A stretch of DNA of 64,000 nucleotides from Lachnospiraceae bacterium. Its GTDB lineage: Bacteria > Bacillota > Clostridia > Lachnospirales > Lachnospiraceae. The stretch is taken from assembly GCA_014804445.1 (NCBI GenBank), contig JAAUZU010000006.1, forward strand, positions 1 to 64,000, written 5' to 3'. Below the pieces are notes generated by a model. That model ran no database searches, was not told the DNA's origin, and was given only the letters and a program-made list of their open reading frames with translations. The position numbers and the translations under genes are program-made. Positions 1 through 64,000 of the stretch are shown here, in pieces (within the stretch, counting starts at the first letter, position 1; every line of letters begins with the position of its first letter).

Positions 1-103
1 GAAATCTGTTAAGACCCCTTGAAGAATACGAGGTAGATAGGGATGGGGTGTAAGCACAGCAATGTGCTCAGCTGACATCCACTAATCGGTCGAGGGCTTA
101 ACC
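1..103 (+). rRNA. 23S ribosomal RNA, 3' end (5' part outside window)
   Basis: The first ~100 bases are the conserved 3' end of bacterial 23S rRNA, including GTTAAGACCCC, GGTAGATAGG and the final ACTAATCGGTCGAGGGCTTA segment. The 3' boundary at about 103 is set by the usual ...GGCTTAACC end and is uncertain by a few bases. The rest of the operon lies upstream of the window. No 5S-like sequence follows before the terminator at 207. Confidence 0.93.
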
Positions 104-206
104 AGGAGGCAGGAGGGTTTCCTGCAAGGGAGGGTGTGTTCCAGTGTTCGGTTTTGAAGGTACAATGTGAAAATAAAAATCCAAAACAGAATCATAAAAT
201 AAAGTG

Positions 207-235
207 AAAGAGTAGAAATTCTACTCTTTTTTGTT
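207..235 (+). terminator. Rho-independent terminator of the rRNA operon
   Basis: A 9-bp perfect stem (207-215 with 221-229; AAAGAGTAG / CTACTCTTT) is followed by a T-rich run. It lies about 100 bases past the 23S end and is the natural stop of the rRNA transcript. Bases 104-206 hold no recognisable gene and are probably spacer and processing sequence. Confidence 0.8.
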
Positions 236-261
236 TTATTCTGCAATTTTTCCGAATGTTT

Positions 262-290
262 TTGACTTTGGGAAGCAGACATATTATGCT
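262..290 (+). promoter_or_regulatory. Sigma-A-type promoter for the two-component operon
   Basis: TTGACT (262-267) and TATGCT (285-290) are separated by 17 bases, about 50 bases before the response regulator start at 341. TATTAT (282-287) is an alternative -10, but its 14-base spacing is poor. Confidence 0.6.
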
Positions 291-340
291 GTTGATACAG
301 AAAGTGTTTTTTAGAAAACGAATAGAGGAGCAATTTTGCG

Positions 341-1021
341 ATGAAACTGTTGTTGGTGGAGGACAATGAAGCTATTATTTTAGGTTTGGAATATTTGTTA
401 AAGGAAGAGGGATTTTCCTGTAAGGTTGCAAGAACGAAAAAGGAAGCGGAAAAGGCAGTCTGTGACGATGGTTTTGATTTGATTTTGCTGGATGTTACAC
501 TGCCCGATGGGGATGGCTTTGCCCTATGCCGCAGCTTTAAAAAGAATGGGGATATACCGGTTATTTTTCTGACTGCGAAGGAAGAAGAGCGGGACGTTGT
601 GCAGGGGTTTGAATTGGGGGCGGATGATTACATTATAAAACCTTTTCGTAACAGAGAGCTTATTTCACGCATCAGGAATGTATTGCGCCGATGCGGAAAG
701 GGAAATGAAGTTTTATCCTGCGGTGCATTGAAGATGGATACAGCGGCGGGCAAGGTGTATCGGGAAGGTGCGGAAATTTCTTTGACCAAGCTGGAATATA
801 AAATCCTGCATATTATGATGAAGAATCAGGGCAGGTTGTTTCCCAGAGAGGAAATCCTCAGTCAGATATGGGATGTGACAGGCAATTTTGTAGAGGATAA
901 TACTTTGACGGTAACGGTTAAGAGGCTTCGGGAAAAAATCGGCGACGATGGAAGCCTGATAAAAACAATCAGGGGAATCGGTTATAGGATGGATAGAAAA
1001 GCTGAGGCGGATCATGAGTAG
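341..1021 (+). CDS. Two-component response regulator, OmpR/PhoB family
   Basis: This is a 226-residue DNA-binding response regulator. The receiver domain covers residues 1-~115. It has the acidic pocket VED near residues 6-8, the phospho-acceptor Asp51 in LLDVTLPDGDG, a conserved T in FLTAK and the lysine in YIIKPF. The second half is a winged-helix domain, with the family-typical LTKLEYKIL and DNTLTVTVKRLREKIG and ending in TIRGIGYR. It overlaps the histidine kinase start by 8 bases, so the two are co-translated. Downstream comes an ABC transporter of the peptide-resistance type, as in BceRS-BceAB and VncRS systems, so a role in sensing a peptide antibiotic or cell-envelope stress is inferred. 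Its likely DNA target is the pair of direct repeats at 2243-2261. Confidence 0.93.
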   Translation: MKLLLVEDNEAIILGLEYLLKEEGFSCKVARTKKEAEKAVCDDGFDLILLDVTLPDGDGFALCRSFKKNGDIPVIFLTAKEEERDVVQGFELGADDYIIKPFRNRELISRIRNVLRRCGKGNEVLSCGALKMDTAAGKVYREGAEISLTKLEYKILHIMMKNQGRLFPREEILSQIWDVTGNFVEDNTLTVTVKRLREKIGDDGSLIKTIRGIGYRMDRKAEADHE

Positions 1022-2243
1022 AGTGAAAATGCAGGATAAAAATTTGCGGAAGCATATGATAGGGATTGTTATGGCAGTAGCGGTCGGTGTTTTACTTGCA
1101 AATATAACGGTGGGCTACTTCCTAAAGCAAATAGAAAGACAGAATAATGAAGCGCTGGCTGTTCTTTTGGGAAATGTCAAACTCCAATATCCCGACATTG
1201 CAGAGGAAGAGTGGATAGCAATGCTGAACAATGCAGAAGGGTATGCGGAAGGCAGGGCGCTTTTGGAACGTTACGGTATTTTTGCGGGAGATTTTACATT
1301 TGCAGCAGACAGAGCGGTAAGGGGGAAGCTGCTTCTTTGTCTGGACGGCATCTTGTGTGTCACCTGCATTGGCGCCGCCGTTATTTTTCTGCGGTATCTT
1401 TTGGTGCGAAGAGGTCGAATTGAACAGTTAAAAGAGTATGTGTGTGAGGTAGAGCAGGGAAAATATGTTTTGGATATAACAGAAAACGAGGAGGATGAGT
1501 TAAGCGTATTAAAAAATGAGCTATATAAGATTACGGTTATGCTGAAGGAGAGTGCAGAATTGCAGAAGAGGCAGAAAAACGCGTTGGCAAATTCCTTGGC
1601 GGACATTTCCCATCAACTGAAAACGCCGCTGACTTCTGTGATGGTATTGTTGGACAATCTTTCGGAAAGCAGCCATATGGAAGAGCAGACAAGGCAGCGT
1701 TTTTTGGCAGAAATTACGAGGCAGCTTGAAAATATAAACTGGCTTGTGGCAGCGTTGTTAAAGCTGTCGCGGCTGGATGCCGGCGTGGTAGAGTTTGAAA
1801 GAAAGCAGGTGAATGTGGACGCTCTGCTTACAACGGTTACTGAGAATATAAAGCCTGCGGCAGAAAGAAAACAAGTCAGGATAAAAAGGGAGGGAGAGAA
1901 GGGCGCTGTTCTTTCCGGCGATTACAGATGGCTTACAGAGGCGGTAACAAATATTGTGAAAAATGCGATAGAGCATAGCTTTACGGATTCTGAGATTGAG
2001 ATTTGGGTAAAGGATAATGCAGTTTATACGGCGATAGGAATCAGGGACTTTGGAGAAGGTGTGGAGGAAGCGGATCAGAAACGTATTTTTGAGCGGTTTT
2101 ACCGCAGCCGGTATGCAAAGGAGGACAGTGTGGGCATAGGACTGTCGCTGGCGAAGGAAATTATTGAAAGACAGCAGGGGTATCTGACAGTCGAAACAAG
2201 GGAGCAGGGAACTTTGTTTCAAATTAAGTTTTTAAAATCGTAA
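1014..2243 (+). CDS. Two-component sensor histidine kinase
   Basis: This 409-residue membrane histidine kinase has two membrane segments (about residues 15-36 and 105-127) with a short ~68-residue extracytoplasmic loop. A HAMP-like linker, a HisKA dimerisation domain and a HATPase domain follow. The phosphorylated histidine is about residue 200 in DISHQLKTPL. The ATPase N box (NIVKNAIEHS), G1 box (IRDFGEGV), F box (IFERFYR) and G2 box (GIGLSLAKEII) are all visible. It starts inside the response-regulator gene at ATG 1014, behind GAGGCGG. The short sensing loop resembles kinases that rely on a partner ABC transporter for signal detection, which fits the downstream transporter, although here the loop is longer than in true BceS. 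The stimulus is not readable from sequence. Confidence 0.92.
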   Translation: MSRVKMQDKNLRKHMIGIVMAVAVGVLLANITVGYFLKQIERQNNEALAVLLGNVKLQYPDIAEEEWIAMLNNAEGYAEGRALLERYGIFAGDFTFAADRAVRGKLLLCLDGILCVTCIGAAVIFLRYLLVRRGRIEQLKEYVCEVEQGKYVLDITENEEDELSVLKNELYKITVMLKESAELQKRQKNALANSLADISHQLKTPLTSVMVLLDNLSESSHMEEQTRQRFLAEITRQLENINWLVAALLKLSRLDAGVVEFERKQVNVDALLTTVTENIKPAAERKQVRIKREGEKGAVLSGDYRWLTEAVTNIVKNAIEHSFTDSEIEIWVKDNAVYTAIGIRDFGEGVEEADQKRIFERFYRSRYAKEDSVGIGLSLAKEIIERQQGYLTVETREQGTLFQIKFLKS

Positions 2244-2278
2244 AATGTCACGGAAATGTCATTTTGGCTTTGTATAGT
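2243..2278 (+). promoter_or_regulatory. Direct repeats (response-regulator site) and promoter of the ABC transporter
   Basis: AAATGTCA occurs at 2243-2250 and again at 2254-2261, an 11-base period that puts both copies on the same DNA face, as expected for a PhoB-type regulator dimer. A good extended -10 (TATAGT, 2273-2278) follows, but no consensus -35 sits 17 bases upstream. The second repeat overlaps that position. This is the layout of an activator-dependent promoter, so regulation by the upstream two-component system is inferred. Confidence 0.55.
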
Positions 2279-2315
2279 AAAAAATGTAAAGCGACAAAGA
2301 AAGGACATGGTGATA

Positions 2316-2996
2316 ATGGAATTATTAAAAACAGAGTGTTTAAGCAAGATATATGGCAGTGGGGAAAATCAGGTTGTAGCGGTGGATGGCGTAAATTTTT
2401 CGGTGGAACAGGGAGAGTTTGTGGCAGTTGTGGGCAGTTCGGGCAGCGGAAAATCCACACTTCTGCATATGCTGGGCGGAGTGGACAGACCGACTTCGGG
2501 GCGTGTGCTGATTGAAAATGAAGATATCTATAAAATGAATGACGATAAACTTGCGGTATTCCGCAGGAGGCAGGTCGGGCTGATTTATCAGTTTTACAAT
2601 CTGATTCCGGTTCTGAATGTGGAAGAGAATATGACGCTCCCCTGTGAACTGGATGGAAAGGCGCCCGATAAAGAATTTGTGCGGGAGCTTGCCGATACGC
2701 TGGGACTTAGTAAAAGGCTGAAGCACCTGCCGAATCAGCTTTCCGGCGGACAGCAGCAGAGGGTGGCAATCGGTAGAGCCTTGATGAACCGTCCGGCGAT
2801 TCTTTTGGCGGATGAGCCTACAGGAAATCTGGATTCCAAGGCAAGTGATGAGATTGTGGAGCTTTTAAAGCTCTCCAACCATAAATACAGACAGACGATT
2901 CTGATGATTACGCACAATTTGGAAATTGCAAAACAGGCGGACCGCGTGCTTGTCATGGAGGACGGAAAGCTTTCAGATGACAGGAAAGGAAGGTAA
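2316..2996 (+). CDS. ABC transporter ATP-binding protein (BceA/MacB type)
   Basis: This 226-residue nucleotide-binding subunit has Walker A (GSSGSGKSTLL), Q-loop (LIYQFYNLIPVLNVEENM), signature LSGGQQQR, Walker B (ILLADEPTGNLD) and H-loop ITHN. This is the LolD/MacB/BceA-like class that works with large permeases rather than importing solutes with a binding protein. An in-frame ATG at 2256 exists, but the ATG at 2316 is preferred because GAAAGGA lies 10 bases before it and the protein then begins at the family's usual N-terminus (MELLKTE). The permease gene follows after 4 bases. Together they likely remove or detoxify a peptide antibiotic, or act as a sensor complex with the upstream kinase. 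Confidence 0.92.
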   Translation: MELLKTECLSKIYGSGENQVVAVDGVNFSVEQGEFVAVVGSSGSGKSTLLHMLGGVDRPTSGRVLIENEDIYKMNDDKLAVFRRRQVGLIYQFYNLIPVLNVEENMTLPCELDGKAPDKEFVRELADTLGLSKRLKHLPNQLSGGQQQRVAIGRALMNRPAILLADEPTGNLDSKASDEIVELLKLSNHKYRQTILMITHNLEIAKQADRVLVMEDGKLSDDRKGR

Positions 2997-3000
2997 CGCC

Positions 3001-5586
3001 ATGAATGTGATGAAAAAGATTACCTTTCGTGCCCTGAAAGAAAACCGCAAGCGCACAGCGGTAACGATTATCGGCATCATACTGGCGACAGCGCTGATTA
3101 CTGCCGTTGCCGGTATGGCGAAAAGCTTCCGTGCCAGCATGATTGCTTACGAAAAAGGGCAGTGCGGCGACTATCACTACAAATTTTCAGAAGTCGGCAC
3201 GGAGAACCTGAAGTATTTTGAAAATAACCGCAATATAAAAAAGCTGGGATATGTATGGGAAGTTGGTTATGCGATTTTAGAGGGGAGTAAAAATCCGGAT
3301 AAACCGTATCTGTATATATGCGCCATGAATGAAGCCGGCATGGAGGCGGCAGCCCTGAAGCTGACGGAGGGACGTTTTCCTGAAAATGACAGCGAAATCC
3401 TGATTCCGCTGCACACCTATGGTAACGGCGGTGTAAAGATAGAAGTAGGAGATGTTCTGGAACTTGAAGTGGGCTGCCGTTCTACTGAGGAAGGCTACAG
3501 CCTGCATCAGAGTTCACCTTATCATGAGGAAGAGGAAGTTTTTTGTCCACAGGAGAAAAAGGAGTATACAGTGGTCGGTTTGGTGTCACGCCCTGTGATT
3601 GAGGAGCGCTGGGCACCGGGCTACACGGCTGTGACATTCTTAGAGGATGTAACCGGTCTTGATAAGCTTGACATTTATGCGACTTACACCTCAGCCGCTC
3701 TGCATGACCGGGAACAAGTGACGGCAGGGCTGCTCGGTATTTCGGAGGAACTGTACCACCGCTGGTATGAATCGGGCGGCAGGGTAAGTGAAGCAGAGTG
3801 GGAGGAGTTAACCAGGGTAGCCAGTTATGTGCAGAGCAATATCTGGCTGTTGAAATGGGAATTGTTTCTTTTTTCCAACAGTACAATGAATGCGCTCTAC
3901 GCAATGGCGGCGCTTGCATGTGTTATCATTATAGTGGCTTCTGTGTTCTGTATCCGAAACAGCTTTATGATATCCATGACGGAAAAACTGCGTTTGTTTG
4001 GGATGCTTTCCTCCGTTGGCGCAACGAAAAAGCAATGCAGACGGATGGTTTATTATGAAGCTTTGTTTTTTGGCATAGTCGGCATCCCATTGGGAATTCT
4101 GAGCGGCGTTCTGGCGACTGTAGTTGTGATTAAAGTGACCAGCGGTCTGCTGGTATCTGCTATGGGGATTAAGCTAGTTTACGCTATGTCATATCCGGCC
4201 ATGGCGATAGGCGCCGTGCTGTCGGCTCTGGTGGTATTTTTCTCTGCAGGAAAGGCGGCAAGGAAGGCAGGGAAGGTATCGCCAATCAGCGCAATCCGCT
4301 CCAATACAGAGGTAAAGGTAAAGAAGAGAGAAAGAAAGGCGCCAAAGTTGATTCGGAAAATATTTGGAATTGGCGGCGTCATTGCTTTTCAAAATCTCAG
4401 AAGGGCGAGAAGAAAGTACCGCACGACCGTACTGTCCATTGTGGTGAGTGTGGCGATATTCATTGGGCTGAGCGCAACCATTCGGCTGGGATTTGTGAGT
4501 GCATCCGCCTATTACGATGAATGTGACTATCAGCTTTTGGTGGACTTGTATAGTGATGACCACTATGCACAGGCACAGCGGATAGCAGAGATGGAGGGGA
4601 TTACAAAGGTCACTATTATAAAAGGCATGTATTCCTTTGGTGTACGGCAGGGGGACGTAAAATTTAGCGAAGAGTACCTGGAGAAGATATTAACGCCGGA
4701 TGCTGCCAGCGGAGAAGCCATATTGGGAATTCCTGTCATCTCTCTTGGCAGAACCGGTTACGAGAACTATGTAAGAGAGCTTGGGCTGTCGCCGGAGGAA
4801 ATAGGGGAAAGGGCAATTCTGTTTTCCCATTATGAAGAGTACGAATATGAAGATGGCAGGACAAAATATATGGAGGGCAGCAGCTTCGACTACCACCCGG
4901 GCGATATCATAACGGGGGAAAGCAAGGAAGAGCTTAGCTTTGAAATTGCAATGCAGACGGATAAAAAGCCAATGGGAAACAACTATGGTATTGGAGCATT
5001 AATTGTAAACGATGACTGGATGCTAAAGCATATGGACTATTTTCAAAACAGTGCGCGTGTGTATATACAATGCGAGGATCCTGACGGTCTGAGTGCGGCA
5101 ATCGGGGAGGAGTTGGGGTTCAGTAAATTCAGTATCGTAAATGAGGCGGAAGAGTATGAGAAAACGCAGTCCCTGTTTTTACTGATATCCATATTCCTGT
5201 ATGGTTTTATAACGGTTATCGCATTGATTGGCATCACCAATATTTTTAACACCATTACCACCAATATGGAGCTCAGGAGCCGAGAATTTGCTATGTTAAA
5301 ATCCGTTGGAATGACGGGAAAGGAATTCAGGAGAATGATATGGCTGGAGAGTCTGTTCTGTGGAGGAAAGGCGCTGATAATCGGAATACCCATTGGAATT
5401 CTGCTGTCAGCAGGCTTTTACAGGGCGCTGGATATGAGGATGGATATTCCATTCCGGCTGCCATATGAGAGTATTCTGATATCAATAGCGGCGGTTTTCC
5501 TGCTGTTTGCAGCCATTATGCGGTATTCCATGGGAAAGGTAAACCGCAAAAACATTATCCAAACGATTCAGAATGAAAATATTTAA
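3001..5586 (+). CDS. ABC transporter permease, FtsX/MacB domain family
   Basis: This 861-residue membrane protein begins with a membrane helix right after the start (about residues 18-38). A large extracytoplasmic region follows, then a group of three helices around residues 300-420 ending in the RKAGKVSPISAIR-type coupling sequence. A second helix near residue 480, a second external region and a final three-helix FtsX block (about 725-855) complete it. The duplicated FtsX layout fits the VncFG-like permeases found next to two-component systems in Clostridia. BceB proteins have ten helices and one large loop, so this one is closer to the double-loop type. The start at ATG 3001 is supported by AAGGAAGG. 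The stop overlaps the convergent HAD gene by 4 bases. Confidence 0.88.
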   Translation: MNVMKKITFRALKENRKRTAVTIIGIILATALITAVAGMAKSFRASMIAYEKGQCGDYHYKFSEVGTENLKYFENNRNIKKLGYVWEVGYAILEGSKNPDKPYLYICAMNEAGMEAAALKLTEGRFPENDSEILIPLHTYGNGGVKIEVGDVLELEVGCRSTEEGYSLHQSSPYHEEEEVFCPQEKKEYTVVGLVSRPVIEERWAPGYTAVTFLEDVTGLDKLDIYATYTSAALHDREQVTAGLLGISEELYHRWYESGGRVSEAEWEELTRVASYVQSNIWLLKWELFLFSNSTMNALYAMAALACVIIIVASVFCIRNSFMISMTEKLRLFGMLSSVGATKKQCRRMVYYEALFFGIVGIPLGILSGVLATVVVIKVTSGLLVSAMGIKLVYAMSYPAMAIGAVLSALVVFFSAGKAARKAGKVSPISAIRSNTEVKVKKRERKAPKLIRKIFGIGGVIAFQNLRRARRKYRTTVLSIVVSVAIFIGLSATIRLGFVSASAYYDECDYQLLVDLYSDDHYAQAQRIAEMEGITKVTIIKGMYSFGVRQGDVKFSEEYLEKILTPDAASGEAILGIPVISLGRTGYENYVRELGLSPEEIGERAILFSHYEEYEYEDGRTKYMEGSSFDYHPGDIITGESKEELSFEIAMQTDKKPMGNNYGIGALIVNDDWMLKHMDYFQNSARVYIQCEDPDGLSAAIGEELGFSKFSIVNEAEEYEKTQSLFLLISIFLYGFITVIALIGITNIFNTITTNMELRSREFAMLKSVGMTGKEFRRMIWLESLFCGGKALIIGIPIGILLSAGFYRALDMRMDIPFRLPYESILISIAAVFLLFAAIMRYSMGKVNRKNIIQTIQNENI

Positions 5587-6377
5587 CAGAAATGAAAGTG
5601 TTCAAGTGCCAGCCAGATGCCGTCCGCGCTGGCATTTGCCGTTACATAGGCGGCTTTTTCAAAAAGGGATGCAGGAGAAGCGTTGCCCATGACAACGCTG
5701 TTTTTCAGGCAGGAGAGCATGGGTAAATCGTTGTTGCTGTCTCCGAAAGCATAGGCATCGTCCTTTGTGAGTCCATAGTATTGCAGGACAAACGAGATGC
5801 CGGTCGCCTTGGAATAACCGATGGGGACAAATTCACGAAAGGTTCCGCCGCGGTCGATGCAGGAAAAGTATTGGTCGCTCACTTCCCGAAAGAGTGCGAG
5901 CTGCCAGGGCTCCTCGTACCAGATTACAAATTTGTCACTGAAGAAATTGGGATTCTCCAAATCCTCCGGCATCGTATAATTTCTGTCAAGAAATGCCTGA
6001 TACTGCCTGATTGCGCCGGGATGCCGCAGAGGGCGTGAGGTGTCGAAGCATACCTCCTTGCGGGATTCAAATAAAATATCCACATTGACTTTTCTCGCCT
6101 GTTCTAAAATACGCATAATGACGGAGTGGGTCTGGGGGACATACAGAACATCCCTGCCGTCGCAGTAGATATTGGTGCCGCAGCCGCAGACATAGCCGTC
6201 GAAGCCAATACGCCTGAAACGTTCCTCGACATTCTGAAAGCAGCGTCCTGTGTTGATAAACATCAGATTTCCGTTTTCTCTGGATTTTCGGATTGCACGG
6301 ACTGCGCTTTCCGGTATGGAGCCGTCAAGCTCTGAGGTAAGTGTGCCGTCAATGTCAAAAAATGCGATTTTTTTCAT
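5583..6377 (-). CDS. HAD-superfamily phosphatase, Cof/YidA type
   Basis: This is a 264-residue haloacid-dehalogenase-type hydrolase. Motif I is FFDIDGTLTSE near the N-terminus (nucleophile and acid/base Asp), motif II is INTGR, and motif III/IV is YAFGDSNNDLPML near residue 215. The middle cap region is of the C2 (Cof) type. Enzymes of this group remove phosphate from sugar phosphates or phosphorylated cofactors, and the substrate cannot be told from sequence. The ATG at 6375-6377 is chosen over longer in-frame starts because GGAAAGGAAT lies just before it and the next residues are the canonical MKKIAFFD. It is a single-gene transcript with its own promoter at 6427-6455. Confidence 0.88.
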   Translation of the reverse strand: MKKIAFFDIDGTLTSELDGSIPESAVRAIRKSRENGNLMFINTGRCFQNVEERFRRIGFDGYVCGCGTNIYCDGRDVLYVPQTHSVIMRILEQARKVNVDILFESRKEVCFDTSRPLRHPGAIRQYQAFLDRNYTMPEDLENPNFFSDKFVIWYEEPWQLALFREVSDQYFSCIDRGGTFREFVPIGYSKATGISFVLQYYGLTKDDAYAFGDSNNDLPMLSCLKNSVVMGNASPASLFEKAAYVTANASADGIWLALEHFHFC

Positions 6378-6426
6378 ATTCGAATTCCTTTCCTGCATGA
6401 GTAAAAACGAAGAACTGAACAAAAGT

Positions 6427-6455
6427 ATTATAAATCTGTGTCCATGCAATGTCAA
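6427..6455 (-). promoter_or_regulatory. Consensus sigma-A promoter for the HAD phosphatase
   Basis: On the minus strand TTGACA (6450-6455) and TATAAT (6427-6432) are separated by exactly 17 bases, about 50 bases before the start codon at 6377. Both boxes match the consensus completely, so a strong constitutive promoter is expected. Confidence 0.8.
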
Positions 6456-6517
6456 AAAAAGATTTTGAAAAAAGCTGAAAAAAATTTTTTTTCATAGTAT
6501 CCAATTGCCGATATGTG

Positions 6518-6526
6518 TGGTATAAT
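6518..6526 (+). promoter_or_regulatory. Extended -10 promoter for cheV
   Basis: TGGTATAAT (TG at 6518, TATAAT 6521-6526) is a perfect extended -10 element with no good -35 box. It lies about 140 bases before the cheV start. The long leader between it and 6666 shows no recognisable riboswitch. Confidence 0.55.
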
Positions 6527-6665
6527 GTCTCTAAAGAGCATTTTATCTTGCAATTATTGCAATCTGCTCTAAAAATTAAAATAATTTCATCTGCGGATCG
6601 TGTAACAATGCAGGAAATCTTGCATTATTATGGAAAATCCTGCGGCATGTATAGAAAGGGAAAAG

Positions 6666-7559
6666 ATGGATACGAAAATATTACTGGAAAATGGTACCAA
6701 TGAATTAGAAGTTTTGGAGTTCACTCTCGATGACAACTCTTACGGCATTAACGTAGCCAAGATTAAAGAGATTATCAGTTACGAGCCGGTGACGCCGATA
6801 CCCAATGCCCATCCCAGCATAGAAGGTATCTTTATGCCTCGTGACACAATGATTACGGCGATTGATTTGAAGAATTGTCTTCAGAGAGGTGTTTCTGAGG
6901 CAGGAGGATTATTTATTGTAACCAATTTCAACAAGTTGGATATTGCTTTCCATGTAGATACTGTAGTCGGAATTCATCGTTTTTCATGGACAGAAATTAT
7001 CAAGCCGGACAGCACGATATCTTCTGACAGTACAGCTTCAGGCATTGTCAAGATGGGTGATAAGCTGATTATTATTCTTGATTTTGAAAGAATTGTATCG
7101 GACATCAATCCGGAAACAGGACTTCGGTTTGAGCAGATAGATGAGTTGGGCGAGCGCGAAAGATGCGATGTTCCGATTCTGATTGCAGAGGATTCTCCTT
7201 TCTTAAATCGTCTGATTGTGGAAGCACTGCATAAGTCGGGTTATGCAAATTTGATACATACGGCAAACGGACAGGAAGCATACGATATTATCACCGAGTT
7301 CAAGAAGCAGGGCACTTTATCAGAGCATGTACAATGTGTCATTACAGATATTGAGATGCCGATGATGGATGGACATCGTTTGACGAAACTCATCAAATCA
7401 GATGAGGAGACAAAGGATATTCCGGTCGTTATTTTCTCGTCTCTGGTCAATGATGAAATGCGTGTTAAAGGCGAGCAGCTTGGTGCGAGTGCGCAGCTTT
7501 CAAAACCTGAAATAGGGGAACTGGTCGGTGTTCTGGACAATTTGCTGATAAAAAAATAA
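6666..7559 (+). CDS. cheV: Chemotaxis protein CheV (CheW-like domain plus receiver)
   Basis: This 297-residue protein joins an N-terminal CheW-like coupling domain (about residues 1-155, with VLEFTLDDNSYGINVAKIKEI and the PNAHPSIEGIF turn) to a C-terminal receiver domain (about 165-295). The receiver has IAEDSPF, the phospho-acceptor Asp in VITDIEMPMMDGH, FSS and SKPE in place of the usual KP. CheV couples chemoreceptors to the CheA kinase and its phosphorylation adjusts sensitivity. ATG 6666 is preferred over ATG 6630 because GAAAGGGA precedes it by about 5 bases. No other chemotaxis or flagellar gene is in the window, so this is an orphan copy. It suggests that the organism is, or recently was, motile. 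Confidence 0.9.
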   Translation: MDTKILLENGTNELEVLEFTLDDNSYGINVAKIKEIISYEPVTPIPNAHPSIEGIFMPRDTMITAIDLKNCLQRGVSEAGGLFIVTNFNKLDIAFHVDTVVGIHRFSWTEIIKPDSTISSDSTASGIVKMGDKLIIILDFERIVSDINPETGLRFEQIDELGERERCDVPILIAEDSPFLNRLIVEALHKSGYANLIHTANGQEAYDIITEFKKQGTLSEHVQCVITDIEMPMMDGHRLTKLIKSDEETKDIPVVIFSSLVNDEMRVKGEQLGASAQLSKPEIGELVGVLDNLLIKK

Positions 7560-7574
7560 ATGCTGCAAAATAGT

Positions 7575-7599
7575 AAAGACCGGGATATTCCCGGTCTTT
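7575..7599 (+). terminator. Terminator-like hairpin after cheV
   Basis: This perfect 11-bp stem (AAAGACCGGGA, 7575-7585, with TCCCGGTCTTT, 7589-7599) has a 3-base loop and lies 15 bases past the cheV stop. The T-run is short (TTTC), so termination may be partial. Confidence 0.7.
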
Positions 7600-7624
7600 C
7601 GTTGCTTAAAAATAAGGATGAAAT

Positions 7625-8404
7625 ATGGAACGTTCAGAATTGCTGGAAATGCTTGACGCTGCCGATATGGTATTGGTTGGCATCGGGGAAGATTTTGAAG
7701 AAAAAGATGCTTTGTTTCAGGAGGAAAGTTACCGCAGGACCTGCGACGGCGTTGCGGCTGCGGGCGTGGAATGGGTGATGCCCTATGTAAACAGGTTCTT
7801 TCTGGAAAAGAATGAAAAGTTAAAAACAGCGCTGCATGCGCTTGGCGGGCTTGTGGAAAAAAGAAATTATTTTGTGGTTTCAGCCTGTATGAACGGCATG
7901 ACTGCAGGGGCCGGACTTTTACCGGACAGGCTTGCAGAGCCCTGCGGCTCTTATACAAAGCTGCAGTGCAGCAAAGGGTGCGAGGGGAGCATACAACCTG
8001 TCGAAGATGAATTCTTAAGGGAAGTGGAACAATGTATACAGGGAGAAAAGGAATGGAAAGCATTAAGAGCGCCGGTGTGCGAAAAATGTCAGGCGCCGAT
8101 GGTTTTCAATAGTCTGTATGCAGAGCACTATAATGAGGAAGGATACCGAGGGAACTGGGAGAGGTACACAAAATGGCTGCAGGGTACGGTGGGAAAAAAG
8201 CTTTGCATTCTGGAATTGGGAGCGGGGCTGATGTTTGCGGGAATTCTGCGTTTCCGCTTTGAAAAAATAGTAGCACTGAATCAAAAGGCAAGTATGATCA
8301 GGGTTCATAGAAGCTTGTATCAAATGCCCGATGAAATTTCAGCCAGAGGTAAATCAATTTCACAAAATGCTGTAGATTTTATGGCGGAAATGATAGTTTT
8401 ATGA
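7625..8404 (+). CDS. Sir2-like protein, probably without deacetylase activity
   Basis: This 259-residue protein follows the outline of a sirtuin but lacks its key residues. The N-terminus (MVLVGIGEDF) sits where GAGIS should be. A segment FVVSACMNG stands where TQNID would bind NAD. Two Cys pairs (LQCSKGC near residue 121 and VCEKCQ near 152) resemble the structural zinc site. A later LELGAGL segment resembles the second half of the Rossmann fold. The catalytic His is not evident. Similar Sir2-like proteins are annotated in Lachnospiraceae, which supports the family call, but the activity is unknown. AAGGATG precedes ATG 7625. It follows cheV and precedes an unrelated membrane-protein gene, so context does not suggest a partner. 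Confidence 0.6.
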   Translation: MERSELLEMLDAADMVLVGIGEDFEEKDALFQEESYRRTCDGVAAAGVEWVMPYVNRFFLEKNEKLKTALHALGGLVEKRNYFVVSACMNGMTAGAGLLPDRLAEPCGSYTKLQCSKGCEGSIQPVEDEFLREVEQCIQGEKEWKALRAPVCEKCQAPMVFNSLYAEHYNEEGYRGNWERYTKWLQGTVGKKLCILELGAGLMFAGILRFRFEKIVALNQKASMIRVHRSLYQMPDEISARGKSISQNAVDFMAEMIVL

Positions 8405-8444
8405 TAAACTGTTTTGTGTAAAGCATAAGAAAGGAGCAATTTTT

Positions 8445-10241
8445 ATGAGCTCTAATGAAGAATATCTGGATAATTTATTAAAATCAATGGATGAGGACAG
8501 TAGTTCGCAGGGAGCGAATGGCGCAGATGAGATGGATGATGAGGATATCGACGCCCTCTTTGCTGCGGCTGAAAGAATATTGAACGGGGAGCTTGCGGAG
8601 GACGAGCCGGCGGGAGCAGGTGTATATAAAACCGAGAATGCATCAGAGGACTCAGCAAAGGAACCTGAGGCAGAGCCTGAAGTGCCCCCCGAACCGGAAG
8701 AAGAACTTGATGTGGAAGAGCCTGTATCTCCCATAGAAGAAGAGCCTGTATCTCCCATAGAAGAACCTGTATCTTTCATGGAAGAGCCTGCACCTTTCAT
8801 AGAGGAAGAGCCGGTGTCTTCCGTAGAAGAACAGGAGGCATATCAGACGGTGGAGAGCACGAAGGATATGTCGCAGGAAGAGATAGAGGCGCTTTTGGCA
8901 AGTACGAAAAAGCAGATGGAAGAAGCGGCAGAGGAAGCTGCACCGGAAAATGCGGAGGATGCAGCGGAGGCGGATGATTTGATGGCACTTTTGGGAGGCT
9001 TGGATAGTAATGAGGACCTGAATGCCATAGGTGATTTGCTGGAGGCAGCGGACAGCGGCGCACTGCCGGTTGCGGCAGAAGTTCCCGATACAGGGGAAGC
9101 AGAGGCATTTTCTCCCGATATTGCATATTCAGCGGGAATGGAAGAAGAACCTGCGGAGAATGCAGAGGAAGACGGGAAAAAGGGAAAGAAAAAGCGCGAG
9201 CGCAAGCCCAAAAAGGAAAAGAAAGTAAAGGAAAAAAGAGAGAAGAAGAAAAAGCCGGAAAGTGTGGAAAGCGCAGATGCTATGGTGGCAGAAGGTGAGG
9301 CAGGTGCAACGGCGGAACAACCGGAGAAAAAGAAAGGACTTTTCTCAAAACTGCTCACGGCGCTTACCGAAGAGGAAGAGAGTAACGTCTCCGATGAAAA
9401 TCAGGCGATTATGCAGGAATTGGAAGAGGAGGATTTAAAAGAAGCGGGTAAGAAGAAAAAGATAAAAAAAGGCAAAAAACCCGCAGGCGGAAAAGGCGGA
9501 TCCGACGAGGACGAAGAGGGCGGCAGCGCAAAGGGCAAAAAGAAAGCAAAGCCTAAAAAGGAGCCAAAGCCCAAAAAACAGAAAGAGCCGAAGGAGCCAA
9601 AAGAGCCGGAGAAACCCGGCAAGCGGATATCGCCAAAGAGTATTATTGTTGTGGTGTTGTTTGCGGCGACTGTATTTGGCGGTGTTTTCTTGTCCATTTC
9701 GCTGTTCTCCGGTGAACTGCGCATGCAGAGTGCAAAAGATGCATTTGATCAAAGAGACTATATGACCTGCTATGAAGAGATGTATGGCATGGATTTGGAT
9801 GAGGAAGAGGAAATCATGTTCCGCCATGCGCAAATCGTATTAAAGATGCAGCGCCGTATCAAGATTTATGAAGAGTATATAGGCGAGGGCAGAGAATTGG
9901 AAGCGCTGGATTCCCTGATGCAGGCAGTGGCAGACTATGATGCCATGTATGCAAAAGCGCAGGAATGTGGCGCAGGACCGGAAGTAGCGGGCTTGTATGA
10001 CAGGATTATACAGATATTGGAAGAAAATTATGGCGTGAATCAGGATGCGGCGAGAGCAATTGCTTTCTGTCAGAGTAATGTGGATTACACGAGGTATCTG
10101 ACTGCGCTGATTGAAGGAACAGGCGTATCCGTGGCAGGAAGCCAGGACGGAAGCGAGGGTGGTCTTGCGCTGCCTGATGAAGAGCTTAAGGATGTGCTTC
10201 CGGCGGAAGAAGAATTAGACCAGCCGGGCTTTGCCGATTAG
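8445..10241 (+). CDS. Single-pass membrane protein with acidic repeats and lysine-rich tracts, unknown function
   Basis: This 598-residue protein has a striking composition. Residues 1-~240 are very acidic, with an imperfect repeat of EEPVSPIE / EEPVSFME type at about 85-125. Residues ~243-272 and ~334-394 are dense in Lys and Pro (KKEKKVKEKREKKKK-like and KEPKEPKEPEKPGK). One membrane helix lies at about 398-421, and the ~175-residue C-terminal part is helical and TPR-like. There is no signal peptide, so the charged half is probably cytoplasmic and the C-terminus outside. AAAGGAGC precedes ATG 8445. It sits 14 bases before hisH, but no link to histidine synthesis is visible. No known family is recognised with confidence. 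Low-complexity composition makes distant matches unreliable. Confidence 0.7.
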   Translation: MSSNEEYLDNLLKSMDEDSSSQGANGADEMDDEDIDALFAAAERILNGELAEDEPAGAGVYKTENASEDSAKEPEAEPEVPPEPEEELDVEEPVSPIEEEPVSPIEEPVSFMEEPAPFIEEEPVSSVEEQEAYQTVESTKDMSQEEIEALLASTKKQMEEAAEEAAPENAEDAAEADDLMALLGGLDSNEDLNAIGDLLEAADSGALPVAAEVPDTGEAEAFSPDIAYSAGMEEEPAENAEEDGKKGKKKRERKPKKEKKVKEKREKKKKPESVESADAMVAEGEAGATAEQPEKKKGLFSKLLTALTEEEESNVSDENQAIMQELEEEDLKEAGKKKKIKKGKKPAGGKGGSDEDEEGGSAKGKKKAKPKKEPKPKKQKEPKEPKEPEKPGKRISPKSIIVVVLFAATVFGGVFLSISLFSGELRMQSAKDAFDQRDYMTCYEEMYGMDLDEEEEIMFRHAQIVLKMQRRIKIYEEYIGEGRELEALDSLMQAVADYDAMYAKAQECGAGPEVAGLYDRIIQILEENYGVNQDAARAIAFCQSNVDYTRYLTALIEGTGVSVAGSQDGSEGGLALPDEELKDVLPAEEELDQPGFAD

Positions 10242-10255
10242 AGAGGAACACAGAA

Positions 10256-10876
10256 TTGATAGCAATTATTGACTATGATGCGGGAAATATCAAAAGCGTG
10301 GAAAAAGCGTTTGCGGCTCTCTCGGCAGAAGCAGTGGTGACAAGAGATGCGGAAACCATATTGCAGGCAGACAAGGTGGTGCTGCCGGGTGTCGGTTCTT
10401 TTGGGGATGCGATGGAAAAATTGCATCGCTACGGCTTGGTTTCCGTCATCAGGCAGGTCATAGAGCGGGGGACGCCCTTCTTGGGAATTTGTCTCGGGCT
10501 GCAGCTTTTGTTTGAAAGCAGTGAGGAAAGCCCGGGCGTTTCGGGACTTGGGATTCTGGAAGGAAAAGTACTGCGGATTCCGGAGCGGGACGACCTTAAG
10601 GTGCCGCATATAGGTTGGAATTCTCTGCATTTTTCAAACAATGGCAGACTTTTTTTCGGGATTCCCGAGGCGTCCTATGTTTACTTTGTTCATTCTTACT
10701 ATCTGGAGGCGAAGGATCCTAAGATTGTGACGGCGGTTTCGGAATATGGTGTGCAGATTCATGCTTCCGTGGAGAGAGGCAATGTGTTTGCCTGTCAGTT
10801 CCATCCGGAGAAAAGCTCGGACACGGGGCTTTCCATACTGCGTAATTTTGTAAGCCTTGGGAAGGAGAATGCCTGA
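10256..10876 (+). CDS. hisH: Imidazole glycerol phosphate synthase, glutaminase subunit HisH
   Basis: This 206-residue class I glutamine amidotransferase supplies ammonia to HisF for the fifth step of histidine synthesis, which also yields AICAR for purine synthesis. The nucleophile Cys is in [12 protein letters not shown]. The catalytic His and Glu are in CQFHPEKS near residue 183. The N-terminal [17 protein letters not shown] is typical. Translation starts at TTG 10256 behind GAGAGGA. It overlaps hisF by one base, so the two subunits are made together. No other his gene is nearby. Confidence 0.93.
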
Positions 10877-11634
10877 TGCACACGAAGAGAATCATTCCCT
10901 GTCTGGACGTAAAGGACGGAAGGGTGGTAAAAGGAATTAATTTTGTAGACTTAAAGGATGCAGGTGATCCCGTGGAAACTGCGGCGGCATACGATAAGGC
11001 GGGAGCGGACGAACTGGTTTTTCTGGATATTACAGCTTCCAGCGACAACCGCGCCACGGTGGCGGATATGGTGCGCAGAGTGGCGGAAAAGGTATTTATT
11101 CCTTTTACCGTAGGCGGCGGCATCAGAACCGTGGAGGACTTTAAGCTGCTGCTGCGCGAAGGCGCGGATAAAATTGCGATTAACTCTGCGGCAATTATGC
11201 ATCCGGAGCTGATTGCAGAGGCGGCAGATAAATTCGGCAGTCAGTGTGTGGTGGTGGCAATCGATGCAAAGCGGTGCGCTGACGGCAGTTTTCACATATA
11301 TAAAAACGGCGGACGTATTGATATGGGAATCGACGCCATAGAGTGGGCGGTGAAAGCGGAGAGTCTTGGCGCGGGAGAGATTCTGCTGACCAGTATGGAC
11401 TGTGATGGCACCAAGGCGGGCTATGACATCGCACTGACAAAAGCAGTCTCACAGGCAGTGCGGATTCCGGTAATCGCATCCGGCGGAGCGGGGTGTGAGG
11501 CGCATTTTTATGAGGCGTTGACGGAAGGCGGCGCACAGGCTGCACTGGCGGCTTCCCTCTTTCATTACAAAGAACTGGAGATAAGGCGTTTAAAGGAATA
11601 CTTGCGGGATAAGGGCGTGTCTGTCCGGCTGTAA
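10876..11634 (+). CDS. hisF: Imidazole glycerol phosphate synthase, cyclase subunit HisF
   Basis: This is a 252-residue TIM-barrel cyclase that joins ammonia from HisH to PRFAR, giving imidazole glycerol phosphate and AICAR. The N-terminal catalytic Asp is in [14 protein letters not shown], and the second catalytic Asp is in VVVAIDAKR near residue 130. The phosphate-binding loops TVGGGI and IASGGAG are intact. Length is normal for the family. Its start codon overlaps the hisH stop (TGATG). The hisHF pair stands apart from the rest of the his pathway, which must be elsewhere in the genome. Confidence 0.94.
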
Positions 11635-11672
11635 ATGACAGCCGCCTTTGAGGTACGATAGGAGGAGCGGAT

Positions 11673-12350
11673 ATGGCAATGATTGATAACGACTGGCTTC
11701 CTGCCATACAGGGTGAGTTTAGGAAGCCGTATTACAAGGATTTGTTTCAGTTTGTAAAGGATGAGTACAGCAGAACGGTTATCTATCCGCCATCGGAGGA
11801 TATTTTCAATGCGCTGCATTTGACGCCGCTTGGCGAGGTGAAGGTTTTGATTCTGGGACAGGATCCATATCACAATGAAAATCAGGCGCATGGCTTAAGC
11901 TTTTCGGTGCCCCTTTCGCAAAAGGAGATTCCGCCTTCCCTGCAGAACATCTATCAGGAGCTGCACGACGATTTGGGCTGTGAGATTCCCGATAACGGCT
12001 ATCTGGAAAAGTGGGCAAAGCAGGGTGTTTTATTGTTAAATACGGTGCTTACCGTGCGTGCACATCAGGCAAATTCCCATAAAGGTCATGGATGGGAGCA
12101 GTTTACGGATGCCATTATACAGGCGGTCAATGAGCAGGACAGACCCATCGTGTATCTGCTTTGGGGAAAACCGGCGCAGAGCAAAATGCCCATGCTGACC
12201 AATCCGAAGCATTTGATTTTACAGGCGCCGCATCCGAGCCCGCTGTCTGCATACAGGGGATTTTTCGGCTGTAAGCATTTCAGCCGCGCCAATGCATTTT
12301 TAGAGGCAAACGGAGAAAGCCCGATAGACTGGCAGATAGAAAACAGATAA
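11673..12350 (+). CDS. ung: Uracil-DNA glycosylase, family 1
   Basis: This 225-residue enzyme removes uracil from DNA as the first step of base excision repair. The water-activating motif GQDPYH is near residue 64, and the uracil-contact and DNA-intercalation motif HPSPLSAYRGFFGCKHFS is near residue 188. Length and motif spacing are those of family 1 enzymes. The start ATG 11673 follows ATAGGAGGAGCG. It stands 38 bases after hisF and 16 bases before the tcdA-like gene, probably in a loose operon. Confidence 0.96.
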   Translation: MAMIDNDWLPAIQGEFRKPYYKDLFQFVKDEYSRTVIYPPSEDIFNALHLTPLGEVKVLILGQDPYHNENQAHGLSFSVPLSQKEIPPSLQNIYQELHDDLGCEIPDNGYLEKWAKQGVLLLNTVLTVRAHQANSHKGHGWEQFTDAIIQAVNEQDRPIVYLLWGKPAQSKMPMLTNPKHLILQAPHPSPLSAYRGFFGCKHFSRANAFLEANGESPIDWQIENR

Positions 12351-12366
12351 AGAAATGGGGATTATC

Positions 12367-13089
12367 ATGGACGAATTTTTAAGAACGGAGATGCTGATAG
12401 GGCGGGACGCTATGGAAAAGCTGCGCGCCGCCCGGGTTGCGGTCTTTGGCATTGGCGGCGTGGGAGGCCATGTGGCGGAGGCGCTGGCGAGAAGCGGCGT
12501 TGGCAGTCTGGTGCTTGTGGACAATGATGTGGTTTCCCTGTCAAACATCAACAGACAGGTAATCGCCCTCCATTCCACCATCGGGCGGTACAAGACGGAG
12601 GTTATGCGGGAAAGAATACTGGATATCAATCCGAAGGCGCAGGTAGAAATCCATACCTGTTTTTTTCTGCCCGAAAACGCAGAGGATTTTAATTTCTATT
12701 CTTATGATTATGTAGTGGATGCCGTGGATACGGTTGCGGCAAAACTGGAAATCATTGCGCGTGCAAATCGTGCCGATAAGCCGGTTATTTCAGCGATGGG
12801 AGCGGGCAATAAACTTAATCCTTCTGCGTTTGCGGTGACGGATATTTATAAAACGCAGATGTGCCCGCTGGCAAGGGTGATGCGCAGGGAGTTGCGGAAA
12901 CGGGATATCAAGTCACTGAAGGTAGTCTGTTCCTCGGAGCCGGCATTGCAGCCAAAAGGCGTGTATCAGGAAGCAGCGGAAGAAAATGCGGCGGGCAGCA
13001 GGCGTGCGGTGCCCGGCAGCATTTCCTATGTGCCGAGTATTGCGGGGCTTCTGCTTGCAGGAGAAGTGATTCAGGATTTGATATCTTGA
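12367..13089 (+). CDS. tcdA: tRNA threonylcarbamoyladenosine dehydratase (ThiF/E1-like)
   Basis: This 240-residue member of the E1-like ThiF/MoeB superfamily converts the t6A37 base of ANN-decoding tRNAs to its cyclic form (ct6A). The nucleotide-binding loop GIGGVGGHVAEALARSG is near residues 28-44, and DNDVVSLSNINRQ and VVDAVDTVAAK follow. The length and the C-terminal PSIAGLLLAGEVI are typical of TcdA/CsdL rather than the longer MoeB. The start is placed at ATG 12367, where GGGGA lies five bases upstream. An in-frame ATG at 12355 has no ribosome binding site. It follows ung by 16 bases. Confidence 0.88.
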   Translation: MDEFLRTEMLIGRDAMEKLRAARVAVFGIGGVGGHVAEALARSGVGSLVLVDNDVVSLSNINRQVIALHSTIGRYKTEVMRERILDINPKAQVEIHTCFFLPENAEDFNFYSYDYVVDAVDTVAAKLEIIARANRADKPVISAMGAGNKLNPSAFAVTDIYKTQMCPLARVMRRELRKRDIKSLKVVCSSEPALQPKGVYQEAAEENAAGSRRAVPGSISYVPSIAGLLLAGEVIQDLIS

Positions 13090-13125
13090 AACAGGATTCA
13101 CATCCGTGTTTCCTTAAATTAAGGG

Positions 13126-13154
13126 TTGACTTAAAACGCGAAAACCATTAATAT
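13126..13154 (+). promoter_or_regulatory. Promoter for the LysA-type decarboxylase
   Basis: TTGACT (13126-13131) and TAATAT (13149-13154) are separated by 17 bases, 42 bases before the start codon. The leader is too short to hold a lysine riboswitch. Confidence 0.72.
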
Positions 13155-13196
13155 CTAAAAATAAATAAGACTGACAGAAGAAAGGCTTAAAATACG

Positions 13197-14465
13197 ATGA
13201 AAAAAGCATTTGTGACAAAGGAAATGATTGCAGAAATCACGAAAACTTATCCCACTCCTTTTCATATTTACGATGAGAAAGGAATCCGTGAAAATGCGAA
13301 GGCGCTGAAGGAAGCATTTGCATGGAATAAGGGCTACAAGGAATTTTTTGCGGTGAAGGCGACGCCGAATCCGTTTCTGATTGATATATTGCGGGAATAT
13401 GGCTGCGGCTGTGACTGCTCCTCCCTCACGGAGCTTATGCTGAGTGAAGCGATAGGTGCAAAGGGAGAGGATATTATGTTTTCTTCCAATGACACGCCGG
13501 CGCAGGAATATGTCTATGCGGCGAAGTTAAATGCCATCATCAATCTGGACGATATCACCCACATTGATTTTTTGGAGAAAACCATCGGCTACATTCCCAA
13601 AACCATAAGCTGCCGTTTTAATCCGGGCGGGTATTTTGCCATTGCAAACAGCATTATGGACAACCCCGGGGATGCAAAGTACGGCTTTACCACGGAGCAG
13701 ATGTTTGAGGGCTACCGGATATTGAAGGAAAAGGGCGTGGAAAACTTTGGCATGCACGCTTTTTTGGCAAGCAATACCGTGACAAATGACTATTATCCCA
13801 CATTGGCAAAGTCCATGTTTGAACTGGCGGTACAGCTTCGCGACAAGACGGGCGCACATATCAGCTTTATCAATCTTTCAGGTGGTATCGGCATCCCTTA
13901 CAGACCGGAGGATACGCCGAATGATATCCGCGTTATCGGCGAGGGCGTGCGCAAGGTATACGAGGAAATTCTGGTTCCGGCAGGCATGGGTGATGTGGCG
14001 ATTTACACGGAACTGGGACGGTTTATGATGGGCCCCTACGGACATCTGGTGACAACGGCAATCCATGAAAAACATACCCACAAGGAGTATATCGGCGTGG
14101 ATGCCTGTGCCGTCAATTTGATGCGCCCTGCGATGTACGGCGCTTACCACCACATTACCGTGTTGGGAAAAGAAAATGACCCTTGTGATTATCAATATGA
14201 TGTGACAGGCTCCCTCTGCGAGAACAATGACAAATTTGCAGTTGACAGGATGCTGCCAAAGGTGGAAATGGGAGATTATCTGGTGATTCATGACACCGGT
14301 GCGCACGGCTATGCCATGGGCTATAACTATAACGGTAAGCTCAAATCGGCGGAGCTTCTTTTGAAAGAGGACGGCAGTGTACAGCTTATCAGGAGAGCGG
14401 AGACGCCGAAAGACTATTTTGCGACCTTTGACGGTTATGATATTTACAACCGAATTAATTTCTAA
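13197..14465 (+). CDS. lysA: Diaminopimelate decarboxylase-like PLP enzyme (LysA family)
   Basis: This 422-residue fold-type III decarboxylase has the PLP-binding lysine in FFAVKATPNPF near residue 53, the ring-contact segment CDCSSLTELML, and the glycine-rich phosphate loop NLSGGIGIP near residue 228. The conserved ELGRFMMGPYGHLVT and DTGAHGYAMGYNYNG follow. It most likely makes L-lysine from meso-diaminopimelate, the last step of lysine synthesis. Other members of this superfamily act on arginine, ornithine or carboxynorspermidine, and some residues near the specificity loop differ from classical LysA, so substrate is stated with moderate confidence. AGAAAGGC precedes ATG 13197. It forms a single-gene unit from its own promoter. 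Confidence 0.8.
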   Translation: MKKAFVTKEMIAEITKTYPTPFHIYDEKGIRENAKALKEAFAWNKGYKEFFAVKATPNPFLIDILREYGCGCDCSSLTELMLSEAIGAKGEDIMFSSNDTPAQEYVYAAKLNAIINLDDITHIDFLEKTIGYIPKTISCRFNPGGYFAIANSIMDNPGDAKYGFTTEQMFEGYRILKEKGVENFGMHAFLASNTVTNDYYPTLAKSMFELAVQLRDKTGAHISFINLSGGIGIPYRPEDTPNDIRVIGEGVRKVYEEILVPAGMGDVAIYTELGRFMMGPYGHLVTTAIHEKHTHKEYIGVDACAVNLMRPAMYGAYHHITVLGKENDPCDYQYDVTGSLCENNDKFAVDRMLPKVEMGDYLVIHDTGAHGYAMGYNYNGKLKSAELLLKEDGSVQLIRRAETPKDYFATFDGYDIYNRINF

Positions 14466-14473
14466 AAAAACGC

Positions 14474-14515
14474 TTGTCAAGAACAGCCGAATATGGTAAC
14501 ATAATATTCGGCTGT
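14474..14515 (+). promoter_or_regulatory. Promoter of tRNA-Leu with its -10 inside a 12-bp inverted repeat
   Basis: TTGTCA (14474-14479) and TAACAT (14497-14502, preceded by TGG) are spaced by 17 bases. A perfect 12-bp inverted repeat, ACAGCCGAATAT (14483-14494) and ATATTCGGCTGT (14504-14515), encloses the -10 box in its 9-base loop. There is no T-run after it, so it is a weak terminator candidate for the upstream gene and may instead be an operator or cruciform. Confidence 0.5.
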
Positions 14516-14526
14516 GAAAGCAGTAA

Positions 14527-14609
14527 GCTGGTGTGGCGGAATGGCAGACGCGGCAGACTCAAAATCTGTTTGTGGCGACACAGTGCGGGTTCAAGTCCCG
14601 CCACCAGCA
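14527..14609 (+). tRNA. tRNA-Leu(CAA), decodes UUG
   Basis: This 83-nt class II tRNA has acceptor arms GCTGGTG / CACCAGC (14527-14533 with 14602-14608), discriminator A, an anticodon loop CTCAAAA giving anticodon CAA, a long variable arm, and the T arm GCGGGTTCAAGTCCCGC. The 3' CCA is not encoded and would be added after transcription. A terminator follows two bases later, so this is a single-tRNA transcript. No integrase or duplicated 3' end is seen, so it is not an occupied integration site. Confidence 0.96.
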
Positions 14610-14611
14610 TG

Positions 14612-14637
14612 AAGGGCACGTTTTACGTGCCCTTTTT
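14612..14637 (+). terminator. Terminator of the tRNA-Leu gene
   Basis: A 10-bp perfect stem AAGGGCACGT / ACGTGCCCTT (14612-14621, 14625-14634) with loop TTT and a T-run lies directly after the tRNA. Confidence 0.88.
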
Positions 14638-14707
14638 GTGTATGTGCGAAAAATATGATATTCAAAATACGCAATATAAAAACACGAAGGTTCAGAGGAA
14701 GTGCGGT

Positions 14708-15190
14708 ATGGTAATCACAAAAGGAAAAGAAAGAGTGTCGAAAGAGGATACCTATTTGAATTGTGCAGAGGTTTTTGCATATAGGAGTACATGTCTGAAG
14801 AGAAAATACGGAGCTGTGATTGTTAAGGATGATGTTGTTATTTCTACAGGTTATAACGGCTCTCCCAGAGGAAAAGAAAATTGTTGTGATATTGGCGAGT
14901 GCCCCAGAATAAAACGTGGAATGCATCAAGGTGAAGGTTATGGAATATGTAAGGCAATTCATGCAGAGGCAAATGCTTTAATGAATTGTTCCAGAGAACA
15001 AACAATAGGGGCAGACCTTTATTTGACGGGAATAAATCCTGCTGATGCGATTGTTCATAAAGCAAAACCGTGTCCTCTTTGTGCAAGAATGATTATACAG
15101 GCAGGAATCAGAAATGTATATCTTCGTCAGGGAGATGGAATGGATAATTATATTGTTTTACCTGCGGAAAAATTGGAATGGTGCCTATAG
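14708..15190 (+). CDS. Deoxycytidylate (dCMP) deaminase family protein
   Basis: This 160-residue zinc-dependent deaminase would convert dCMP to dUMP for thymidylate synthesis. The zinc-site HAE is in IHAEANALMN near residue 81, and the second zinc motif PCPLCARMI is near residue 120. The extra Cys/His ligands typical of dCMP deaminases lie in CCDIGECPRIKRGMHQG near residues 58-72. The start is ATG 14708, supported by AGAGGA eight bases upstream. Upstream in-frame sequence runs through the tRNA and is not coding. Base composition is slightly more A/T-rich than the neighbours. The role as ComEB/late competence protein is only a name link. It lies 31 bases before the small ORF at 15222 and may be cotranscribed with the exporter. 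Confidence 0.85.
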   Translation: MVITKGKERVSKEDTYLNCAEVFAYRSTCLKRKYGAVIVKDDVVISTGYNGSPRGKENCCDIGECPRIKRGMHQGEGYGICKAIHAEANALMNCSREQTIGADLYLTGINPADAIVHKAKPCPLCARMIIQAGIRNVYLRQGDGMDNYIVLPAEKLEWCL

Positions 15191-15221
15191 AGTTTAGGTG
15201 CTGCTGTAAAAGGAGAATACC

Positions 15222-15290
15222 ATGAAAAAGAATCATTTTTTAAAGTTAAGTGAAGACAGGATTATGGAAACACATGGAGAAGAAGTATGA
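15222..15290 (+). CDS. 22-codon ORF translationally coupled to the ABC exporter
   Basis: A short ORF (MKKNHFLKLSEDRIMETH..., 22 residues) has a strong AAAAGGAG site eight bases before its ATG and ends in TGA overlapping the ATG of the exporter gene (ATGA at 15287-15290). It has no Cys, no signal sequence and no recognised leader motif. It may be a coupling leader peptide that sets exporter translation, a remnant of a longer gene, or a peptide carried by the exporter. The sequence alone cannot choose between these. Confidence 0.5.
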   Translation: MKKNHFLKLSEDRIMETHGEEV

Positions 15291-17116
15291 GTAAGAGCAA
15301 AAAAAGCAGAGTGCGGGTCTTTGCCAACAATGCCTACGCGGTGAAGACGGTGTGGGGCATTAGCAAAAGGCGTGTTATCCATACGGCAGTGTATGCCGCA
15401 GCAGGCTATGTTGAATGGATTTTCATGAGTATTTTTTTCCTGCGGTACGTGATAAATGCAATTGAAAAAGAAGCGCCGTTTGTCAGGATTCTTGGATTTA
15501 TCGGAATCTGTTTTGCTGTGTTTAGTCTGCTTGCGATGTATACAAGCTACATGAATTCGGTGGTGATACCGTTTACGGACAATCAGATTTATCGCAGTCT
15601 TTACCGCAAATTGTATGCGAAAGCGAGAAATGTGGAGCTGCGCTGTTTTGAGGACGCTGATTTCTATAATAAATACACCATGGCGCTGGATGGTTCCGCA
15701 CAGAAAATGACCAAGTCGGTGGATTTTTTCTTTCAGGTGATTTTCGGTGTCATTGCGGCTGCGGCTGCGTTTTCTTCCATGTATATGATAGATCCGTTTT
15801 CCGTACTGTTCGTCATATCCCCTATCATCGGAAATTTTGTCTTTGGCGGATTGATGAATAAAATATGGGGAGGGCGTTACAACGACAATGTGAAACACAA
15901 CCGCAAGGCGGAGTATGTCAACCGTGTCATGCATCTTGCGGAATATGCAAAAGAAATCCGATATTCCAACATGCATGAATTGATGATGAAACGCTATCAT
16001 GAGGCGGTAGAGGGGAATGTTGCTGTGGCAGACAAGTACGCCAAAAAAGCAATTCTCTATTCATGGGCGCAGAACGTCACGACCTTCGCCCTCGTTTTTG
16101 AGGGAATCATGATTTATGCCGCATACAGGACAATTGTGTCAAAAACAATGGGACTTGCAGAGCTTGCCATCATGTTTACCGCAATGTCAACTTCTTCGTG
16201 GATTTTAATCGGGATGTTCAACAATTTTCTGGAAGCAATGAAAAACGGGCAGTTTCTCGAATACTTCCGTACCTTTATGGAGTATGAGGAAAAAATCCCC
16301 GAAGATCAGGACGGCATCATGCCGGAAGAAAAGGTACATACAGTCGAATTCAGAAATGTCTGCTTTGCATATAAAGAAAACGAACCTGTTATTAACGATC
16401 TGTCATTTCGGATTGAGGGTGACAAAGTCTGCGCACTGGTTGGGCATAACGGTGCGGGCAAATCGACGATTATCAAGCTGCTGTTTCGGCTTTATGACCC
16501 TGTAAGCGGCGAAATTCTTGTGAATGGCGTAAATATTAAGGAGTACAATCTGAAAGCGTACCGAAAATTATTTTCGGCGGCGTTTCAGGATTATAAGGTC
16601 ATGGCAATGTCGGTGAAAGACAATGTGCTGATGGGTGCGAAATTTGAAAATCCAAAAGAAACAGCAGAGCACGCGCTGCAATGCGCAGGGGTCTGGGATA
16701 AGGTACAGTCTCTGCCAAATGGTATCGATACGGTTATGACAAAGGAATTTGATCCTGACGGGGCGGTCTTGTCGGGTGGAGAGCAGCAGAAAATCGTGGT
16801 GGCAAGAGCCTTTGCGCAGAACGCTTCCGTCAAAGTGTTTGACGAGCCATCCAGCGCCCTTGACCCCATTGCGGAGTATGATTTGTATAAGGGTATTATG
16901 GACGAAAGCAAGGGGCATATTACCCTGTTTATTTCTCACAGGCTTTCCTCGGTAAAGGACGCGGATATGGTATTTATGCTTGAAAATGGTTCCGTTATCG
17001 AGCAGGGCAGCCACAGAGAGCTTATGGCGCGGAATGGAAAGTACTGCGAGATGTTTACCAAGCAGGCGCAGAATTATCTTGCGGATGAAAATTACAGAGA
17101 GGAGGCAGAGGCATGA
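15287..17116 (+). CDS. ABC exporter half-transporter, subunit 1
   Basis: This 609-residue protein fuses an N-terminal six-helix exporter membrane domain (about residues 20-325) to a nucleotide-binding domain. Walker A is GHNGAGKSTII near residue 386, the signature is LSGGEQQK near 498, Walker B is VKVFDEPSSALDP and the H-loop is FISHRLSS. In Walker B the usual hydrophobic-rich stretch before DE is intact and the catalytic Glu is present. The gene overlaps the next half-transporter by 4 bases (ATGA), so they form a heterodimer. The cargo is unknown. Exporters of this class move peptides, lipids or drugs. No peptidase C39 domain is present, so it is not a processing bacteriocin exporter. Confidence 0.9.
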   Translation: MSKSKKSRVRVFANNAYAVKTVWGISKRRVIHTAVYAAAGYVEWIFMSIFFLRYVINAIEKEAPFVRILGFIGICFAVFSLLAMYTSYMNSVVIPFTDNQIYRSLYRKLYAKARNVELRCFEDADFYNKYTMALDGSAQKMTKSVDFFFQVIFGVIAAAAAFSSMYMIDPFSVLFVISPIIGNFVFGGLMNKIWGGRYNDNVKHNRKAEYVNRVMHLAEYAKEIRYSNMHELMMKRYHEAVEGNVAVADKYAKKAILYSWAQNVTTFALVFEGIMIYAAYRTIVSKTMGLAELAIMFTAMSTSSWILIGMFNNFLEAMKNGQFLEYFRTFMEYEEKIPEDQDGIMPEEKVHTVEFRNVCFAYKENEPVINDLSFRIEGDKVCALVGHNGAGKSTIIKLLFRLYDPVSGEILVNGVNIKEYNLKAYRKLFSAAFQDYKVMAMSVKDNVLMGAKFENPKETAEHALQCAGVWDKVQSLPNGIDTVMTKEFDPDGAVLSGGEQQKIVVARAFAQNASVKVFDEPSSALDPIAEYDLYKGIMDESKGHITLFISHRLSSVKDADMVFMLENGSVIEQGSHRELMARNGKYCEMFTKQAQNYLADENYREEAEA

Positions 17117-18909
17117 AAAAACACAGCTTCAGAAAAGTGATTACTGATAACTGGTTTCTGTTTCGACTTTGTTTCAAGGCAGCCCCCGTCTGTGCCATCC
17201 TGCTGATTACAGAGTATATCAGAAACGAAGTTGTCATATTTCTGGAATTTACATTCGGATTGAATTATGTACTGGAATGTGCGGAATTCGGAAGGCCGTT
17301 TCGGGACGCGGCAGTATTCTTACTTTGCCTGCTTAGCTTTGTAGTGCTAGGACTGCTTTTTAACGCTTATCTTTATCAGAAAGTGCAGATGAAGAGCATG
17401 CCCAAGATGAAACAGGCAATGAAGGAGATGATGTATCAAAAGGCGAGGGAAATCGACCTTGCCTGTTACGATGACCCTCAATTTTATAATGATTATGTGT
17501 TGTCGGTTTCCGAGGCGGAAAATCAGGTTGACAGAATGTTTGGCGTATTGCAGGGTCTGTTCACGGGAGTTACCTCCATTCTCCTCTCGGGCGCGTTTTT
17601 TGCCGGGAACGACCCTGTTTCCTTCCTGTTTGTTGCGGTTTCTTTTGTTGCTTCGCTTTGGGCGGGCAAGGCGCTGAATAAGTTGAATTTTAATATCCGG
17701 AATGAGAAAAATCCTTATGAGCGCAAGCTGGGATATGTCAACCGTGTGTTCTATCTGAACGATTATGCGAAAGAAGTGCGGCTGAACACCGAGGTTTCGG
17801 ACTTGCTTTTGCAGGATTTTGATGCAACCAATGACAGCACTCTCGAAATCGACAGGAAATATGCAGGAAAACGTTTCTTCCGGCAATTTGCGAAGGACTA
17901 TCTCTGCAACGATTTCCTCATTGATGTTGTCTATATGGTTTATCTGGTATACAGCGCAGCGGTTCTTCACAGAATTTCATACAGCAATGTTGCAGTGATG
18001 AGAGGTGCAGCAAACCGTATGAAAAACAAAATGCGTCAATTTTCAGGTGTTTATCCGCAAATGCAGGAAATCAGCCTGTATGTGGAAAAAATGCAGAATT
18101 TCTTAAATATCAAACCTGAAATTATCAGCAGAAAAAACCGTGCTTTGCCGGAAAAACCCGCGGAAATCGAGTTGAAAAACGTATCTTTTGGATACAATGA
18201 AAAGGATGGTTATATCCTGAAAAATATCAGTATGAAAATAGAGCCGTACAGTAAAATTGCGATTGTCGGCTATAACGGCGCGGGAAAAACCACGCTGATA
18301 AAACTGATTATGCGTCTGTATGACCCGAACGAGGGTGAAATTCTCCTTGACGGCGTCAATATCAAGGAATACAACGTGGAGGAGTACCGCCGCAAAATCG
18401 GAACGGTTTTTCAGGATTTCAAAATTTTTGCGGCAACGGTAAAAGAAAATGTGCTGCTTGACTTTGCTGAAAAAGGTTCTGATGAAGCAGTCAGAACAGC
18501 CATAGAAAAAAGTGGTTTTACCGAACGTCTGGAAACGCTGCCCGGCGGACTGTCAACCAATCTGACAACGGAATTTGAGGATGACGGCGTGAACCTTTCA
18601 GGCGGCGAAGGACAAAAGCTGGCGGTGGCAAGGGTATTTTACAAGGAGGCAAATCTGATTATCCTCGACGAGCCGTCCTCCGCCCTTGACCCCATAGCCG
18701 AGTATCATCTCAATCATTCGATGCTTTCGGCTGCGGAACATAAATCGGTCGTGTTTATTTCTCATCGGCTTTCCACAACCAGAATTGCCGACAGGATATA
18801 TATGCTTGAAAATGGCAGTATTATCGAGGAGGGGAGCCATGATACGCTTCTTGAAAACGGCGGCAAATATGCAAAAATGTGGAGAGTGCAGGCGGGGCAG
18901 TATCTGTAA
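17113..18909 (+). CDS. ABC exporter half-transporter, subunit 2
   Basis: This 598-residue partner of the preceding gene has the same plan: membrane helices over about residues 20-310, Walker A GYNGAGKTTLI near residue 386, signature LSGGEGQK near 496, Walker B LIILDEPSSALDP and H-loop FISHRLST. Both ATP sites therefore look catalytically competent. The start ATG 17113 lies within the last codons of the first subunit, behind GAGGAGGCAGAGG. A lipoprotein gene follows 12 bases after the stop and probably belongs to the same transcript. Confidence 0.9.
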   Translation: MKKHSFRKVITDNWFLFRLCFKAAPVCAILLITEYIRNEVVIFLEFTFGLNYVLECAEFGRPFRDAAVFLLCLLSFVVLGLLFNAYLYQKVQMKSMPKMKQAMKEMMYQKAREIDLACYDDPQFYNDYVLSVSEAENQVDRMFGVLQGLFTGVTSILLSGAFFAGNDPVSFLFVAVSFVASLWAGKALNKLNFNIRNEKNPYERKLGYVNRVFYLNDYAKEVRLNTEVSDLLLQDFDATNDSTLEIDRKYAGKRFFRQFAKDYLCNDFLIDVVYMVYLVYSAAVLHRISYSNVAVMRGAANRMKNKMRQFSGVYPQMQEISLYVEKMQNFLNIKPEIISRKNRALPEKPAEIELKNVSFGYNEKDGYILKNISMKIEPYSKIAIVGYNGAGKTTLIKLIMRLYDPNEGEILLDGVNIKEYNVEEYRRKIGTVFQDFKIFAATVKENVLLDFAEKGSDEAVRTAIEKSGFTERLETLPGGLSTNLTTEFEDDGVNLSGGEGQKLAVARVFYKEANLIILDEPSSALDPIAEYHLNHSMLSAAEHKSVVFISHRLSTTRIADRIYMLENGSIIEEGSHDTLLENGGKYAKMWRVQAGQYL

Positions 18910-18921
18910 AAGGAGATTATT

Positions 18922-19587
18922 TTGACAGAATATGTTGTGTATGTCATTTTGTTTTTTTGCTCATGCCTGTCAGGCTGTCACGAGAAGGCACCGGTACCAA
19001 AATTCTGGCAGGAGGCTTACTTTGAAATAATAGAAGAGCAGGAAGTCAGTGACAATCTATCCATCTATTTGATAGATGTCAATTTTGATGCTGTACCGGA
19101 ATTGTTTTTTGTGTGGCAGGCGGCAAACGGTAATACCGCTATTATGAATGGATTTTCATATCAGGACGGCGAGATTGTCAACATGGATTTTGGAGAGTGG
19201 CTTCTCCCTGACTCTTTTTTGTGTTACCAAAATAAGGATTCAGAAGAACTTACTTGGATGGTGATGGGCAATTATAACATGGGTCTGGCAGTCTATGAGT
19301 ATGTATGGTATATGCTTGATTTTTCAGATTTTCGCCATATAGTACGGGAATCCTTTTTTGGGTATACGGTAAACTATGACGCAGAAGGTAGTGCCTCCTA
19401 TACCGATGCAGACGGCAATCCCGTGACAATGGATATGATTGCGGCGCAGGAACAGGCTTTGTTTGCCGATTATGAGCCGGTAGAAACGGTAAGTGTAAAA
19501 AGTGATATGAAAACGTTGCAAAACAGGGAGGCGTTTTGGAACTTGACAGCGGAGTACGAGGCAAAGCAGCGGATAGGTCAGCCGTAA
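18922..19587 (+). CDS. Predicted lipoprotein, unknown function
   Basis: This 221-residue protein starts at TTG 18922, eight bases after AAAAGGAG. Its N-terminus is hydrophobic and ends in a lipobox, LSGC, with the lipidated Cys at residue 19. The n-region lacks the usual basic residues (MTEYVV...), so export is likely but not certain. The rest is soluble and rich in acidic and aromatic residues (for example IYLIDVNFDAVPELFFVW), similar in style to secreted Lachnospiraceae lipoproteins with EF-hand-like or DUF segments. It follows the ABC exporter closely, so it could assist or depend on it. Its function is not identified. Confidence 0.7.
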   Translation: MTEYVVYVILFFCSCLSGCHEKAPVPKFWQEAYFEIIEEQEVSDNLSIYLIDVNFDAVPELFFVWQAANGNTAIMNGFSYQDGEIVNMDFGEWLLPDSFLCYQNKDSEELTWMVMGNYNMGLAVYEYVWYMLDFSDFRHIVRESFFGYTVNYDAEGSASYTDADGNPVTMDMIAAQEQALFADYEPVETVSVKSDMKTLQNREAFWNLTAEYEAKQRIGQP

Positions 19588-19616
19588 ATTCTTTTTAGGA
19601 TTTACGGCTGTTTTCT
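19579..19616 (+). terminator. Terminator overlapping the lipoprotein stop
   Basis: This perfect 11-bp stem CAGCCGTAAAT (19579-19589) / ATTTACGGCTG (19600-19610) is followed by TTTTCTTT. It includes the stop codon of the plus-strand gene and reaches into the last codons of the convergent oxidoreductase. The minus-strand side has no T-run, so it mainly serves the plus strand. Confidence 0.75.
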
Positions 19617-20929
19617 TTCCATGTTTCTGTGCCGGGTAAATCCTCCGTTGCGGGATTGTAGATTAATTTGCCGTCCCTGGTAAAGCGGGAGCCGTGGCAG
19701 GGGCAGTCCCAGGTTTTGTCAAGGGCGTTCCATTTGAGGGCGCAGCCCATATGGGGGCAGCGCAGGCGGGAAGGCGTCAGAAGTCCTGCAATAGAGGAAC
19801 CCATATTGCACCAAAGCTGTTTGGTAAACATATTTCGCGCCGGAGAGAACACGCCGGCGTATTTATTTTGTCTGCCGGTCACCATATCAGTGAGAATACG
19901 TGCTGCGGTCATGGAGGAAGTCATGCCCCATTCATTAAAGCCTGTGGCGACATAAACATTGGGAAGGACGTTGCTGTAGGGGCCGATGTAGGGAATACCG
20001 TCGAGGCTGATGCAGTCCTGTGCCGACCATGCATAACGCTCAGAAGAGGAGGGATAATGTTCCATGACAAAATTTTTCAAAGGAGCAAAATAACAGCCGG
20101 ACTTTCCGGTGCGGTGGTCGCCGCCGCCCACAAGCAGAAGCTTGCCATAGCTTCTGAAATACAGCCCGTTTTTGCCGTATTCCGTGTAGGAGCCGGACAC
20201 AGTATCAGCCCCTTCCACAGCCAGCACATAGGAACGCCTTTGGAACAGTTTTGCAAAAAACATGCCACAGCCGTTCCAGAATGGAAAATGGGATGCAACG
20301 ATGATTTTATCCGCGGCGATGGAAAAATGCTCTGCCAAAGCCAGACCGGGTTTCAGCGCAAGGATTTTGGTATGTTCCCGTATATTCAGGTTTTTGGCAA
20401 TTTCCGCAAGGAATTTCAAAGGGTGGAACTGTGCCTGAGAGGGAAATTCTACGGCGGCAAGTGCAGGGCGGGGAAGGGGAATTTCGTGCAGCAGGCGGGC
20501 ATTATAGCCGAGCGCGTGCAGCGCCTTTACCTCGTCCTCCATAAGCGGGCTGCTTTCGCAGGAATAGAGGCAGGCAGGAATTTCTTCAAAGTCACAGTCG
20601 ATATTTTTGCACAGTGATTTGTAAGTGGAAACAGCGTGCAGATTGGCCTCCAGATAAAGGCGCGCCTTGGTGTAGCCGAATTTTTTCATGAGAGTCTGGT
20701 AGAGCGTATCGTGCTGCGCCGATATGACGGCGGTGGTTCCGGCAGTGGCGCCGCCGCCAATGGTATCCGCCTCGCAGAGAATATAATCCACGCCGGCCTG
20801 TTCTAAAAAATAGGCGCAGAGAATACCGGCCATGCCGCCGCCTATGATGCAGACCTTTGTTTTTTCATCGCGTGACAGAGTGGGAAAAGAAGGAAGGGTA
20901 ACCGTGTCGGTCCATAGTGATTTTATCAT
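19595..20929 (-). CDS. FAD-dependent oxidoreductase with C-terminal Rieske [2Fe-2S] domain
   Basis: This 444-residue protein has an N-terminal DAO-type FAD domain. Its dinucleotide-binding motif is IIGGGMAGILCAYFLEQAG at residues 28-46, followed by GGGATAGTTAVISAQHD. A C-terminal Rieske domain (about 395-440) has the cluster ligands CPHMGC and CPCHGSRF, that is two Cys and two His as required. It is likely a soluble redox enzyme that passes electrons between FAD and the iron-sulfur centre. Proteins with this two-domain plan occur in many Firmicutes and have no settled substrate. AGGAGC precedes ATG 20929. It is transcribed alone on the minus strand between two convergent or divergent units. 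Confidence 0.88.
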   Translation of the reverse strand: MIKSLWTDTVTLPSFPTLSRDEKTKVCIIGGGMAGILCAYFLEQAGVDYILCEADTIGGGATAGTTAVISAQHDTLYQTLMKKFGYTKARLYLEANLHAVSTYKSLCKNIDCDFEEIPACLYSCESSPLMEDEVKALHALGYNARLLHEIPLPRPALAAVEFPSQAQFHPLKFLAEIAKNLNIREHTKILALKPGLALAEHFSIAADKIIVASHFPFWNGCGMFFAKLFQRRSYVLAVEGADTVSGSYTEYGKNGLYFRSYGKLLLVGGGDHRTGKSGCYFAPLKNFVMEHYPSSSERYAWSAQDCISLDGIPYIGPYSNVLPNVYVATGFNEWGMTSSMTAARILTDMVTGRQNKYAGVFSPARNMFTKQLWCNMGSSIAGLLTPSRLRCPHMGCALKWNALDKTWDCPCHGSRFTRDGKLIYNPATEDLPGTETWKENSRKS

Positions 20930-21018
20930 AATACTGCTCCTGTTTTTATCTTAAGTATTGCCTGTCGAAAGGAAAATATAAGTGCTGACGAATTTTTGGT
21001 GCAACATTTTTAGAGATA

Positions 21019-21027
21019 TGGTACAAT
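21019..21027 (+). promoter_or_regulatory. Extended -10 promoter for the zinc-finger/polA unit
   Basis: TGGTACAAT (TACAAT at 21022-21027) matches an extended -10. The -35 region (GTGCAA at 17-base spacing, TTGGTG further out) is poor. It lies about 60 bases before the start at 21088. Confidence 0.45.
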
Positions 21028-21087
21028 GAAAAGGAAATTGCAGGAAGCTTAGCCGCCGGTTCCAAACAGGCGGAAGAGAGGTTTGCT

Positions 21088-21408
21088 ATGGATTGTAAGG
21101 AATTTGAAAAGAAAATACCGGCATTTGTGGCAAATGCATTGGATTATAAGGAATTGGACAACTTTCTTTCCCATGTGGAGGACTGCGCCGAGTGCAGAGA
21201 GGAGCTTACCATACAGGTATTGATATCAGAGGGTCTGGCGCGGTTGGAGGAAGGCAGCGCCTTTGATTTGCAGAGGGAGCTGAAGCGGCGTATGCAGGAA
21301 GCGGAAAAAAGCATACGGCTGCACCGAATGTTCCGATATATCGGCATTACCATGGAGGCTGTCGCAGTGGCTGCGGTGATTCTGCTGGCGATTGTATTTG
21401 CATTATAG
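21088..21408 (+). CDS. Small membrane protein with anti-sigma-type zinc finger
   Basis: This 106-residue protein has an N-terminal zf-HC2 motif, with His-x3-Cys-x2-Cys in SHVEDCAECREEL (residues 29-41) plus the early Cys in MDCKEFE. A coiled helical stretch follows, then one membrane helix at the C-terminus (about 83-105). This is the layout of a ZAS-type anti-sigma factor with the inside domain at the N-terminus. No ECF sigma gene is adjacent; polA follows after 18 bases. It may act on a sigma factor encoded elsewhere, or the finger may have another partner. GAAGAGAGG precedes ATG 21088. Confidence 0.75.
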   Translation: MDCKEFEKKIPAFVANALDYKELDNFLSHVEDCAECREELTIQVLISEGLARLEEGSAFDLQRELKRRMQEAEKSIRLHRMFRYIGITMEAVAVAAVILLAIVFAL

Positions 21409-21426
21409 GAAAAGATGGAGATTCAT

Positions 21427-24075
21427 ATGAGTGATAAAATCGTATTGATAGACGGACACAGTATATTGAACAGGGCTTTTTACGGAGTGCCGGATTTGAC
21501 AAATGCGGCGGGACTTCACACCAATGCAATATACGGCTTTTTAAATATTATGTTCAAGATACTGGAGGAGGAAAAGCCTGCGTATCTTGCCGTGGCGTTT
21601 GACAGGAAAGAGCCGACGTTTCGGCATGAGATGTATGCGGCGTACAAGGGGACAAGAAAGCCCATGCCGGAGGAGCTTAGGGAGCAGGTACCTGTGATGA
21701 AGGAGCTGCTTGGTGCCATGGAGATCCAGATACTGGAGCATGCCGGATGGGAGGCGGACGATATTCTGGGAAGCCTTGCGAAGCAGTCAGAAGAGAAGGG
21801 TATGGAGGTTTCTCTGGTATCAGGTGACAGGGACCTTTTACAGATTGCTTCAAATCACATTAAAATACGGATTCCTAAGACAAAATCGGGAAAGACGGAG
21901 ATAGAGGACTACTATGCGGACGATGTGCAGGCACGTTATCAGGTAAATCCACAGCAGTTTATCGAGTTGAAGGCGTTGATGGGAGATGCGTCGGACAATA
22001 TCCCCGGCGTTCCGAAGATTGGGGAAAAGACGGCGACGGAGCTGATGACAGCTTATGGTTCCATCGATAATATCTATGCACATCTGGAGGAAATTAAGAA
22101 AAAATCGGTGAAGGAAACCCTTGCGGCGAACAGGGAGCTGGCGGATTTGAGCAAGCAGCTCGCCACCATCAAGACGGACTGTGAACTGGATTTTTCCTAT
22201 GACAAGGCAAGGGCGGAGGGCTTTTATACTAAAGAGGCATATGCCCTGTGTAAGAAGCTGGAATTTAAAAATATCCTAAGTCGGTTTGACAGCGAAGCGG
22301 CGGAGAGCACGGATTCCCTGACGGAAGGGTTTCGGACGGTGATATCACTTGCTGATGCGCAGGCGGTTTTCAAAAAGGCGGAGTCCGCAGAGGAAGTGGG
22401 CTTCTATCTGCTGGCGGATGGCCGGGAGAAGGAAGACATTACGGGGCTTGCGCTTGCTGTATCAAAGGACGATGTCTGTTTTCTTGCTGTGAATGAGGAG
22501 ATTACCGACGCTTACCTGCGAGAGCGCCTGGCGGCGTTATCTGCAAGTACCCGTCTTTCGGTGTTTGATATCAAGCAGTACTATTCTTTGATAGAAAAAG
22601 AGCATACAGACAGTTATTTTGACATTTTAATAGCGGCATATCTGCTGAACCCGTTAAAGAATGACTATGATACGGAAGCGATTGCAGGCGAGCATTTGGG
22701 CTGGATGCTGCCCGGACACAAGGAGGTATTCGGAAAGGATACCCACAGGGCCGGCTATGAAAAAAATCCGGAGAAATGTGCGGAATATGCCTGCTATGAG
22801 GCTTTGACGGCGCTTGCAGCAAAGCCTGTGCTTGTGGAAAAACTGAAAGAAGCAGGCATGTACCGGCTGATGTGTGAAATCGAGATGCCGCTGTCCTTAG
22901 TCCTGTTTGACATGGAGCGGCTGGGGATGCTGGTGCGCCCCGAGGAACTGAAGGAGTACGGGGAACGCCTGACGGGCAGGATTGCGCAGCTCGAGGAACA
23001 GATTCACACAGAGGCAGGCACGGATTTCAATATCAATTCGCCCAAGCAGTTAGGTGAAATTTTATTTGAAAAGCTGCAGCTTCCGGGCGGCAAAAAGACA
23101 AAAACAGGGTATTCCACGGCGGCTGAGGTGTTGGAGAAGCTGGCGCCGGAGCATAAGATTGTGCAGGATATTCTGGAGTACCGTGGGCTTGCCAAGTTAA
23201 AGTCCACCTATGCGGACGGACTTTCGACCTGTATCGGTGCGGATGGCAGGATTCACTCAAACTTCAACCAGACCATAACGGCGACCGGAAGAATCAGTTC
23301 TACGGAGCCAAATCTGCAGAATATTCCCATGCGCATGGAATTGGGAAGACAGATTCGCAAAGTATTCGTACCCAAGGAAGGCTTTGTCTTTACCGATGCG
23401 GATTACTCTCAGATTGAATTGCGCGTACTGGCGCATATGTCGGGAGACGAACAACTGATTGAAGCATACCGGACGGAACAGGATATCCATCGTATCACGG
23501 CTTCGAAGGTGTTCCACACGCCTTTTGAAGAGGTGACGGATTTGCAGCGGCGGAATGCCAAGGCAGTCAACTTTGGCATTGTGTATGGCATCAGTTCCTT
23601 CGGTTTAAGTCAGGATTTGAGCATTACGAAAAAAGAGGCTGCAGAATATATCGAGCAGTATTTTGCCACCTATCCCGGCATCAAATCTTTTTTGGACGGA
23701 CTGGTAAAAAATGCGAAGGAACGCGGCTATGCCGAGACGCTCTTTGGGCGCAGGCGCCCGGTGCCGGAGCTCCATTCAGGCAATTTCATGCAGCGCTCCT
23801 TTGGTGAGAGAATAGCCATGAATTCACCGATTCAGGGAACGGCGGCGGATATCATCAAGATTGCCATGATAAAGGTGTGGCGGGCGCTTCGGGAGGAAAA
23901 CTTAAAATCCCGCCTGATTCTGCAGGTGCATGACGAGCTGCTGATTGAAACCGCCATCGGCGAAGAAAAAAGGGTTGCGGAAATTCTGGCAGACTGCATG
24001 AGCAGGGCAGCAGAACTGTCCGTGGAGCTCGCCATCGACATGCATACCGGCGCAAACTGGTATGAGGCAAAATAA
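21427..24075 (+). CDS. polA: DNA polymerase I
   Basis: This 882-residue enzyme is used for Okazaki-fragment processing and repair synthesis. The N-terminal 5'-3' nuclease domain (1-~290) has LIDGHSILNRAFYG, AFDRKEPTFRH, WEADDILG and GDASDNIPG. The middle 3'-5' exonuclease-like domain (about 300-480) lacks the DxE metal-binding motif (VGFYLLADGRE in its place), so proofreading is probably absent, as in Bacillus-type Pol I. The polymerase domain has motif A DYSQIELRVLAH, motif B RRNAKAVNFGIVYG and motif C QVHDELL. The start is placed at ATG 21427 with GGAG six bases upstream. ATG 21415 is an alternative with poorer spacing. coaE follows after 15 bases. Confidence 0.96.
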   Translation: MSDKIVLIDGHSILNRAFYGVPDLTNAAGLHTNAIYGFLNIMFKILEEEKPAYLAVAFDRKEPTFRHEMYAAYKGTRKPMPEELREQVPVMKELLGAMEIQILEHAGWEADDILGSLAKQSEEKGMEVSLVSGDRDLLQIASNHIKIRIPKTKSGKTEIEDYYADDVQARYQVNPQQFIELKALMGDASDNIPGVPKIGEKTATELMTAYGSIDNIYAHLEEIKKKSVKETLAANRELADLSKQLATIKTDCELDFSYDKARAEGFYTKEAYALCKKLEFKNILSRFDSEAAESTDSLTEGFRTVISLADAQAVFKKAESAEEVGFYLLADGREKEDITGLALAVSKDDVCFLAVNEEITDAYLRERLAALSASTRLSVFDIKQYYSLIEKEHTDSYFDILIAAYLLNPLKNDYDTEAIAGEHLGWMLPGHKEVFGKDTHRAGYEKNPEKCAEYACYEALTALAAKPVLVEKLKEAGMYRLMCEIEMPLSLVLFDMERLGMLVRPEELKEYGERLTGRIAQLEEQIHTEAGTDFNINSPKQLGEILFEKLQLPGGKKTKTGYSTAAEVLEKLAPEHKIVQDILEYRGLAKLKSTYADGLSTCIGADGRIHSNFNQTITATGRISSTEPNLQNIPMRMELGRQIRKVFVPKEGFVFTDADYSQIELRVLAHMSGDEQLIEAYRTEQDIHRITASKVFHTPFEEVTDLQRRNAKAVNFGIVYGISSFGLSQDLSITKKEAAEYIEQYFATYPGIKSFLDGLVKNAKERGYAETLFGRRRPVPELHSGNFMQRSFGERIAMNSPIQGTAADIIKIAMIKVWRALREENLKSRLILQVHDELLIETAIGEEKRVAEILADCMSRAAELSVELAIDMHTGANWYEAK

Positions 24076-24090
24076 TAACGGGGGTTTTTT

Positions 24091-24696
24091 ATGCGGCTGA
24101 TAGGCATTACCGGCGGGGTTGGAGCCGGAAAAACAGAAATACTGGATTTTATCAGACGGCACTACCGCTGCAGGATTTATTTGGCGGACGAGGTGGCGCA
24201 CCTGATACAGCAGCCGGGGCATGCATGCTATGATAAGATAGCGGCGCTGCTCGGAAGCGGCGTCTTAAAAGAAGATGGCAGTATAGACCGGGGAAAAATG
24301 GCGGCAAGGATTTTCGTTGACAACGAGCTGTTAAAAAAAGTAAACGCCATTGTTCATCCGGCTGTCAGGGAATATCTGGAACATGCAGTGGAGGAAGCGC
24401 GCGCAGATAAAGAAACAGAACTGTTTTTTATTGAGGCGGCACTGCTGATTGAAAACGGCTATCGGGATTATGTGGATGAAATGTGGTATATCTACGCACC
24501 TGTCGGTGTCAGAAAGGAACGGCTCAGACAGAGCAGAAGCTACAGTGACGAAAAGACAGAGCAGATTATGCAAAGCCAGCTCTCGGAGGAGCGCTTTCGC
24601 CAGAACTGCGATTTTGTGATAAACAATGACGCTTCACTTGCAGAAGCGCATGAACAGATTAAGAAAAGACTGGAGGCATACACGTGGCAGGAATAG
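24091..24696 (+). CDS. coaE: Dephospho-CoA kinase
   Basis: This 201-residue enzyme phosphorylates dephospho-CoA, the last step of coenzyme A synthesis. The P-loop is GITGGVGAGKTEI at residues 5-17. The substrate region LADEVAH, the lid-like HPAVREYL and the ALLIENGY segment are typical of CoaE. It sits between polA and the FtsA-like gene, and its 3' end overlaps that gene by 13 bases. A polA-coaE arrangement is common in Clostridia. Confidence 0.94.
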   Translation: MRLIGITGGVGAGKTEILDFIRRHYRCRIYLADEVAHLIQQPGHACYDKIAALLGSGVLKEDGSIDRGKMAARIFVDNELLKKVNAIVHPAVREYLEHAVEEARADKETELFFIEAALLIENGYRDYVDEMWYIYAPVGVRKERLRQSRSYSDEKTEQIMQSQLSEERFRQNCDFVINNDASLAEAHEQIKKRLEAYTWQE

Positions 24697-26822
24697 CACA
24701 TCAGGGAAAAGCGGTGTTCGGACTGGATATCGGTACCAGAAGCATAGTGGGAACGGTGGGATACAGAACAAAGGACCGTTTTGTTGTGATGGCACAAAAA
24801 ATGAAGGAACATGAAACCCGCGCTATGCTGGACGGACAGATTCATGACATCAAAAAGGTCGGGGACACCATTATTGCTGTGAAGGAAGCTTTGGAGCAGG
24901 ATATCGGCTTTCCTCTCACGGAGGTCTGTATTGCAGCGGCGGGCAGGGTGCTCAGAACTGTGACGACGCATGTGGATCATGATTTCCCCGAGGAAAGAGT
25001 GGTTCTGGAGGAGGACGTTTATGCACTGTCTGCCATGGGAGTGGAGCAGGCGTATGAGGAGTTTCAAAGTGGAAATGACACGGACATGAAGTTTTATTGT
25101 GTCGGCTACTCTGTCATCCGCTATTATATGAACCACTATCCGATAGGCAATCCCGAGGAGCACAAAGCAGGAAGCATAGGGGCGGATATGATTGTTACCT
25201 TTCTGCCTGAGGATGTGGTGGACGGGCTTTACAAGGCAGTGGAGCACGCGGGACTGCAGGTGGCAAATCTGACACTGGAGCCCATTGCCGCCATTCAGGT
25301 GGCAATACCAGAGAAGTTCAGGATGCTGAATATTGCGCTGGTGGATGTAGGAGCCGGCACCTCCGATATTTCTATTACAAGGGATGGGGCGATTGTATCC
25401 TATGGCATGATTCCGGTTGCCGGAGACAGCCTGACGGAAGAAATCGCAAGGCACTGTCTGGTGGATTTTAATACCGCGGAACAGATAAAGCGGAGTCTGG
25501 GAGATGCCCTAAAGGCGACAACAGGTAAAAAAACAGGGAAAGGCGGCATTGTCTATACGGATATCATGGGGCTGGAGCAGACCATAAGCGCAGAAGAATT
25601 GTCCGCGCTGCTTGCCCCGCTCATTGAAAATATGACCATTCCGGTGGCGGAGTGCATAAAGGAGCTGAACGGGGATAAATCGGTCAGCGCGGTTTTTGTG
25701 GTAGGCGGCGGCGGAAAGATTCCCGGGTATACGGAAAGCCTCTCGGAAAAGCTGGATATTGTGAAGGAGAGGGTTGCGCTCAGGGGCGGCGAGGTCATGG
25801 GCTTTGTAGACTTCCCCGACTACGTGGAGAAGGATTCCATGCTGGTAACGCCTGTCGGCATCTGTTTAAGCTTCTACGAGCAGAATAACAATTTTGCGTT
25901 CGTGACATTCAATAACGAGAGAATTAAGGTATATGACAACGGAAATCTTTCCGTTGTGGATGCCGCCATGCAGGCGGAGTTTCCCAACGAGGATTTGTTC
26001 CCCAAGCGCGGTCCGGCGTTGAACTATACGGTGGAGGGAAAGGCAAGAATCAAGAGGGGAGATCTCGGCGAAGCAGCAGTTATCACGGTGAACGGTGAAA
26101 CGGCAGATATCAATACTGCAATTAAGGCAAACGATTTGATAAGCGTTGCGCCTTCCACAGCGGGTGCGTCGGCCAGTCTGGATATTCGCAGTCTGCCTGA
26201 GTTTCACCAGTCGATTACGGTGATAGTCAATGAGAAAAAGGTGACGCTGCCTAAGTTTGCGCAGGTCAATGGCAGTCTGCAGTCAGGCTACTACGAAATA
26301 CAGGATGGTGACGCCATTGAAATGCTGAATTTCTATACGGTTGCACAGATTCTGGAATTTATGGATATTTTACTGCCGGAGGATACGCCCTTTGCTGTCA
26401 ATCATGTGGCGGCGGGCAGAAATACGCCGGTATATGAGAATTTTAGTTTGGACTGGGGAGAGAAGGCGCTTGTGTTCTACACACAGCAGGCAGAGACGGA
26501 TTCTGTGGAAAATACAGATGAGGAAGATTACCTTGCGGAAGGTGAGGACATTGTAGAAGAAGAGGTCATTGCAGAAAAAGAGGAGATTGCCGAGGCGGCA
26601 GAAAAGCCCGCGCCCCATGATATCTCCGTGATTGTCAATGGCAGTCCCGTCAGGATGAGCGGCAAGTCGTCCTATGTATATGTGGACGTGTTTGATTACA
26701 TAGATTTTGATTTGTCAAAGCCGCATGGAAGCAGTGTGTACACCGGTTTAAACGGCGAGAAGGCAGAATATTTAAGAGAAATCAAGGACGGCGACGTTTT
26801 TGAAATTTACTGGAACCCCTAA
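24684..26822 (+). CDS. FtsA-like actin-fold ATPase with long C-terminal extension
   Basis: This 712-residue protein has an FtsA/PilM-type actin fold in residues 1-~370: phosphate-1 loop FGLDIGTRSIVGTVG, the SHS2-like insert region (CIAAAGRVLRTVTTHV), LVDVGAGTSDISI and adenosine loop FVVGGGGKIPGYTE. The ~340-residue remainder is not in classical FtsA, which is ~420 long. It contains two or three small beta-rich modules (for example ITVIVNEKKVTLPKF and ISVIVNGSPVRM), separated by an acidic linker near residues 615-645. There is no C-terminal amphipathic membrane anchor. It starts at GTG 24684 behind TGGAGG, inside coaE. It is probably a cytoskeletal or scaffold protein of the cell-division group, but the role is not established. 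Confidence 0.75.
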   Translation: MAGIAHQGKAVFGLDIGTRSIVGTVGYRTKDRFVVMAQKMKEHETRAMLDGQIHDIKKVGDTIIAVKEALEQDIGFPLTEVCIAAAGRVLRTVTTHVDHDFPEERVVLEEDVYALSAMGVEQAYEEFQSGNDTDMKFYCVGYSVIRYYMNHYPIGNPEEHKAGSIGADMIVTFLPEDVVDGLYKAVEHAGLQVANLTLEPIAAIQVAIPEKFRMLNIALVDVGAGTSDISITRDGAIVSYGMIPVAGDSLTEEIARHCLVDFNTAEQIKRSLGDALKATTGKKTGKGGIVYTDIMGLEQTISAEELSALLAPLIENMTIPVAECIKELNGDKSVSAVFVVGGGGKIPGYTESLSEKLDIVKERVALRGGEVMGFVDFPDYVEKDSMLVTPVGICLSFYEQNNNFAFVTFNNERIKVYDNGNLSVVDAAMQAEFPNEDLFPKRGPALNYTVEGKARIKRGDLGEAAVITVNGETADINTAIKANDLISVAPSTAGASASLDIRSLPEFHQSITVIVNEKKVTLPKFAQVNGSLQSGYYEIQDGDAIEMLNFYTVAQILEFMDILLPEDTPFAVNHVAAGRNTPVYENFSLDWGEKALVFYTQQAETDSVENTDEEDYLAEGEDIVEEEVIAEKEEIAEAAEKPAPHDISVIVNGSPVRMSGKSSYVYVDVFDYIDFDLSKPHGSSVYTGLNGEKAEYLREIKDGDVFEIYWNP

Positions 26823-26870
26823 AGATTTTGGAGTGGATTGTTTGGGGTGCAGCGGATAAGAGGTGCAATC

Positions 26871-27668
26871 ATGAGACTTTGCAGTATAGCCAGCGGCAGC
26901 AGTGGTAACTGCATTTATGTGGGTTCCGACGCCACACATCTTTTGGTGGATGTCGGAATCAGCGGAAAAAAAGCAGAGGCAGGATTAAACAGTCTGGGGC
27001 TTACGGGCGGCGACATTGACGGAATACTGGTGACGCATGAGCATTCAGACCATATTGCGGGGCTTGGTGTGCTCTGCAGAAAATATGAAATTCCTATTTT
27101 TGCAACGAAGGGAACCATTCAGGCAATTTTGAAAAATGGCGGCAAAAACGCACCGGAGCCGTCGTTTTTTCATGAAATAGAGGCGGACAGCAAACTGATT
27201 ATCAAGGATTTGGCGGTATCGCCCATGCGGATTTCACACGATGCCGCCGAGCCTGTCGCCTACCGAATCGGCTACGGTGCAAAAAGGGTTGCGGTGTGCA
27301 CCGATTTGGGAGTCTACAACGATTATACGGTGGAATGTCTGAAAGGGATGGACGCCCTGCTTTTGGAGGCGAACCATGATGTCAACATGCTGCAGGTGGG
27401 TCCCTACCCCTATTATTTAAAACAGCGGATTTTGGGCAATAAAGGACATTTGTCCAACGAAAATGCAGGCAGGCTGTTAAGTCGTATCCTGCATAACAAT
27501 CTGAAGGCAATCGTGTTAGGGCATCTGAGCAAAGAAAATAATATGCCGGAGCTTGCTTATGAGTCGGTCCGGATGGAAATCACGTTGGGCGACTGCCCCT
27601 ATACGGCAGAGGATTTTCCCATCTCTGTTGCGCAGCGCAGTGAGCCGTCTCCTGTGATTGAGGTATAA
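26871..27668 (+). CDS. Metallo-beta-lactamase fold hydrolase, YycJ/WalJ type
   Basis: This 265-residue MBL-fold protein has the metal motif THEHSDHIAG (residues 52-61), later ligands in ISHDAAEPVAYR and LLLEANHD, and a C-terminal HLSKENN. The N-terminus MRLCSIASGSSGNC is characteristic of YycJ/WalJ, a putative single-strand exonuclease linked to cell-wall and DNA-repair coordination in Firmicutes. It is not next to a walRK (yycFG) operon here. ATG 26871 is chosen because AAGAGG lies seven bases upstream. The in-frame ATG at 26838 has no site. It is 48 bases after the FtsA-like gene and probably cotranscribed. Confidence 0.88.
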   Translation: MRLCSIASGSSGNCIYVGSDATHLLVDVGISGKKAEAGLNSLGLTGGDIDGILVTHEHSDHIAGLGVLCRKYEIPIFATKGTIQAILKNGGKNAPEPSFFHEIEADSKLIIKDLAVSPMRISHDAAEPVAYRIGYGAKRVAVCTDLGVYNDYTVECLKGMDALLLEANHDVNMLQVGPYPYYLKQRILGNKGHLSNENAGRLLSRILHNNLKAIVLGHLSKENNMPELAYESVRMEITLGDCPYTAEDFPISVAQRSEPSPVIEV

Positions 27669-27674
27669 AAGGAA

Positions 27675-27703
27675 TTGCCATTTTGCATGGCGCATGGTAC
27701 AAT
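27675..27703 (+). promoter_or_regulatory. Promoter for the ACT/UPF0210 gene pair
   Basis: TTGCCA (27675-27680) and TACAAT (27698-27703) are 17 bases apart, and TG two bases before the -10 makes it extended. A short inverted repeat GCCAT/ATGGC (27677-27691) overlaps the -35 and spacer and could be an operator, but it is too short to weigh much. The leader to 27797 is ~90 bases with no clear structure. Confidence 0.65.
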
Positions 27704-27796
27704 GACAGCGATAAAATCAGGTTTAGCGGCAATTATGAAAAATAATATAGTATGGTGACAGTATAGTTTCAGGAAAGGAAAAAGGACAAAGGAAAT

Positions 27797-28069
27797 ATGA
27801 AAAAGACAATTATTACCGTTGTGGGAAAAGATACGGTGGGCATTATTGCGAAGGTATGCACATACCTTGCGGATAATGGCATCAACATATTGGACATTGC
27901 GCAGACGATTGTACAGGGCTATTTCAATATGATGATGGTGGTGGACACGTCAAACGGTGCAAAAGAGCATGAAGATATGGCGGACGAACTTGGAAAGCTG
28001 GGCGAAGAGATAGGCGTCATTATCAAATGCCAGAAGGAAGAAATATTTGATAAGATGCACAGAATTTAA
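27797..28069 (+). CDS. ACT-domain protein, UPF0237 family
   Basis: This 90-residue protein is a single ACT domain (KTIITVVGKDTVGIIAKVC, then NINILDIAQT). ACT domains bind small ligands, usually amino acids, and control partner enzymes. It is followed after 18 bases by the UPF0210 gene, and the two are found together in many Firmicutes, so it probably regulates or pairs with that protein. GGAAAAAGGACAAAGG precedes ATG 27797. Ligand unknown. Confidence 0.88.
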   Translation: MKKTIITVVGKDTVGIIAKVCTYLADNGINILDIAQTIVQGYFNMMMVVDTSNGAKEHEDMADELGKLGEEIGVIIKCQKEEIFDKMHRI

Positions 28070-28087
28070 TACAGCGGGGGACAGGGC

Positions 28088-29452
28088 ATGATTAACATAT
28101 ATGAAGTGGTGGAAACCAATAATATGATCGAGAGAGAGAATCTTGATGTCCGCACCATTACGCTGGGCATCAGTCTGTTAGACTGTATTGATTCTGAGCT
28201 TTCAAGAGTAAAAGAAAAAATATACAATAAGATATATGAGGCGGCAAAGGATCTGGTTCAGGTCGGGGAATCCATTTCCAGAGAGTATGGGATTCCCATC
28301 GTGAACAAGCGAATTTCGGTGACGCCGATTGCACTGGTGGGCGGCGCTGCCTGCCGGACACCGGAGGATTTTGCAGAGCTGGCAGAAACGCTTGACGAGG
28401 TGGCACACAAGGTTGGCGTCAATTTTATCGGCGGCTATTCCGCTTTGGTGAGCAAGGGCATGACAAAGGCAGATGAGCTTCTGATACGTTCCATTCCGCT
28501 TGCGCTCTCCAAGACAGAGCGGGTATGCAGTTCTGTCAATTTAGGCTCTACCCGCACCGGTATCAACATGGATGCGGTACGTCTGATGGGCGAGATTGTG
28601 AAGCAGACGGCGGAATATACGAAGCAGGATGATTCTTTGGGCTGTGCCAAGCTGGTGGTATTCTGCAATGCACCGGACGACAATCCTTTTATGGCGGGGG
28701 CGTTCCATGGCGTAACAGAAGCGGACAAAATTATCAATGTAGGCGTCAGCGGTCCCGGTGTGGTAAAGACAGCGCTTGAAAAGGTGCGGGGAGAAAGCTT
28801 TGAGGTGCTCTGTGAGACCATCAAGAAGACGGCGTTTAAGGTGACAAGAGTTGGGCAGCTTGTGGCAAAGGAGGCTTCCAGGCTTTTGGGCGTGCCCTTT
28901 GGCATTGTGGATTTGTCTCTGGCTCCCACGCCGGCAGTGGGGGACAGCGTGGCGGATATTTTGTGTGAAATGGGATTGGAATATGCAGGAGCACCGGGAA
29001 CCACGGCGGCGCTTGCCCTGTTAAATGATCAGGTGAAGAAGGGTGGTGTGATGGCATCCTCCTATGTGGGAGGGCTGTCCGGCGCATTTATTCCGGTCAG
29101 CGAGGATCGCGGCATGATTGAGGCGGTCAAGCAGGGCGCGCTCACTCTGGAAAAGCTGGAGGCGATGACCTGTGTCTGCTCGGTGGGACTGGATATGATA
29201 GCGATTCCGGGGGATACGAAGGCGGCAACGATTTCCGGCATTATTGCAGATGAGATGGCAATTGGCATGGTGAACCAGAAGACAACAGCGGTCAGAATTA
29301 TACCTGTTATTGGGAAAGGCGTGGGAGAGACCGTGGAATTTGGCGGGCTGCTCGGCTATGCACCCATTATGCCGGTCAACGGCTTTTCCTGCGAGGCCTT
29401 TATCAATCGGGGAGGAAGGATTCCGGCGCCGATCCACAGCTTTAAAAATTAA
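28088..29452 (+). CDS. UPF0210 (DUF711) family protein
   Basis: This 454-residue protein belongs to the UPF0210/DUF711 family of cytoplasmic proteins. It has conserved glycine-rich segments [32 protein letters not shown] and [15 protein letters not shown]. The structural family resembles the pyruvate-formate-lyase/ribonucleotide-reductase barrel, but the glycyl-radical Gly and catalytic Cys pair are not evident, and no activity is known. Length is normal for the family. It follows the ACT gene and has GGGGGACAGGGC before ATG 28088. A convergent gene (TmcAL) starts its stop 10 bases past its own stop. Confidence 0.9.
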
Positions 29453-29462
29453 TCGATAGATA

Positions 29463-30725
29463 TCACGGAACAATCACGATTTGCCGGCGGTACTCATTCA
29501 GCATGGGGCCGCCGTTTTTTTGTGCTTTTACGCTTTCATATAAATGCGCCGCAAAAATATCCTGATGCAGTTGGCGCATACCAACAGGGGAGAGCAGCCT
29601 GTCGGCATCAGAAAGTTTGGTGATAAGGGGAAGCTTTTTGGACAGTCCGGAAAAAAGCGGTTTTGAATCCGCCCGAAAGCCCAGTACACGGGCGTACTGT
29701 GCATTTCCCGAAGCCTCGTAATCGCTTAAGTCCTGCTTTTTTATATCCAAAAGAATATGGAGCAGGGAGCGGTCTAAGCGTGAGAGGGTCAGATCCTTTG
29801 ATTTCAGCAAATCAGAACAAAACTGTGTCCACGAAATGTAATGCTCCAAATGTTTTGCTATTTTATCGGAGAGCGCTTCCGACACATCTGCAAAGGCAGA
29901 ATAGCCCTCGGTCTGCAGTTGCAGCAGGCGGTAAAATAGCATGGAGGAAAAATCATCTGTATGAACCGATTTTCGGGAAGTAAGTTCTCTTTCCAAGATA
30001 TGCAGGGCAGGTTTTGGCATAAAAGGAGTAAGCTCGCTGCAAGTCCCGCCGTCGAAAAGGAGGTGTCTTAACGCGAGGGCGGAGCAGAAGTGCTGCTCCT
30101 GCAGGGAATTACGGCTGTCCGAGTCAGGCAGGAAATCATCAGAATAGCCTGCGCCCTGTCTGGGAAGGGTATAGACCTCCATGGGACTGTCAAGCTTTAT
30201 CAGCGCTTTCAGATATTCAACACCAAGAATGTTGTTGGGAGATTTAAGCAGGGAATCATCATAATCTGCTTCGGCCAGATACTGTGTCAGGGCAAGGCTG
30301 CGTGCTGCAGGAAAAGACATGCCTTTGTGCAGATTCTGCATAAGGGTATTGCGGAAAGGCTCTGGTTCGTCTGCCAGTACGTGTGCAGTCCGGCGGAGGG
30401 CATCGATGCTGCCGCACTCGCTTCCGAAGCAGAGTGCATCCGCATTAAGACCCGACAAAATGGAAACAGCGCCTTTTGCAAAGTATTCGGCGCTGCCTGT
30501 GGCAAAGCATACAGGTAGTTCGATAACCAGGTCAGCGCCGCAGCACAATGCCATCTCACAGCGGGCATATTTGTCGAGAAGGGCAGGAGTGCCGCGCTGC
30601 GTAAAATCACCGCTCTGTACAACAATGGCAAAATCAGCGTTTGAAAGCGCCTTTGCCTGTTGCAGATGGTAAAGATGTCCATTATGGAAGGGATTGTACT
30701 CTGCTATAATACCAACAGTTTTCAT
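29463..30725 (-). CDS. tmcAL: tRNA(Met) cytidine acetate ligase (TmcAL)
   Basis: This 420-residue nucleotidyltransferase-fold enzyme makes N4-acetylcytidine at the wobble base of elongator tRNA-Met, using acetate and ATP. The N-terminal IAEYNPFHNGHLYHL carries the HxGH motif, and QSGDFTQRG and ALCCGADLVIELPV follow. These are hallmarks of YlbM/TmcAL. The length is normal. TAAGGAGAC-like spacing (CAAGGAGACTAT) precedes ATG 30725. It is transcribed divergently from pta. Acetate supply from the neighbouring pta-ackA genes is a neat but unproven link to its need for acetate. Confidence 0.92.
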   Translation of the reverse strand: MKTVGIIAEYNPFHNGHLYHLQQAKALSNADFAIVVQSGDFTQRGTPALLDKYARCEMALCCGADLVIELPVCFATGSAEYFAKGAVSILSGLNADALCFGSECGSIDALRRTAHVLADEPEPFRNTLMQNLHKGMSFPAARSLALTQYLAEADYDDSLLKSPNNILGVEYLKALIKLDSPMEVYTLPRQGAGYSDDFLPDSDSRNSLQEQHFCSALALRHLLFDGGTCSELTPFMPKPALHILERELTSRKSVHTDDFSSMLFYRLLQLQTEGYSAFADVSEALSDKIAKHLEHYISWTQFCSDLLKSKDLTLSRLDRSLLHILLDIKKQDLSDYEASGNAQYARVLGFRADSKPLFSGLSKKLPLITKLSDADRLLSPVGMRQLHQDIFAAHLYESVKAQKNGGPMLNEYRRQIVIVP

Positions 30726-30792
30726 ATAGTCTCCTTGAAACGAAAAAACGTGTAAAAATGATTATTTTCAATGTGAAAAAAATAACATATGC

Positions 30793-30806
30793 TGTAAGCG
30801 GTTACA
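30793..30806. promoter_or_regulatory. Consensus cre box (CcpA site) upstream of pta
   Basis: TGTAAGCGGTTACA matches the catabolite-responsive element consensus TGWAANCGNTNWCA at every position and is itself a near-perfect dyad. It lies between the divergent tmcAL and pta genes, 82 bases before the pta -35 box. In Bacillus, CcpA activates pta and ackA through upstream cre boxes, so glucose-dependent activation is inferred. The distance to this promoter is larger than usual. Confidence 0.6.
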
Positions 30807-30887
30807 TTGTTAAAAATATCACGTTTTCGGGGACAAAATAGCAAAAAATTTGTATTTGAAATTGTACAACTTTCCGCATATTTTTCC

Positions 30888-30916
30888 TTGTATACAATTT
30901 ACATATCTAGTATAAT
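30888..30916 (+). promoter_or_regulatory. Promoter for pta
   Basis: TTGTAT (30888-30893) and TATAAT (30911-30916) are spaced by 17 bases, 46 bases before the pta start. Confidence 0.75.
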
Positions 30917-30961
30917 GGATACAGATGAATTTGAAAAGAAAAATCTGAAAGGAGAAGGGAT

Positions 30962-31963
30962 ATGTCATATATTGACCTGATTAAGCAGAGGGCAAAGGTT
31001 GACAAGAAGACAATTGTACTGCCGGAGTCTAACGATAAGAGAACCTTGCTTGCCGCTGCAAAGATTTTGGAAGAAGGGATTGCCAACATTATTATGATTG
31101 GCGATGAAGAAAAGATTATGGACGGTGCCGGCTGGCTTGAGGTTGACCTTGACGGCATCACAGTCATCAATCCCAAGACGACGGACAGGCTTGATGAGTA
31201 TGTAAATTTACTTTATGAGACCAGAAAAGCAAAGGGCATGACGCCGGAGAAGGCAAGGGAAATCCTCTTAAAGGATTATCTGACCTTTGGTATTGTTATG
31301 GTAAAGAATAACGATGCCGACGGCATGGTAGCGGGTGCGTGCCACTCGACAGCGGATACGCTTCGTCCCGCTCTTCAGATTTTGAAGACGGCGCCCGGCG
31401 TAAAGCTGGTTTCCGCGTTCTTTATCATGGACACGGTGATGAAGGATCAGGGAGAAAACGGCACGTTCTTGTTTGCAGACTGTGGTCTGAATCAGGATCC
31501 GACACCGGAAGAGCTTGCGGCCATTGCGGATACCTCTTCCAGAAGCTTTAAGTCACTGGTGGGTCCCAAGCCGGTTATCGCTATGCTGTCCCATTCCACG
31601 AAGGGCAGCGCAAAGCATGCTCTGGTAGACAAGGTAGTGGAGGCGACAAAGATCGCGCAGGAGCAGTATCCGCACCTTGTACTGGACGGTGAACTGCAGA
31701 CCGATGCGGCGCTGGTTCCTTCCGTTGCCAAGTCAAAGGCTCCTGGCAGTCCGGTTGGGGGCAGGGCAAACATATTGATTTTCCCGAATCTGGATGCGGG
31801 CAATATCGGCTACAAACTGGTGCAGAGACTGGGCGGCGCGGAAGCATACGGCCCCATGCTGCAAGGCATTGCCAAGCCGGTAAATGACCTGTCCCGCGGC
31901 TGTTCATGGGAAGATATCGTAGGCGTAGTAGCCCTAACAGCAGTTCAGGCACAACTTGTGTAG
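30962..31963 (+). CDS. pta: Phosphate acetyltransferase
   Basis: This 333-residue enzyme converts acetyl-CoA and phosphate to acetyl phosphate, which acetate kinase turns into ATP and acetate. It has the short form without the regulatory N-terminal domain found in enterobacteria. Conserved segments include VLPESNDKRTL, GMVAGACHSTADTLRPALQI, MLSHSTKGSAKHA and LIFPNLDAGNIGYKLVQRLGGAEAYGP. AAAGGAGAAGGG precedes ATG 30962. It is followed by ackA, but a 252-base gap holding a large palindrome separates them. This gap is longer than in typical tightly linked pta-ackA pairs. Confidence 0.96.
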   Translation: MSYIDLIKQRAKVDKKTIVLPESNDKRTLLAAAKILEEGIANIIMIGDEEKIMDGAGWLEVDLDGITVINPKTTDRLDEYVNLLYETRKAKGMTPEKAREILLKDYLTFGIVMVKNNDADGMVAGACHSTADTLRPALQILKTAPGVKLVSAFFIMDTVMKDQGENGTFLFADCGLNQDPTPEELAAIADTSSRSFKSLVGPKPVIAMLSHSTKGSAKHALVDKVVEATKIAQEQYPHLVLDGELQTDAALVPSVAKSKAPGSPVGGRANILIFPNLDAGNIGYKLVQRLGGAEAYGPMLQGIAKPVNDLSRGCSWEDIVGVVALTAVQAQLV

Positions 31964-32012
31964 TAGTAGATAGTAGATAGGCAATTGCGAAAATCCGATT
32001 TCTGTAGATCGA

Positions 32013-32150
32013 ATTGTGCAGATTGTATACTTCATAAGCAGACCCTTGCTTACCGTCGGTACTTAGCTGCCGTGTTTTGGCAGCTTATGTACCGCTACGG
32101 TAAGCTCGGAGCGAGAGCGAGTCTGCGTTGAAGTATACAATCTGCACAAT
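32013..32150. repeat. 138-bp imperfect palindrome between pta and ackA
   Basis: The outer arms are a perfect 21-bp inverted repeat: 32013-32033 (begins ATTGTGCAGA) and 32130-32150 (ends TCTGCACAAT). Nested inside are further complementary blocks in the right order: GCAGAC/GTCTGC (32038-32043, 32121-32126), GCTTACCGT/ACGGTAAGC (32048-32056, 32097-32105), GGTAC/GTACC (32058-32062, 32089-32093) and AGCTGCC/GGCAGCT (32065-32071, 32079-32085). About 96 of 138 bases can pair into one long hairpin on either strand. It has no ORF and no clear target-site duplication. It could be a dispersed palindromic element or an mRNA-stability or processing structure within the pta-ackA message. Confidence 0.8.
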
Positions 32151-32215
32151 GACACTTGCAGTATAACGAGTTTAGCAGATGCCTATATAGTGATGGATAG
32201 AGAAAGGAAACAGAT

Positions 32216-33412
32216 ATGAACATATTAGTAATCAATTGCGGCAGCTCGTCCTTAAAGTTCCAGCTTATCAATGCAGAAAATGAAAAGCTGATTGCCAAGG
32301 GACTCTGCGAGAGAATCGGCATAGACGGAAGCAAAATTTCTTACACGCCTGACGGCGGCGAAAAAGAGGAGAAGGAAGTGCCCATGGGCAACCATACGGA
32401 TGCGATTCGTCTGGTGCTGGAAGCACTGACCAATGAAAAGACCGGCGTGGTAAAGAGCCTTGCGGAAATCGGCGCGGTAGGGCATCGCATTGTGCACGGC
32501 GGAGAGAAGTTTGCAAAGTCCACCGTGATTGACAGTGAAGTGCTTGCAGCGATAGAGGAGTGCAACGACCTTGCGCCCCTGCACAACCCCGCCAATCTGA
32601 TTGGCATCAATGCCTGCAGGGAACTGATGCCGGACACCCCCATGGTAGCGGTATTTGACACGGCGTTCCATCAGACCATGCCGGATAAGGCGTATATGTA
32701 CGGCCTGCCATATGAATATTATGAAAAATACAAAATCAGAAGATACGGTTTCCACGGCACCAGCCATTCCTATGTGAGCAAGAGAGCGGCTGAAGTGCTG
32801 GGTAAGAAATACGAGGATTTAAAGATTATCGTATGTCATCTGGGCAACGGCGCCAGTGTTTCCGCAGTAATGAACGGCAAATGTGTGGACACTTCCATGG
32901 GTCTGACGCCCTTAGAGGGACTTATCATGGGAACCCGCAGCGGCGACATCGACCCTGCCATCATTGAGTTTATCGCGCATAAAGAAGGCAAGTCCATTGA
33001 TGAAATTATGTCTGTGTTAAACAAAAAATCCGGCGTGCTCGGGCTTTCCGACAATCTTTCATCCGATTTCAGGGATTTGGAGGCAGGCTATCATGAAGGC
33101 AGTGCAAGAGCCATTAACACCATGGAGACCTTTGCTTACAGGGTGGCAAAATACATCGGTGCATACACTGCAGCCATGAATGGTGTGGACGTTATCTGCT
33201 TTACGGCGGGCGTCGGAGAGAACAGCGCCTTTATCCGCAGTATGATTTGCAACAACTATCTGGGTTATCTGGGCGTGAAGCTGGATGAGGAAGCCAACAA
33301 GAAGCGTGGTGAGGACATTGCGATTTCCACGGCTGACAGCAGCACCACCGTTATGGTGATTCCTACCAACGAGGAGCTTGCCATTGCGAGAGAAACTTAC
33401 AGACTGGTATAA
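32216..33412 (+). CDS. ackA: Acetate kinase
   Basis: This 398-residue member of the ASKHA superfamily converts acetyl phosphate and ADP to acetate and ATP. The N-terminal phosphate loop is NILVINCGSSSLKFQL. Further motifs are VGHRIVHGGEKF, AVFDTAFHQTMP, RRYGFHGTSHSYV, CHLGNGASVSAV and TAGVGENSAFIRS. AGAAAGGAAAC precedes ATG 32216. No convincing promoter is seen in the gap after pta, so it probably depends on read-through across the palindrome. It ends before a strong terminator. Confidence 0.97.
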   Translation: MNILVINCGSSSLKFQLINAENEKLIAKGLCERIGIDGSKISYTPDGGEKEEKEVPMGNHTDAIRLVLEALTNEKTGVVKSLAEIGAVGHRIVHGGEKFAKSTVIDSEVLAAIEECNDLAPLHNPANLIGINACRELMPDTPMVAVFDTAFHQTMPDKAYMYGLPYEYYEKYKIRRYGFHGTSHSYVSKRAAEVLGKKYEDLKIIVCHLGNGASVSAVMNGKCVDTSMGLTPLEGLIMGTRSGDIDPAIIEFIAHKEGKSIDEIMSVLNKKSGVLGLSDNLSSDFRDLEAGYHEGSARAINTMETFAYRVAKYIGAYTAAMNGVDVICFTAGVGENSAFIRSMICNNYLGYLGVKLDEEANKKRGEDIAISTADSSTTVMVIPTNEELAIARETYRLV

Positions 33413-33426
33413 CAATACTGATATAG

Positions 33427-33453
33427 AAAAAGGGGCGCTATGCGTCCCTTTTT
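33427..33453 (+). terminator. Terminator after ackA, probably bidirectional
   Basis: The 12-bp stem AAAAAGGGGCGC (33427-33438) / GCGTCCCTTTTT (33442-33453) has one G-T pair and a 3-base loop. The A-run and T-run within the stem give a T-tract on both strands, so it can serve ackA and the convergent small membrane gene whose stop is at 33475. Confidence 0.85.
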
Positions 33454-33474
33454 GTGTTCGAAGATAAAAAATTT

Positions 33475-33708
33475 TTATTTTACAAAGGTAAGCACGGCGA
33501 GTATGATGCCAATCAGTTCATAGATGCCAATCAGAAGGGCAACGATTCCGCAGATGATGCCAACGATGGGAATTCTACTGATAAAACCTACAATAGCGCC
33601 GAGTACTGCGGCAATTACAATGTAGATTACAATCACCAAAACCAGACTGACAACGTTGTTTTTGTCTACTTTTGCATTAAGCGGGAAATAAGGTGTTAAT
33701 TTGTCCAT
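33475..33708 (-). CDS. Small two-helix membrane protein, unknown function
   Basis: This 77-residue protein has a short polar N-terminus (MDKLTPYFPLNAKVDKNNV) and two long hydrophobic helices (about residues 22-45 and 50-75) rich in Ile and Val. It resembles small Firmicutes membrane proteins of the DUF4870/YtxH-like size class, but no family is claimed. The start at 33708 is fixed by GAAAGGAG seven bases upstream. The gene reads towards ackA, has a strong promoter (33745-33773) and shares the bidirectional terminator. Confidence 0.75.
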   Translation of the reverse strand: MDKLTPYFPLNAKVDKNNVVSLVLVIVIYIVIAAVLGAIVGFISRIPIVGIICGIVALLIGIYELIGIILAVLTFVK

Positions 33709-33744
33709 GAGAAAGAATCTCCTTTCGTATTTGTGATATAATTG

Positions 33745-33773
33745 ATTATACTTCCAAATTGTGTAAATTACAA
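33745..33773 (-). promoter_or_regulatory. Promoter for the small membrane protein gene
   Basis: On the minus strand TTGTAA (33768-33773) and TATAAT (33745-33750) are 17 bases apart, 37 bases before the start codon. It is back to back with the trp promoter at 33822. Confidence 0.7.
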
Positions 33774-33821
33774 TGGTGAAAATTCGAACAGAACAGAGTG
33801 TGAGGATTTTGTAAAAAATTC

Positions 33822-33850
33822 TTGACACACAATCGTGCTGGTAGTAATAT
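33822..33850 (+). promoter_or_regulatory. Promoter of the trp operon and its T-box leader
   Basis: TTGACA (33822-33827) and TAATAT (33845-33850) are spaced by 17 bases. Transcription would start near 33857 and run through the T-box into trpE. Confidence 0.82.
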
Positions 33851-33898
33851 GATAAAAAATAAATAGTGGTAAGAAACCGATGATGTGGAGATAAAAAC

Positions 33899-34156
33899 AG
33901 AACGTGCACTTACAGAGAGACCGGGAGGCTGAGAACCGGACAGAACGCAGGCTGTTAAATGGACCACGGAGGGCATGGTGAACGGAAGTAGTTCTAAGTA
34001 GCTGTGACGTAAGGCATACGTTAGTTGCCAGGGATATGTTGGTATCCTGAAGAGTGCATTCATATGCATATGGCATGTGGGTGAAGCAAGGTGGCACCAC
34101 GGGTGAATTTGTAACTCGTCCTTGACAGATAGATGATATCTGTCAGGGATTTTTTT
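33899..34156 (+). promoter_or_regulatory. T-box riboswitch (tRNA-Trp), with terminator, upstream of trpE
   Basis: The conserved T-box sequence AAGGTGGCACCACGGG lies at 34088-34103. Its bulge UGGC pairs with a tRNA 3' end GCCA, and a G discriminator is characteristic of tRNA-Trp. Stem I is closed by AGAAC (33899-33903) with GTTCT (33991-33995) and ACTT/AAGT inside it. A UGG codon at 33976-33978 on its 3' side is the likely specifier. The terminator is a 12-bp stem, 34120-34131 with 34137-34148, followed by seven Ts. Uncharged tRNA-Trp would stabilise the antiterminator and switch on the trp operon. Assignment to Trp rests on codon, discriminator and downstream genes together. Confidence 0.9.
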
Positions 34157-34240
34157 GTGCCTGTAAATATGCAGCGGTTTCAAGTATCTAAGGCGAACCG
34201 ATAAGTGCAAACACAAAACAGGCAGAACGGGAGGCGCAGA

Positions 34241-35737
34241 GTGAAACAGATGGAAACCGATAAAATGGAAATTTTTCCGGCAAAGGAGATGATTGACACG
34301 CTGATTGAGGGAGGACAGTACAGTATCATTCCTCTTTGGACGGAAATTTACGCGGATGCGGCGACGCCGATAGAGGTGTTAAGAAGATTAAAAAAAGTGA
34401 GCAGTCATGTTTTCCTCTTAGAGAGCGCAGAGGACAACAGGCACTTTGGAAGATACACCTTTCTGGGATTTGACCCGAAGCTGGAAATTACATGCAGGGA
34501 CGGAAAGGTGCAGATCACGAAAAAGGGAGAGAAGCGGATACTGTATGACAATCCGGCAAAATGCGTGAGGGAACTGATACAGACGTACAAAAGCCCTTAT
34601 ATAGAGGGACTTCCCGCTTTCAGCGGCGGTCTTGTCGGTTATTTTTCCTACGATTTTATCAAGTACAGTGAACCGGCGCTTGACTTGGACGCGAAGGATT
34701 CCGAACAGTTTGCGGACATAAACCTGATGTTGTTTGATAAATTAATTTGCTTTGATAATTATCGGCAGAAAATCCTGCTGATACAGAATGTAGACGCAGC
34801 ACAGGCACAGACGGATTACGATAAGGTGAAAAATGACCTTGCGGCGCTTAAAGAACTGGTGCTTTTTGGGGAAAAGAAGGAAGAAGAGGGATTTGCCCTG
34901 AAATCGCCTTTCAGCCCGTTGTTTACGGAAGAAGAATATTGCAGCATGGTAGAAAAGGCAAAGCATTATATCAGGGAGGGCGATATCTTTCAGGTGGTGC
35001 TTTCCAACAGGCTGGAGGCAGAAATGGAAGGAAGCCTGCTGGATGTGTATCGGGTCTTGCGGACACAGAATCCCTCACCCTACATGTTCTACTTTTCCGG
35101 CGCAGACGGCGAAATTGCCGGAGCGAGCCCGGAAACATTGGTAAAGCTGGAAGGAGAAAAGCTGTACACCTTTCCGCTGGCCGGCACCCGAAGGCGGGGG
35201 AAGGACAGAGAGGAGGATGAGCAGCTTGAGGCGGAGCTTCTGCAGGATGAGAAGGAGCTTGCAGAACACAATATGCTGGTAGATTTGGGAAGAAATGATT
35301 TAGGAAAAATAAGTGAAATTGGGTCGGTACAGGTAGAAAAGTACATGAGCATACACAGGTTTTCCCATGTCATGCATATTGGTTCCACTGTATCAGGCAA
35401 AATTCGCAAAGACAAGGATGGTCTGGACGCCGTGGAAGCAGTGCTGCCGGCGGGAACGCTTTCCGGTGCGCCGAAAATCCGTGCCTGTGAGATTATCAAC
35501 GAACTGGAAGATAACAAGAGAGGGATTTACGGCGGTGCCATCGGCTATCTTTCCTTTACGGGAGGCATGGATACTTGTATTGCAATCCGGCTGGCTTTTT
35601 CCAAAAACGGAAAGGTGTATGTGCGTGCCGGAGCAGGGATTGTGGCGGACAGCGTGCCCGAGAAGGAATATAGGGAATGCATTCAGAAGGCGGCGGCAGT
35701 GGTAGGTGCAGCGGAGACGGCAAAGGGAGGGATTTGA
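34241..35737 (+). CDS. trpE: Anthranilate synthase component I
   Basis: This 498-residue enzyme makes anthranilate from chorismate using ammonia from TrpG. Conserved chorismate-binding segments are visible: GDIFQVVLSNRLE, GASPETLVKLEGEKLYTFPLAGTRRRG, LVDLGRNDLGKI, FSHVMHIGSTVSG and PAGTLSGAPKIRACEIIN. The feedback-inhibition motif appears as LLESAEDN near residues 58-65. The start is taken as GTG 34241, six bases after GGGAGG. ATG 34250 is nine bases further on, and the upstream GTG 34205 has no ribosome site. It is the first gene of trpEGDCFBA and ends one base before trpG. Confidence 0.95.
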   Translation: MKQMETDKMEIFPAKEMIDTLIEGGQYSIIPLWTEIYADAATPIEVLRRLKKVSSHVFLLESAEDNRHFGRYTFLGFDPKLEITCRDGKVQITKKGEKRILYDNPAKCVRELIQTYKSPYIEGLPAFSGGLVGYFSYDFIKYSEPALDLDAKDSEQFADINLMLFDKLICFDNYRQKILLIQNVDAAQAQTDYDKVKNDLAALKELVLFGEKKEEEGFALKSPFSPLFTEEEYCSMVEKAKHYIREGDIFQVVLSNRLEAEMEGSLLDVYRVLRTQNPSPYMFYFSGADGEIAGASPETLVKLEGEKLYTFPLAGTRRRGKDREEDEQLEAELLQDEKELAEHNMLVDLGRNDLGKISEIGSVQVEKYMSIHRFSHVMHIGSTVSGKIRKDKDGLDAVEAVLPAGTLSGAPKIRACEIINELEDNKRGIYGGAIGYLSFTGGMDTCIAIRLAFSKNGKVYVRAGAGIVADSVPEKEYRECIQKAAAVVGAAETAKGGI

Positions 35738-35738
35738 C

Positions 35739-36305
35739 ATGATTTTACTGATAGACAATTATGACAGTTTTGCCTATAACGTATATCAGCTTATCGGAAG
35801 TGTTGAGCCGGATATCAAGGTGATTCGAAATGATGAAATGACGGTGGAGGAGATAGAGCGGGAAAAGCCGGGGGCAATTGTGCTTTCGCCGGGGCCCGGA
35901 AGACCGGAGGCGGCAGGCGTATGCTGTGATGTGGTAAGCCGGCTTGCCGGAAAGGTAAAAATATTGGGAATTTGTCTAGGACATCAGGCAATCTGCCAGG
36001 TGTATGGTGCAGAAATCACATACGCAAAGAACCTGATGCACGGCAAGCAGTCCGAGGTGTTTACGGAGTCGGACAGCCGGCTTTTTGCCGGAATGGCAAG
36101 CAGCTTTTTGGTGGCAAGGTATCACTCGCTGGCGGCCAAAGAGCGCACGCTGCCGGACTGCCTGCGGGTAACGGCGCGGACGGCGGACGGTGAGGTGATG
36201 GCGGTGGAACACAGGGAATATCCGGTGTTTGGCGTACAGTTCCATCCGGAATCCGTGCTGACGCCGCAGGGAAAACAGATTATAGAAAATTTTCTTAAAA
36301 TTTAG
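35739..36305 (+). CDS. trpG: Anthranilate synthase component II, glutamine amidotransferase
   Basis: This 188-residue class I amidotransferase gives ammonia to TrpE. The oxyanion-strand motif is [10 protein letters not shown], the nucleophile Cys is in [10 protein letters not shown] near residue 80, and the catalytic His-Glu is in [11 protein letters not shown] near residue 170. In many Clostridia the same subunit also serves PabB, but no pab gene is near. AAAGGGAGGG precedes ATG 35739, one base after the trpE stop. It is not fused to TrpD, unlike in enteric bacteria. Confidence 0.94.
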
Positions 36306-36325
36306 AATGTGGGAGGAACAGAAAA

Positions 36326-37351
36326 ATGATTCAGGAAGCAATTATCAAACTGGCAAAGAAAGAAGATATCGGATATGAAATGGCAAAAACGGTGATGGAT
36401 GAAATTATGAGCGGCGAAGCAACTGACGTGCAGAAAGCGGCGTACTTAAGCGAGCTGTCCATGAAGGGAGAAACCATCGAGGAGATTACCGGTTCCGCGG
36501 AAGAGATGAGAAACCATGCCACAAAGCTGCCTTATGAGGGAGAAGCACTGGAGATTGTGGGAACCGGCGGGGACGGCTCCAATTCCTTTAATATTTCCAC
36601 GACAGCGGCGCTTGTCATATCGGCAGCAGGCGTTCCCGTGGCAAAGCACGGAAACCGTGCGGCAAGCTCTAAATCGGGAGCTGCAGACGTGTTGGAGGCC
36701 TTGGGCGTAAACATTATGATTTCGCCGGAAAGAAGCGCTGAGATTTTGCGTGAAATCGGAATCTGCTTTTTGTTTGCACAAGGATATCACGGCGCCATGA
36801 AATATGTGGGTCCTATCAGAAAAGAACTGGGTATCCGGACCGTTTTCAATATATTGGGACCGTTGACGAATCCGGCGAGGGCATCCTTGCAGCTTATGGG
36901 TGTGTATGACGCGGCATTGGTGCCCGATATGGCAAAGGTACTTATGAATCTTGGCGTGAAGAGAGGCATGGTGGTCTACGGTCAGGATAAGCTGGATGAG
37001 ATTTCGTTAAGCGCGCCGACAACTGTGTGTGAAATTGCGAACGGAAAGCTGATCTCTTATGAAATTACACCGGAACAGTTCGGATTTGCGCGCTGTGAAA
37101 AGGAAGCACTGACGGGTGGCACTCCTGAGGAAAATGCAGCCATTACAAGACAAATCCTACAGGGGGAAAAGGGAGCCCGACGGGATGCAGTCGTGATGAA
37201 CGCAGGCGCTGCCCTCTATATTGCGGGTAAGGCAGCGGATATAGCAGGCGGTATCCGTCTTGCGGAGGAAATGATAGACAGCGGAAGGGCAGAAAAACAG
37301 CTTGAGGCGTTTATTCGTCTTTCTTATGAAGAGGAGAAACAGGTATGTTAA
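36326..37351 (+). CDS. trpD: Anthranilate phosphoribosyltransferase
   Basis: This 341-residue enzyme joins anthranilate to PRPP. The PRPP-binding glycine-rich motif [14 protein letters not shown] is near residue 78, [21 protein letters not shown] follows, and the metal/pyrophosphate segment [13 protein letters not shown] lies near residue 215. The length is that of stand-alone TrpD. GGGAGGAAC precedes ATG 36326. Its last codons overlap trpC by 7 bases. Confidence 0.95.
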
Positions 37352-38145
37352 ATATTTTGCAGGAAATCGCAGAAAGGACAATGCAGCGGGTTGCAGAAGC
37401 AAAAAAGGAGATAACGCCTGCCGAGATGAAAAAAAGAGCGGAAAGCTGCAGGGCAAACGCAGATTTCCCATTTGAAGCGGCGCTGAAAAAGAAAGGTCTT
37501 TCTTTTATCTGTGAGGTGAAAAAGGCGTCTCCCTCAAAGGGCATTATCGCAGAGGATTTTCCTTATATCCAAATTGCGGAAACTTATGAAAGGGCGGGGG
37601 CAGATGCACTTTCGGTGCTGACGGAACCGTACTATTTTAAGGGAAGTAATGATTATTTAAGAGAAATCAGGGAGCATAGCGGGCTGCCGATTCTGCGGAA
37701 GGATTTTACGGTAGATGAATACATGATATATGAGGCAAAAGTGTTAGGAGCGGATGCAGTGCTTTTCATCTGCGCCATTCTGACGGACGCACAACTTGCA
37801 GCGTATGTACAACTTGCAAAAAGCCTTGGCATGTCGGCGCTTGTAGAGGCGCATGACAGTGTGGAGGTGGAGAGGGCACTTGCCTGTAAGGCTTCCATTA
37901 TCGGGGTAAACAACAGAAATTTAAAGGATTTTTCGGTGGATATTGAAAATTCCGTAAGGCTTCGGAAAATGGTGCCGGAGGATATCATATTTGTCTCGGA
38001 GAGCGGGATTAAAACACCACAGGATGTGCAGGTGCTTATGGAAAACGGGACGGACGCCGTCCTGATAGGAGAGACGCTGATGCGAAGCGGAAACGTGCAG
38101 GAAACACTTGCGCAGATGAGGAAAGGAAAAGACGATGCTGGTTAA
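37345..38145 (+). CDS. trpC: Indole-3-glycerol phosphate synthase
   Basis: This 266-residue TIM-barrel enzyme closes the indole ring. It has the catalytic Lys in [13 protein letters not shown] (near residue 52), [28 protein letters not shown] and [11 protein letters not shown], and ends in [13 protein letters not shown]. The N-terminal helical region that binds substrate is complete ([20 protein letters not shown]). It overlaps trpD by 7 bases and trpF by 11, so translation is coupled. Here TrpC and TrpF are separate proteins. Confidence 0.95.
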
Positions 38146-38737
38146 GATTTGCGGGCTTTGCAGGCAGCAGGATATAGCGTATGCAAATGAAGCGCAGCCG
38201 GACTTCGCGGGCTTTGTGTTCTGGGAAAAGAGCAGGCGGTATGTAAATGATGAACTGGCGGCGCAGCTAAAGAAAAAACTGGATTCCCGCATACAGGCGG
38301 TTGGCGTATTTGTGGACGAATCGCCGGATAAAATCCTTCGCTTGCTTTTAGACGGTGTCATTGACATTGCACAGCTTCATGGTGCCGAGACGGAGGAGGA
38401 AATTCGGTGGCTTAAGGAAAAATCAGGAAAACCGGTTTGGAAGGCTGTCGTGGTAAAAAGCGCTGCTGATGTGGAGCGATGGCGCTCTTCGCAGTCGGAT
38501 ATGATTTTATTTGACGGCGGCAGGGGAGAGGGACGCGTCTTTTTATGGGAGCACCTGTCCGGTTTTGACAGACCCTTTTTCCTTGCGGGCGGCATGACGG
38601 TGGAAAAATTAGAAAGTGTAAAGAGGAATCCTTTTCTTGCCGGAATCGACGTCAGCAGCGGTGTGGAAACGGACGGCGTAAAGGATAGGGAGAAAATGTG
38701 CCGGTTTGTGCAGCAGGTAAGAGCAGGAAACAGATAG
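38135..38737 (+). CDS. trpF: Phosphoribosylanthranilate isomerase
   Basis: This 200-residue TIM-barrel isomerase carries out the Amadori step between TrpD and TrpC. The catalytic Cys is in [10 protein letters not shown] near residue 6, and FWEKSRRYV follows. The second catalytic Asp is in LFDGGRGEG near residue 130, and the C-terminal phosphate loops are [10 protein letters not shown] and GIDVSSGVE. It is slightly compact, as usual for TrpF. ATG 38135 overlaps the end of trpC, with AGGAAAGGAA before it. Confidence 0.93.
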
Positions 38738-38756
38738 GAAAGGAAAGAAAGAGAAT

Positions 38757-39944
38757 ATGGTAAGCAGAGGAAGATATGGAAATTACGGGGGACAGTATAT
38801 CCCCGAAACCCTGATGAATGAGCTGATTCATTTGGAAGAACGCTATGAATTTTATAAAAATGACAAGGATTTTCTGGAAGAGCTGGATACGCTTTTTAAG
38901 GAGTATGCGGGGCGCCCGTCCCTTCTTTACTACGCAGAGAAGATGACAAAGGATTTGGGCGGCGCAAAAATCTATCTGAAACGTGAAGATTTAAACCATA
39001 CGGGCTCCCATAAAATCAACAATGTGCTGGGGCAGGCTCTTCTGGCTAAAAAGATGGGAAAAACCAGACTGATAGCGGAGACGGGAGCGGGACAGCATGG
39101 CGTTGCCACGGCGACGGCAGCAGCGCTCTTTGGCATGGAGTGTGAAATCTTTATGGGTGAGGAGGATACCGAGCGGCAGGCGCTCAATGTGTACCGTATG
39201 GAGCTTTTGGGCGCAAAGGTGCATCCGGTAAAAAGCGGTACAAGAACCTTGAAGGATGCGGTCAATGAAACCATGCGCGAGTGGGCGTCCCGCGTGGACG
39301 ATACGCTGTATGTGCTGGGTTCTGTCATGGGCCCGCACCCGTTTCCCATGATTGTGCGGGATTTTCAGAGTGTGATTTCGCGGGAGGCAAGGGCACAGAT
39401 ACTGGAAAAGGAAGGAAAACTGCCGTCCGCAGTGGTGGCATGCGTGGGCGGCGGCAGCAATGCCATGGGCGCTTTTTACAATTTTATTGAGGATAAAGAA
39501 GTGAGGCTTATCGGCTGTGAGGCGGCGGGTAAGGGCGTGGACTCTGCACTTACGGCGGCAACCATTGCAACCGGAAGCGTCGGCATTTTCCACGGCATGA
39601 AATCCTACTTCTGTCAAGACGAATTCGGACAGATTGCACCGGTTTATTCTATCTCAGCGGGGCTCGACTATCCGGGCATCGGTCCGGAGCACGCTTACCT
39701 GCATGATACGGGCAGGGCAGAATATGTGCCAGTGACGGACGACGAGGCGGTTGCGGCATTTGAATATATGGCAAGGACGGAGGGCATCATCTGCGCCATT
39801 GAGAGTGCCCATGCCATAGCGCATGTGCAGAAGATAGCGGGCAGTATGGACAAAGATGACATTATTATCGTCAATATTTCCGGCAGGGGAGATAAGGATG
39901 TCGCGGCGATAGCAAGATACAGAGGGAGGGATATTCATGAGTAA
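38757..39944 (+). CDS. trpB: Tryptophan synthase beta chain
   Basis: This 395-residue PLP enzyme condenses indole with serine. The PLP lysine is in [16 protein letters not shown] near residue 84, the catalytic Glu is in AETGAGQHG, and the phosphate loop is [12 protein letters not shown] near residue 228. It is the TrpB1 type, which works with TrpA through an indole tunnel. GGAAAGGAAAGAAAG lies before ATG 38757. The trpA start overlaps its end by 8 bases. Confidence 0.96.
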
Positions 39945-40707
39945 AATAAGGGAGGCATTTGCGAACGGCAAAGCATTTATTGCGTTTTTGACGGCGGGGG
40001 ACCCGACTGCAGAATGTACGGTAAACTATATTTTGGAAATGGAAAAGGCGGGGGCGGATTTGATTGAAATCGGCATACCCTTTTCAGACCCCACCGCTGA
40101 GGGCGTGGTGATTCAGGAGGCAAGCTTACGCGCCTTAAAGGGAGGCATGACGACGGAAGGCGTATTTCAGATTGTGGAAGAGGTCAGAAAAAAGTCGCAG
40201 GTGCCGCTGGCGCTGATGACCTATTTAAATCCGGTTTTCCACTATGGATATGAGGCGTTTTTTTCCCGCTGTCAGAGTTTGGGTGTAGACGGCATTATTG
40301 TCCCGGACCTTCCTTTTGAGGAAAAAGGAGAAGCGGAAGAGGTGGCGGCACGTTTTGGCGTTGACGTGGTTTCCCTGATTGCGCCTACCTCGAAGGAGCG
40401 GATACGGCTGATAGCAAAAGAAGCGAAAGGTTTTATTTATGTGGTGTCCTCCATGGGCGTGACCGGTGTGCGCAGCAAAATCACAACGGATATAGCCAGT
40501 ATGGTAAAGGAAATCAGGGCAGTTACGGATACGCACTGTGCCATTGGCTTTGGAATCAGTACACCCGAGCAGGCGGCAGAAATGGCGGGCTATGCAGATG
40601 GCGTCATTGTGGGAAGCGCCATTGTAAAATTGATAGAAAAAAAAGGTGCAAATGCGGAGGAAGAGCTGTACCGTTACGTAAGTTCTATGAAGGCGGCTAT
40701 AAAATAA
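39937..40707 (+). CDS. trpA: Tryptophan synthase alpha chain
   Basis: This 256-residue TIM-barrel lyase releases indole from indole glycerol phosphate to TrpB. The catalytic Glu is in [20 protein letters not shown] (near residue 44) and the catalytic Asp is in [13 protein letters not shown]. The flexible loop [13 protein letters not shown] and the phosphate sites GFGISTPEQ and GVIVGSAIV are intact. GGAGGGATATTC precedes ATG 39937. It is the last gene of the trp operon. No strong terminator hairpin is visible before the next promoter at 40731. Confidence 0.95.
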
Positions 40708-40730
40708 ATGTAAGAGTGTCAATTTAAGAG

Positions 40731-40759
40731 TTGACAAAGTCGGCTGGCATGGGTATAAT
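40731..40759 (+). promoter_or_regulatory. Perfect consensus promoter for yceD-rpmF
   Basis: TTGACA (40731-40736) and TATAAT (40754-40759) are spaced by exactly 17 bases. A small stem-loop (GAAAGC / GCTTTC, about 40778-40797) lies in the leader just before the ribosome site at 40801. Confidence 0.88.
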
Positions 40760-40811
40760 AAATCAGTGTGTGAAAACGAAAGCGTGTAGATGCTTTCGCC
40801 AGGAGCAGGCT

Positions 40812-41330
40812 ATGTTACTTAATTTGACTGACGTATTGACATCTGAAGGAAAAACGAGGTCGGAAGAAATTGCTGTTGAAATGACTGCATTTGAAAGCCG
40901 CATGGGGCGTTTTCCAATCATGGAAAAAACGCCGCTGTACCTGAATCTCAGTAACGTGGGAGAGGGCAAGGCAGAGCTTTGCGGGCATATGGAATTGACA
41001 CAGCTTATGGATTGCGACCGCTGTCTGAAGGAAGTTCCCGTACAGATTGCACTGGATTTTACAAGAATCGTGGCAGTAACGGACGAAGAGTTTTCTGATG
41101 AGAGTGATTTGGAATTGATAAACGGCTGTCAGTTGGACATAGAATCACTGGTATACAACGAGCTTTTGATGAACCAGCCTGAGAAGGTACTTTGTAAGCC
41201 GGATTGCAAGGGAATTTGTAAGAAGTGTGGCAAGGACCTGAATGAAGGGGATTGTGGGTGTGATACCTTTGTACCGGATCCCCGCATGGCGGTGTTACAG
41301 GATATCTTTAACGCAAATAAGGAGGTGTAA
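40812..41330 (+). CDS. yceD: YceD family protein (DUF177), cotranscribed with rpmF
   Basis: This 172-residue DUF177 protein is linked to 23S rRNA maturation or ribosome assembly in bacteria and plants. It has the conserved DCDRCLKEV segment near residue 77 and a Cys-rich end (CKPDCKGICKKCGKDLNEGDCGC), probably a metal-binding knot in the Clostridia version. ATG 40812 follows AGGAGC. It ends two bases before rpmF, the arrangement conserved across bacteria, which couples it to ribosome supply. Confidence 0.92.
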   Translation: MLLNLTDVLTSEGKTRSEEIAVEMTAFESRMGRFPIMEKTPLYLNLSNVGEGKAELCGHMELTQLMDCDRCLKEVPVQIALDFTRIVAVTDEEFSDESDLELINGCQLDIESLVYNELLMNQPEKVLCKPDCKGICKKCGKDLNEGDCGCDTFVPDPRMAVLQDIFNANKEV

Positions 41331-41332
41331 CG

Positions 41333-41512
41333 ATGTCTATTTGTCCCAAGAATAAAACTTCTAAGTCAAGAAGAGATAAGAGAAGAGCAAACTGGAAGAT
41401 GAGTGCTCCCACATTAGTGAAGTGCAGCAAATGCGGCGCATTAATGATGCCTCACAGAGTATGCAAGGCTTGTGGTTCTTACAATAAAAAAGAAATCATC
41501 AGCATGGACTAA
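41333..41512 (+). CDS. rpmF: 50S ribosomal protein L32
   Basis: This 59-residue ribosomal protein starts MSICPKNKTSKSRRDKRRAN and has two CxxC pairs (CSKCGA and CKACGS), so it is the zinc-binding C+ form rather than a zinc-independent paralogue. AAGGAGGTG precedes ATG 41333. A terminator follows at 41530. It sits directly after yceD, as in most bacteria. Confidence 0.96.
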   Translation: MSICPKNKTSKSRRDKRRANWKMSAPTLVKCSKCGALMMPHRVCKACGSYNKKEIISMD

Positions 41513-41529
41513 GCGTAAAGGCGAAGAGG

Positions 41530-41568
41530 AATCAAGGAATTTGTGGCATACAATTCCTTGATTTTTTT
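41530..41568 (+). terminator. Terminator after rpmF
   Basis: The 12-bp perfect stem AATCAAGGAATT (41530-41541) / AATTCCTTGATT (41552-41563) is followed by a run of Ts. The ~160 bases from here to 41727 hold only a promoter. Confidence 0.88.
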
Positions 41569-41649
41569 ATTTTAGCCCAATTCATCTAAGGTATAACTAA
41601 TTTTTGAAGGAAATTTTAGCAATATTGAATACGAGAAATGATAAAATAG

Positions 41650-41678
41650 TAGACATTAAACCGCATTTGTGATATACT
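41650..41678 (+). promoter_or_regulatory. Promoter for the coiled-coil protein
   Basis: TAGACA (41650-41655) and TATACT (41673-41678) are 17 bases apart, about 50 bases before ATG 41727. Confidence 0.62.
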
Positions 41679-41726
41679 CTTATCTACACAGTTACATAAC
41701 AGATACACATAAAGGGAGGTGACAGG

Positions 41727-42119
41727 ATGACAGATAACAAAAAACTGGATTTGATTCTGGAAAAAGTGAACAGTCTGGATGAGAAGGTAAGCAGTCTGGA
41801 CGAGAAGGTAAACCGTTTGGATGAGAAGGTGAACCGTTTGGATGAGAAGGTGAACGGCCTTGACAAAAAGGTAAGCAGCCTTGATGAAAGGGTAAATAGT
41901 CTTGAAGGTGATATGAAGGAAGTCCGGCAAAGGGTGACCAAAACCGATATGACACTGGAAAATGAGATTCGTGTGAATATTCAGCGCATAGCTGAAGGCC
42001 ATCTTGATTTGTCCAGAAAATTGGACGACTGTGTCAAAATTTCAAGTGATATCAAAGCAAAACAGGAAATACAGGATATTTATATTAACATGCACAATAG
42101 TAAGTTGAAGGCACTGTAA
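41727..42119 (+). CDS. Heptad-repeat coiled-coil protein, unknown function
   Basis: This 130-residue soluble protein is almost all helix. Residues ~14-62 are seven copies of a heptad of the form VN(S/R)LDEK with Val and Leu at the a and d positions, so a parallel coiled-coil rod is certain in outline. The rest is also helical with a charged surface. There is no signal peptide or membrane segment. GGGAGGTGACAGG precedes ATG 41727. Similar short proteins with variable numbers of these repeats are seen in Lachnospiraceae, but their role is not known. It has its own promoter and does not belong to a clear operon. Confidence 0.8.
   Translation: MTDNKKLDLILEKVNSLDEKVSSLDEKVNRLDEKVNRLDEKVNGLDKKVSSLDERVNSLEGDMKEVRQRVTKTDMTLENEIRVNIQRIAEGHLDLSRKLDDCVKISSDIKAKQEIQDIYINMHNSKLKAL
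41766..41912 (+). repeat. Seven 21-bp tandem repeats inside the coiled-coil gene
   Basis: Seven units of 21 bases (type GTGAACCGTTTGGATGAGAAG, codons for VNRLDEK) run end to end. Units 3 and 4 are almost identical, while units 1, 2 and 5-7 have drifted. Repeat length is a multiple of three, so gain or loss of units would keep the frame and lengthen the rod by one heptad. Confidence 0.85.
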
Positions 42120-42210
42120 AATCTTTCTATAAAAATCTGATTCTGAAATCTATCATATTTCATCATTTCATTAAATTTATCAGGAAAAAATGCTCCACTT
42201 TGCTTTCGTA

Positions 42211-42239
42211 TTGACAGAACTCTCCAAAAAGATTATTGT
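42211..42239 (+). promoter_or_regulatory. Promoter for the TraX-like gene
   Basis: TTGACA (42211-42216) and TATTGT (42234-42239) are spaced by 17 bases, 34 bases before the start ATG 42274. Confidence 0.7.
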
Positions 42240-42273
42240 ATTTGAAGAAAATCGAATCAAGGGGGGAGGGAAC

Positions 42274-43044
42274 ATGGACAATATGTCCGTTATACAGACA
42301 AAAGAAGGTTTTGCACCGGTACCTAAGTGGGGAATCAGCGGCAGTACGCTGAAAATCATTGCGATTATTGCCATGCTGACAGATCACATCGGAGCAGTGG
42401 TGGTATATGGATTTTGGCGACATGCATGGGATAACAGGTGTTTGGAAATTATATACTATGTCATGCGGCTTTTGATTGGGCGTATTGCATTTCCTATCTT
42501 TTGTTTCCTTTTGGTGGAGGGCTTCAACCACACGCACAATGCAGTAAAATACGCAGTGCGGCTGTTTGTATTTGCGCTGATTTCTGAAATTCCGTTTGAC
42601 CTTGCGGTTAAAGGAAGGCTGTTTGCACCGGAATCTCAGAATGTATTTTTTACGCTGTTTATCGGCCTGCTGGTCATGATGGCATACAGGGGAATTGAGG
42701 AGAAACTGAAGGCGGCTCTGTGGATAAAGCTTATCCTGTATATCGTGGCGCTTGGAGCGGGCATGGGACTTGCCTACTGGCTTGATACGGACTATGATTC
42801 GCTTGGCGTTTTGTGCATTATGGCGTTGTACATTTTCCGAAAAAAGAGAGTAGCCCAGATTGCGGCGGGGAGTGCCATCTTGTTGTTTTCAGGCGGCAGC
42901 GAACTGACCGCGCCGCTTGCGTTTATCCCCATCGCTTTTTACAATGGCGAGAGAGGGCTGAAAATAAAATATTTCTTCTACCTGTTTTATCCCATTCATC
43001 TGCTGGTTTTATATTTTATCGCATATTTTCTGGGATTGATTTAG
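42274..43044 (+). CDS. TraX-family integral membrane protein
   Basis: This 256-residue membrane protein has about seven to eight hydrophobic helices. It has the family segments KIIAIIAMLTDHIGAVV near the N-terminus, RIAFPIFCFLLVEGF and ISEIPFDLA. The TraX family is named for F-pilin N-acetylation. In Firmicutes it is widespread on chromosomes and probably acylates or acetylates surface molecules, which here is inference. No pilus or conjugation gene is nearby. The start at 42274 follows GGGGGGAGGG. In-frame ATG 42190 upstream overlaps the promoter. Confidence 0.85.
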   Translation: MDNMSVIQTKEGFAPVPKWGISGSTLKIIAIIAMLTDHIGAVVVYGFWRHAWDNRCLEIIYYVMRLLIGRIAFPIFCFLLVEGFNHTHNAVKYAVRLFVFALISEIPFDLAVKGRLFAPESQNVFFTLFIGLLVMMAYRGIEEKLKAALWIKLILYIVALGAGMGLAYWLDTDYDSLGVLCIMALYIFRKKRVAQIAAGSAILLFSGGSELTAPLAFIPIAFYNGERGLKIKYFFYLFYPIHLLVLYFIAYFLGLI

Positions 43045-43063
43045 GGTAAAGCCTTTTTTGGAC

Positions 43064-43092
43064 TTGATTTTTAGATAGTCGTTTAGTATAGT
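43064..43092 (+). promoter_or_regulatory. Promoter for plsX-acpP
   Basis: TTGATT (43064-43069) and TATAGT (43087-43092) are 17 bases apart, 38 bases before plsX. No FapR- or FabT-type palindrome is evident around it. Confidence 0.68.
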
Positions 43093-43130
43093 AAAAAAGG
43101 AATGGAATTTAAACGAAAGGGAGAAACGAA

Positions 43131-44141
43131 ATGGCGGATATGGTAAATGTAGCAGTGGATGCCATGGGAGGTGACAATGCGCCCGGTGAGATTGTAAAAG
43201 GAGCCGTCGAAGCAGTAAATGCCGATGAGCGCGTAAAGGTTTTTCTTGTGGGACGAAAGGCTGCGATTGAGAAAGAGCTTGCAGGACAGACATATGACAG
43301 CGCGCGGGTGGAGATCGTACATGCCGAAGAGGTGATAGAGACGGCAGAGCCGCCTGTTATGGCAATACGCCGTAAGAAGGATTCTTCCATTGTAAAGGCG
43401 ATGCATATGGTGAAGGATGGAACCTGTGACGCCTTCGTATCGGCCGGTTCGACCGGAGCGGTTCTGGTTGGCGGACAGGTATTGGTAGGACGTATCAAAG
43501 GCGTGGAGAGACCGCCGCTTGCTCCCCTGATTCCGACGGAAAACGGGGCAGCGCTGCTGGTTGACTGCGGCGCCAATGTAGATGCGAGGCCTTCCCATCT
43601 GGTACAGTTTGCAAAAATGGGTTCCGTATACATGGAAAACGTTATGGGAGTTCACAACCCAAGGGTAGGAATCGTCAATATCGGAGCGGAAGAGGAGAAA
43701 GGAAACGCGCTGGTAAAGGAAACCTTTCCGCTTTTGAAAAACTGTCCGGAAATCAACTTCATCGGCAGTGTGGAGGCAAGAGACATTCCTGCAGGAATAG
43801 CGGACGTAATTGTCTGTGAAGCATTTGTGGGCAACGTTGTCCTAAAGCTTTATGAAGGCGTCGGCGCTACGCTGATTAAAAAGATAAAGACAGGCATAAC
43901 GAGCAGTTTGATAAGTAAGATGGGAGCATTTCTGGTAAAACCGGCATTAAGGAAGACCTTGAAGGCGTTTGATTTGGAGGAATACGGCGGTGCGCCCATG
44001 CTTGGATTGAACGGTCTGGTGGTAAAAACACACGGAAGCTCAAAGGCAGTGGAAATCAAAAACTCTGTTCTGCAGTGTGTAACATTTAAGGAACAGAGAA
44101 TTAATGATAAAATAAAAGAAAAAATTACACTAGAGGATTAA
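43131..44141 (+). CDS. plsX: Phosphate acyltransferase PlsX
   Basis: This 336-residue enzyme makes acyl phosphate from acyl-ACP for phospholipid synthesis. It has NVAVDAMGGDNAPGEIVKGA at the start, CDAFVSAGSTGAVLVGG, VDCGANVDARPSHLVQFA and VEARDIPAGIADVIVCEAFVGNVVLKL. Its length is normal. AAAGGGAG precedes ATG 43131. The order plsX-acpP-rnc-smc-ftsY is the classic Firmicutes arrangement. Confidence 0.95.
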   Translation: MADMVNVAVDAMGGDNAPGEIVKGAVEAVNADERVKVFLVGRKAAIEKELAGQTYDSARVEIVHAEEVIETAEPPVMAIRRKKDSSIVKAMHMVKDGTCDAFVSAGSTGAVLVGGQVLVGRIKGVERPPLAPLIPTENGAALLVDCGANVDARPSHLVQFAKMGSVYMENVMGVHNPRVGIVNIGAEEEKGNALVKETFPLLKNCPEINFIGSVEARDIPAGIADVIVCEAFVGNVVLKLYEGVGATLIKKIKTGITSSLISKMGAFLVKPALRKTLKAFDLEEYGGAPMLGLNGLVVKTHGSSKAVEIKNSVLQCVTFKEQRINDKIKEKITLED

Positions 44142-44157
44142 GAAAGGGAAATGAAGT

Positions 44158-44391
44158 ATGGAATTTGAGAAGCTGAAAAAAGTCATCGCGGAAGTATTAA
44201 ATGTGGATCCTGAGGAAATTACGCCGGAGTCAACCTTTATGGATGATTTAGGTGCGGATTCTCTGGATGTTTTTCAGATTATTATGGGCATCGAGGAGGA
44301 GTTTGATATCGAGATTCCCGCAGAGAAGGCAGAGAAGATTTCTACCGTGGAGGAAGCGGTGGAATTAATTAAAAATGCTGTTAATTTCTAA
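44158..44391 (+). CDS. acpP: Acyl carrier protein
   Basis: This 77-residue acidic helical protein has the phosphopantetheine-attachment Ser35 in GADSLDVFQ. It carries growing acyl chains in fatty acid synthesis and hands them to PlsX, encoded 16 bases upstream. AAGAAAGGGAAATGAAG precedes ATG 44158. It is of the normal small size. Confidence 0.96.
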
Positions 44392-44405
44392 AAAAGAGTA
44401 ACGTT

Positions 44406-44491
44406 AAGGTATTCCTGTGTACCGTCTGCTGTCTATAAGGCAAAGTGTACAGCTTTATTGTTCAGAAGCGAAGCGGTATCAGGAATACTTT
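44406..44491 (+). other. Long stem-loop between acpP and rnc
   Basis: GTATTCCTG (44409-44417) pairs perfectly with CAGGAATAC (44480-44488), flanked by weaker pairs. After a small bulge TACCG (44420-44424) pairs with CGGTA (44474-44478), and GCTGT/ACAGC (44428-44432, 44449-44453) can form inside. The whole structure is ~85 bases. It has only a short T-rich tail (TTTGTTT). It could be a weak terminator, a processing site, or an RNase III substrate for the downstream gene product. Confidence 0.6.
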
Positions 44492-44523
44492 GTTTATGAA
44501 ATGGAAACACAGAGGAATAAGTT

Positions 44524-45240
44524 ATGATGCCCTTATGCATGCAGGAGGAACTGGAAAATAGAATCGGTTATCACTTTCATAATCAGGCGCTTTTAAAACA
44601 GGCGCTTACGCACAGTTCGTTCAGCAATGAACAGAAAATCAACAAAAAGCCGCATTACGAGAGGCTGGAGTTTTTGGGCGATGCCGTGCTGGAACTGGTG
44701 ACAAGCGACTTTTTGTACCACAAATATCCGGATATGGCGGAGGGAAAGCTTTCCAAGACAAGAGCGTCCATGGTATGTGAGTCCTCGCTTGCCCTTTGCG
44801 CCGAAGAACTGGATTTGGGTGGTTTTCTGCTGCTGGGTAAGGGTGAGGAGAGCGACAGGGGCAGGATTAAGGCTTCCATTATCGCGGACGTGATGGAGGC
44901 GATTATCGGAGCCATTTATCTTGATGGGGGAATGGAGCCGGCAAAGGCGCATATTTATCGTTTTGTGCTTTCAGATTTGGAGCATAAGACTTTGTTTTAC
45001 GACAGCAAGAGCAATCTGCAGGAATATATCCAGAAAAACCTGAAAAAGGAATTTCATTACGAACTGATAGGCGTATCGGGACCGGAGCATGATAAAACCT
45101 TTCAGGTTGAGGTTCTGATGGAAGGCATCCGGCTGGGAAGCGGACAGGGAAGAACCAAAAAGGCTGCAGAACAGAAGGCTGCTTATGAGGCGTTATTAAA
45201 ATTCAGGGCGGCAGGGAAGGAATCGGATTCATGTATTTAA
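44524..45240 (+). CDS. rnc: Ribonuclease III
   Basis: This 238-residue double-strand-specific RNase is used in rRNA processing and mRNA decay. The catalytic signature ERLEFLGDAVLEL is near residue 46, the second metal-site segment ADVMEAIIGAIYLDGG is near 120, and a C-terminal dsRNA-binding domain (about 160-230) ends in GRTKKAAEQKAAYEALL. AGAGGA precedes ATG 44524 by 7 bases. It overlaps smc by 10 bases. The upstream stem-loop might serve for autoregulation, as RNase III controls its own message in other bacteria. Confidence 0.95.
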   Translation: MMPLCMQEELENRIGYHFHNQALLKQALTHSSFSNEQKINKKPHYERLEFLGDAVLELVTSDFLYHKYPDMAEGKLSKTRASMVCESSLALCAEELDLGGFLLLGKGEESDRGRIKASIIADVMEAIIGAIYLDGGMEPAKAHIYRFVLSDLEHKTLFYDSKSNLQEYIQKNLKKEFHYELIGVSGPEHDKTFQVEVLMEGIRLGSGQGRTKKAAEQKAAYEALLKFRAAGKESDSCI

Positions 45241-48200
45241 AAAGTATTGAGGTATACGGCTTTAAGTCCTTTGCCAACAAAATAACATTCCGCTTTCACA
45301 ATGGTATTACAGGTATTGTGGGACCGAACGGGAGCGGAAAAAGCAATGTGGCGGACGCGGTGCGCTGGGTGCTCGGAGAGCAGCGAATCAAGCAGCTTCG
45401 CGGCGCTTCCATGCAGGATGTCATTTTCTCGGGAACAGAAACCAGAAAACCTTTAAGCTATGCTTATGTGGCAATTACACTGGACAATGCAGACCATCAG
45501 CTTGCCATCGATTATGATGAAGTGACGGTTGCAAGAAGAATATACCGTTCCGGGGAAAGTGAATATCTGATTAATGGCTCCGCATGCAGACTGAAAGATG
45601 TCAACGAGCTGTTTTATGATACGGGTATCGGTAAAGAGGGATATTCCATCATCGGACAGGGACAGATAGATAAGATACTGAGTGGAAAGCCCGAGGAGAG
45701 AAGGGAGCTTTTTGACGAGGCTGCCGGCATTGTAAAGTTCAAGCGAAGAAAATATGCGGCGCAGAAAAAACTGGAGGACGAAAAGGCAAATCTGGTGCGT
45801 GTAAACGATATTCTTTCGGAGCTGGAGAAGCAGGTGGCACCGCTGGAAAAGCAGTCGGAAACGGCGAAGGTTTACTTAAAAAAGAAAGAAGAATTAAAAA
45901 CGCTGGACGTGAATATGTTCTTACTGGAGCATAACCGCTTAAAAGAGCAGCTTCAAGCGGCGGAAGAGAAATATGCGGCTGCAGCAGGAGAACTGGAAAG
46001 CACCGGCAAAAAATACGAGAACATTAAGGAAGAATACGAGAAAATCCAAAACGATATTGAACTGCTGGAACAGGCGATAGAACAGGCGAGGACAAGCCTG
46101 ACAGATACCTCGGTTCTGCGCGGTAAGCTAGAGGGCGAAATCAATGTCTTAAAGGAGCAGCTTCATTCCGCAGGGGAAAACGAGCAGCATTTAAGGCACA
46201 GGCAGGAGAGCGTACAGGCTGAAATTGATGCAAAAAATCTGGACAGGGATAAGATACTGCAGGAAAAGCAGGACATCGACGGACAGGTTGCAGAGATAAC
46301 GGCAGAAAGAGACAAGGTGCGGGCAGCGCTGGAGCAGGTACAGAACCGGATTCAGGAGTTGAACGACAGCATTGAGAATGGCAAAAATACAATCATCGGC
46401 GAATTGAACCAGCGTGCTACCATAAAGTCAAAGATGGGACGCTACGATACCATGCTGGAGCAGATTGCCATCAGAAAGGCAGAACTGAATTCCAGGCTTC
46501 TCCGTGTGAAATCGGACGAGGCAGCAAGGGAGGACAGTATCCGCCAGCTAGAGCAGCAGTTTGAGGAAATCACACAGACGCTTGCCGCTATGAATAAGCA
46601 GACGGAAAGCATGGAAAAGGAACTTGTGGGGTTGCGGGAGACGCTTGCGGGAAAAGACGCCGCACTGCGGGAGGCACAGGAGCAGTACCATCAGGAAAAA
46701 TCAAAACTGGATGCCCTCTCCAATCTGACAGAGCGTTACGAGGGCTATGGCGGAAGCGTTAAGCGGGTGATGGAACAGAAGGATACCGAAAAGGGCATCG
46801 TAGGCGTTGTGGCAGATATTATTAAGGTGGAAAAACGCTATGAAACTGCCATTGAGACGGCGCTCGGCGGCAATATACAGAATATTGTGACGGATGATGA
46901 GGAAACCGCCAAGAGAATGATAGGTTTCTTGAAGAAAAATAAGCTGGGGCGCGCTACTTTTCTGCCGCTTACCAGCATCACAAACCCGCAGGAATTTAAA
47001 AATCCGGAAGCACTTACGGAAAAAGGCGTTATCGGGATGGCGGACGGTCTGGTGCAAACAGAGGAACGCTACAGAAATGTGGCGAGAGCTATGTTAGGAC
47101 GCATTGTGGTGGTAGATAATGTGGACAATGCAGTCAAAATCGCCAGAAAGTTTGACTATGGAATCCGTATGGTGACACTGGAGGGCGAGCTTTTAGTGCC
47201 CGGCGGCGCAATCAGCGGCGGTGCTTTTAAAAATAACAGTAATCTTTTGGGCAGACGGCGCGAGATTGAAGAGTTGGAGAAAAAAACAGAAAAGCTCCTT
47301 GCATCTGTGAAGACATTTGGCAGGGAAATCGAAGAAACGAAGGAGAAGCGCAACAAACTCAGGCTGGAGATTGAGGCACATAAAGCGGAGATACAGAGGA
47401 AATTCCTGGAGCAGAATACAGTCCGTTTAAATGTAGAGGCTGCCAAGGAAAAAATGGAAGAGGCGGAAGCCGGTTCACGTTCCCTGAAAAATGAGGAGCA
47501 GGAAATCGAAAAACAGATATTGGATATCAAGGGCAGCAAGGAGGAAATCAGACGGGAACTGGAAGAGTCTGAAAAGCAGGAAAAATCAGCAGAAAAGCAG
47601 ATTGCAGACTGCCAGAAGGAGCTTGAAGAGCGCAGGGAGGAAGAAACTGAAAGCGCAGCCAAAGTGTCGGAGTGGGACATGAAGGTGGAAAAAATGCTGC
47701 AGATGCAAGGGTTCCAACAGCAGAATGTGGATCGTATCAGCGGTGAAATCAAGCGGTTTGAGGCGGAGCTTGCTGAAATAGAGGGCGGTCTTTCGGATAA
47801 TATCCGCAATGTGGAGGAAAAGACAAAAAACATTTCGGAAATTGAAAAGACAATCGCTGCTTCCCACACGACGCAGGAACAGTCCAAACAGGAACTTTCC
47901 GATAATATTGCCCGAAAGGAAGAACTCTCCGCAAAGCAGAAGAATTTCTTTGCGGAAAGAGAAGCGATTGCAGAGCAGATGACCTCCCTTGACAAGGAGG
48001 TATACCGCCTGAACTCCCAGAAGGAAAAATTTGAGGAGGCGATGGAGACCCAGATAAACTATATGTGGGATGAGTATGAAATTACGCTGTCCGACGCCGC
48101 TTCCATCCGCAATGAGGAGATGACAGATCTTTCTGCCATGAAGCGGGAAATCACTTCATTGAAGGAGCAGATTAAGAAACTGGGAGATGTCAATGTCAAC

Positions 48201-48791
48201 GCCATTGAGGATTATAAAAATCTGATGGAGCGTTACACATTTTTAAAGAACCAGCATGATGATCTGGTGGAGGCAGAGAAGACCTTAGAGGGTATTATCA
48301 CGGAGCTGGATACTGCCATGCGCAAGCAGTTCCATGAAAAATTCGGTGAGATAAACAGAGAGTTTGACAAGGTATTCAAGGAATTGTTCGGCGGCGGCAA
48401 GGGAAGCCTTGAGCTGATGGAGGACGAGGATATTTTAGAGGCGGGCATCCGCATCATCGCCCAGCCGCCCGGAAAGAAGCTGCAGAATATGATGCAGTTG
48501 TCCGGTGGGGAAAAAGCGCTTACCGCCATTGCGCTGCTCTTTGCCATTCAAAATCTGAAGCCGTCGCCTTTCTGTCTTTTAGATGAAATCGAGGCGGCGC
48601 TGGACGAGTCCAATGTAGGGCGTTTTGCAAAGTACTTACATAAGCTCACGAAGAACACGCAGTTTATCGTCATTACCCATAGAAGAGGCACTATGGAAAA
48701 GGCTGACAGGCTTTACGGCATCACCATGCAGGAAAAAGGCGTGTCGGCGCTTGTGAGCGTCAACCTGATAGATAAGGATTTGGATGATTAA
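45231..48791 (+). CDS. smc: Chromosome partition protein SMC
   Basis: This 1186-residue SMC ATPase compacts and separates chromosomes together with ScpA and ScpB. Walker A GPNGSGKSNVADAVRWVLGEQ is near residue 32. Long coiled coils (about 170-500 and 670-1020) flank a hinge near 510-660 (VGVVADIIKVEKRYETAIETALGG). The C-terminal head has signature LSGGEKALTAIALLFA and Walker B CLLDEIEAALDESN. The length is typical. It overlaps rnc by 10 bases and is followed 12 bases later by ftsY. Confidence 0.97.
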   Translation: MYLKSIEVYGFKSFANKITFRFHNGITGIVGPNGSGKSNVADAVRWVLGEQRIKQLRGASMQDVIFSGTETRKPLSYAYVAITLDNADHQLAIDYDEVTVARRIYRSGESEYLINGSACRLKDVNELFYDTGIGKEGYSIIGQGQIDKILSGKPEERRELFDEAAGIVKFKRRKYAAQKKLEDEKANLVRVNDILSELEKQVAPLEKQSETAKVYLKKKEELKTLDVNMFLLEHNRLKEQLQAAEEKYAAAAGELESTGKKYENIKEEYEKIQNDIELLEQAIEQARTSLTDTSVLRGKLEGEINVLKEQLHSAGENEQHLRHRQESVQAEIDAKNLDRDKILQEKQDIDGQVAEITAERDKVRAALEQVQNRIQELNDSIENGKNTIIGELNQRATIKSKMGRYDTMLEQIAIRKAELNSRLLRVKSDEAAREDSIRQLEQQFEEITQTLAAMNKQTESMEKELVGLRETLAGKDAALREAQEQYHQEKSKLDALSNLTERYEGYGGSVKRVMEQKDTEKGIVGVVADIIKVEKRYETAIETALGGNIQNIVTDDEETAKRMIGFLKKNKLGRATFLPLTSITNPQEFKNPEALTEKGVIGMADGLVQTEERYRNVARAMLGRIVVVDNVDNAVKIARKFDYGIRMVTLEGELLVPGGAISGGAFKNNSNLLGRRREIEELEKKTEKLLASVKTFGREIEETKEKRNKLRLEIEAHKAEIQRKFLEQNTVRLNVEAAKEKMEEAEAGSRSLKNEEQEIEKQILDIKGSKEEIRRELEESEKQEKSAEKQIADCQKELEERREEETESAAKVSEWDMKVEKMLQMQGFQQQNVDRISGEIKRFEAELAEIEGGLSDNIRNVEEKTKNISEIEKTIAASHTTQEQSKQELSDNIARKEELSAKQKNFFAEREAIAEQMTSLDKEVYRLNSQKEKFEEAMETQINYMWDEYEITLSDAASIRNEEMTDLSAMKREITSLKEQIKKLGDVNVNAIEDYKNLMERYTFLKNQHDDLVEAEKTLEGIITELDTAMRKQFHEKFGEINREFDKVFKELFGGGKGSLELMEDEDILEAGIRIIAQPPGKKLQNMMQLSGGEKALTAIALLFAIQNLKPSPFCLLDEIEAALDESNVGRFAKYLHKLTKNTQFIVITHRRGTMEKADRLYGITMQEKGVSALVSVNLIDKDLDD

Positions 48792-48803
48792 AAGGAGGTC
48801 ATT

Positions 48804-49748
48804 TTGAGCGAGGAAAAGAAAGGCTTTTTTGCCAGACTAAAATCCGGTCTGCAAAAGACCAGAGACAATATCGTCCGCGGAATTGATTCCGTATTCAGCG
48901 GATTTTCAGCAATTGATGAAGACTTTTATGAGGAGCTGGAAGAAATCCTCATCATGGGAGATATCGGCGTCAACGCTACCATGCAGATTGTGGAGCGCCT
49001 AAAGGCGCAGGTAAAGGAACAGCATATCAAGGAGCCTTCCGAGTGCAAGAAACTGCTGATTGAGAGCATCAAGGAGCAGATGCAGGTGGGGGAGACGGCG
49101 TATGATTTTGAAAAGGAGCAGTCTGTCATTATGGTCATTGGCGTCAACGGCGTGGGCAAGACCACCTCGGTTGGCAAGCTGGCGGGCAAGCTGAAGGAGA
49201 ACGGCAGGCGTGTGCTGATAGCGGCGGCGGATACTTTCAGGGCGGCGGCAGGCGAACAGCTCAGGGAGTGGGCTGACAGGGCAGGCGTCGATATGATTGG
49301 CGGCAGCGAGGGCTCTGATCCGGCAAGCGTGGTATTTGATGCGGTTTCGGCAGCAAAGGCGCGCAGGGCGGATGTGCTGCTGATTGATACGGCCGGCAGG
49401 CTGCACAACAAGAAGAACCTGATGGAAGAGTTGAAAAAGATGAACCGTATCATTGACAGGGAATATCCCAATACCCACAGGGAAAACTTGATTGTGCTGG
49501 ATGGCACCACCGGACAGAATGCGCTTGCGCAGGCGAGGGAGTTTGGTTCCGTGACAGAACTGACGGGGATTATACTGACTAAAATGGACGGCACGGCCAA
49601 GGGAGGCATTGCGGTGGCAATTCAGTCAGAGCTGAATGTGCCGGTGAAATATATCGGCGTGGGAGAAACCATAGAAGATTTACAGAAGTTTAATGCAGAG
49701 GAATTTGTGAACGCCCTGTTTGATATACCGGAGAGCGTTTCTGAGTAA
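48804..49748 (+). CDS. ftsY: Signal recognition particle receptor FtsY
   Basis: This 314-residue SRP GTPase receptor targets translating ribosomes to the membrane. The G-domain has G1 GVNGVGKTTSVGKLAG, DTFRAAAGEQL, DTAGRLHNKKNLMEEL, TKMDGTAKGG and the C-terminal GVGETIEDLQKFN. The acidic N-terminal A domain of enterobacteria is missing, as usual in Firmicutes. Translation starts at TTG 48804, five bases after AAAGGAGGT. Its partner ffh is at 56320. Confidence 0.95.
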   Translation: MSEEKKGFFARLKSGLQKTRDNIVRGIDSVFSGFSAIDEDFYEELEEILIMGDIGVNATMQIVERLKAQVKEQHIKEPSECKKLLIESIKEQMQVGETAYDFEKEQSVIMVIGVNGVGKTTSVGKLAGKLKENGRRVLIAAADTFRAAAGEQLREWADRAGVDMIGGSEGSDPASVVFDAVSAAKARRADVLLIDTAGRLHNKKNLMEELKKMNRIIDREYPNTHRENLIVLDGTTGQNALAQAREFGSVTELTGIILTKMDGTAKGGIAVAIQSELNVPVKYIGVGETIEDLQKFNAEEFVNALFDIPESVSE

Positions 49749-49762
49749 AGAGAGGCAAAAAG

Positions 49763-50998
49763 ATGGAAGAAAAAATGTTGACACTGGAAAAATTTGAGGA
49801 GGCTTCCGAAGTCGTAAAGCGGGTTACTTTGGAAACCAAGCTGGTCTACAGCGATTATCTGAGCGCCCAGACCGGAAATAAGGTTTACCTGAAACCTGAA
49901 AATATGCAGTTTACAGGAGCTTATAAGGTGCGCGGTGCATATTATGCCATGAGCACGCTTTCTGAGGAGCAGCGGGCGAAGGGCGTTATCACAGCGTCTG
50001 CCGGAAACCATGCGCAGGGCGTTGCCTATGCAGCCAAAAGCTATGGCGTAAAGGCAACCATTGTGATGCCGACGACCACGCCGCTCATGAAGGTAAACCG
50101 CACCAAAAGCTACGGGGCGGAGGTTGTGCTTTATGGCGATGTTTATGACGAGGCGTGCGCCAAGGCATATGAACTGGCAGAGGAAAACGGGTATACTTTT
50201 ATTCATCCTTTCAATGACTTGACGGTTGCCACAGGACAGGGAACCATAGCGATGGAAATTTTTAAAGAGCTTCCTCTTGTGGACTATATTCTGGTGCCGA
50301 TTGGCGGCGGCGGTCTTGCCACCGGCGTTTCCACGCTGGCGAAGTTTCTCAATCCTAAGATCAAGGTAATCGGAGTGGAGCCGGCAGGGGCAAACTGTAT
50401 GCAGGCGTCCCTGCAGGAAGGGAAAGTGGTGACGCTGCCCGGCGTCAATACCATAGCGGACGGTACGGCGGTAAAGACGCCCGGCGATAAACTGTTCCGC
50501 TATATACAGCAGAATCTGGATGAAATCATAACGGTAAAAGACGAGGAACTGGTTGGCGCTTTCCTTGATATGGTGGAAAATCATAAGATGGTGGTAGAAA
50601 ATTCCGGACTTCTGACGGTGGCGGCGCTAAAGCATTTGGAGGTAAAGGATAAAAAGGTGGTTGCCATTTTAAGCGGCGGTAATATGGATATTATCACCAT
50701 GTCCTCCGTGGTGCAGCAGGGATTGATCTTTAGGGACAGAATCTTTACGGTATCCGTGCTTTTGCCGGACAAACCGGGCGAACTCTATAAGATTTCCGGT
50801 ATTGTGGCAGAACTGAATGGCAATGTCGTCAAGCTGGAGCACAATCAGTTTGTATCCACCAACCGCAATGCGGCAGTGGAATTGCGGATTACCATGGAAG
50901 CGTTTGGAACAGAGCACAAAACACAGATTATCGATGCGCTGGAGCGAGAAGGCTACCGCCCCAGGCTGCTGCAGACGGTGCAGACAATTTTCAGTTAA
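49763..50998 (+). CDS. ilvA: Threonine ammonia-lyase
   Basis: This 411-residue PLP enzyme deaminates threonine to 2-oxobutyrate. The PLP lysine is in FTGAYKVRGAYYAM near residue 53. GNHAQGVAYAAKSYGVKATI and the glycine-rich phosphate loop PIGGGGLATGVSTL near residue 177 follow. The C-terminal ~80 residues are a single ACT-type domain (SVLLPDKPGELYKISGIV). The single ACT domain and ~400-residue size fit the catabolic/short biosynthetic type; the double-ACT form is ~510 residues. Its role in isoleucine synthesis or threonine use is not settled. AGAGAGGC precedes ATG 49763. It is 14 bases after ftsY. Confidence 0.9.
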   Translation: MEEKMLTLEKFEEASEVVKRVTLETKLVYSDYLSAQTGNKVYLKPENMQFTGAYKVRGAYYAMSTLSEEQRAKGVITASAGNHAQGVAYAAKSYGVKATIVMPTTTPLMKVNRTKSYGAEVVLYGDVYDEACAKAYELAEENGYTFIHPFNDLTVATGQGTIAMEIFKELPLVDYILVPIGGGGLATGVSTLAKFLNPKIKVIGVEPAGANCMQASLQEGKVVTLPGVNTIADGTAVKTPGDKLFRYIQQNLDEIITVKDEELVGAFLDMVENHKMVVENSGLLTVAALKHLEVKDKKVVAILSGGNMDIITMSSVVQQGLIFRDRIFTVSVLLPDKPGELYKISGIVAELNGNVVKLEHNQFVSTNRNAAVELRITMEAFGTEHKTQIIDALEREGYRPRLLQTVQTIFS

Positions 50999-51025
50999 AG
51001 AACAGAATGTACTGTGATTATATTG

Positions 51026-51058
51026 CAAAATCCGCATATGCTATATATGCGGATTTTG
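51026..51058 (+). terminator. Hairpin terminator after ilvA
   Basis: The 13-bp perfect stem AAAATCCGCATAT (51027-51039) / ATATGCGGATTTT (51045-51057) is extended by a C-G pair. The T-run is inside the stem end (ATTTTGTAT), so termination is likely but not ideal. It lies 28 bases after the ilvA stop. Confidence 0.72.
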
Positions 51059-51088
51059 TATCCATTATATTTCCAGAAAGGACGCGCT

Positions 51089-51988
51089 ATGAAAACAGCA
51101 ACACAAAAGGAATGGCAGCAGGCAGAGCAGAAAACGTTAAAGAAACGCATACTGGATTATCTTCTGATGACAGTATCCTGTCTTTGCTATGCGGCGGCAA
51201 TCAGTCTGTTTTTGGACCCGAACAATCTGGCGCCCGGCGGCGTGTCAGGTATTTCCATTATTTTAAACCGGCTGATTCCCATCGGTGTAGGTAATCTGAT
51301 TCTTGTAATCAACATTCCCATACTGCTTCTGGGGTTGTGGAAGTTTGGGTTTAAATTGATTTTATCCACCCTTTACTGTACGATATTATCTTCCCAGCTT
51401 ACCAATGTGCTGAGCGGCTGTGGCGCGGTGACCGAGGATCCTTTTTTGGCTGCACTGGTTGGAGCGGGAATGGTTGCGGTCGGGCTGGGCGGCGTGTTTA
51501 AGGCGGGCGCGACCACAGGGGGCATGGACATTGTGATTAAACTGCTGCGCCTGAAATATCCGCATATGAAGACAGGAGCGCTGTTTTTTTTGACTGATGT
51601 CATGGTGGTGGCAGCTTCCGTACTGGTATTTCAGGATTTGGACAGGGCGCTGTACGCGGGAATTTCAGTATTTGTCACTTCGTTTGTATTGGATATTGTT
51701 TTGTATGGACGGGATGGTGCAAAGCTGATTTATATTATAAGTGACAACTCGGAGAAAATTACGGAGAGACTTTTGGAGGAACTGGATATCGGCGTTACCT
51801 ACGTAAAGGGACAGGGCGCCTACAGTGGAAAAGAGAAAAAAGTGATTATGTGCGTTATGCGGAAACAGCTTGCACCACGGGCGGAAGAGATTGTCAAGGA
51901 TGAGGATCCGGAGGCATTTATGATTATCTCAAGCGCAACGGAAATTTACGGTGAAGGCTACAAGAGTTATTTTAGTGAAAAGCTTTGA
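51089..51988 (+). CDS. YitT-family membrane protein
   Basis: This 299-residue protein has five to six membrane helices in residues ~20-195 (for example LAPGGVSGISIILNRLIPIGVGNLILVI and GVFKAGATTGGMDIV) and a C-terminal cytoplasmic DUF2179 domain (about 205-295, with VTYVKGQGAYSGKEKKVIMCV). The family is widespread in Firmicutes and has no established function. The glycine-rich SGI and TTGGMD motifs are typical. ATG 51089 follows AAAGGACG. It probably uses a promoter not clearly seen, or reads through the ilvA hairpin. Confidence 0.9.
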   Translation: MKTATQKEWQQAEQKTLKKRILDYLLMTVSCLCYAAAISLFLDPNNLAPGGVSGISIILNRLIPIGVGNLILVINIPILLLGLWKFGFKLILSTLYCTILSSQLTNVLSGCGAVTEDPFLAALVGAGMVAVGLGGVFKAGATTGGMDIVIKLLRLKYPHMKTGALFFLTDVMVVAASVLVFQDLDRALYAGISVFVTSFVLDIVLYGRDGAKLIYIISDNSEKITERLLEELDIGVTYVKGQGAYSGKEKKVIMCVMRKQLAPRAEEIVKDEDPEAFMIISSATEIYGEGYKSYFSEKL

Positions 51989-52035
51989 AATTTGTGTGTC
52001 TTATTGTGTAAGTAGTCCGAAGAATGGAGATTGTG

Positions 52036-52881
52036 ATGGAAAATCCCGGATATGAGAAAAGGGGATATCTCTACGACGATTTCAGAATGTTTCACATTGT
52101 AGATGAGGAGGAGAGGGAATATCCCTTCCATTACCATGATTTTTACAAACTGCTGATTTTTTTAAAGGGCAGCGTGACCTACAGCATAGAAGGAAAAAGC
52201 TACAGGCTGAAGCCACATGATATGGTGTTGGTGAATAAAGGGGCAATCCACAGACCGTTGGTGGAGGCAAAGGAGCCCTATGAGCGGATTGTGTTTTATA
52301 TTTCGGAGGCGTTTCTGGAAAGGCATAAAACGGCCGAATACAATCTGGAGAGATGTTTTGAAATAGCGGGAAAAGAAGGGACGGATGTTTTGCGGTTTCC
52401 GGCAATGACAAACAGCAGGCTTCTTTCCGTGATAGAGGAAATTGAAAAAAACGGACAGGAAAATGAGCAGTATGCAGCAAAGCTCTATGCAAACGTTCTG
52501 TTCATGGAATTTATGATTCTGGTCAACCGCTGCTGCATAGACGGAACAGGTACTTTTAACAGGGCAGTGAACTTTAACCAGAAAATGATAGATTTGATAA
52601 AATATATCGGGGAGCATTTGACAGAGGAACTTTCGATAGAAGACCTTGCGGCGCATTTTTATATCAGTAAGTTTCATATGATGCGTCAGTTTAAGGAGGA
52701 AACGGGATATACCATTCACCGGTACATAACGGAAAAAAGAGTGCTTTTGGCAAAGAGTCTGATGGCTGCGGGAGTCCCGCCGACGCAGGCCTGTTATCAG
52801 TCGGGATTTCGGGATTATTCAACCTTTTTGCGAGCGTACAAGAGAAGACTGGCCCAAAACCCGTCAGAAAACAAATATTGA
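52036..52881 (+). CDS. AraC-family transcriptional regulator
   Basis: This 281-residue regulator has an N-terminal cupin-like sensing domain (about residues 10-110, with FHYHDFYKLLIFLKG and the typical LKPHDMVLVNKGAIHRP) and a C-terminal double helix-turn-helix (about 175-275, with LSIEDLAAHFYISKFHMMRQFKEETG and the second HTH ACYQSGFRDYSTFLRAYKRR). The cupin suggests a sugar or aromatic ligand. It is followed 36 bases later by the BMP-domain gene, so that gene may be its target or share its signal, which is inference. Start ATG 52036 has GGAG six bases before it. Confidence 0.88.
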   Translation: MENPGYEKRGYLYDDFRMFHIVDEEEREYPFHYHDFYKLLIFLKGSVTYSIEGKSYRLKPHDMVLVNKGAIHRPLVEAKEPYERIVFYISEAFLERHKTAEYNLERCFEIAGKEGTDVLRFPAMTNSRLLSVIEEIEKNGQENEQYAAKLYANVLFMEFMILVNRCCIDGTGTFNRAVNFNQKMIDLIKYIGEHLTEELSIEDLAAHFYISKFHMMRQFKEETGYTIHRYITEKRVLLAKSLMAAGVPPTQACYQSGFRDYSTFLRAYKRRLAQNPSENKY

Positions 52882-52917
52882 ATTGATGCCCGAAAAAGCG
52901 GGCAGGGAGGTGTAAAT

Positions 52918-54855
52918 ATGTCATACGAAAAATATAACAATGCATTAAAGGCAGCGCAGAAGGAGTATCGTGCCCGCCTGCTGAAGGGGGCTTATCCTTA
53001 TCTGCCGGCTTTGGATGAGATTTTATCTTATGTGAAGGTAGAATATGAAGTGAGCCTTGGACTGTGCGAAGTGCCGCTGGAATTGATTGTGGGAACCAGA
53101 ACGAGGGGCAGAACCAACGCTTTTGCTGCTAATTTTATGCCGCTTCTGGATCCATACTCTGAATTTGCCAATAAATGGATACGCTTATACACTTCTATGC
53201 AGGAGGAGGGACTGCGGGATCCGGTGAAGGTTTATGAGTTTATGAACCGGTTTTATGTGCTGGAGGGCAATAAGCGAATCAGCGTTTTGAAATATCTCGA
53301 TTCCTACAGCGTGCCCTGCAACGTGATTCGGGTCGTTCCCAAGCGCAGTGACACGAAAGAAAATATCATTTATTATGAATTTTTGGATTTCTATGAAATT
53401 ACCAATGTGAATTATATCTATTTCAGCGAGACCGGCAGATTTGCCAAGCTTCTGGCACGGATTGGCACACCGAAGGGAGTAAAATGGACTTTTGATGATC
53501 GTATAGATTTTAATAATGTTTATATCTCTTTCCGAAAGGCATTTGAGTCGAAGGGCGGGAAAAAACTGCCGATTACAGTAGGTGATGCGCTGTTGGCATT
53601 TCTTACCGTGTACGGCTATCAGGAGACGAAGCAAAAGACGGTACAGGAGATTAAAAAAGACCTTTCCAACATTTGGGACGAATTTCTGGTGTTGACGGAA
53701 GAGCAGTCGATAGAGTTATCCATGGAGCCCTCCAAAAAGGAAAGTTCCCACAATATATATAAAAACCTGCTGAACTTGATTCTGCCGGACAATATGAACA
53801 AGGTTAAGATTGCATTTTTATATGAGAAAACCCACAGAGCCTCAAGCTGGACTTACAGTCATGAGCTTGGAAGACTGTATCTGGAAAATGTATTTCCCGG
53901 GCAGGTGGAGACGAAGGCGTTTGAGAATGTGATTGTCGGCGAAAATGATTTGGAGATGATGGAGCAGGTTATCAAGGATGGCTATAATGTGCTTTTTACC
54001 ACGACTCCGGTGATGATACCTGCCAGCTTAAAGGTCGGAGCAAACCACCCGAATGTGAAGATTCTGAACTGTTCCCTGAATACTTCTCATCCCACCCTGC
54101 GGACTTATTACGGCAGAATGTATGAGGCAAAATTTCTGGCAGGCGTTATTGCAGGCTCCCTGACGACCACGGGCAAGCTGGGCTATATTGCCAACTATCC
54201 GATTTACGGCATGGTGGCTAATATCAATGCCTTTGCGCTGGGCGCTAAGATGGTGAATCCCAACGCCAGGGTTTATCTGGACTGGAGCACCCTGAAAGAC
54301 AAGGAAGTGGAGATTGTCAATGACCCTGAAATTAATTATATCATGGATCAGGATATGAAGTCACCCGGCAGCGCTTCTCGGCGGTTCGGACTTTACCATA
54401 TCAATGAAGGAGCACCGGATAATCTGGCTATGACGACATGGCACTGGGGAAAGCTTTACGAAAAGATTGTCCGCACCATATTGAACGGAACATGGAAAGA
54501 TGATGATGCTGCCATAGGAAACCGCGCCATCAATTACTGGTGGGGTATGTCCGCCGGCGTGGTGGATCTGATTTGTTCCCAGGATTTGCCACAGGGGACG
54601 AAGCGGCTGGTAGATTTGCTGCGCAGCAATATCTGTGCGGATGTTCTGGTTCCCTTTTCCGGTGAAATGCGGGCACAGGATGGAACGGTGATGAATAAAG
54701 CGGATCAGATTATTTTACCGAAAGATATTATTACAATGGACTGGCTGGCAGAAAATGTGGTAGGAAGCATCCCATCCATTTCAGATTTGACAAAAGAGGC
54801 GCAGGCAGTTACCAAAATACAAGGATTGAGCAGTCCGGAAGAGTCCGAAGCCTGA
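52918..54855 (+). CDS. ParB-like domain fused to a BMP/PnrA-type binding domain, cytosolic
   Basis: This 645-residue protein has two parts. The N-terminal ~290 residues contain a ParB/sulfiredoxin-like core (DPVKVYEFMNRFYVLEGNKRISVLKYL at about residues 100-127; the EGNKR box is the diagnostic) followed by helices. The C-terminal ~350 residues (from about 293, KVKIAFLYEKTHRASSW) are a BMP/PnrA/Med-type periplasmic-binding-like fold, with GSLTTTGKLGYIANYP and NPNARVYLDW. There is no signal peptide or lipobox, so it is cytoplasmic, unlike transporter-bound BMP lipoproteins. No ABC permease is adjacent. It may be a nucleoside-sensing regulator. GGGAGGTG precedes ATG 52918. Confidence 0.75.
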   Translation: MSYEKYNNALKAAQKEYRARLLKGAYPYLPALDEILSYVKVEYEVSLGLCEVPLELIVGTRTRGRTNAFAANFMPLLDPYSEFANKWIRLYTSMQEEGLRDPVKVYEFMNRFYVLEGNKRISVLKYLDSYSVPCNVIRVVPKRSDTKENIIYYEFLDFYEITNVNYIYFSETGRFAKLLARIGTPKGVKWTFDDRIDFNNVYISFRKAFESKGGKKLPITVGDALLAFLTVYGYQETKQKTVQEIKKDLSNIWDEFLVLTEEQSIELSMEPSKKESSHNIYKNLLNLILPDNMNKVKIAFLYEKTHRASSWTYSHELGRLYLENVFPGQVETKAFENVIVGENDLEMMEQVIKDGYNVLFTTTPVMIPASLKVGANHPNVKILNCSLNTSHPTLRTYYGRMYEAKFLAGVIAGSLTTTGKLGYIANYPIYGMVANINAFALGAKMVNPNARVYLDWSTLKDKEVEIVNDPEINYIMDQDMKSPGSASRRFGLYHINEGAPDNLAMTTWHWGKLYEKIVRTILNGTWKDDDAAIGNRAINYWWGMSAGVVDLICSQDLPQGTKRLVDLLRSNICADVLVPFSGEMRAQDGTVMNKADQIILPKDIITMDWLAENVVGSIPSISDLTKEAQAVTKIQGLSSPEESEA

Positions 54856-54898
54856 TGATTTACAAATGAGAGAATGAAAGAAGAAATGGGAACGTCTA

Positions 54899-55495
54899 AT
54901 GAAAATTTTGGCAATTGCTGATCAGGAATCAAAATTATTGTGGGACTATTTTGACAAGAGTTATCTGGAGGGAATTGATTTGATTCTCTCCTGCGGAGAT
55001 TTAAAGCCCCAGTATTTATCCTTTCTGGCTACCTTTACACATGCGCCGGTTTTGTATGTACACGGCAATCATGACGACAGGTATGCCGAGACGCCGCCTG
55101 ATGGCTGTATCTGCATTGAGGATAAAATCTATGTGTATAAAGGCGTCCGGATATTGGGGCTTGGAGGTTCCATGCGCTATAAGCCCGGCGCGCACCAGTA
55201 CACGCAGGCGCAGATGCACCGGCGTGTGCGAAGGCTGTGGTGGAAGCTGAAATACAATCGTGGCTTTGACATCCTGCTGACTCATTCGCCGGCTTATCAG
55301 TTTAACGATGGGAATGATCTGCCCCACAGAGGCTTTGCCGCATTCTGTGCCTTGCTTGACAAATACAAACCGGCATTTTTTGTGCATGGACATGTACATT
55401 TGAATTATGGCGCTAAAATTCCGCGTCTGTCCACTTATAACGAGACGCAGGTTATCAATGCATACGAAAAATATATTTTTGAGATTGACGTGTAA
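54899..55495 (+). CDS. Calcineurin-like metallophosphoesterase
   Basis: This 198-residue phosphoesterase has metal-ligand motifs ILAIADQES (the first Asp; the His is replaced by Gln-Glu in the usual DxH), LSCGDL, VHGNHDDRY, LLTHSP and GHVHLNYG. All but the first match the family, so the first metal site is altered. The substrate is unknown; related small enzymes hydrolyse nucleotide or cyclic phosphates. It lies 43 bases after the BMP-fusion gene and may form an operon with it. Confidence 0.85.
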   Translation: MKILAIADQESKLLWDYFDKSYLEGIDLILSCGDLKPQYLSFLATFTHAPVLYVHGNHDDRYAETPPDGCICIEDKIYVYKGVRILGLGGSMRYKPGAHQYTQAQMHRRVRRLWWKLKYNRGFDILLTHSPAYQFNDGNDLPHRGFAAFCALLDKYKPAFFVHGHVHLNYGAKIPRLSTYNETQVINAYEKYIFEIDV

Positions 55496-55583
55496 TTTCT
55501 TTCGGCAGTTTTTCGGAAAAAGGAAAATAGGCCAACTTAGTAGTAAAAACGCTTTATCTGTAGAATGCATGTTAAAATTTGGT

Positions 55584-55599
55584 TGTAATCATTATTACA
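55584..55599. promoter_or_regulatory. Perfect dyad upstream of the XRE regulator, candidate operator
   Basis: TGTAATCATTATTACA is a 16-bp inverted repeat (TGTAAT, four-base spacer, ATTACA) that ends nine bases before the ribosome binding site of the small XRE gene. Position and symmetry fit a self-binding repressor. No clear -10/-35 pair surrounds it. Confidence 0.5.
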
Positions 55600-55622
55600 G
55601 CAAAAGAAAAGGAGGACATGCA

Positions 55623-55838
55623 ATGGACAACAGAAAATATCTGCGCAGAATGAAAGAACTACGCGAGGATCACGACTATGGGCAGAAACAGGTGGCAGCG
55701 GTCTTGCAAATCGACCAAAGGGTGTATTCGAGATACGAGACTGGGCGGAATGTGCTGCCGGTAGCCATGGTTTACGGGCTGTGCGAGCTTTATGGCGTAT
55801 CATCGGATTATCTGTTGGGGATAAGTGACAAGAAGTAA
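55623..55838 (+). CDS. Small XRE-family helix-turn-helix regulator
   Basis: This 71-residue Cro/C1-type DNA-binding protein is one HTH domain: MKELREDHDYGQKQVAAVLQIDQRVYSRYETG, ending LCELYGVSSDYLLG. The start at 55623 is set by AAGGAGG eight bases upstream. Longer in-frame sequence belongs to the phosphoesterase region and is not coding. No toxin gene or phage gene is adjacent, so it is a stand-alone regulator, perhaps of the neighbouring genes or itself through the 55584 dyad. Confidence 0.88.
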   Translation: MDNRKYLRRMKELREDHDYGQKQVAAVLQIDQRVYSRYETGRNVLPVAMVYGLCELYGVSSDYLLGISDKK

Positions 55839-55852
55839 AACGGAAACAAAAG

Positions 55853-55887
55853 CGTGTCAAGAAAAAATACTTGACACGTCTTTTCTT
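55853..55887 (+). terminator. Terminator after the XRE gene, overlapping the next promoter
   Basis: The 9-bp stem CGTGTCAAG (55853-55861) / CTTGACACG (55870-55878) is followed by TCTTTTCTTTT. Its 3' arm contains TTGACA, the -35 box of the ylxM-ffh promoter. Confidence 0.72.
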
Positions 55888-55899
55888 TTGTAGTACACT
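55871..55899 (+). promoter_or_regulatory. Promoter of the ylxM-ffh operon
   Basis: TTGACA (55871-55876) and TACACT (55894-55899) are 17 bases apart, 43 bases before the ylxM start. The -35 lies in the stem and the spacer in the T-run of the preceding terminator, so the two functions share the same 30 bases. Confidence 0.72.
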
Positions 55900-55941
55900 T
55901 GCTAAGGTGTCGCGGAGAAATCGTGGAAGGACACGTGGAAG

Positions 55942-56298
55942 ATGGAAAAGATTTTTGAACAGGGGCTTTTGTATGATTTTTACGGAGAGCTTCTGACAGA
56001 GCATCAGCGCAGGATTTATGAAGAGGCGGTATACAACGATATGTCCCTTTCGGAGATTGCCGAGGAAGAAGGCATCAGCAGGCAGGGCGTTCACGATTTG
56101 ATAAAGCGCTGTGACAAAATACTGAGCGGATACGAAGAAAAACTGCATTTGGCAGCACGTTTTGCCGAGGCGAAGAAGACGGTGGGTGAGGCGCTTAAGC
56201 TGACGGAAGCGGAGCTTGCAGGCGAGTGCGGAGAAGCGTCAGAGGACAGTCTTTTGGAGATAAAGAGGCTTTTGAACAGGCTTCTGGAAGAATTGTAA
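55942..56298 (+). CDS. ylxM: YlxM, UPF0122 sigma-like HTH protein of the SRP operon
   Basis: This 118-residue protein has a sigma-70 region-4-like HTH (HQRRIYEEAVYNDMSLSEIAEEEGISRQGVHDLIKR). It is the conserved companion of ffh in Firmicutes and is thought to modulate SRP function, although its exact role is not proven. CGTGGAAG precedes ATG 55942. ffh follows after 21 bases. Confidence 0.93.
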   Translation: MEKIFEQGLLYDFYGELLTEHQRRIYEEAVYNDMSLSEIAEEEGISRQGVHDLIKRCDKILSGYEEKLHLAARFAEAKKTVGEALKLTEAELAGECGEASEDSLLEIKRLLNRLLEEL

Positions 56299-56319
56299 CG
56301 GCAGATACAGGGAGTGCAT

Positions 56320-57690
56320 ATGGCATTTGAGAGCTTAACAGATAAACTGCAAAATATATTTAAAGGCTTACGAGGCAAGGGGCGCCTGACGGAAGAGGAT
56401 GTCAGAAACGCGCTGAAGGAAGTAAAAATGGCGCTTTTGGAGGCGGACGTAAACTTTCGTGTGGTAAAACAGTTTGTAAAGTCTGTCGAGGAACGCGCGG
56501 TGGGAGCCGATGTGTTAAACGGCTTAAATCCCGGGCAGATGGTCATCAAAATCGTAAACGAAGAGATGATTGCCCTGATGGGTTCTGAGACCACGGAGAT
56601 ACAAATGCAGCCCGGCAAAGCCATCACCGTTATTATGATGGCGGGTCTTCAGGGTGCAGGTAAGACAACCACGACTGCAAAAATTGCGGGAAAGCTCAAG
56701 AAAAAAGGGAAGAAAACGCTTTTGACGGCATGTGACATTTATCGGCCTGCGGCGATTGAGCAGTTACAGGTAAACGGTGCAAAGCAGGAAGTAGACGTCT
56801 TTTCCATGGGGACGGGGCATAAGCCTGTGGACATTGCCAAGGCGGCCTTGGAGCATGCAGCAAAGAACGGGCATAATGTCGTGATTCTGGATACGGCGGG
56901 CCGGCTGCATATCGATGAGGACATGATGGCGGAGCTTCAGGAAATCAAGTCCGAGATTGAGGTGCATCAGACCCTGCTGGTAGTGGACGCCATGACCGGA
57001 CAGGATGCGGTCAATGTGGCAAAGGAATTTGACGAAAAAGTCGGCATAGACGGCGTGGTGCTGTCCAAGATGGACGGCGATACCCGCGGCGGTGCGGCGC
57101 TTTCCGTAAAGGCAGTGACGGGCAAGCCGATTCTGTATGTAGGTATGGGAGAAAAGCTCTCCGATTTGGAGCAGTTTTACCCGGACAGAATGGCAAGCCG
57201 GATTTTGGGAATGGGAGATGTCCTGTCGTTTATCGACAAGGTACAGGCCAATATAGATATTGATGCGGACAAAGAAAAAGAAATGGCTGACCGCATGAAG
57301 AAGGGCAAGTTCGATTTCGAGGATTACCTGGAGAGCATGAAGCAGATGAAAAAGCTGGGTGGGCTTTCCGCCATACTGGGCATGATGCCGGGTATGGGAG
57401 GTAAACTGGGTGACATCGAGTCCATGGTTGACGATAAGCAGCTTGCCCACATGGAGGCGATTGTGCTTTCCATGACGCCTGCAGAGAGAAGGAACCCCAA
57501 GCTTTTAAATCCGCAGCGAAAGCACAGGATTGCAAAAGGCGCAGGTGTGGATATTGCGCAGGTCAACCGCTTTATCAAGCAGTTTGAGCAGAGCCAGAAG
57601 ATGATGAAGCAGTTTGGCGGCGGTAAGAGAAAGGGCTTTGGAATGGGCGGGTTCCCGGGCTTTGGCGGTAAGGGAAGATTTCCCTTCTAA
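56320..57690 (+). CDS. ffh: Signal recognition particle protein Ffh (SRP54)
   Basis: This 456-residue SRP GTPase binds signal sequences and 4.5S/6S-like SRP RNA. The N and G domains have ALLEADVNFRVVKQF, G1 GLQGAGKTTTTAKIAG, DIYRPAAIEQL, DTAGRLHIDEDMMAEL, SKMDGDTRGGAAL and GEKLSDLEQFYPDRMA. The methionine-rich M domain (about 300-430) is followed by a Gly/Phe-rich tail (GMGGFPGFGGKGRFPF). The start is ATG 56320, five bases after AGGGAG. GTG 56314 is in frame but overlaps that site. It partners FtsY from 48804. Confidence 0.96.
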   Translation: MAFESLTDKLQNIFKGLRGKGRLTEEDVRNALKEVKMALLEADVNFRVVKQFVKSVEERAVGADVLNGLNPGQMVIKIVNEEMIALMGSETTEIQMQPGKAITVIMMAGLQGAGKTTTTAKIAGKLKKKGKKTLLTACDIYRPAAIEQLQVNGAKQEVDVFSMGTGHKPVDIAKAALEHAAKNGHNVVILDTAGRLHIDEDMMAELQEIKSEIEVHQTLLVVDAMTGQDAVNVAKEFDEKVGIDGVVLSKMDGDTRGGAALSVKAVTGKPILYVGMGEKLSDLEQFYPDRMASRILGMGDVLSFIDKVQANIDIDADKEKEMADRMKKGKFDFEDYLESMKQMKKLGGLSAILGMMPGMGGKLGDIESMVDDKQLAHMEAIVLSMTPAERRNPKLLNPQRKHRIAKGAGVDIAQVNRFIKQFEQSQKMMKQFGGGKRKGFGMGGFPGFGGKGRFPF

Positions 57691-57776
57691 ATAATTTCAG
57701 GACGGATATGGAATTTTCTAAAGAAAAGACCTTATCATAAATAAATTAATTTTAAAATTTGCGGAGGTGAATGAAC

Positions 57777-58022
57777 ATGGCAGTAAAAATCAGGTTGAGA
57801 AGAATGGGACAGAAAAAGGCTCCTTTTTATAGAATCGTCGTAGCAGATTCCCGTTCTCCCAGAGATGGCAGATGTATCGAAGAAATCGGTACCTACGATC
57901 CCAGCACAGAGCCGAGCACTTTCAAAATCAATGAAGAGCTGGCAAAGAAATGGCTGGCAAACGGCGCACAGCCTACAGAGGTTGTAGGCAAGCTGTTCAA
58001 GATTGCCGGCATTGAAAAATAG
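57777..58022 (+). CDS. rpsP: 30S ribosomal protein S16
   Basis: This 81-residue ribosomal protein starts [24 protein letters not shown] and includes [17 protein letters not shown] lies seven bases before ATG 57777. An in-frame ATG at 57771 is too close to it. The gene follows ffh by 86 bases and precedes khpA, the conserved Firmicutes order. Confidence 0.95.
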
Positions 58023-58054
58023 TTTCCTGCTAACGATGTGCCTGGAGGTGGATT

Positions 58055-58282
58055 ATGAAGGAATTGGTTGAAGTAATTGCAAAAGCACTTGTCGATAATC
58101 CCGATGAAGTGGTGGTAACAGAAAAGACAGAAGGAAAAAATGTCACTGTAGAGCTTCATGTTGCTGCGTCCGATATGGGTAAGGTCATCGGTAAGCAGGG
58201 AAGGATTGCAAAGGCAATCCGTTCTGTCGTAAAAGCGGCGTCATCCAAAGAGAATCTGCGGGTGGATGTGGAAATTATCTAA
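58055..58282 (+). CDS. khpA: KH-domain RNA-binding protein KhpA (YlqC)
   Basis: This 75-residue single KH-domain protein has the RNA-binding GxxG loop as GKVIGKQGRIAKAIR. In Firmicutes it pairs with KhpB/EloR and affects cell-division and small-RNA control. CTGGAGGTGG precedes ATG 58055. It lies between rpsP and rimM, its usual place. Confidence 0.93.
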   Translation: MKELVEVIAKALVDNPDEVVVTEKTEGKNVTVELHVAASDMGKVIGKQGRIAKAIRSVVKAASSKENLRVDVEII

Positions 58283-58342
58283 GGAAATGCAAAGAAAACA
58301 TTTCTTTAGAGCAGGTACAAAACCGCGTATGCTGCACTTATG

Positions 58343-58372
58343 CAGGGGCGTTTTTCAAACGCCCCTGTTTTT
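58343..58372 (+). terminator. Internal terminator between khpA and rimM
   Basis: This 11-bp GC-rich perfect stem, CAGGGGCGTTT (58343-58353) / AAACGCCCCTG (58357-58367), has loop TTC and is followed by TTTTT. It is a strong terminator in form, 60 bases after khpA and 24 before the rimM start, so it would split the ylxM-to-trmD block into two units unless read through. No clear promoter for rimM is seen after it. Confidence 0.85.
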
Positions 58373-58396
58373 ACACATAATGGAAAGGGAAAAAAT

Positions 58397-58933
58397 ATGG
58401 ACGACGTATTGCAGGTAGGAATTATTACCTCTACGCACGGTGTCAGGGGAGAGGTCAAGGTATTTCCCACGACGGACGATATAAAACGGTTTAAGCGCTT
58501 AAAGAAGGTATTTTTGGACACAGGAAAGGAAATGCTGCCCTTGCAGCTTGCGCATGTGAAGTTTTTTAAGAATATGGTCATACTCAAGTTCGAGGGGCTT
58601 GACAATGTCGATGACGTGGTAAAATACAGGCAGAAAAGTCTGTATGTGGAGCGAAAGGATGCAGTAAAGCTTCAAAAAGACGAGTATTTTATCGCGGATT
58701 TGATTGATATAGAGGTATTTACGGAGGATGGAATCCACCTCGGCAGGCTTACGGATGTTATTACGACGGGAGCCAACGATGTGTATGCTGTTAAGCTGGC
58801 AGAGAGCAGTCTTGCCGGCAAAAATGCGGGGAAGGAGATTTTGATTCCCGCTATCAGGCAGTGTATTTTAGACGTAGATACAGAAGAGAAAAAAATGACG
58901 GTACATTTGCTGGAAGGGTTGCTTGACATATGA
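58397..58933 (+). CDS. rimM: Ribosome maturation factor RimM
   Basis: This 178-residue protein helps process the 3' head of 16S rRNA and binds S19. It has an N-terminal RimM domain (GIITSTHGVRGEVKVFPTTD) and a C-terminal PRC-barrel (about 95-175, with LGRLTDVITTGANDVYAVK and ILIPAIRQCILDVD). The start at ATG 58397 is chosen because GAAAGGGA lies about eight bases before it. Its end overlaps trmD by 4 bases. Confidence 0.94.
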   Translation: MDDVLQVGIITSTHGVRGEVKVFPTTDDIKRFKRLKKVFLDTGKEMLPLQLAHVKFFKNMVILKFEGLDNVDDVVKYRQKSLYVERKDAVKLQKDEYFIADLIDIEVFTEDGIHLGRLTDVITTGANDVYAVKLAESSLAGKNAGKEILIPAIRQCILDVDTEEKKMTVHLLEGLLDI

Positions 58934-60333
58934 ATTTCCATGTATTGACGCTGTTCCCTGAGATGGTGGAGGCAGGTCTTTCGGAAAGCATCATCGGAAG
59001 GGCGGCAGCAAAGGGCCTCATCGGTATCAATGCAGTCAACATCCGCGATTTTACCGATGATAAACACAAAAAAACAGACGATTATATTTACGGCGGCGGC
59101 GCGGGACTTTTGATGCAGGCGCAGCCGGTTTATGCTGCGCATAAAAGCGTACTTGAGAAAATCGGCGGGGGTAAAGTGCGTACTGTCTATCTGACGCCGC
59201 AGGGAAAGACATTTCATCAGGGCATGGCGGAGGAATTTGCCAAGGAAGAGGATTTGATTTTCCTCTGCGGGCATTATGAAGGCATTGATGAAAGGGTTTT
59301 AGAGCGGGTGGTCACGGACTATGTGTCTCTTGGTGATTTTGTGCTGACGGGAGGCGAGCTTGCCGCCATGGTGATGATAGATGCCATCGCCAGACTGGTT
59401 CCCGATGTGCTTCACAATGACAGTTCTGTTGTGGAAGAAACTTTTTCCGGATATTTACTGGAATACCCACAGTACACCAGACCGGAGGTGTGGATGGGGG
59501 AACGTGTGCCGGAAGCGCTTTTATCGGGAAACCATAAAAAGATACGGGAGTGGAGGCAGCAGAAGGCGGAGGAACGGACCCGTCTGAACCGACCGGATCT
59601 GTATGCCGCATACGAGAGGCTTATGCAGTGCCGCAGGGAGCTTTTACGGGACAAGCTGCATCATATGGATATGGCGGAGCTGATTTACAGGGAAAAAGCA
59701 GAGCTTCTTTATCATGACGGTGAGGGAACGCTTCTGCGGGACAGGGTGAGTGGCTGCTTTATGCTTACTGCAAAGAGCCGCGAGGCAGGCGGGCGGATAC
59801 TGGATGCATTTTTGGCTTCGGGAAAGGAAATGTCGGAGCTTTGGGCGGTGCATCAGGACTTTTTGGGAGAAGAAATGGCAAGACGGCTGCATATGACGGT
59901 TTTTCTCTGCGCCAGACAGGCGGTATATACCCGCAGGGAAGCCCCGCCGTTAAAGACACAGGATATCAGGCAGCTTTCAGCAGAGTATGCAGAGGTCGTG
60001 GGGCAGTATTATACGATGGATGACGAAGCCTATATTCGGGACAGAATTTCCCATGGTGCCATGTATGGCATTTTTGTGGAGAATGAACTTGCGGGTTTTA
60101 TCGGGGAACATGCCGAAGGCGGTATGGGGATGCTCACCGTATTTCCTGCGTACCGGAGACGGGGGCTGGCGGCGGCGTTAGAGAGCTTTCTGATTCACAA
60201 AACGCTGCAGAAAGGCTACACACCTTTCTGTCAGGTGGAGGAGAAAAACGAGGCTTCTTTAAAGCTGCAGGAGAAGCTTGGTCTGTATATAGCGCGGGAA
60301 AAAGTGTGGTGGTATCAAAAGCCGAAAAAATAA
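58930..60333 (+). CDS. trmD: tRNA (guanine37-N1)-methyltransferase TrmD fused to a GNAT acetyltransferase domain
   Basis: This 467-residue protein is about twice as long as normal TrmD (~240). Residues 1-~235 are a complete TrmD, a SPOUT methyltransferase with the knotted AdoMet site: MVEAGLSESIIGRAAAKG, DDYIYGGGAGLLM, CGHYEGIDERV, LGDFVLTGGELAAMVMIDAIARL and SGNHKKIREWR. After a linker, residues ~345-467 form a GNAT domain: FVENELAGFIGEHAEGGMGML, then the acetyl-CoA loop VFPAYRRRGLAAAL near 403-416, and NEASLKLQEKLGL. Both parts are one open reading frame without a frameshift. TrmD methylates G37 of tRNAs to stop frameshifting. The acetyltransferase target is unknown. Confidence 0.85.
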   Translation: MNFHVLTLFPEMVEAGLSESIIGRAAAKGLIGINAVNIRDFTDDKHKKTDDYIYGGGAGLLMQAQPVYAAHKSVLEKIGGGKVRTVYLTPQGKTFHQGMAEEFAKEEDLIFLCGHYEGIDERVLERVVTDYVSLGDFVLTGGELAAMVMIDAIARLVPDVLHNDSSVVEETFSGYLLEYPQYTRPEVWMGERVPEALLSGNHKKIREWRQQKAEERTRLNRPDLYAAYERLMQCRRELLRDKLHHMDMAELIYREKAELLYHDGEGTLLRDRVSGCFMLTAKSREAGGRILDAFLASGKEMSELWAVHQDFLGEEMARRLHMTVFLCARQAVYTRREAPPLKTQDIRQLSAEYAEVVGQYYTMDDEAYIRDRISHGAMYGIFVENELAGFIGEHAEGGMGMLTVFPAYRRRGLAAALESFLIHKTLQKGYTPFCQVEEKNEASLKLQEKLGLYIAREKVWWYQKPKK

Positions 60334-60336
60334 TAG

Positions 60337-60365
60337 TTGCAAATAGAGCGCTAATATGGTAAAGT
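60337..60365 (+). promoter_or_regulatory. Promoter for rplS
   Basis: TTGCAA (60337-60342) and TAAAGT (60360-60365, with an upstream TGG) are 17 bases apart. A ~70-base leader to rplS could hold a small stem (ATGG...CCAT, 60385-60420). An L19 autoregulatory leader is possible but not clear. Confidence 0.6.
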
Positions 60366-60439
60366 ATGAATGTTGTGATAACGAGATGGTCCTCTGTTAC
60401 GAATGTATTAAGAACATCCATTAGAAAAGGAGCAAAAAG

Positions 60440-60787
60440 ATGAACGATATTATCAAGAGCATTGAAGCAGAACAGTTGAAGGAGAACGTAGACCAGTTCA
60501 ACGTTGGCGATACCGTAAAGGTATACGGCAAGATCAAGGAAGGCAACCGCGAAAGAATTCAGGTATTTGAAGGAATCGTTGTAAAGCGTCAGGGCGGAAG
60601 CAGCCGCGAGACCTTTACCGTAAGAAAGACTTCCAATGGCATCGGCGTAGAGAAAACCTGGCCGTTACATTCTCCCAATGTAGAGAAGATAGAGGTAGTA
60701 AGGAGAGGTAAGGTAAGACGGGCTAAACTGAACTACTTAAAGGGTCGTGTCGGCAAGAGAGCAAAGGTAAAAGAAGTTATCAGATAA
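60440..60787 (+). CDS. rplS: 50S ribosomal protein L19
   Basis: This 115-residue ribosomal protein has [29 protein letters not shown] and the C-terminal [29 protein letters not shown] precedes ATG 60440. It follows trmD but has its own promoter, and a strong terminator lies after it. Confidence 0.96.
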
Positions 60788-60801
60788 TGTATGCATGTGT
60801 G

Positions 60802-60844
60802 AATCACACCTTTTTTGGAATTTCCGGAAAAGGTGTGATTTTTT
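60802..60844 (+). terminator. Terminator after rplS
   Basis: The 13-bp stem AATCACACCTTTT (60802-60814) / AAAAGGTGTGATT (60828-60840) is followed by Ts. The loop itself can pair (GGAA / TTCC). Confidence 0.86.
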
Positions 60845-60846
60845 AC

Positions 60847-60875
60847 TGGCGGATGCCGCTTTCAGGTAGTATAAT
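60847..60875 (+). promoter_or_regulatory. Promoter for lepB-rbgA
   Basis: TATAAT (60870-60875) is a perfect -10, 40 bases before the first lepB. The -35 candidate TGGCGG at 17-base spacing is poor, so the promoter may rely on other contacts. Confidence 0.5.
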
Positions 60876-60914
60876 GAAAAAGAGTACGGTTTTTTTAGGA
60901 TAAAGGGAATGTGA

Positions 60915-61499
60915 ATGGGAAAGCGACGGAAAGGCTTGAGCTTTTACAAAAAAAAGAAGAAAATAAGCGCTGCGCTGGTAAAAGAAATACTGGTCTGGTG
61001 CTTCGGTATTTTTGCCGCTGTTTTTATTGCATTTGTGGTGGTGTATGCCGTTGGCATGTCCACCAGTATGATAGGCGTTTCCATGGAGCCGGCACTGTAC
61101 AATGGGCAGCGTGTGCTGATTAACCGTTATGCCTATCTTTTGACTTCACCCGAGGTGGGAGACGTGGTGGTGTTTCTGCCAAACGGCAACCGCAATTCCC
61201 ACTATTATATCAAACGTGTGGTAGCGGTGCCCGGTGACACCGTGCAGATTATAGGCGGCAGGTTATACGTCAACGGGGAACAGATTGTTGACGAGCGGTA
61301 CGACAAGATGGCGGAAGCCGGAATCGTGGAGAACCCGCTTGTGCTCGGCGTAGATGAGTATTTTGTGCTGGGTGACAACCGAAACAATTCAGAGGACAGC
61401 CGCTCGGCAAATATCGGTCCCGTGCGGGGCAGGGATATTTTGGGACGAGCATGGTTTCATATGGGAAGCGGCACAGCAGGCATGGGGTTTGTGGAGTAA
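60915..61499 (+). CDS. lepB: Signal peptidase I (first copy)
   Basis: This 194-residue membrane protease cuts signal peptides. The N-terminal basic region and one membrane helix (about 22-45) are followed by the catalytic Ser56 in GVSMEPAL and the catalytic Lys100 in YYIKRVVAVPGD. The later GDNRNNSEDSR box is intact. It is the short Gram-positive (P-type) form. AAAGGGA precedes ATG 60915. A second signal peptidase gene lies 1 kb downstream, with rbgA between the two. Confidence 0.93.
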   Translation: MGKRRKGLSFYKKKKKISAALVKEILVWCFGIFAAVFIAFVVVYAVGMSTSMIGVSMEPALYNGQRVLINRYAYLLTSPEVGDVVVFLPNGNRNSHYYIKRVVAVPGDTVQIIGGRLYVNGEQIVDERYDKMAEAGIVENPLVLGVDEYFVLGDNRNNSEDSRSANIGPVRGRDILGRAWFHMGSGTAGMGFVE

Positions 61500-61515
61500 C
61501 TGCTGAGAGTGCAGG

Positions 61516-62454
61516 ATGGCAGCAGATCGCGTGAAAAAAGAGAGGAACAGAGAAAAGACAGTCATGGATACAAATACGGCGAATGCAAATCTCAACTGGT
61601 ATCCCGGTCATATGACGAAAGCAAAGCGTATGATGCAGGAGGAGATAAAGCTTGTAGATTTGGTGATAGAGCTGGTGGATGCGAGAGTTCCGCTTTCCAG
61701 CAGAAACCCCGACATAGATGAACTGGGGAAAAATAAATCGCGGATTGTGCTTTTAAACAAAGCAGATTTGGCGGACGAGGAAGGCAACCGCAGATGGACG
61801 GCATACTTTAAAGAGCAAGGCCTTCATGTGCTGGAGATGAACGCCAGAACGGGCGCCGGCGCAAAGGCAATTCAGGGGCTGGTGCAGAGTGCGTGTAAGG
61901 AAAAAATCGAACGCGACCGGAAAAGAGGTATCTTGAACAGACCGGTACGCGCTATGGTAGTGGGGATTCCCAATGTCGGCAAGTCTACCTTTATCAATTC
62001 TTTCGCAGGCAGGGCTTGTGCAAAAACCGGCAATAAGCCGGGCGTGACGAAGGGAAAGCAGTGGATTCGGCTGAATAAATCGCTGGAGCTTCTGGACACT
62101 CCGGGGATTTTGTGGCCGAAGTTTTCGGAGCGTGAGGTTGGGCTTCGGCTGGCATACATCGGCTCCATGAATGATGAGATTATTGTAATACAGGAGCTTG
62201 CGCTGGACTTTATCCGTCATATTGCAAAAAGATATTCGCAGGTGTTTTCGGATAGATACGGAATCCAATATCCGGAGGCACTTTCAGAGGAAAAAGCGGC
62301 GTTGTATATTTTAGAAGAGATTGCAGAAAGCAGGAAATGCTATATGAAGGGCGGGGAGGCAGACTATGAGAAGGCGGCTTCCCTGTTGATAGAGGATTTC
62401 AGAAGCGGAAGGCTGGGAAGGATTACCTTGGAATTTCCGCAGGATGTCGTTTAA
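61516..62454 (+). CDS. rbgA: Ribosome biogenesis GTPase RbgA (YlqF)
   Basis: This 312-residue GTPase is needed for late 50S assembly. It is a circularly permuted GTPase: G4 LLNKADL precedes G1 GIPNVGKSTFIN and G3 LDTPGIL. A WYPGHMTKAKRMM start is typical. The coding start is taken as ATG 61516, which has GAGAG seven bases upstream. Homologues begin nearer ATG 61564, where the sequence reads MDTNTAN and then the conserved WYPGHM, so the real N-terminus may be 16 residues shorter. It lies between two lepB genes. Confidence 0.93.
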   Translation: MAADRVKKERNREKTVMDTNTANANLNWYPGHMTKAKRMMQEEIKLVDLVIELVDARVPLSSRNPDIDELGKNKSRIVLLNKADLADEEGNRRWTAYFKEQGLHVLEMNARTGAGAKAIQGLVQSACKEKIERDRKRGILNRPVRAMVVGIPNVGKSTFINSFAGRACAKTGNKPGVTKGKQWIRLNKSLELLDTPGILWPKFSEREVGLRLAYIGSMNDEIIVIQELALDFIRHIAKRYSQVFSDRYGIQYPEALSEEKAALYILEEIAESRKCYMKGGEADYEKAASLLIEDFRSGRLGRITLEFPQDVV

Positions 62455-62508
62455 AAGAGGCATGAGCATGCGGCAGGGGAATGCCGGACAGGAAAGGCAG
62501 GAGCATAC

Positions 62509-63078
62509 ATGAAAAAAAAGAAGTTTCTAAAGGAAATTCTAAGTACAAGCCTTTATCTTTTATTTGTACTGGCGGCAGTGTATATGGTGATTGTATTTGT
62601 CGGGCAGAGGACGGTGGTACGCGGATCGTCCATGGAGCCGACACTCAGTGGAACAGATGACAATGACCCGTCAAAGCAGGGGGACAACCTGATTGTAGAT
62701 AAGCTGACATACCGTTTTCATGATCCCCAAAGGTTTGATATTATTGTGTTTCCCTACAGGTACACTGGTGAATTTTTTATCAAGAGGATTATCGGTCTGC
62801 CGGGGGAGACGGTGCAAATCGATGAAAACGGCTATATTTACATAAATGGCGAGGTACTACAGGAGGGCTATGGCAAGGAGGTAATTGCCGACCCGGGCAG
62901 GGCGTTGGAGCCGGTGCAGCTTGGCGAGGACGAGTATTTTGTCATGGGTGATAACCGCAACAACAGTAAAGACAGCCGTGACCCCAGCGTGGGGAATATT
63001 CACAGAAGTGAGATTGTGGGCAGGGCGTGGATTCGGATATGGCCGTTCAGCCGTTTTGGAGTATTACAGCATCAATAA
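62509..63078 (+). CDS. lepB: Signal peptidase I (second copy)
   Basis: This 189-residue second signal peptidase has the catalytic Ser41 in GSSMEPTL and Lys92 in FFIKRIIGLPGE, and the GDNRNNSKDSRDPSVG box is complete. The membrane anchor is at about 12-32. It differs from the first copy over most of its length, so the pair is an old duplication or two distinct paralogues. GAAAGGCAGGAG precedes ATG 62509. rnhB follows after 16 bases. Confidence 0.93.
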   Translation: MKKKKFLKEILSTSLYLLFVLAAVYMVIVFVGQRTVVRGSSMEPTLSGTDDNDPSKQGDNLIVDKLTYRFHDPQRFDIIVFPYRYTGEFFIKRIIGLPGETVQIDENGYIYINGEVLQEGYGKEVIADPGRALEPVQLGEDEYFVMGDNRNNSKDSRDPSVGNIHRSEIVGRAWIRIWPFSRFGVLQHQ

Positions 63079-63094
63079 GGAGCAAAATAAAAAC

Positions 63095-63859
63095 ATGGAA
63101 AAGAAGATTTCCGAAATAAAGGTACTTTTTCAGGCAGCCGCTGTGGATGAGCTGCCTGAACTTATAGAGGCGTATAAGGCGGATGCGAGAAGTGGTGTGC
63201 AGAGCCTGATTGCCGGTGCAAAAAAGAGACAGAAGGCTGTTGCGGATGAAAAGAAACGCTTAGAGGGCATGAAGCGATATGAATACCAGTATGCACAGGC
63301 CGGGATTATCTGCGGCATCGATGAGGCGGGCAGGGGACCTCTGGCGGGACCGGTGGTGGCAGGAGCCGTGGTACTGCCCAAAGATTGTGATATTTTATAT
63401 CTAAATGATTCGAAACAGTTATCCGAAAAAAAGAGAGAGGAACTGTATGAGATTATCATGGAAAAGGCATTGGCGGTGGGCGTCGGCTATGCGTCTCCGG
63501 AGCGGATTGATGAAATCAACATTCTGCAGGCGACCTATGAAGCCATGCGCGAGGCGGTGAGCAAGCTCTCGGTAAAACCGGATATTCTCTTAAACGATGC
63601 GGTGACGATTCCGGATGTGGATATCAGGCAGGTGCCGATTATCAAAGGCGATGCCAAGAGCGTGTCGATAGCGGCGGCGAGCATTATTGCCAAGGTCACC
63701 AGAGACAGGCTGATGCGGCAGTACGACAGTCTGTTTCCGAAATACGGCTTTGCGCAGAACAAGGGATATGGTGCAGCTTCGCATATCGATGCATTGAAGA
63801 AATACGGTCCCACACCGATTCACCGCAAAAGCTTTATCGGAAATTTTGTAGAGTTGTGA
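63095..63859 (+). CDS. rnhB: Ribonuclease HII
   Basis: This 254-residue RNase H type II removes ribonucleotides and RNA primers from DNA. Residues 1-~75 are an extra helical N-terminal region, which is longer than in enterobacterial RnhB but typical in Firmicutes. The catalytic domain starts ICGIDEAGRGPLAGPVVA, with LNDSKQLSEKKRE, the later Asp in LLNDAVTI and the SIAAASIIAKVTRD segment. ATG 63095 follows AAGGAGC. A longer in-frame reading upstream overlaps lepB out of frame and is not real. Confidence 0.94.
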   Translation: MEKKISEIKVLFQAAAVDELPELIEAYKADARSGVQSLIAGAKKRQKAVADEKKRLEGMKRYEYQYAQAGIICGIDEAGRGPLAGPVVAGAVVLPKDCDILYLNDSKQLSEKKREELYEIIMEKALAVGVGYASPERIDEINILQATYEAMREAVSKLSVKPDILLNDAVTIPDVDIRQVPIIKGDAKSVSIAAASIIAKVTRDRLMRQYDSLFPKYGFAQNKGYGAASHIDALKKYGPTPIHRKSFIGNFVEL

Positions 63860-63876
63860 TAAGAGGAGGGAAGTGA

Positions 63877-64000
63877 ATGAAGCTTTCCGAAATATTTTCG
63901 GCGACATTTAAACCGGTAGACAACAAAAAAGAAAAAGTACAGGCAGAAAGGACGTCGGGCAGCGGCGAGCGCATAAACAGGCAGATAAAGGCACTGACGC
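63877..64000 (+). CDS. Start of an unidentified gene (truncated by the window)
   Basis: AGAGGAGGG lies eight bases before ATG 63877, 18 bases after rnhB. The 41 residues seen begin MKLSEIFSATFKPVDNKK and are polar and basic, with no signal peptide. The gene runs off the window and the family cannot be named. In other Clostridia various genes follow rnhB, so context does not settle it. Confidence 0.75.
   Translation, partial: MKLSEIFSATFKPVDNKKEKVQAERTSGSGERINRQIKALT

Follow-up and report, generated by a model that had tools for sequence, protein, structure and literature searches.

ERIC and Correia-type MITEs are palindromic, intergenic, non-coding repeats. Integron attC sites are conserved in structure and variable in sequence, and are recognised as folded single strands. 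In the cited parts of two reports on Bacillus cereus, the bcr1/BCR repeats are approximately 100-400 bp long and bcr1 occurs in dozens of copies (PMC6542083, PMC2267715). The main text of one account of REP sequences (PMC3733652) has no match to six Firmicutes-related names. A search of the open-access literature, with most subscription papers outside its scope, found no account of the repeat described here in Lachnospiraceae. The repeat lies between pta and ackA in a Lachnospiraceae genome; our best reading is that it represents a new family of structured miniature transposons.

A folded repeat between pta and ackA

A sequence-only reading of the window (the whole 64,000-nucleotide stretch of DNA that was analysed) reported a palindrome at 32013-32150. 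The palindrome is real and is longer than first described. Copy alignment defines a repeat unit of 208 bp (Table 1); in 30 aligned copies from the host genome the common unit runs from TAGGCAATTGCG to GATGCCTA, past both of the original limits. The perfect inverted repeat that was taken as its outer boundary exists, with a length of 22 bp instead of 21. The unit is bounded by imperfect terminal inverted repeats of 18 bp.

Table 1. Features of the pta-ackA region (positions in the window)
Feature	Position	Strand	Basis
Whole putative mobile palindromic element, class B copy	31978..32185	+	Full-length match to covariance model R1; copy alignment stops at same limits
Left terminal inverted repeat TAGGCAATTGCGAAAATC	31978..31995	+	Consensus TAGGYAATTGCGAAACTC, common to other species
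Right terminal inverted repeat GAGTTTAGCAGATGCCTA	32168..32185	+	
Left inner arm, perfect 22-bp inverted repeat	32013..32034	+	Covaries with right arm, 21 copies
Right inner arm, perfect 22-bp inverted repeat	32129..32150	+	Paired in fold; covariation, 21 copies
Conserved folded core (model R2)	32040..32125	+	R2 match at C6:32040-32125, E 1.5e-24 (this core is itself among the 61 rows from which R2 was built); covariation, 61 cores
Core stem CGGTAC/GTACCG, TTA/TTAT internal loop, variable hairpin GCTGCC-loop-GGCAGC	32057..32094	+	
Side hairpin GC-GAGA-GC, GNRA-type loop	32111..32118	+	GNRA in 59/61 cores (count leans upward; see text)
pta, upstream gene	30962..31963	+	ORF; name from the sequence-only reading; homologues adjoin ackA in relatives
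ackA, downstream gene	32216..33412	+	ORF; name from the sequence-only reading

The nested complementary blocks noted originally are recovered in the fold as 6+2+9+6+8 pairs plus a 2-bp side hairpin. The core, of approximately 86 nt, consists of a bulge, an internal loop, a variable 6-bp hairpin and the GNRA-type side hairpin. When 32003-32160 is folded as RNA, the free energy is -87.7 kcal/mol (z -11.2), whereas 200 dinucleotide shuffles give -43.0 (sd 4.0); the earlier impression of more order than chance holds. Folding of the complete unit as DNA yields z scores of -11.3 for one strand and -11.8 for the other.

The element starts 14 bp after the pta stop codon and ends 30 bp before the ackA ATG; the sequence AAAGGA ahead of ackA (32203-32208) is intact. 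No sigma-70-like promoter is found at 31900-32260, in agreement with the original remark that evidence for an ackA promoter downstream is weak. An intrinsic terminator, also thought improbable at the outset, is rejected: there is no T-run, and the only terminator-like site at 31900-32260 is weak and lies inside the core.

Copies in the host genome

The host genome (G000; 3.58 Mb, 45 contigs, 87% complete) contains many further copies. A DNA search finds at least 47 matches, with 40 of 131 first-look candidates scored. Model R1 was built from 21 of 30 fetched copies (alignment A1), those with N letters or cut ends being left out. Searching the genome with R1 gives 148 rows on both strands of the palindrome, which were merged by hand to 84 places at E<=1; a check shows 0 remaining overlaps. 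Match lengths are 76-231 bp, and 77 of the 84 places are at least 195 bp long; the last two are short and weak. The repeat is therefore short, multicopy and free of a transposase gene, as is typical of MITEs.

Contigs C16, C20, C34 and C35 end within copies, which indicates that the assembly breaks at them; these four places may be only two copies, each cut in half. N letters are also present within several copies (e.g. L003, L016, L019, L024). Together, the contig ends and N letters suggest that copies are unresolved repeats in the assembly.

The gaps occupied by 77 copies in the host genome are tandem in 61 cases, divergent in 13 and convergent in three. A preference for operon gaps seemed striking at first; it is discounted since the gene pairs of the window itself have a similar distribution (45 tandem, 6 divergent, 5 convergent). 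At the named loci, whose cores were found by exact pattern, convergent gaps are if anything commoner than in the background (12/55 vs 48/403, p 0.054). Six of the 84 places and eight named-locus copies fall inside an ORF call made by a crude ORF caller.

Spread and covariation of the core

Model R2 is based on an alignment of 61 cores (A3; one row skipped). It finds the core in 113 of the 250 family genomes searched, representing 112 of 249 genera, often with at least 17 matches per positive genome. In a phylum-wide sample only four of 299 genomes are positive, and all four belong to the same family. DNA search detects the core in 18 of 36 same-genus relatives and in 0 of 24 genomes from other families of the order. 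With 84 places in the host genome, this spread and the stem covariation described below, the suggestion of a dispersed palindromic family is borne out.

The exact core pattern occurs in at least 112 stretches of bacterial contigs. Among 80 matches listed, 69 are named Lachnospiraceae, Butyrivibrio, Acetatifactor, Agathobacter or Lachnoclostridium; the other 11 carry the labels Gastranaerophilales, Clostridium, Clostridiales, Clostridiaceae or bacterium, and may be loosely named or mislabelled MAGs. There is no support for carriage by phage or plasmid: viral contigs have 0 exact matches, 50,697 phage records have two partial matches (both unannotated) and plasmids have none.

The apical core is kept from genus to genus; the ends and arms are variable. 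When 27 fixed pairs are scored over the 61 cores, 84.7% of cells are paired (69.6% when shuffled), doubly changed cells in stems number 299 (116.8 shuffled) and the covariation score is 0.378 (0.130 shuffled, at most 0.121 slid), with the caveat that kinship among sequences can beat shuffles without structure. Further pair types are not enriched (64 vs 61.5 shuffled; 104 of 500 shuffles reach 64). Because named-locus cores were found by exact pattern, the pattern columns are conserved by choice; P5, P2, outer P3 and the side hairpin lie outside the pattern. In 59 of 61 cores the side loop is of GNRA type, and its closing pair covaries. This count is biased upward, since row ends of alignments A2 and A3 were placed with a GNRA-like motif (A2, for which the motif was required, combines the window with one copy each from 45 of the 51 genome prefixes). 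A P5 variant with tandem G-A mismatches is found in 13 of the 61 cores. The arms also covary with each other among the 21 host copies. Compensatory changes, proposed at the outset as a check, are thus present both within the host genome and between genera.

Such covariation could arise from template switching in quasi-palindromes instead of selection. The palindromy would then be neutral, with the arms corrected against each other during replication and only the core and ends selected. This is possible, if on balance doubtful. In some genomes, neighbouring copies (L283, L285) have arms that are unrelated yet self-complementary, as template switching would produce; however, covariation extends to the 6-bp P5 and the 2-bp side hairpin, where template switching would be less expected.

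Tandem arrays of the core are seen in one genome, G175: four cores with a 164-bp period at L288 660-1250, and three with a 187-bp period at L287 865-1340.

Ends, target duplications and a second palindrome

Copies in the host genome have terminal inverted repeats of the GARTTTYGCAAHYRCCTA type, as expected of MITEs. The terminal motif is found at 109 sites (<=2 mismatches) compared with three for the reversed control. In six other genomes, TAGGYAATTGCGAAACT ends are found at 12 to 84 sites (controls 0 to 4).

Target-site duplications of approximately 12 bp, a further property of MITEs, are recognisable in a subset of copies. In the host genome, five of 75 copies have flanks that agree in at least 10 of 12 bases, against a mispaired null of 0.00036 per copy; nine of the 84 places were left out as short, contig-end or doubtful, and most of the 75 show no recognisable duplication. 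In other species, an 11-bp repeat (<=1 mismatch) lies beside the inverted ends in seven of 70 copies, compared with 1, 0, 1 and 0 in four mispaired controls; these 70 are drawn from 84 copies, the rest having flanks that are too short. Six of the seven duplicated copies have ends of the TAGGYAATTGCGAAACTC type and L173 differs. The repeat is exact over 11 bp in L214 (two copies) and L231 (one copy), and a perfect 12-bp duplication was judged by eye in L123 (G036). No recognisable duplication flanks the window copy (4 of 12 bases match), which is consistent with an old insertion. In several species the cores lie in arms without recognisable TAGG ends; mobility by such ends is therefore shown for some lineages only.

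In genome G064, inverted end pairs occur approximately 288 and 360 bp apart (e.g. C15:22047-22335 and C36:31431-31791), pointing to further element sizes or composites.

A second palindrome, class A, has the same ends as class B and a different core. It is approximately 142 bp long (e.g. L109 601-742, which is C8:189090-189231 of the host genome), and many of the terminal-motif ends in the host genome belong to it. Among 77 class B copies, 25 have a class A element just upstream that faces the same way, with best-scoring spacers of 8-16 bp. A composite of the form A-spacer-B was considered and rejected, as the match of the spacer to the outer flanks is unconvincing (1/25 at >=9/12). By DNA search, class A is present in four of 250 family genomes: the host and three with partial matches.

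The pta-ackA gap in relatives

The sequence-only reading proposed that the palindrome might set the ratio of Pta to AckA. As a cis regulator acting through RNA processing, it would be well placed in the gap of a two-gene pathway; its fold is very stable and ackA has no clear promoter. The relatives argue against this. The ackA locus was sought in 22 same-genus relatives and found in 20, and in none of the 20 does the pta-ackA gap hold the core, either by eye or by pattern. The locus in G017 has one core-pattern match with four mismatches, outside the gap; in the G020 gap an end-like stretch is visible by eye, with no score by pattern at <=3 mismatches. In the host genome the element occupies 83 other places, by other genes and in both orientations. 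A dedicated role in the Pta:AckA ratio is rejected on the basis of the core-free gaps, and regulation of this kind is very improbable. The element may have a side effect on ackA expression.

The pta-ackA intergenic region is 252 bp in the host and 45 bp in the closest relative, G015. Subtracting the 208-bp element leaves 44 bp, close to the gap in G015; the gaps of the relatives and the window flanks are not alike letter for letter. Rather than serving these two genes in particular, the hairpin between pta and ackA is probably one copy of a parasite-like repeat found throughout the genome.

Other sequences are found in this gap in three relatives. L146 (G019) and L151 (G014) have a similar small reading frame, starting MKNKL, which looks like a short membrane protein. 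In L148 (G018) the gap is filled by tandem copies of a different GC-rich repeat, which indicates that more than one type of repeat has struck the pta-ackA gap.

RNA or DNA

The core might instead act as RNA, with a mobile carrier having spread a structured small RNA or cis element through the family. The strong stem covariation and the GNRA loop with its covarying closing pair are compatible with this, as is an excess of wobble pairs on the top strand over the reverse in P2 (26 vs 9) and P6 (2 vs 0). However, wobble is balanced in P5 (9 vs 11; wobble makes up only nine of 312 standard pairs) and in the host arms (6 vs 8), and is reversed in outer P3 (5 vs 38). In counts of mismatches over whole arms, the named loci are even (119 vs 113; 69 of 84 copies) while the host genome is skewed (57 GT vs 115 AC; 58 of 59 copies). 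Since the host skew is repeated in mispaired controls and the named loci are even, wobble asymmetry fails as a strand test and decides nothing. Mismatches without consistent strand bias would also fit correction of the arms by template switching.

Of the copies that lie between co-directional genes, 25 in the host genome have the core strand in sense and 36 in antisense orientation; at the named loci the counts are 14 and 23. The pooled counts (39 vs 59, p 0.054) lean antisense if anything; gene orientation comes from a simple ORF-calling script, so that single assignments are rough. Lack of a sense preference and of a consistent wobble bias together argue against a device acting in cis on mRNA. 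Nor does the element belong to a known RNA family: at the gathering score, Rfam release 15 matches only LSU rRNA and one tRNA in the window, and around the element there are three sub-threshold hits of 14.6-18.2 bits. A structured RNA is accordingly rather unlikely. The GNRA loop looks like RNA, but DNA too can form very stable mini-hairpins, of the d(GCGAAAGC) type, and we tentatively favour a DNA hairpin over RNA for the core.

Search for a mobilising enzyme

No transposase with matching ends is found by an end-pair scan of the loci. None of the ORFs beside unpaired ends reads as a transposase by eye, and inspection reveals no autonomous partner in the rows listed for G036, G064 and part of G065, and no inverted core pair flanking a transposase in other genomes. 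When pairs of these ends separated by 0.6-4 kb were sought as a sign of an autonomous copy, the one hit (L235) proved to be two element copies in a single locus.

Two transposase families were searched, Y1_Tnp (PF01797) in 25 genomes and DDE_Tnp_1 (PF01609) in seven. DDE_Tnp_1 was chosen because a duplication length of approximately 12 bp fits some IS4 relatives. Seven such genes are found in five of the seven genomes, and none has element ends in the DNA around it; an IS4-type partner of this family is rejected on these grounds. None of the Y1_Tnp genes fetched is flanked by element ends either. Near one fetched transposase gene there is a single end with four mismatches (L311). A class B element lies beside a Y1_Tnp fragment in L304 (G065 C129); none of the other Y1 loci scanned has such a neighbour.

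The Y1_Tnp search bears on whether the repeat is a REP/REPIN-type palindrome moved by RAYT (Y1) transposases. The edges of the core read CGTC...CTACG; CGTC and, on the other strand, GTAG resemble two REP superfamily tags. Tagged REPs are described in the cited portion of PMC3733652, and recognition of single-strand hairpins by Y1 enzymes in that of PMC6006769. Several results oppose this explanation. Y1_Tnp is missing from nine of 17 core-positive genomes, including the host (0 matches in a genome that is 87% complete), and it is about equally common with and without the core (8/17 core-positive vs 4/8 core-negative genomes, the latter having no core match by DNA or R2 search). A REP is a palindrome of 20-40 bp whose GTAG or CGTC tag is left unpaired, whereas the present unit is 208 bp and its tag letters are paired except for a CT bulge. 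Furthermore, target duplications of approximately 12 bp are not expected from Y1 transposition. A RAYT partner is rejected, and a REP/REPIN origin is very improbable.

Interpretation and comparison with known systems

Terminal inverted repeats, duplications in a subset of copies, dispersal, lack of coding capacity and core-free gaps in relatives together identify the repeat as MITE-like; it probably belongs to a family of non-autonomous DNA transposons. The transposase acting on the TAGGYAATTGCGAAACTC ends would be supplied in trans. The element would have landed in a pta-ackA gap of approximately 44 bp, just ahead of the ackA ribosome site, and may persist there since it is tolerated.

What a plain MITE leaves unexplained is that, across genera, conservation is highest in the interior. 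The folded core and complementary stems may be kept for mobility or maintenance of the element and not for neighbouring mRNAs; the hairpin would be read by a protein as single-stranded or extruded DNA. These structured miniature transposons are probably recognised in folded form. The fuller proposal is more tentative: a family-wide group of elements that move by way of a hairpin read by shape, with a conserved core, freely changing but pairing arms, inverted ends and approximately 12-bp duplications.

If this interpretation is right, many genomes of a main gut and rumen family carry an apparently undescribed repeat, in which the folded core is shared to a greater degree than the sequence. Such a repeat would account for some assembly breaks and would mislead annotation of RNAs and promoters between genes. 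It would also provide a natural data set on palindrome arms, in which selection could be set against template switching. Recognition by shape would make it a structure-recognised transposon outside the known single-strand systems (IS200/IS605, RAYT, attC). Once found, the mobilising enzyme would reveal whether a hairpin whose arms change freely can be a requirement for transposition.

Like ERIC and Correia-type MITEs, the element is palindromic, intergenic and without coding capacity. It differs in its conserved multi-helix core, which spans some hundred genera while the arms change; to our knowledge, ERIC and Correia repeats have nothing of this kind. It resembles attC sites in that structure is kept while sequence varies, and attC is read as a folded single strand; unlike attC, it has inverted ends and target duplications. 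REP/REPIN sequences, as presented in the cited parts of PMC3733652 and PMC3116915, are also dispersed, extragenic, hairpin-forming palindromes; they are much shorter, have an unpaired tag and are linked to RAYTs. The bcr1/BCR repeats, in the portions of PMC6542083 and PMC2267715 used here, share the element's size, copy number, mobile traits, stem-loop and restriction to one bacterial group; their mobility is tied to a TTTAT motif, whereas the present element has 18-bp inverted ends, approximately 12-bp duplications and a different host family.
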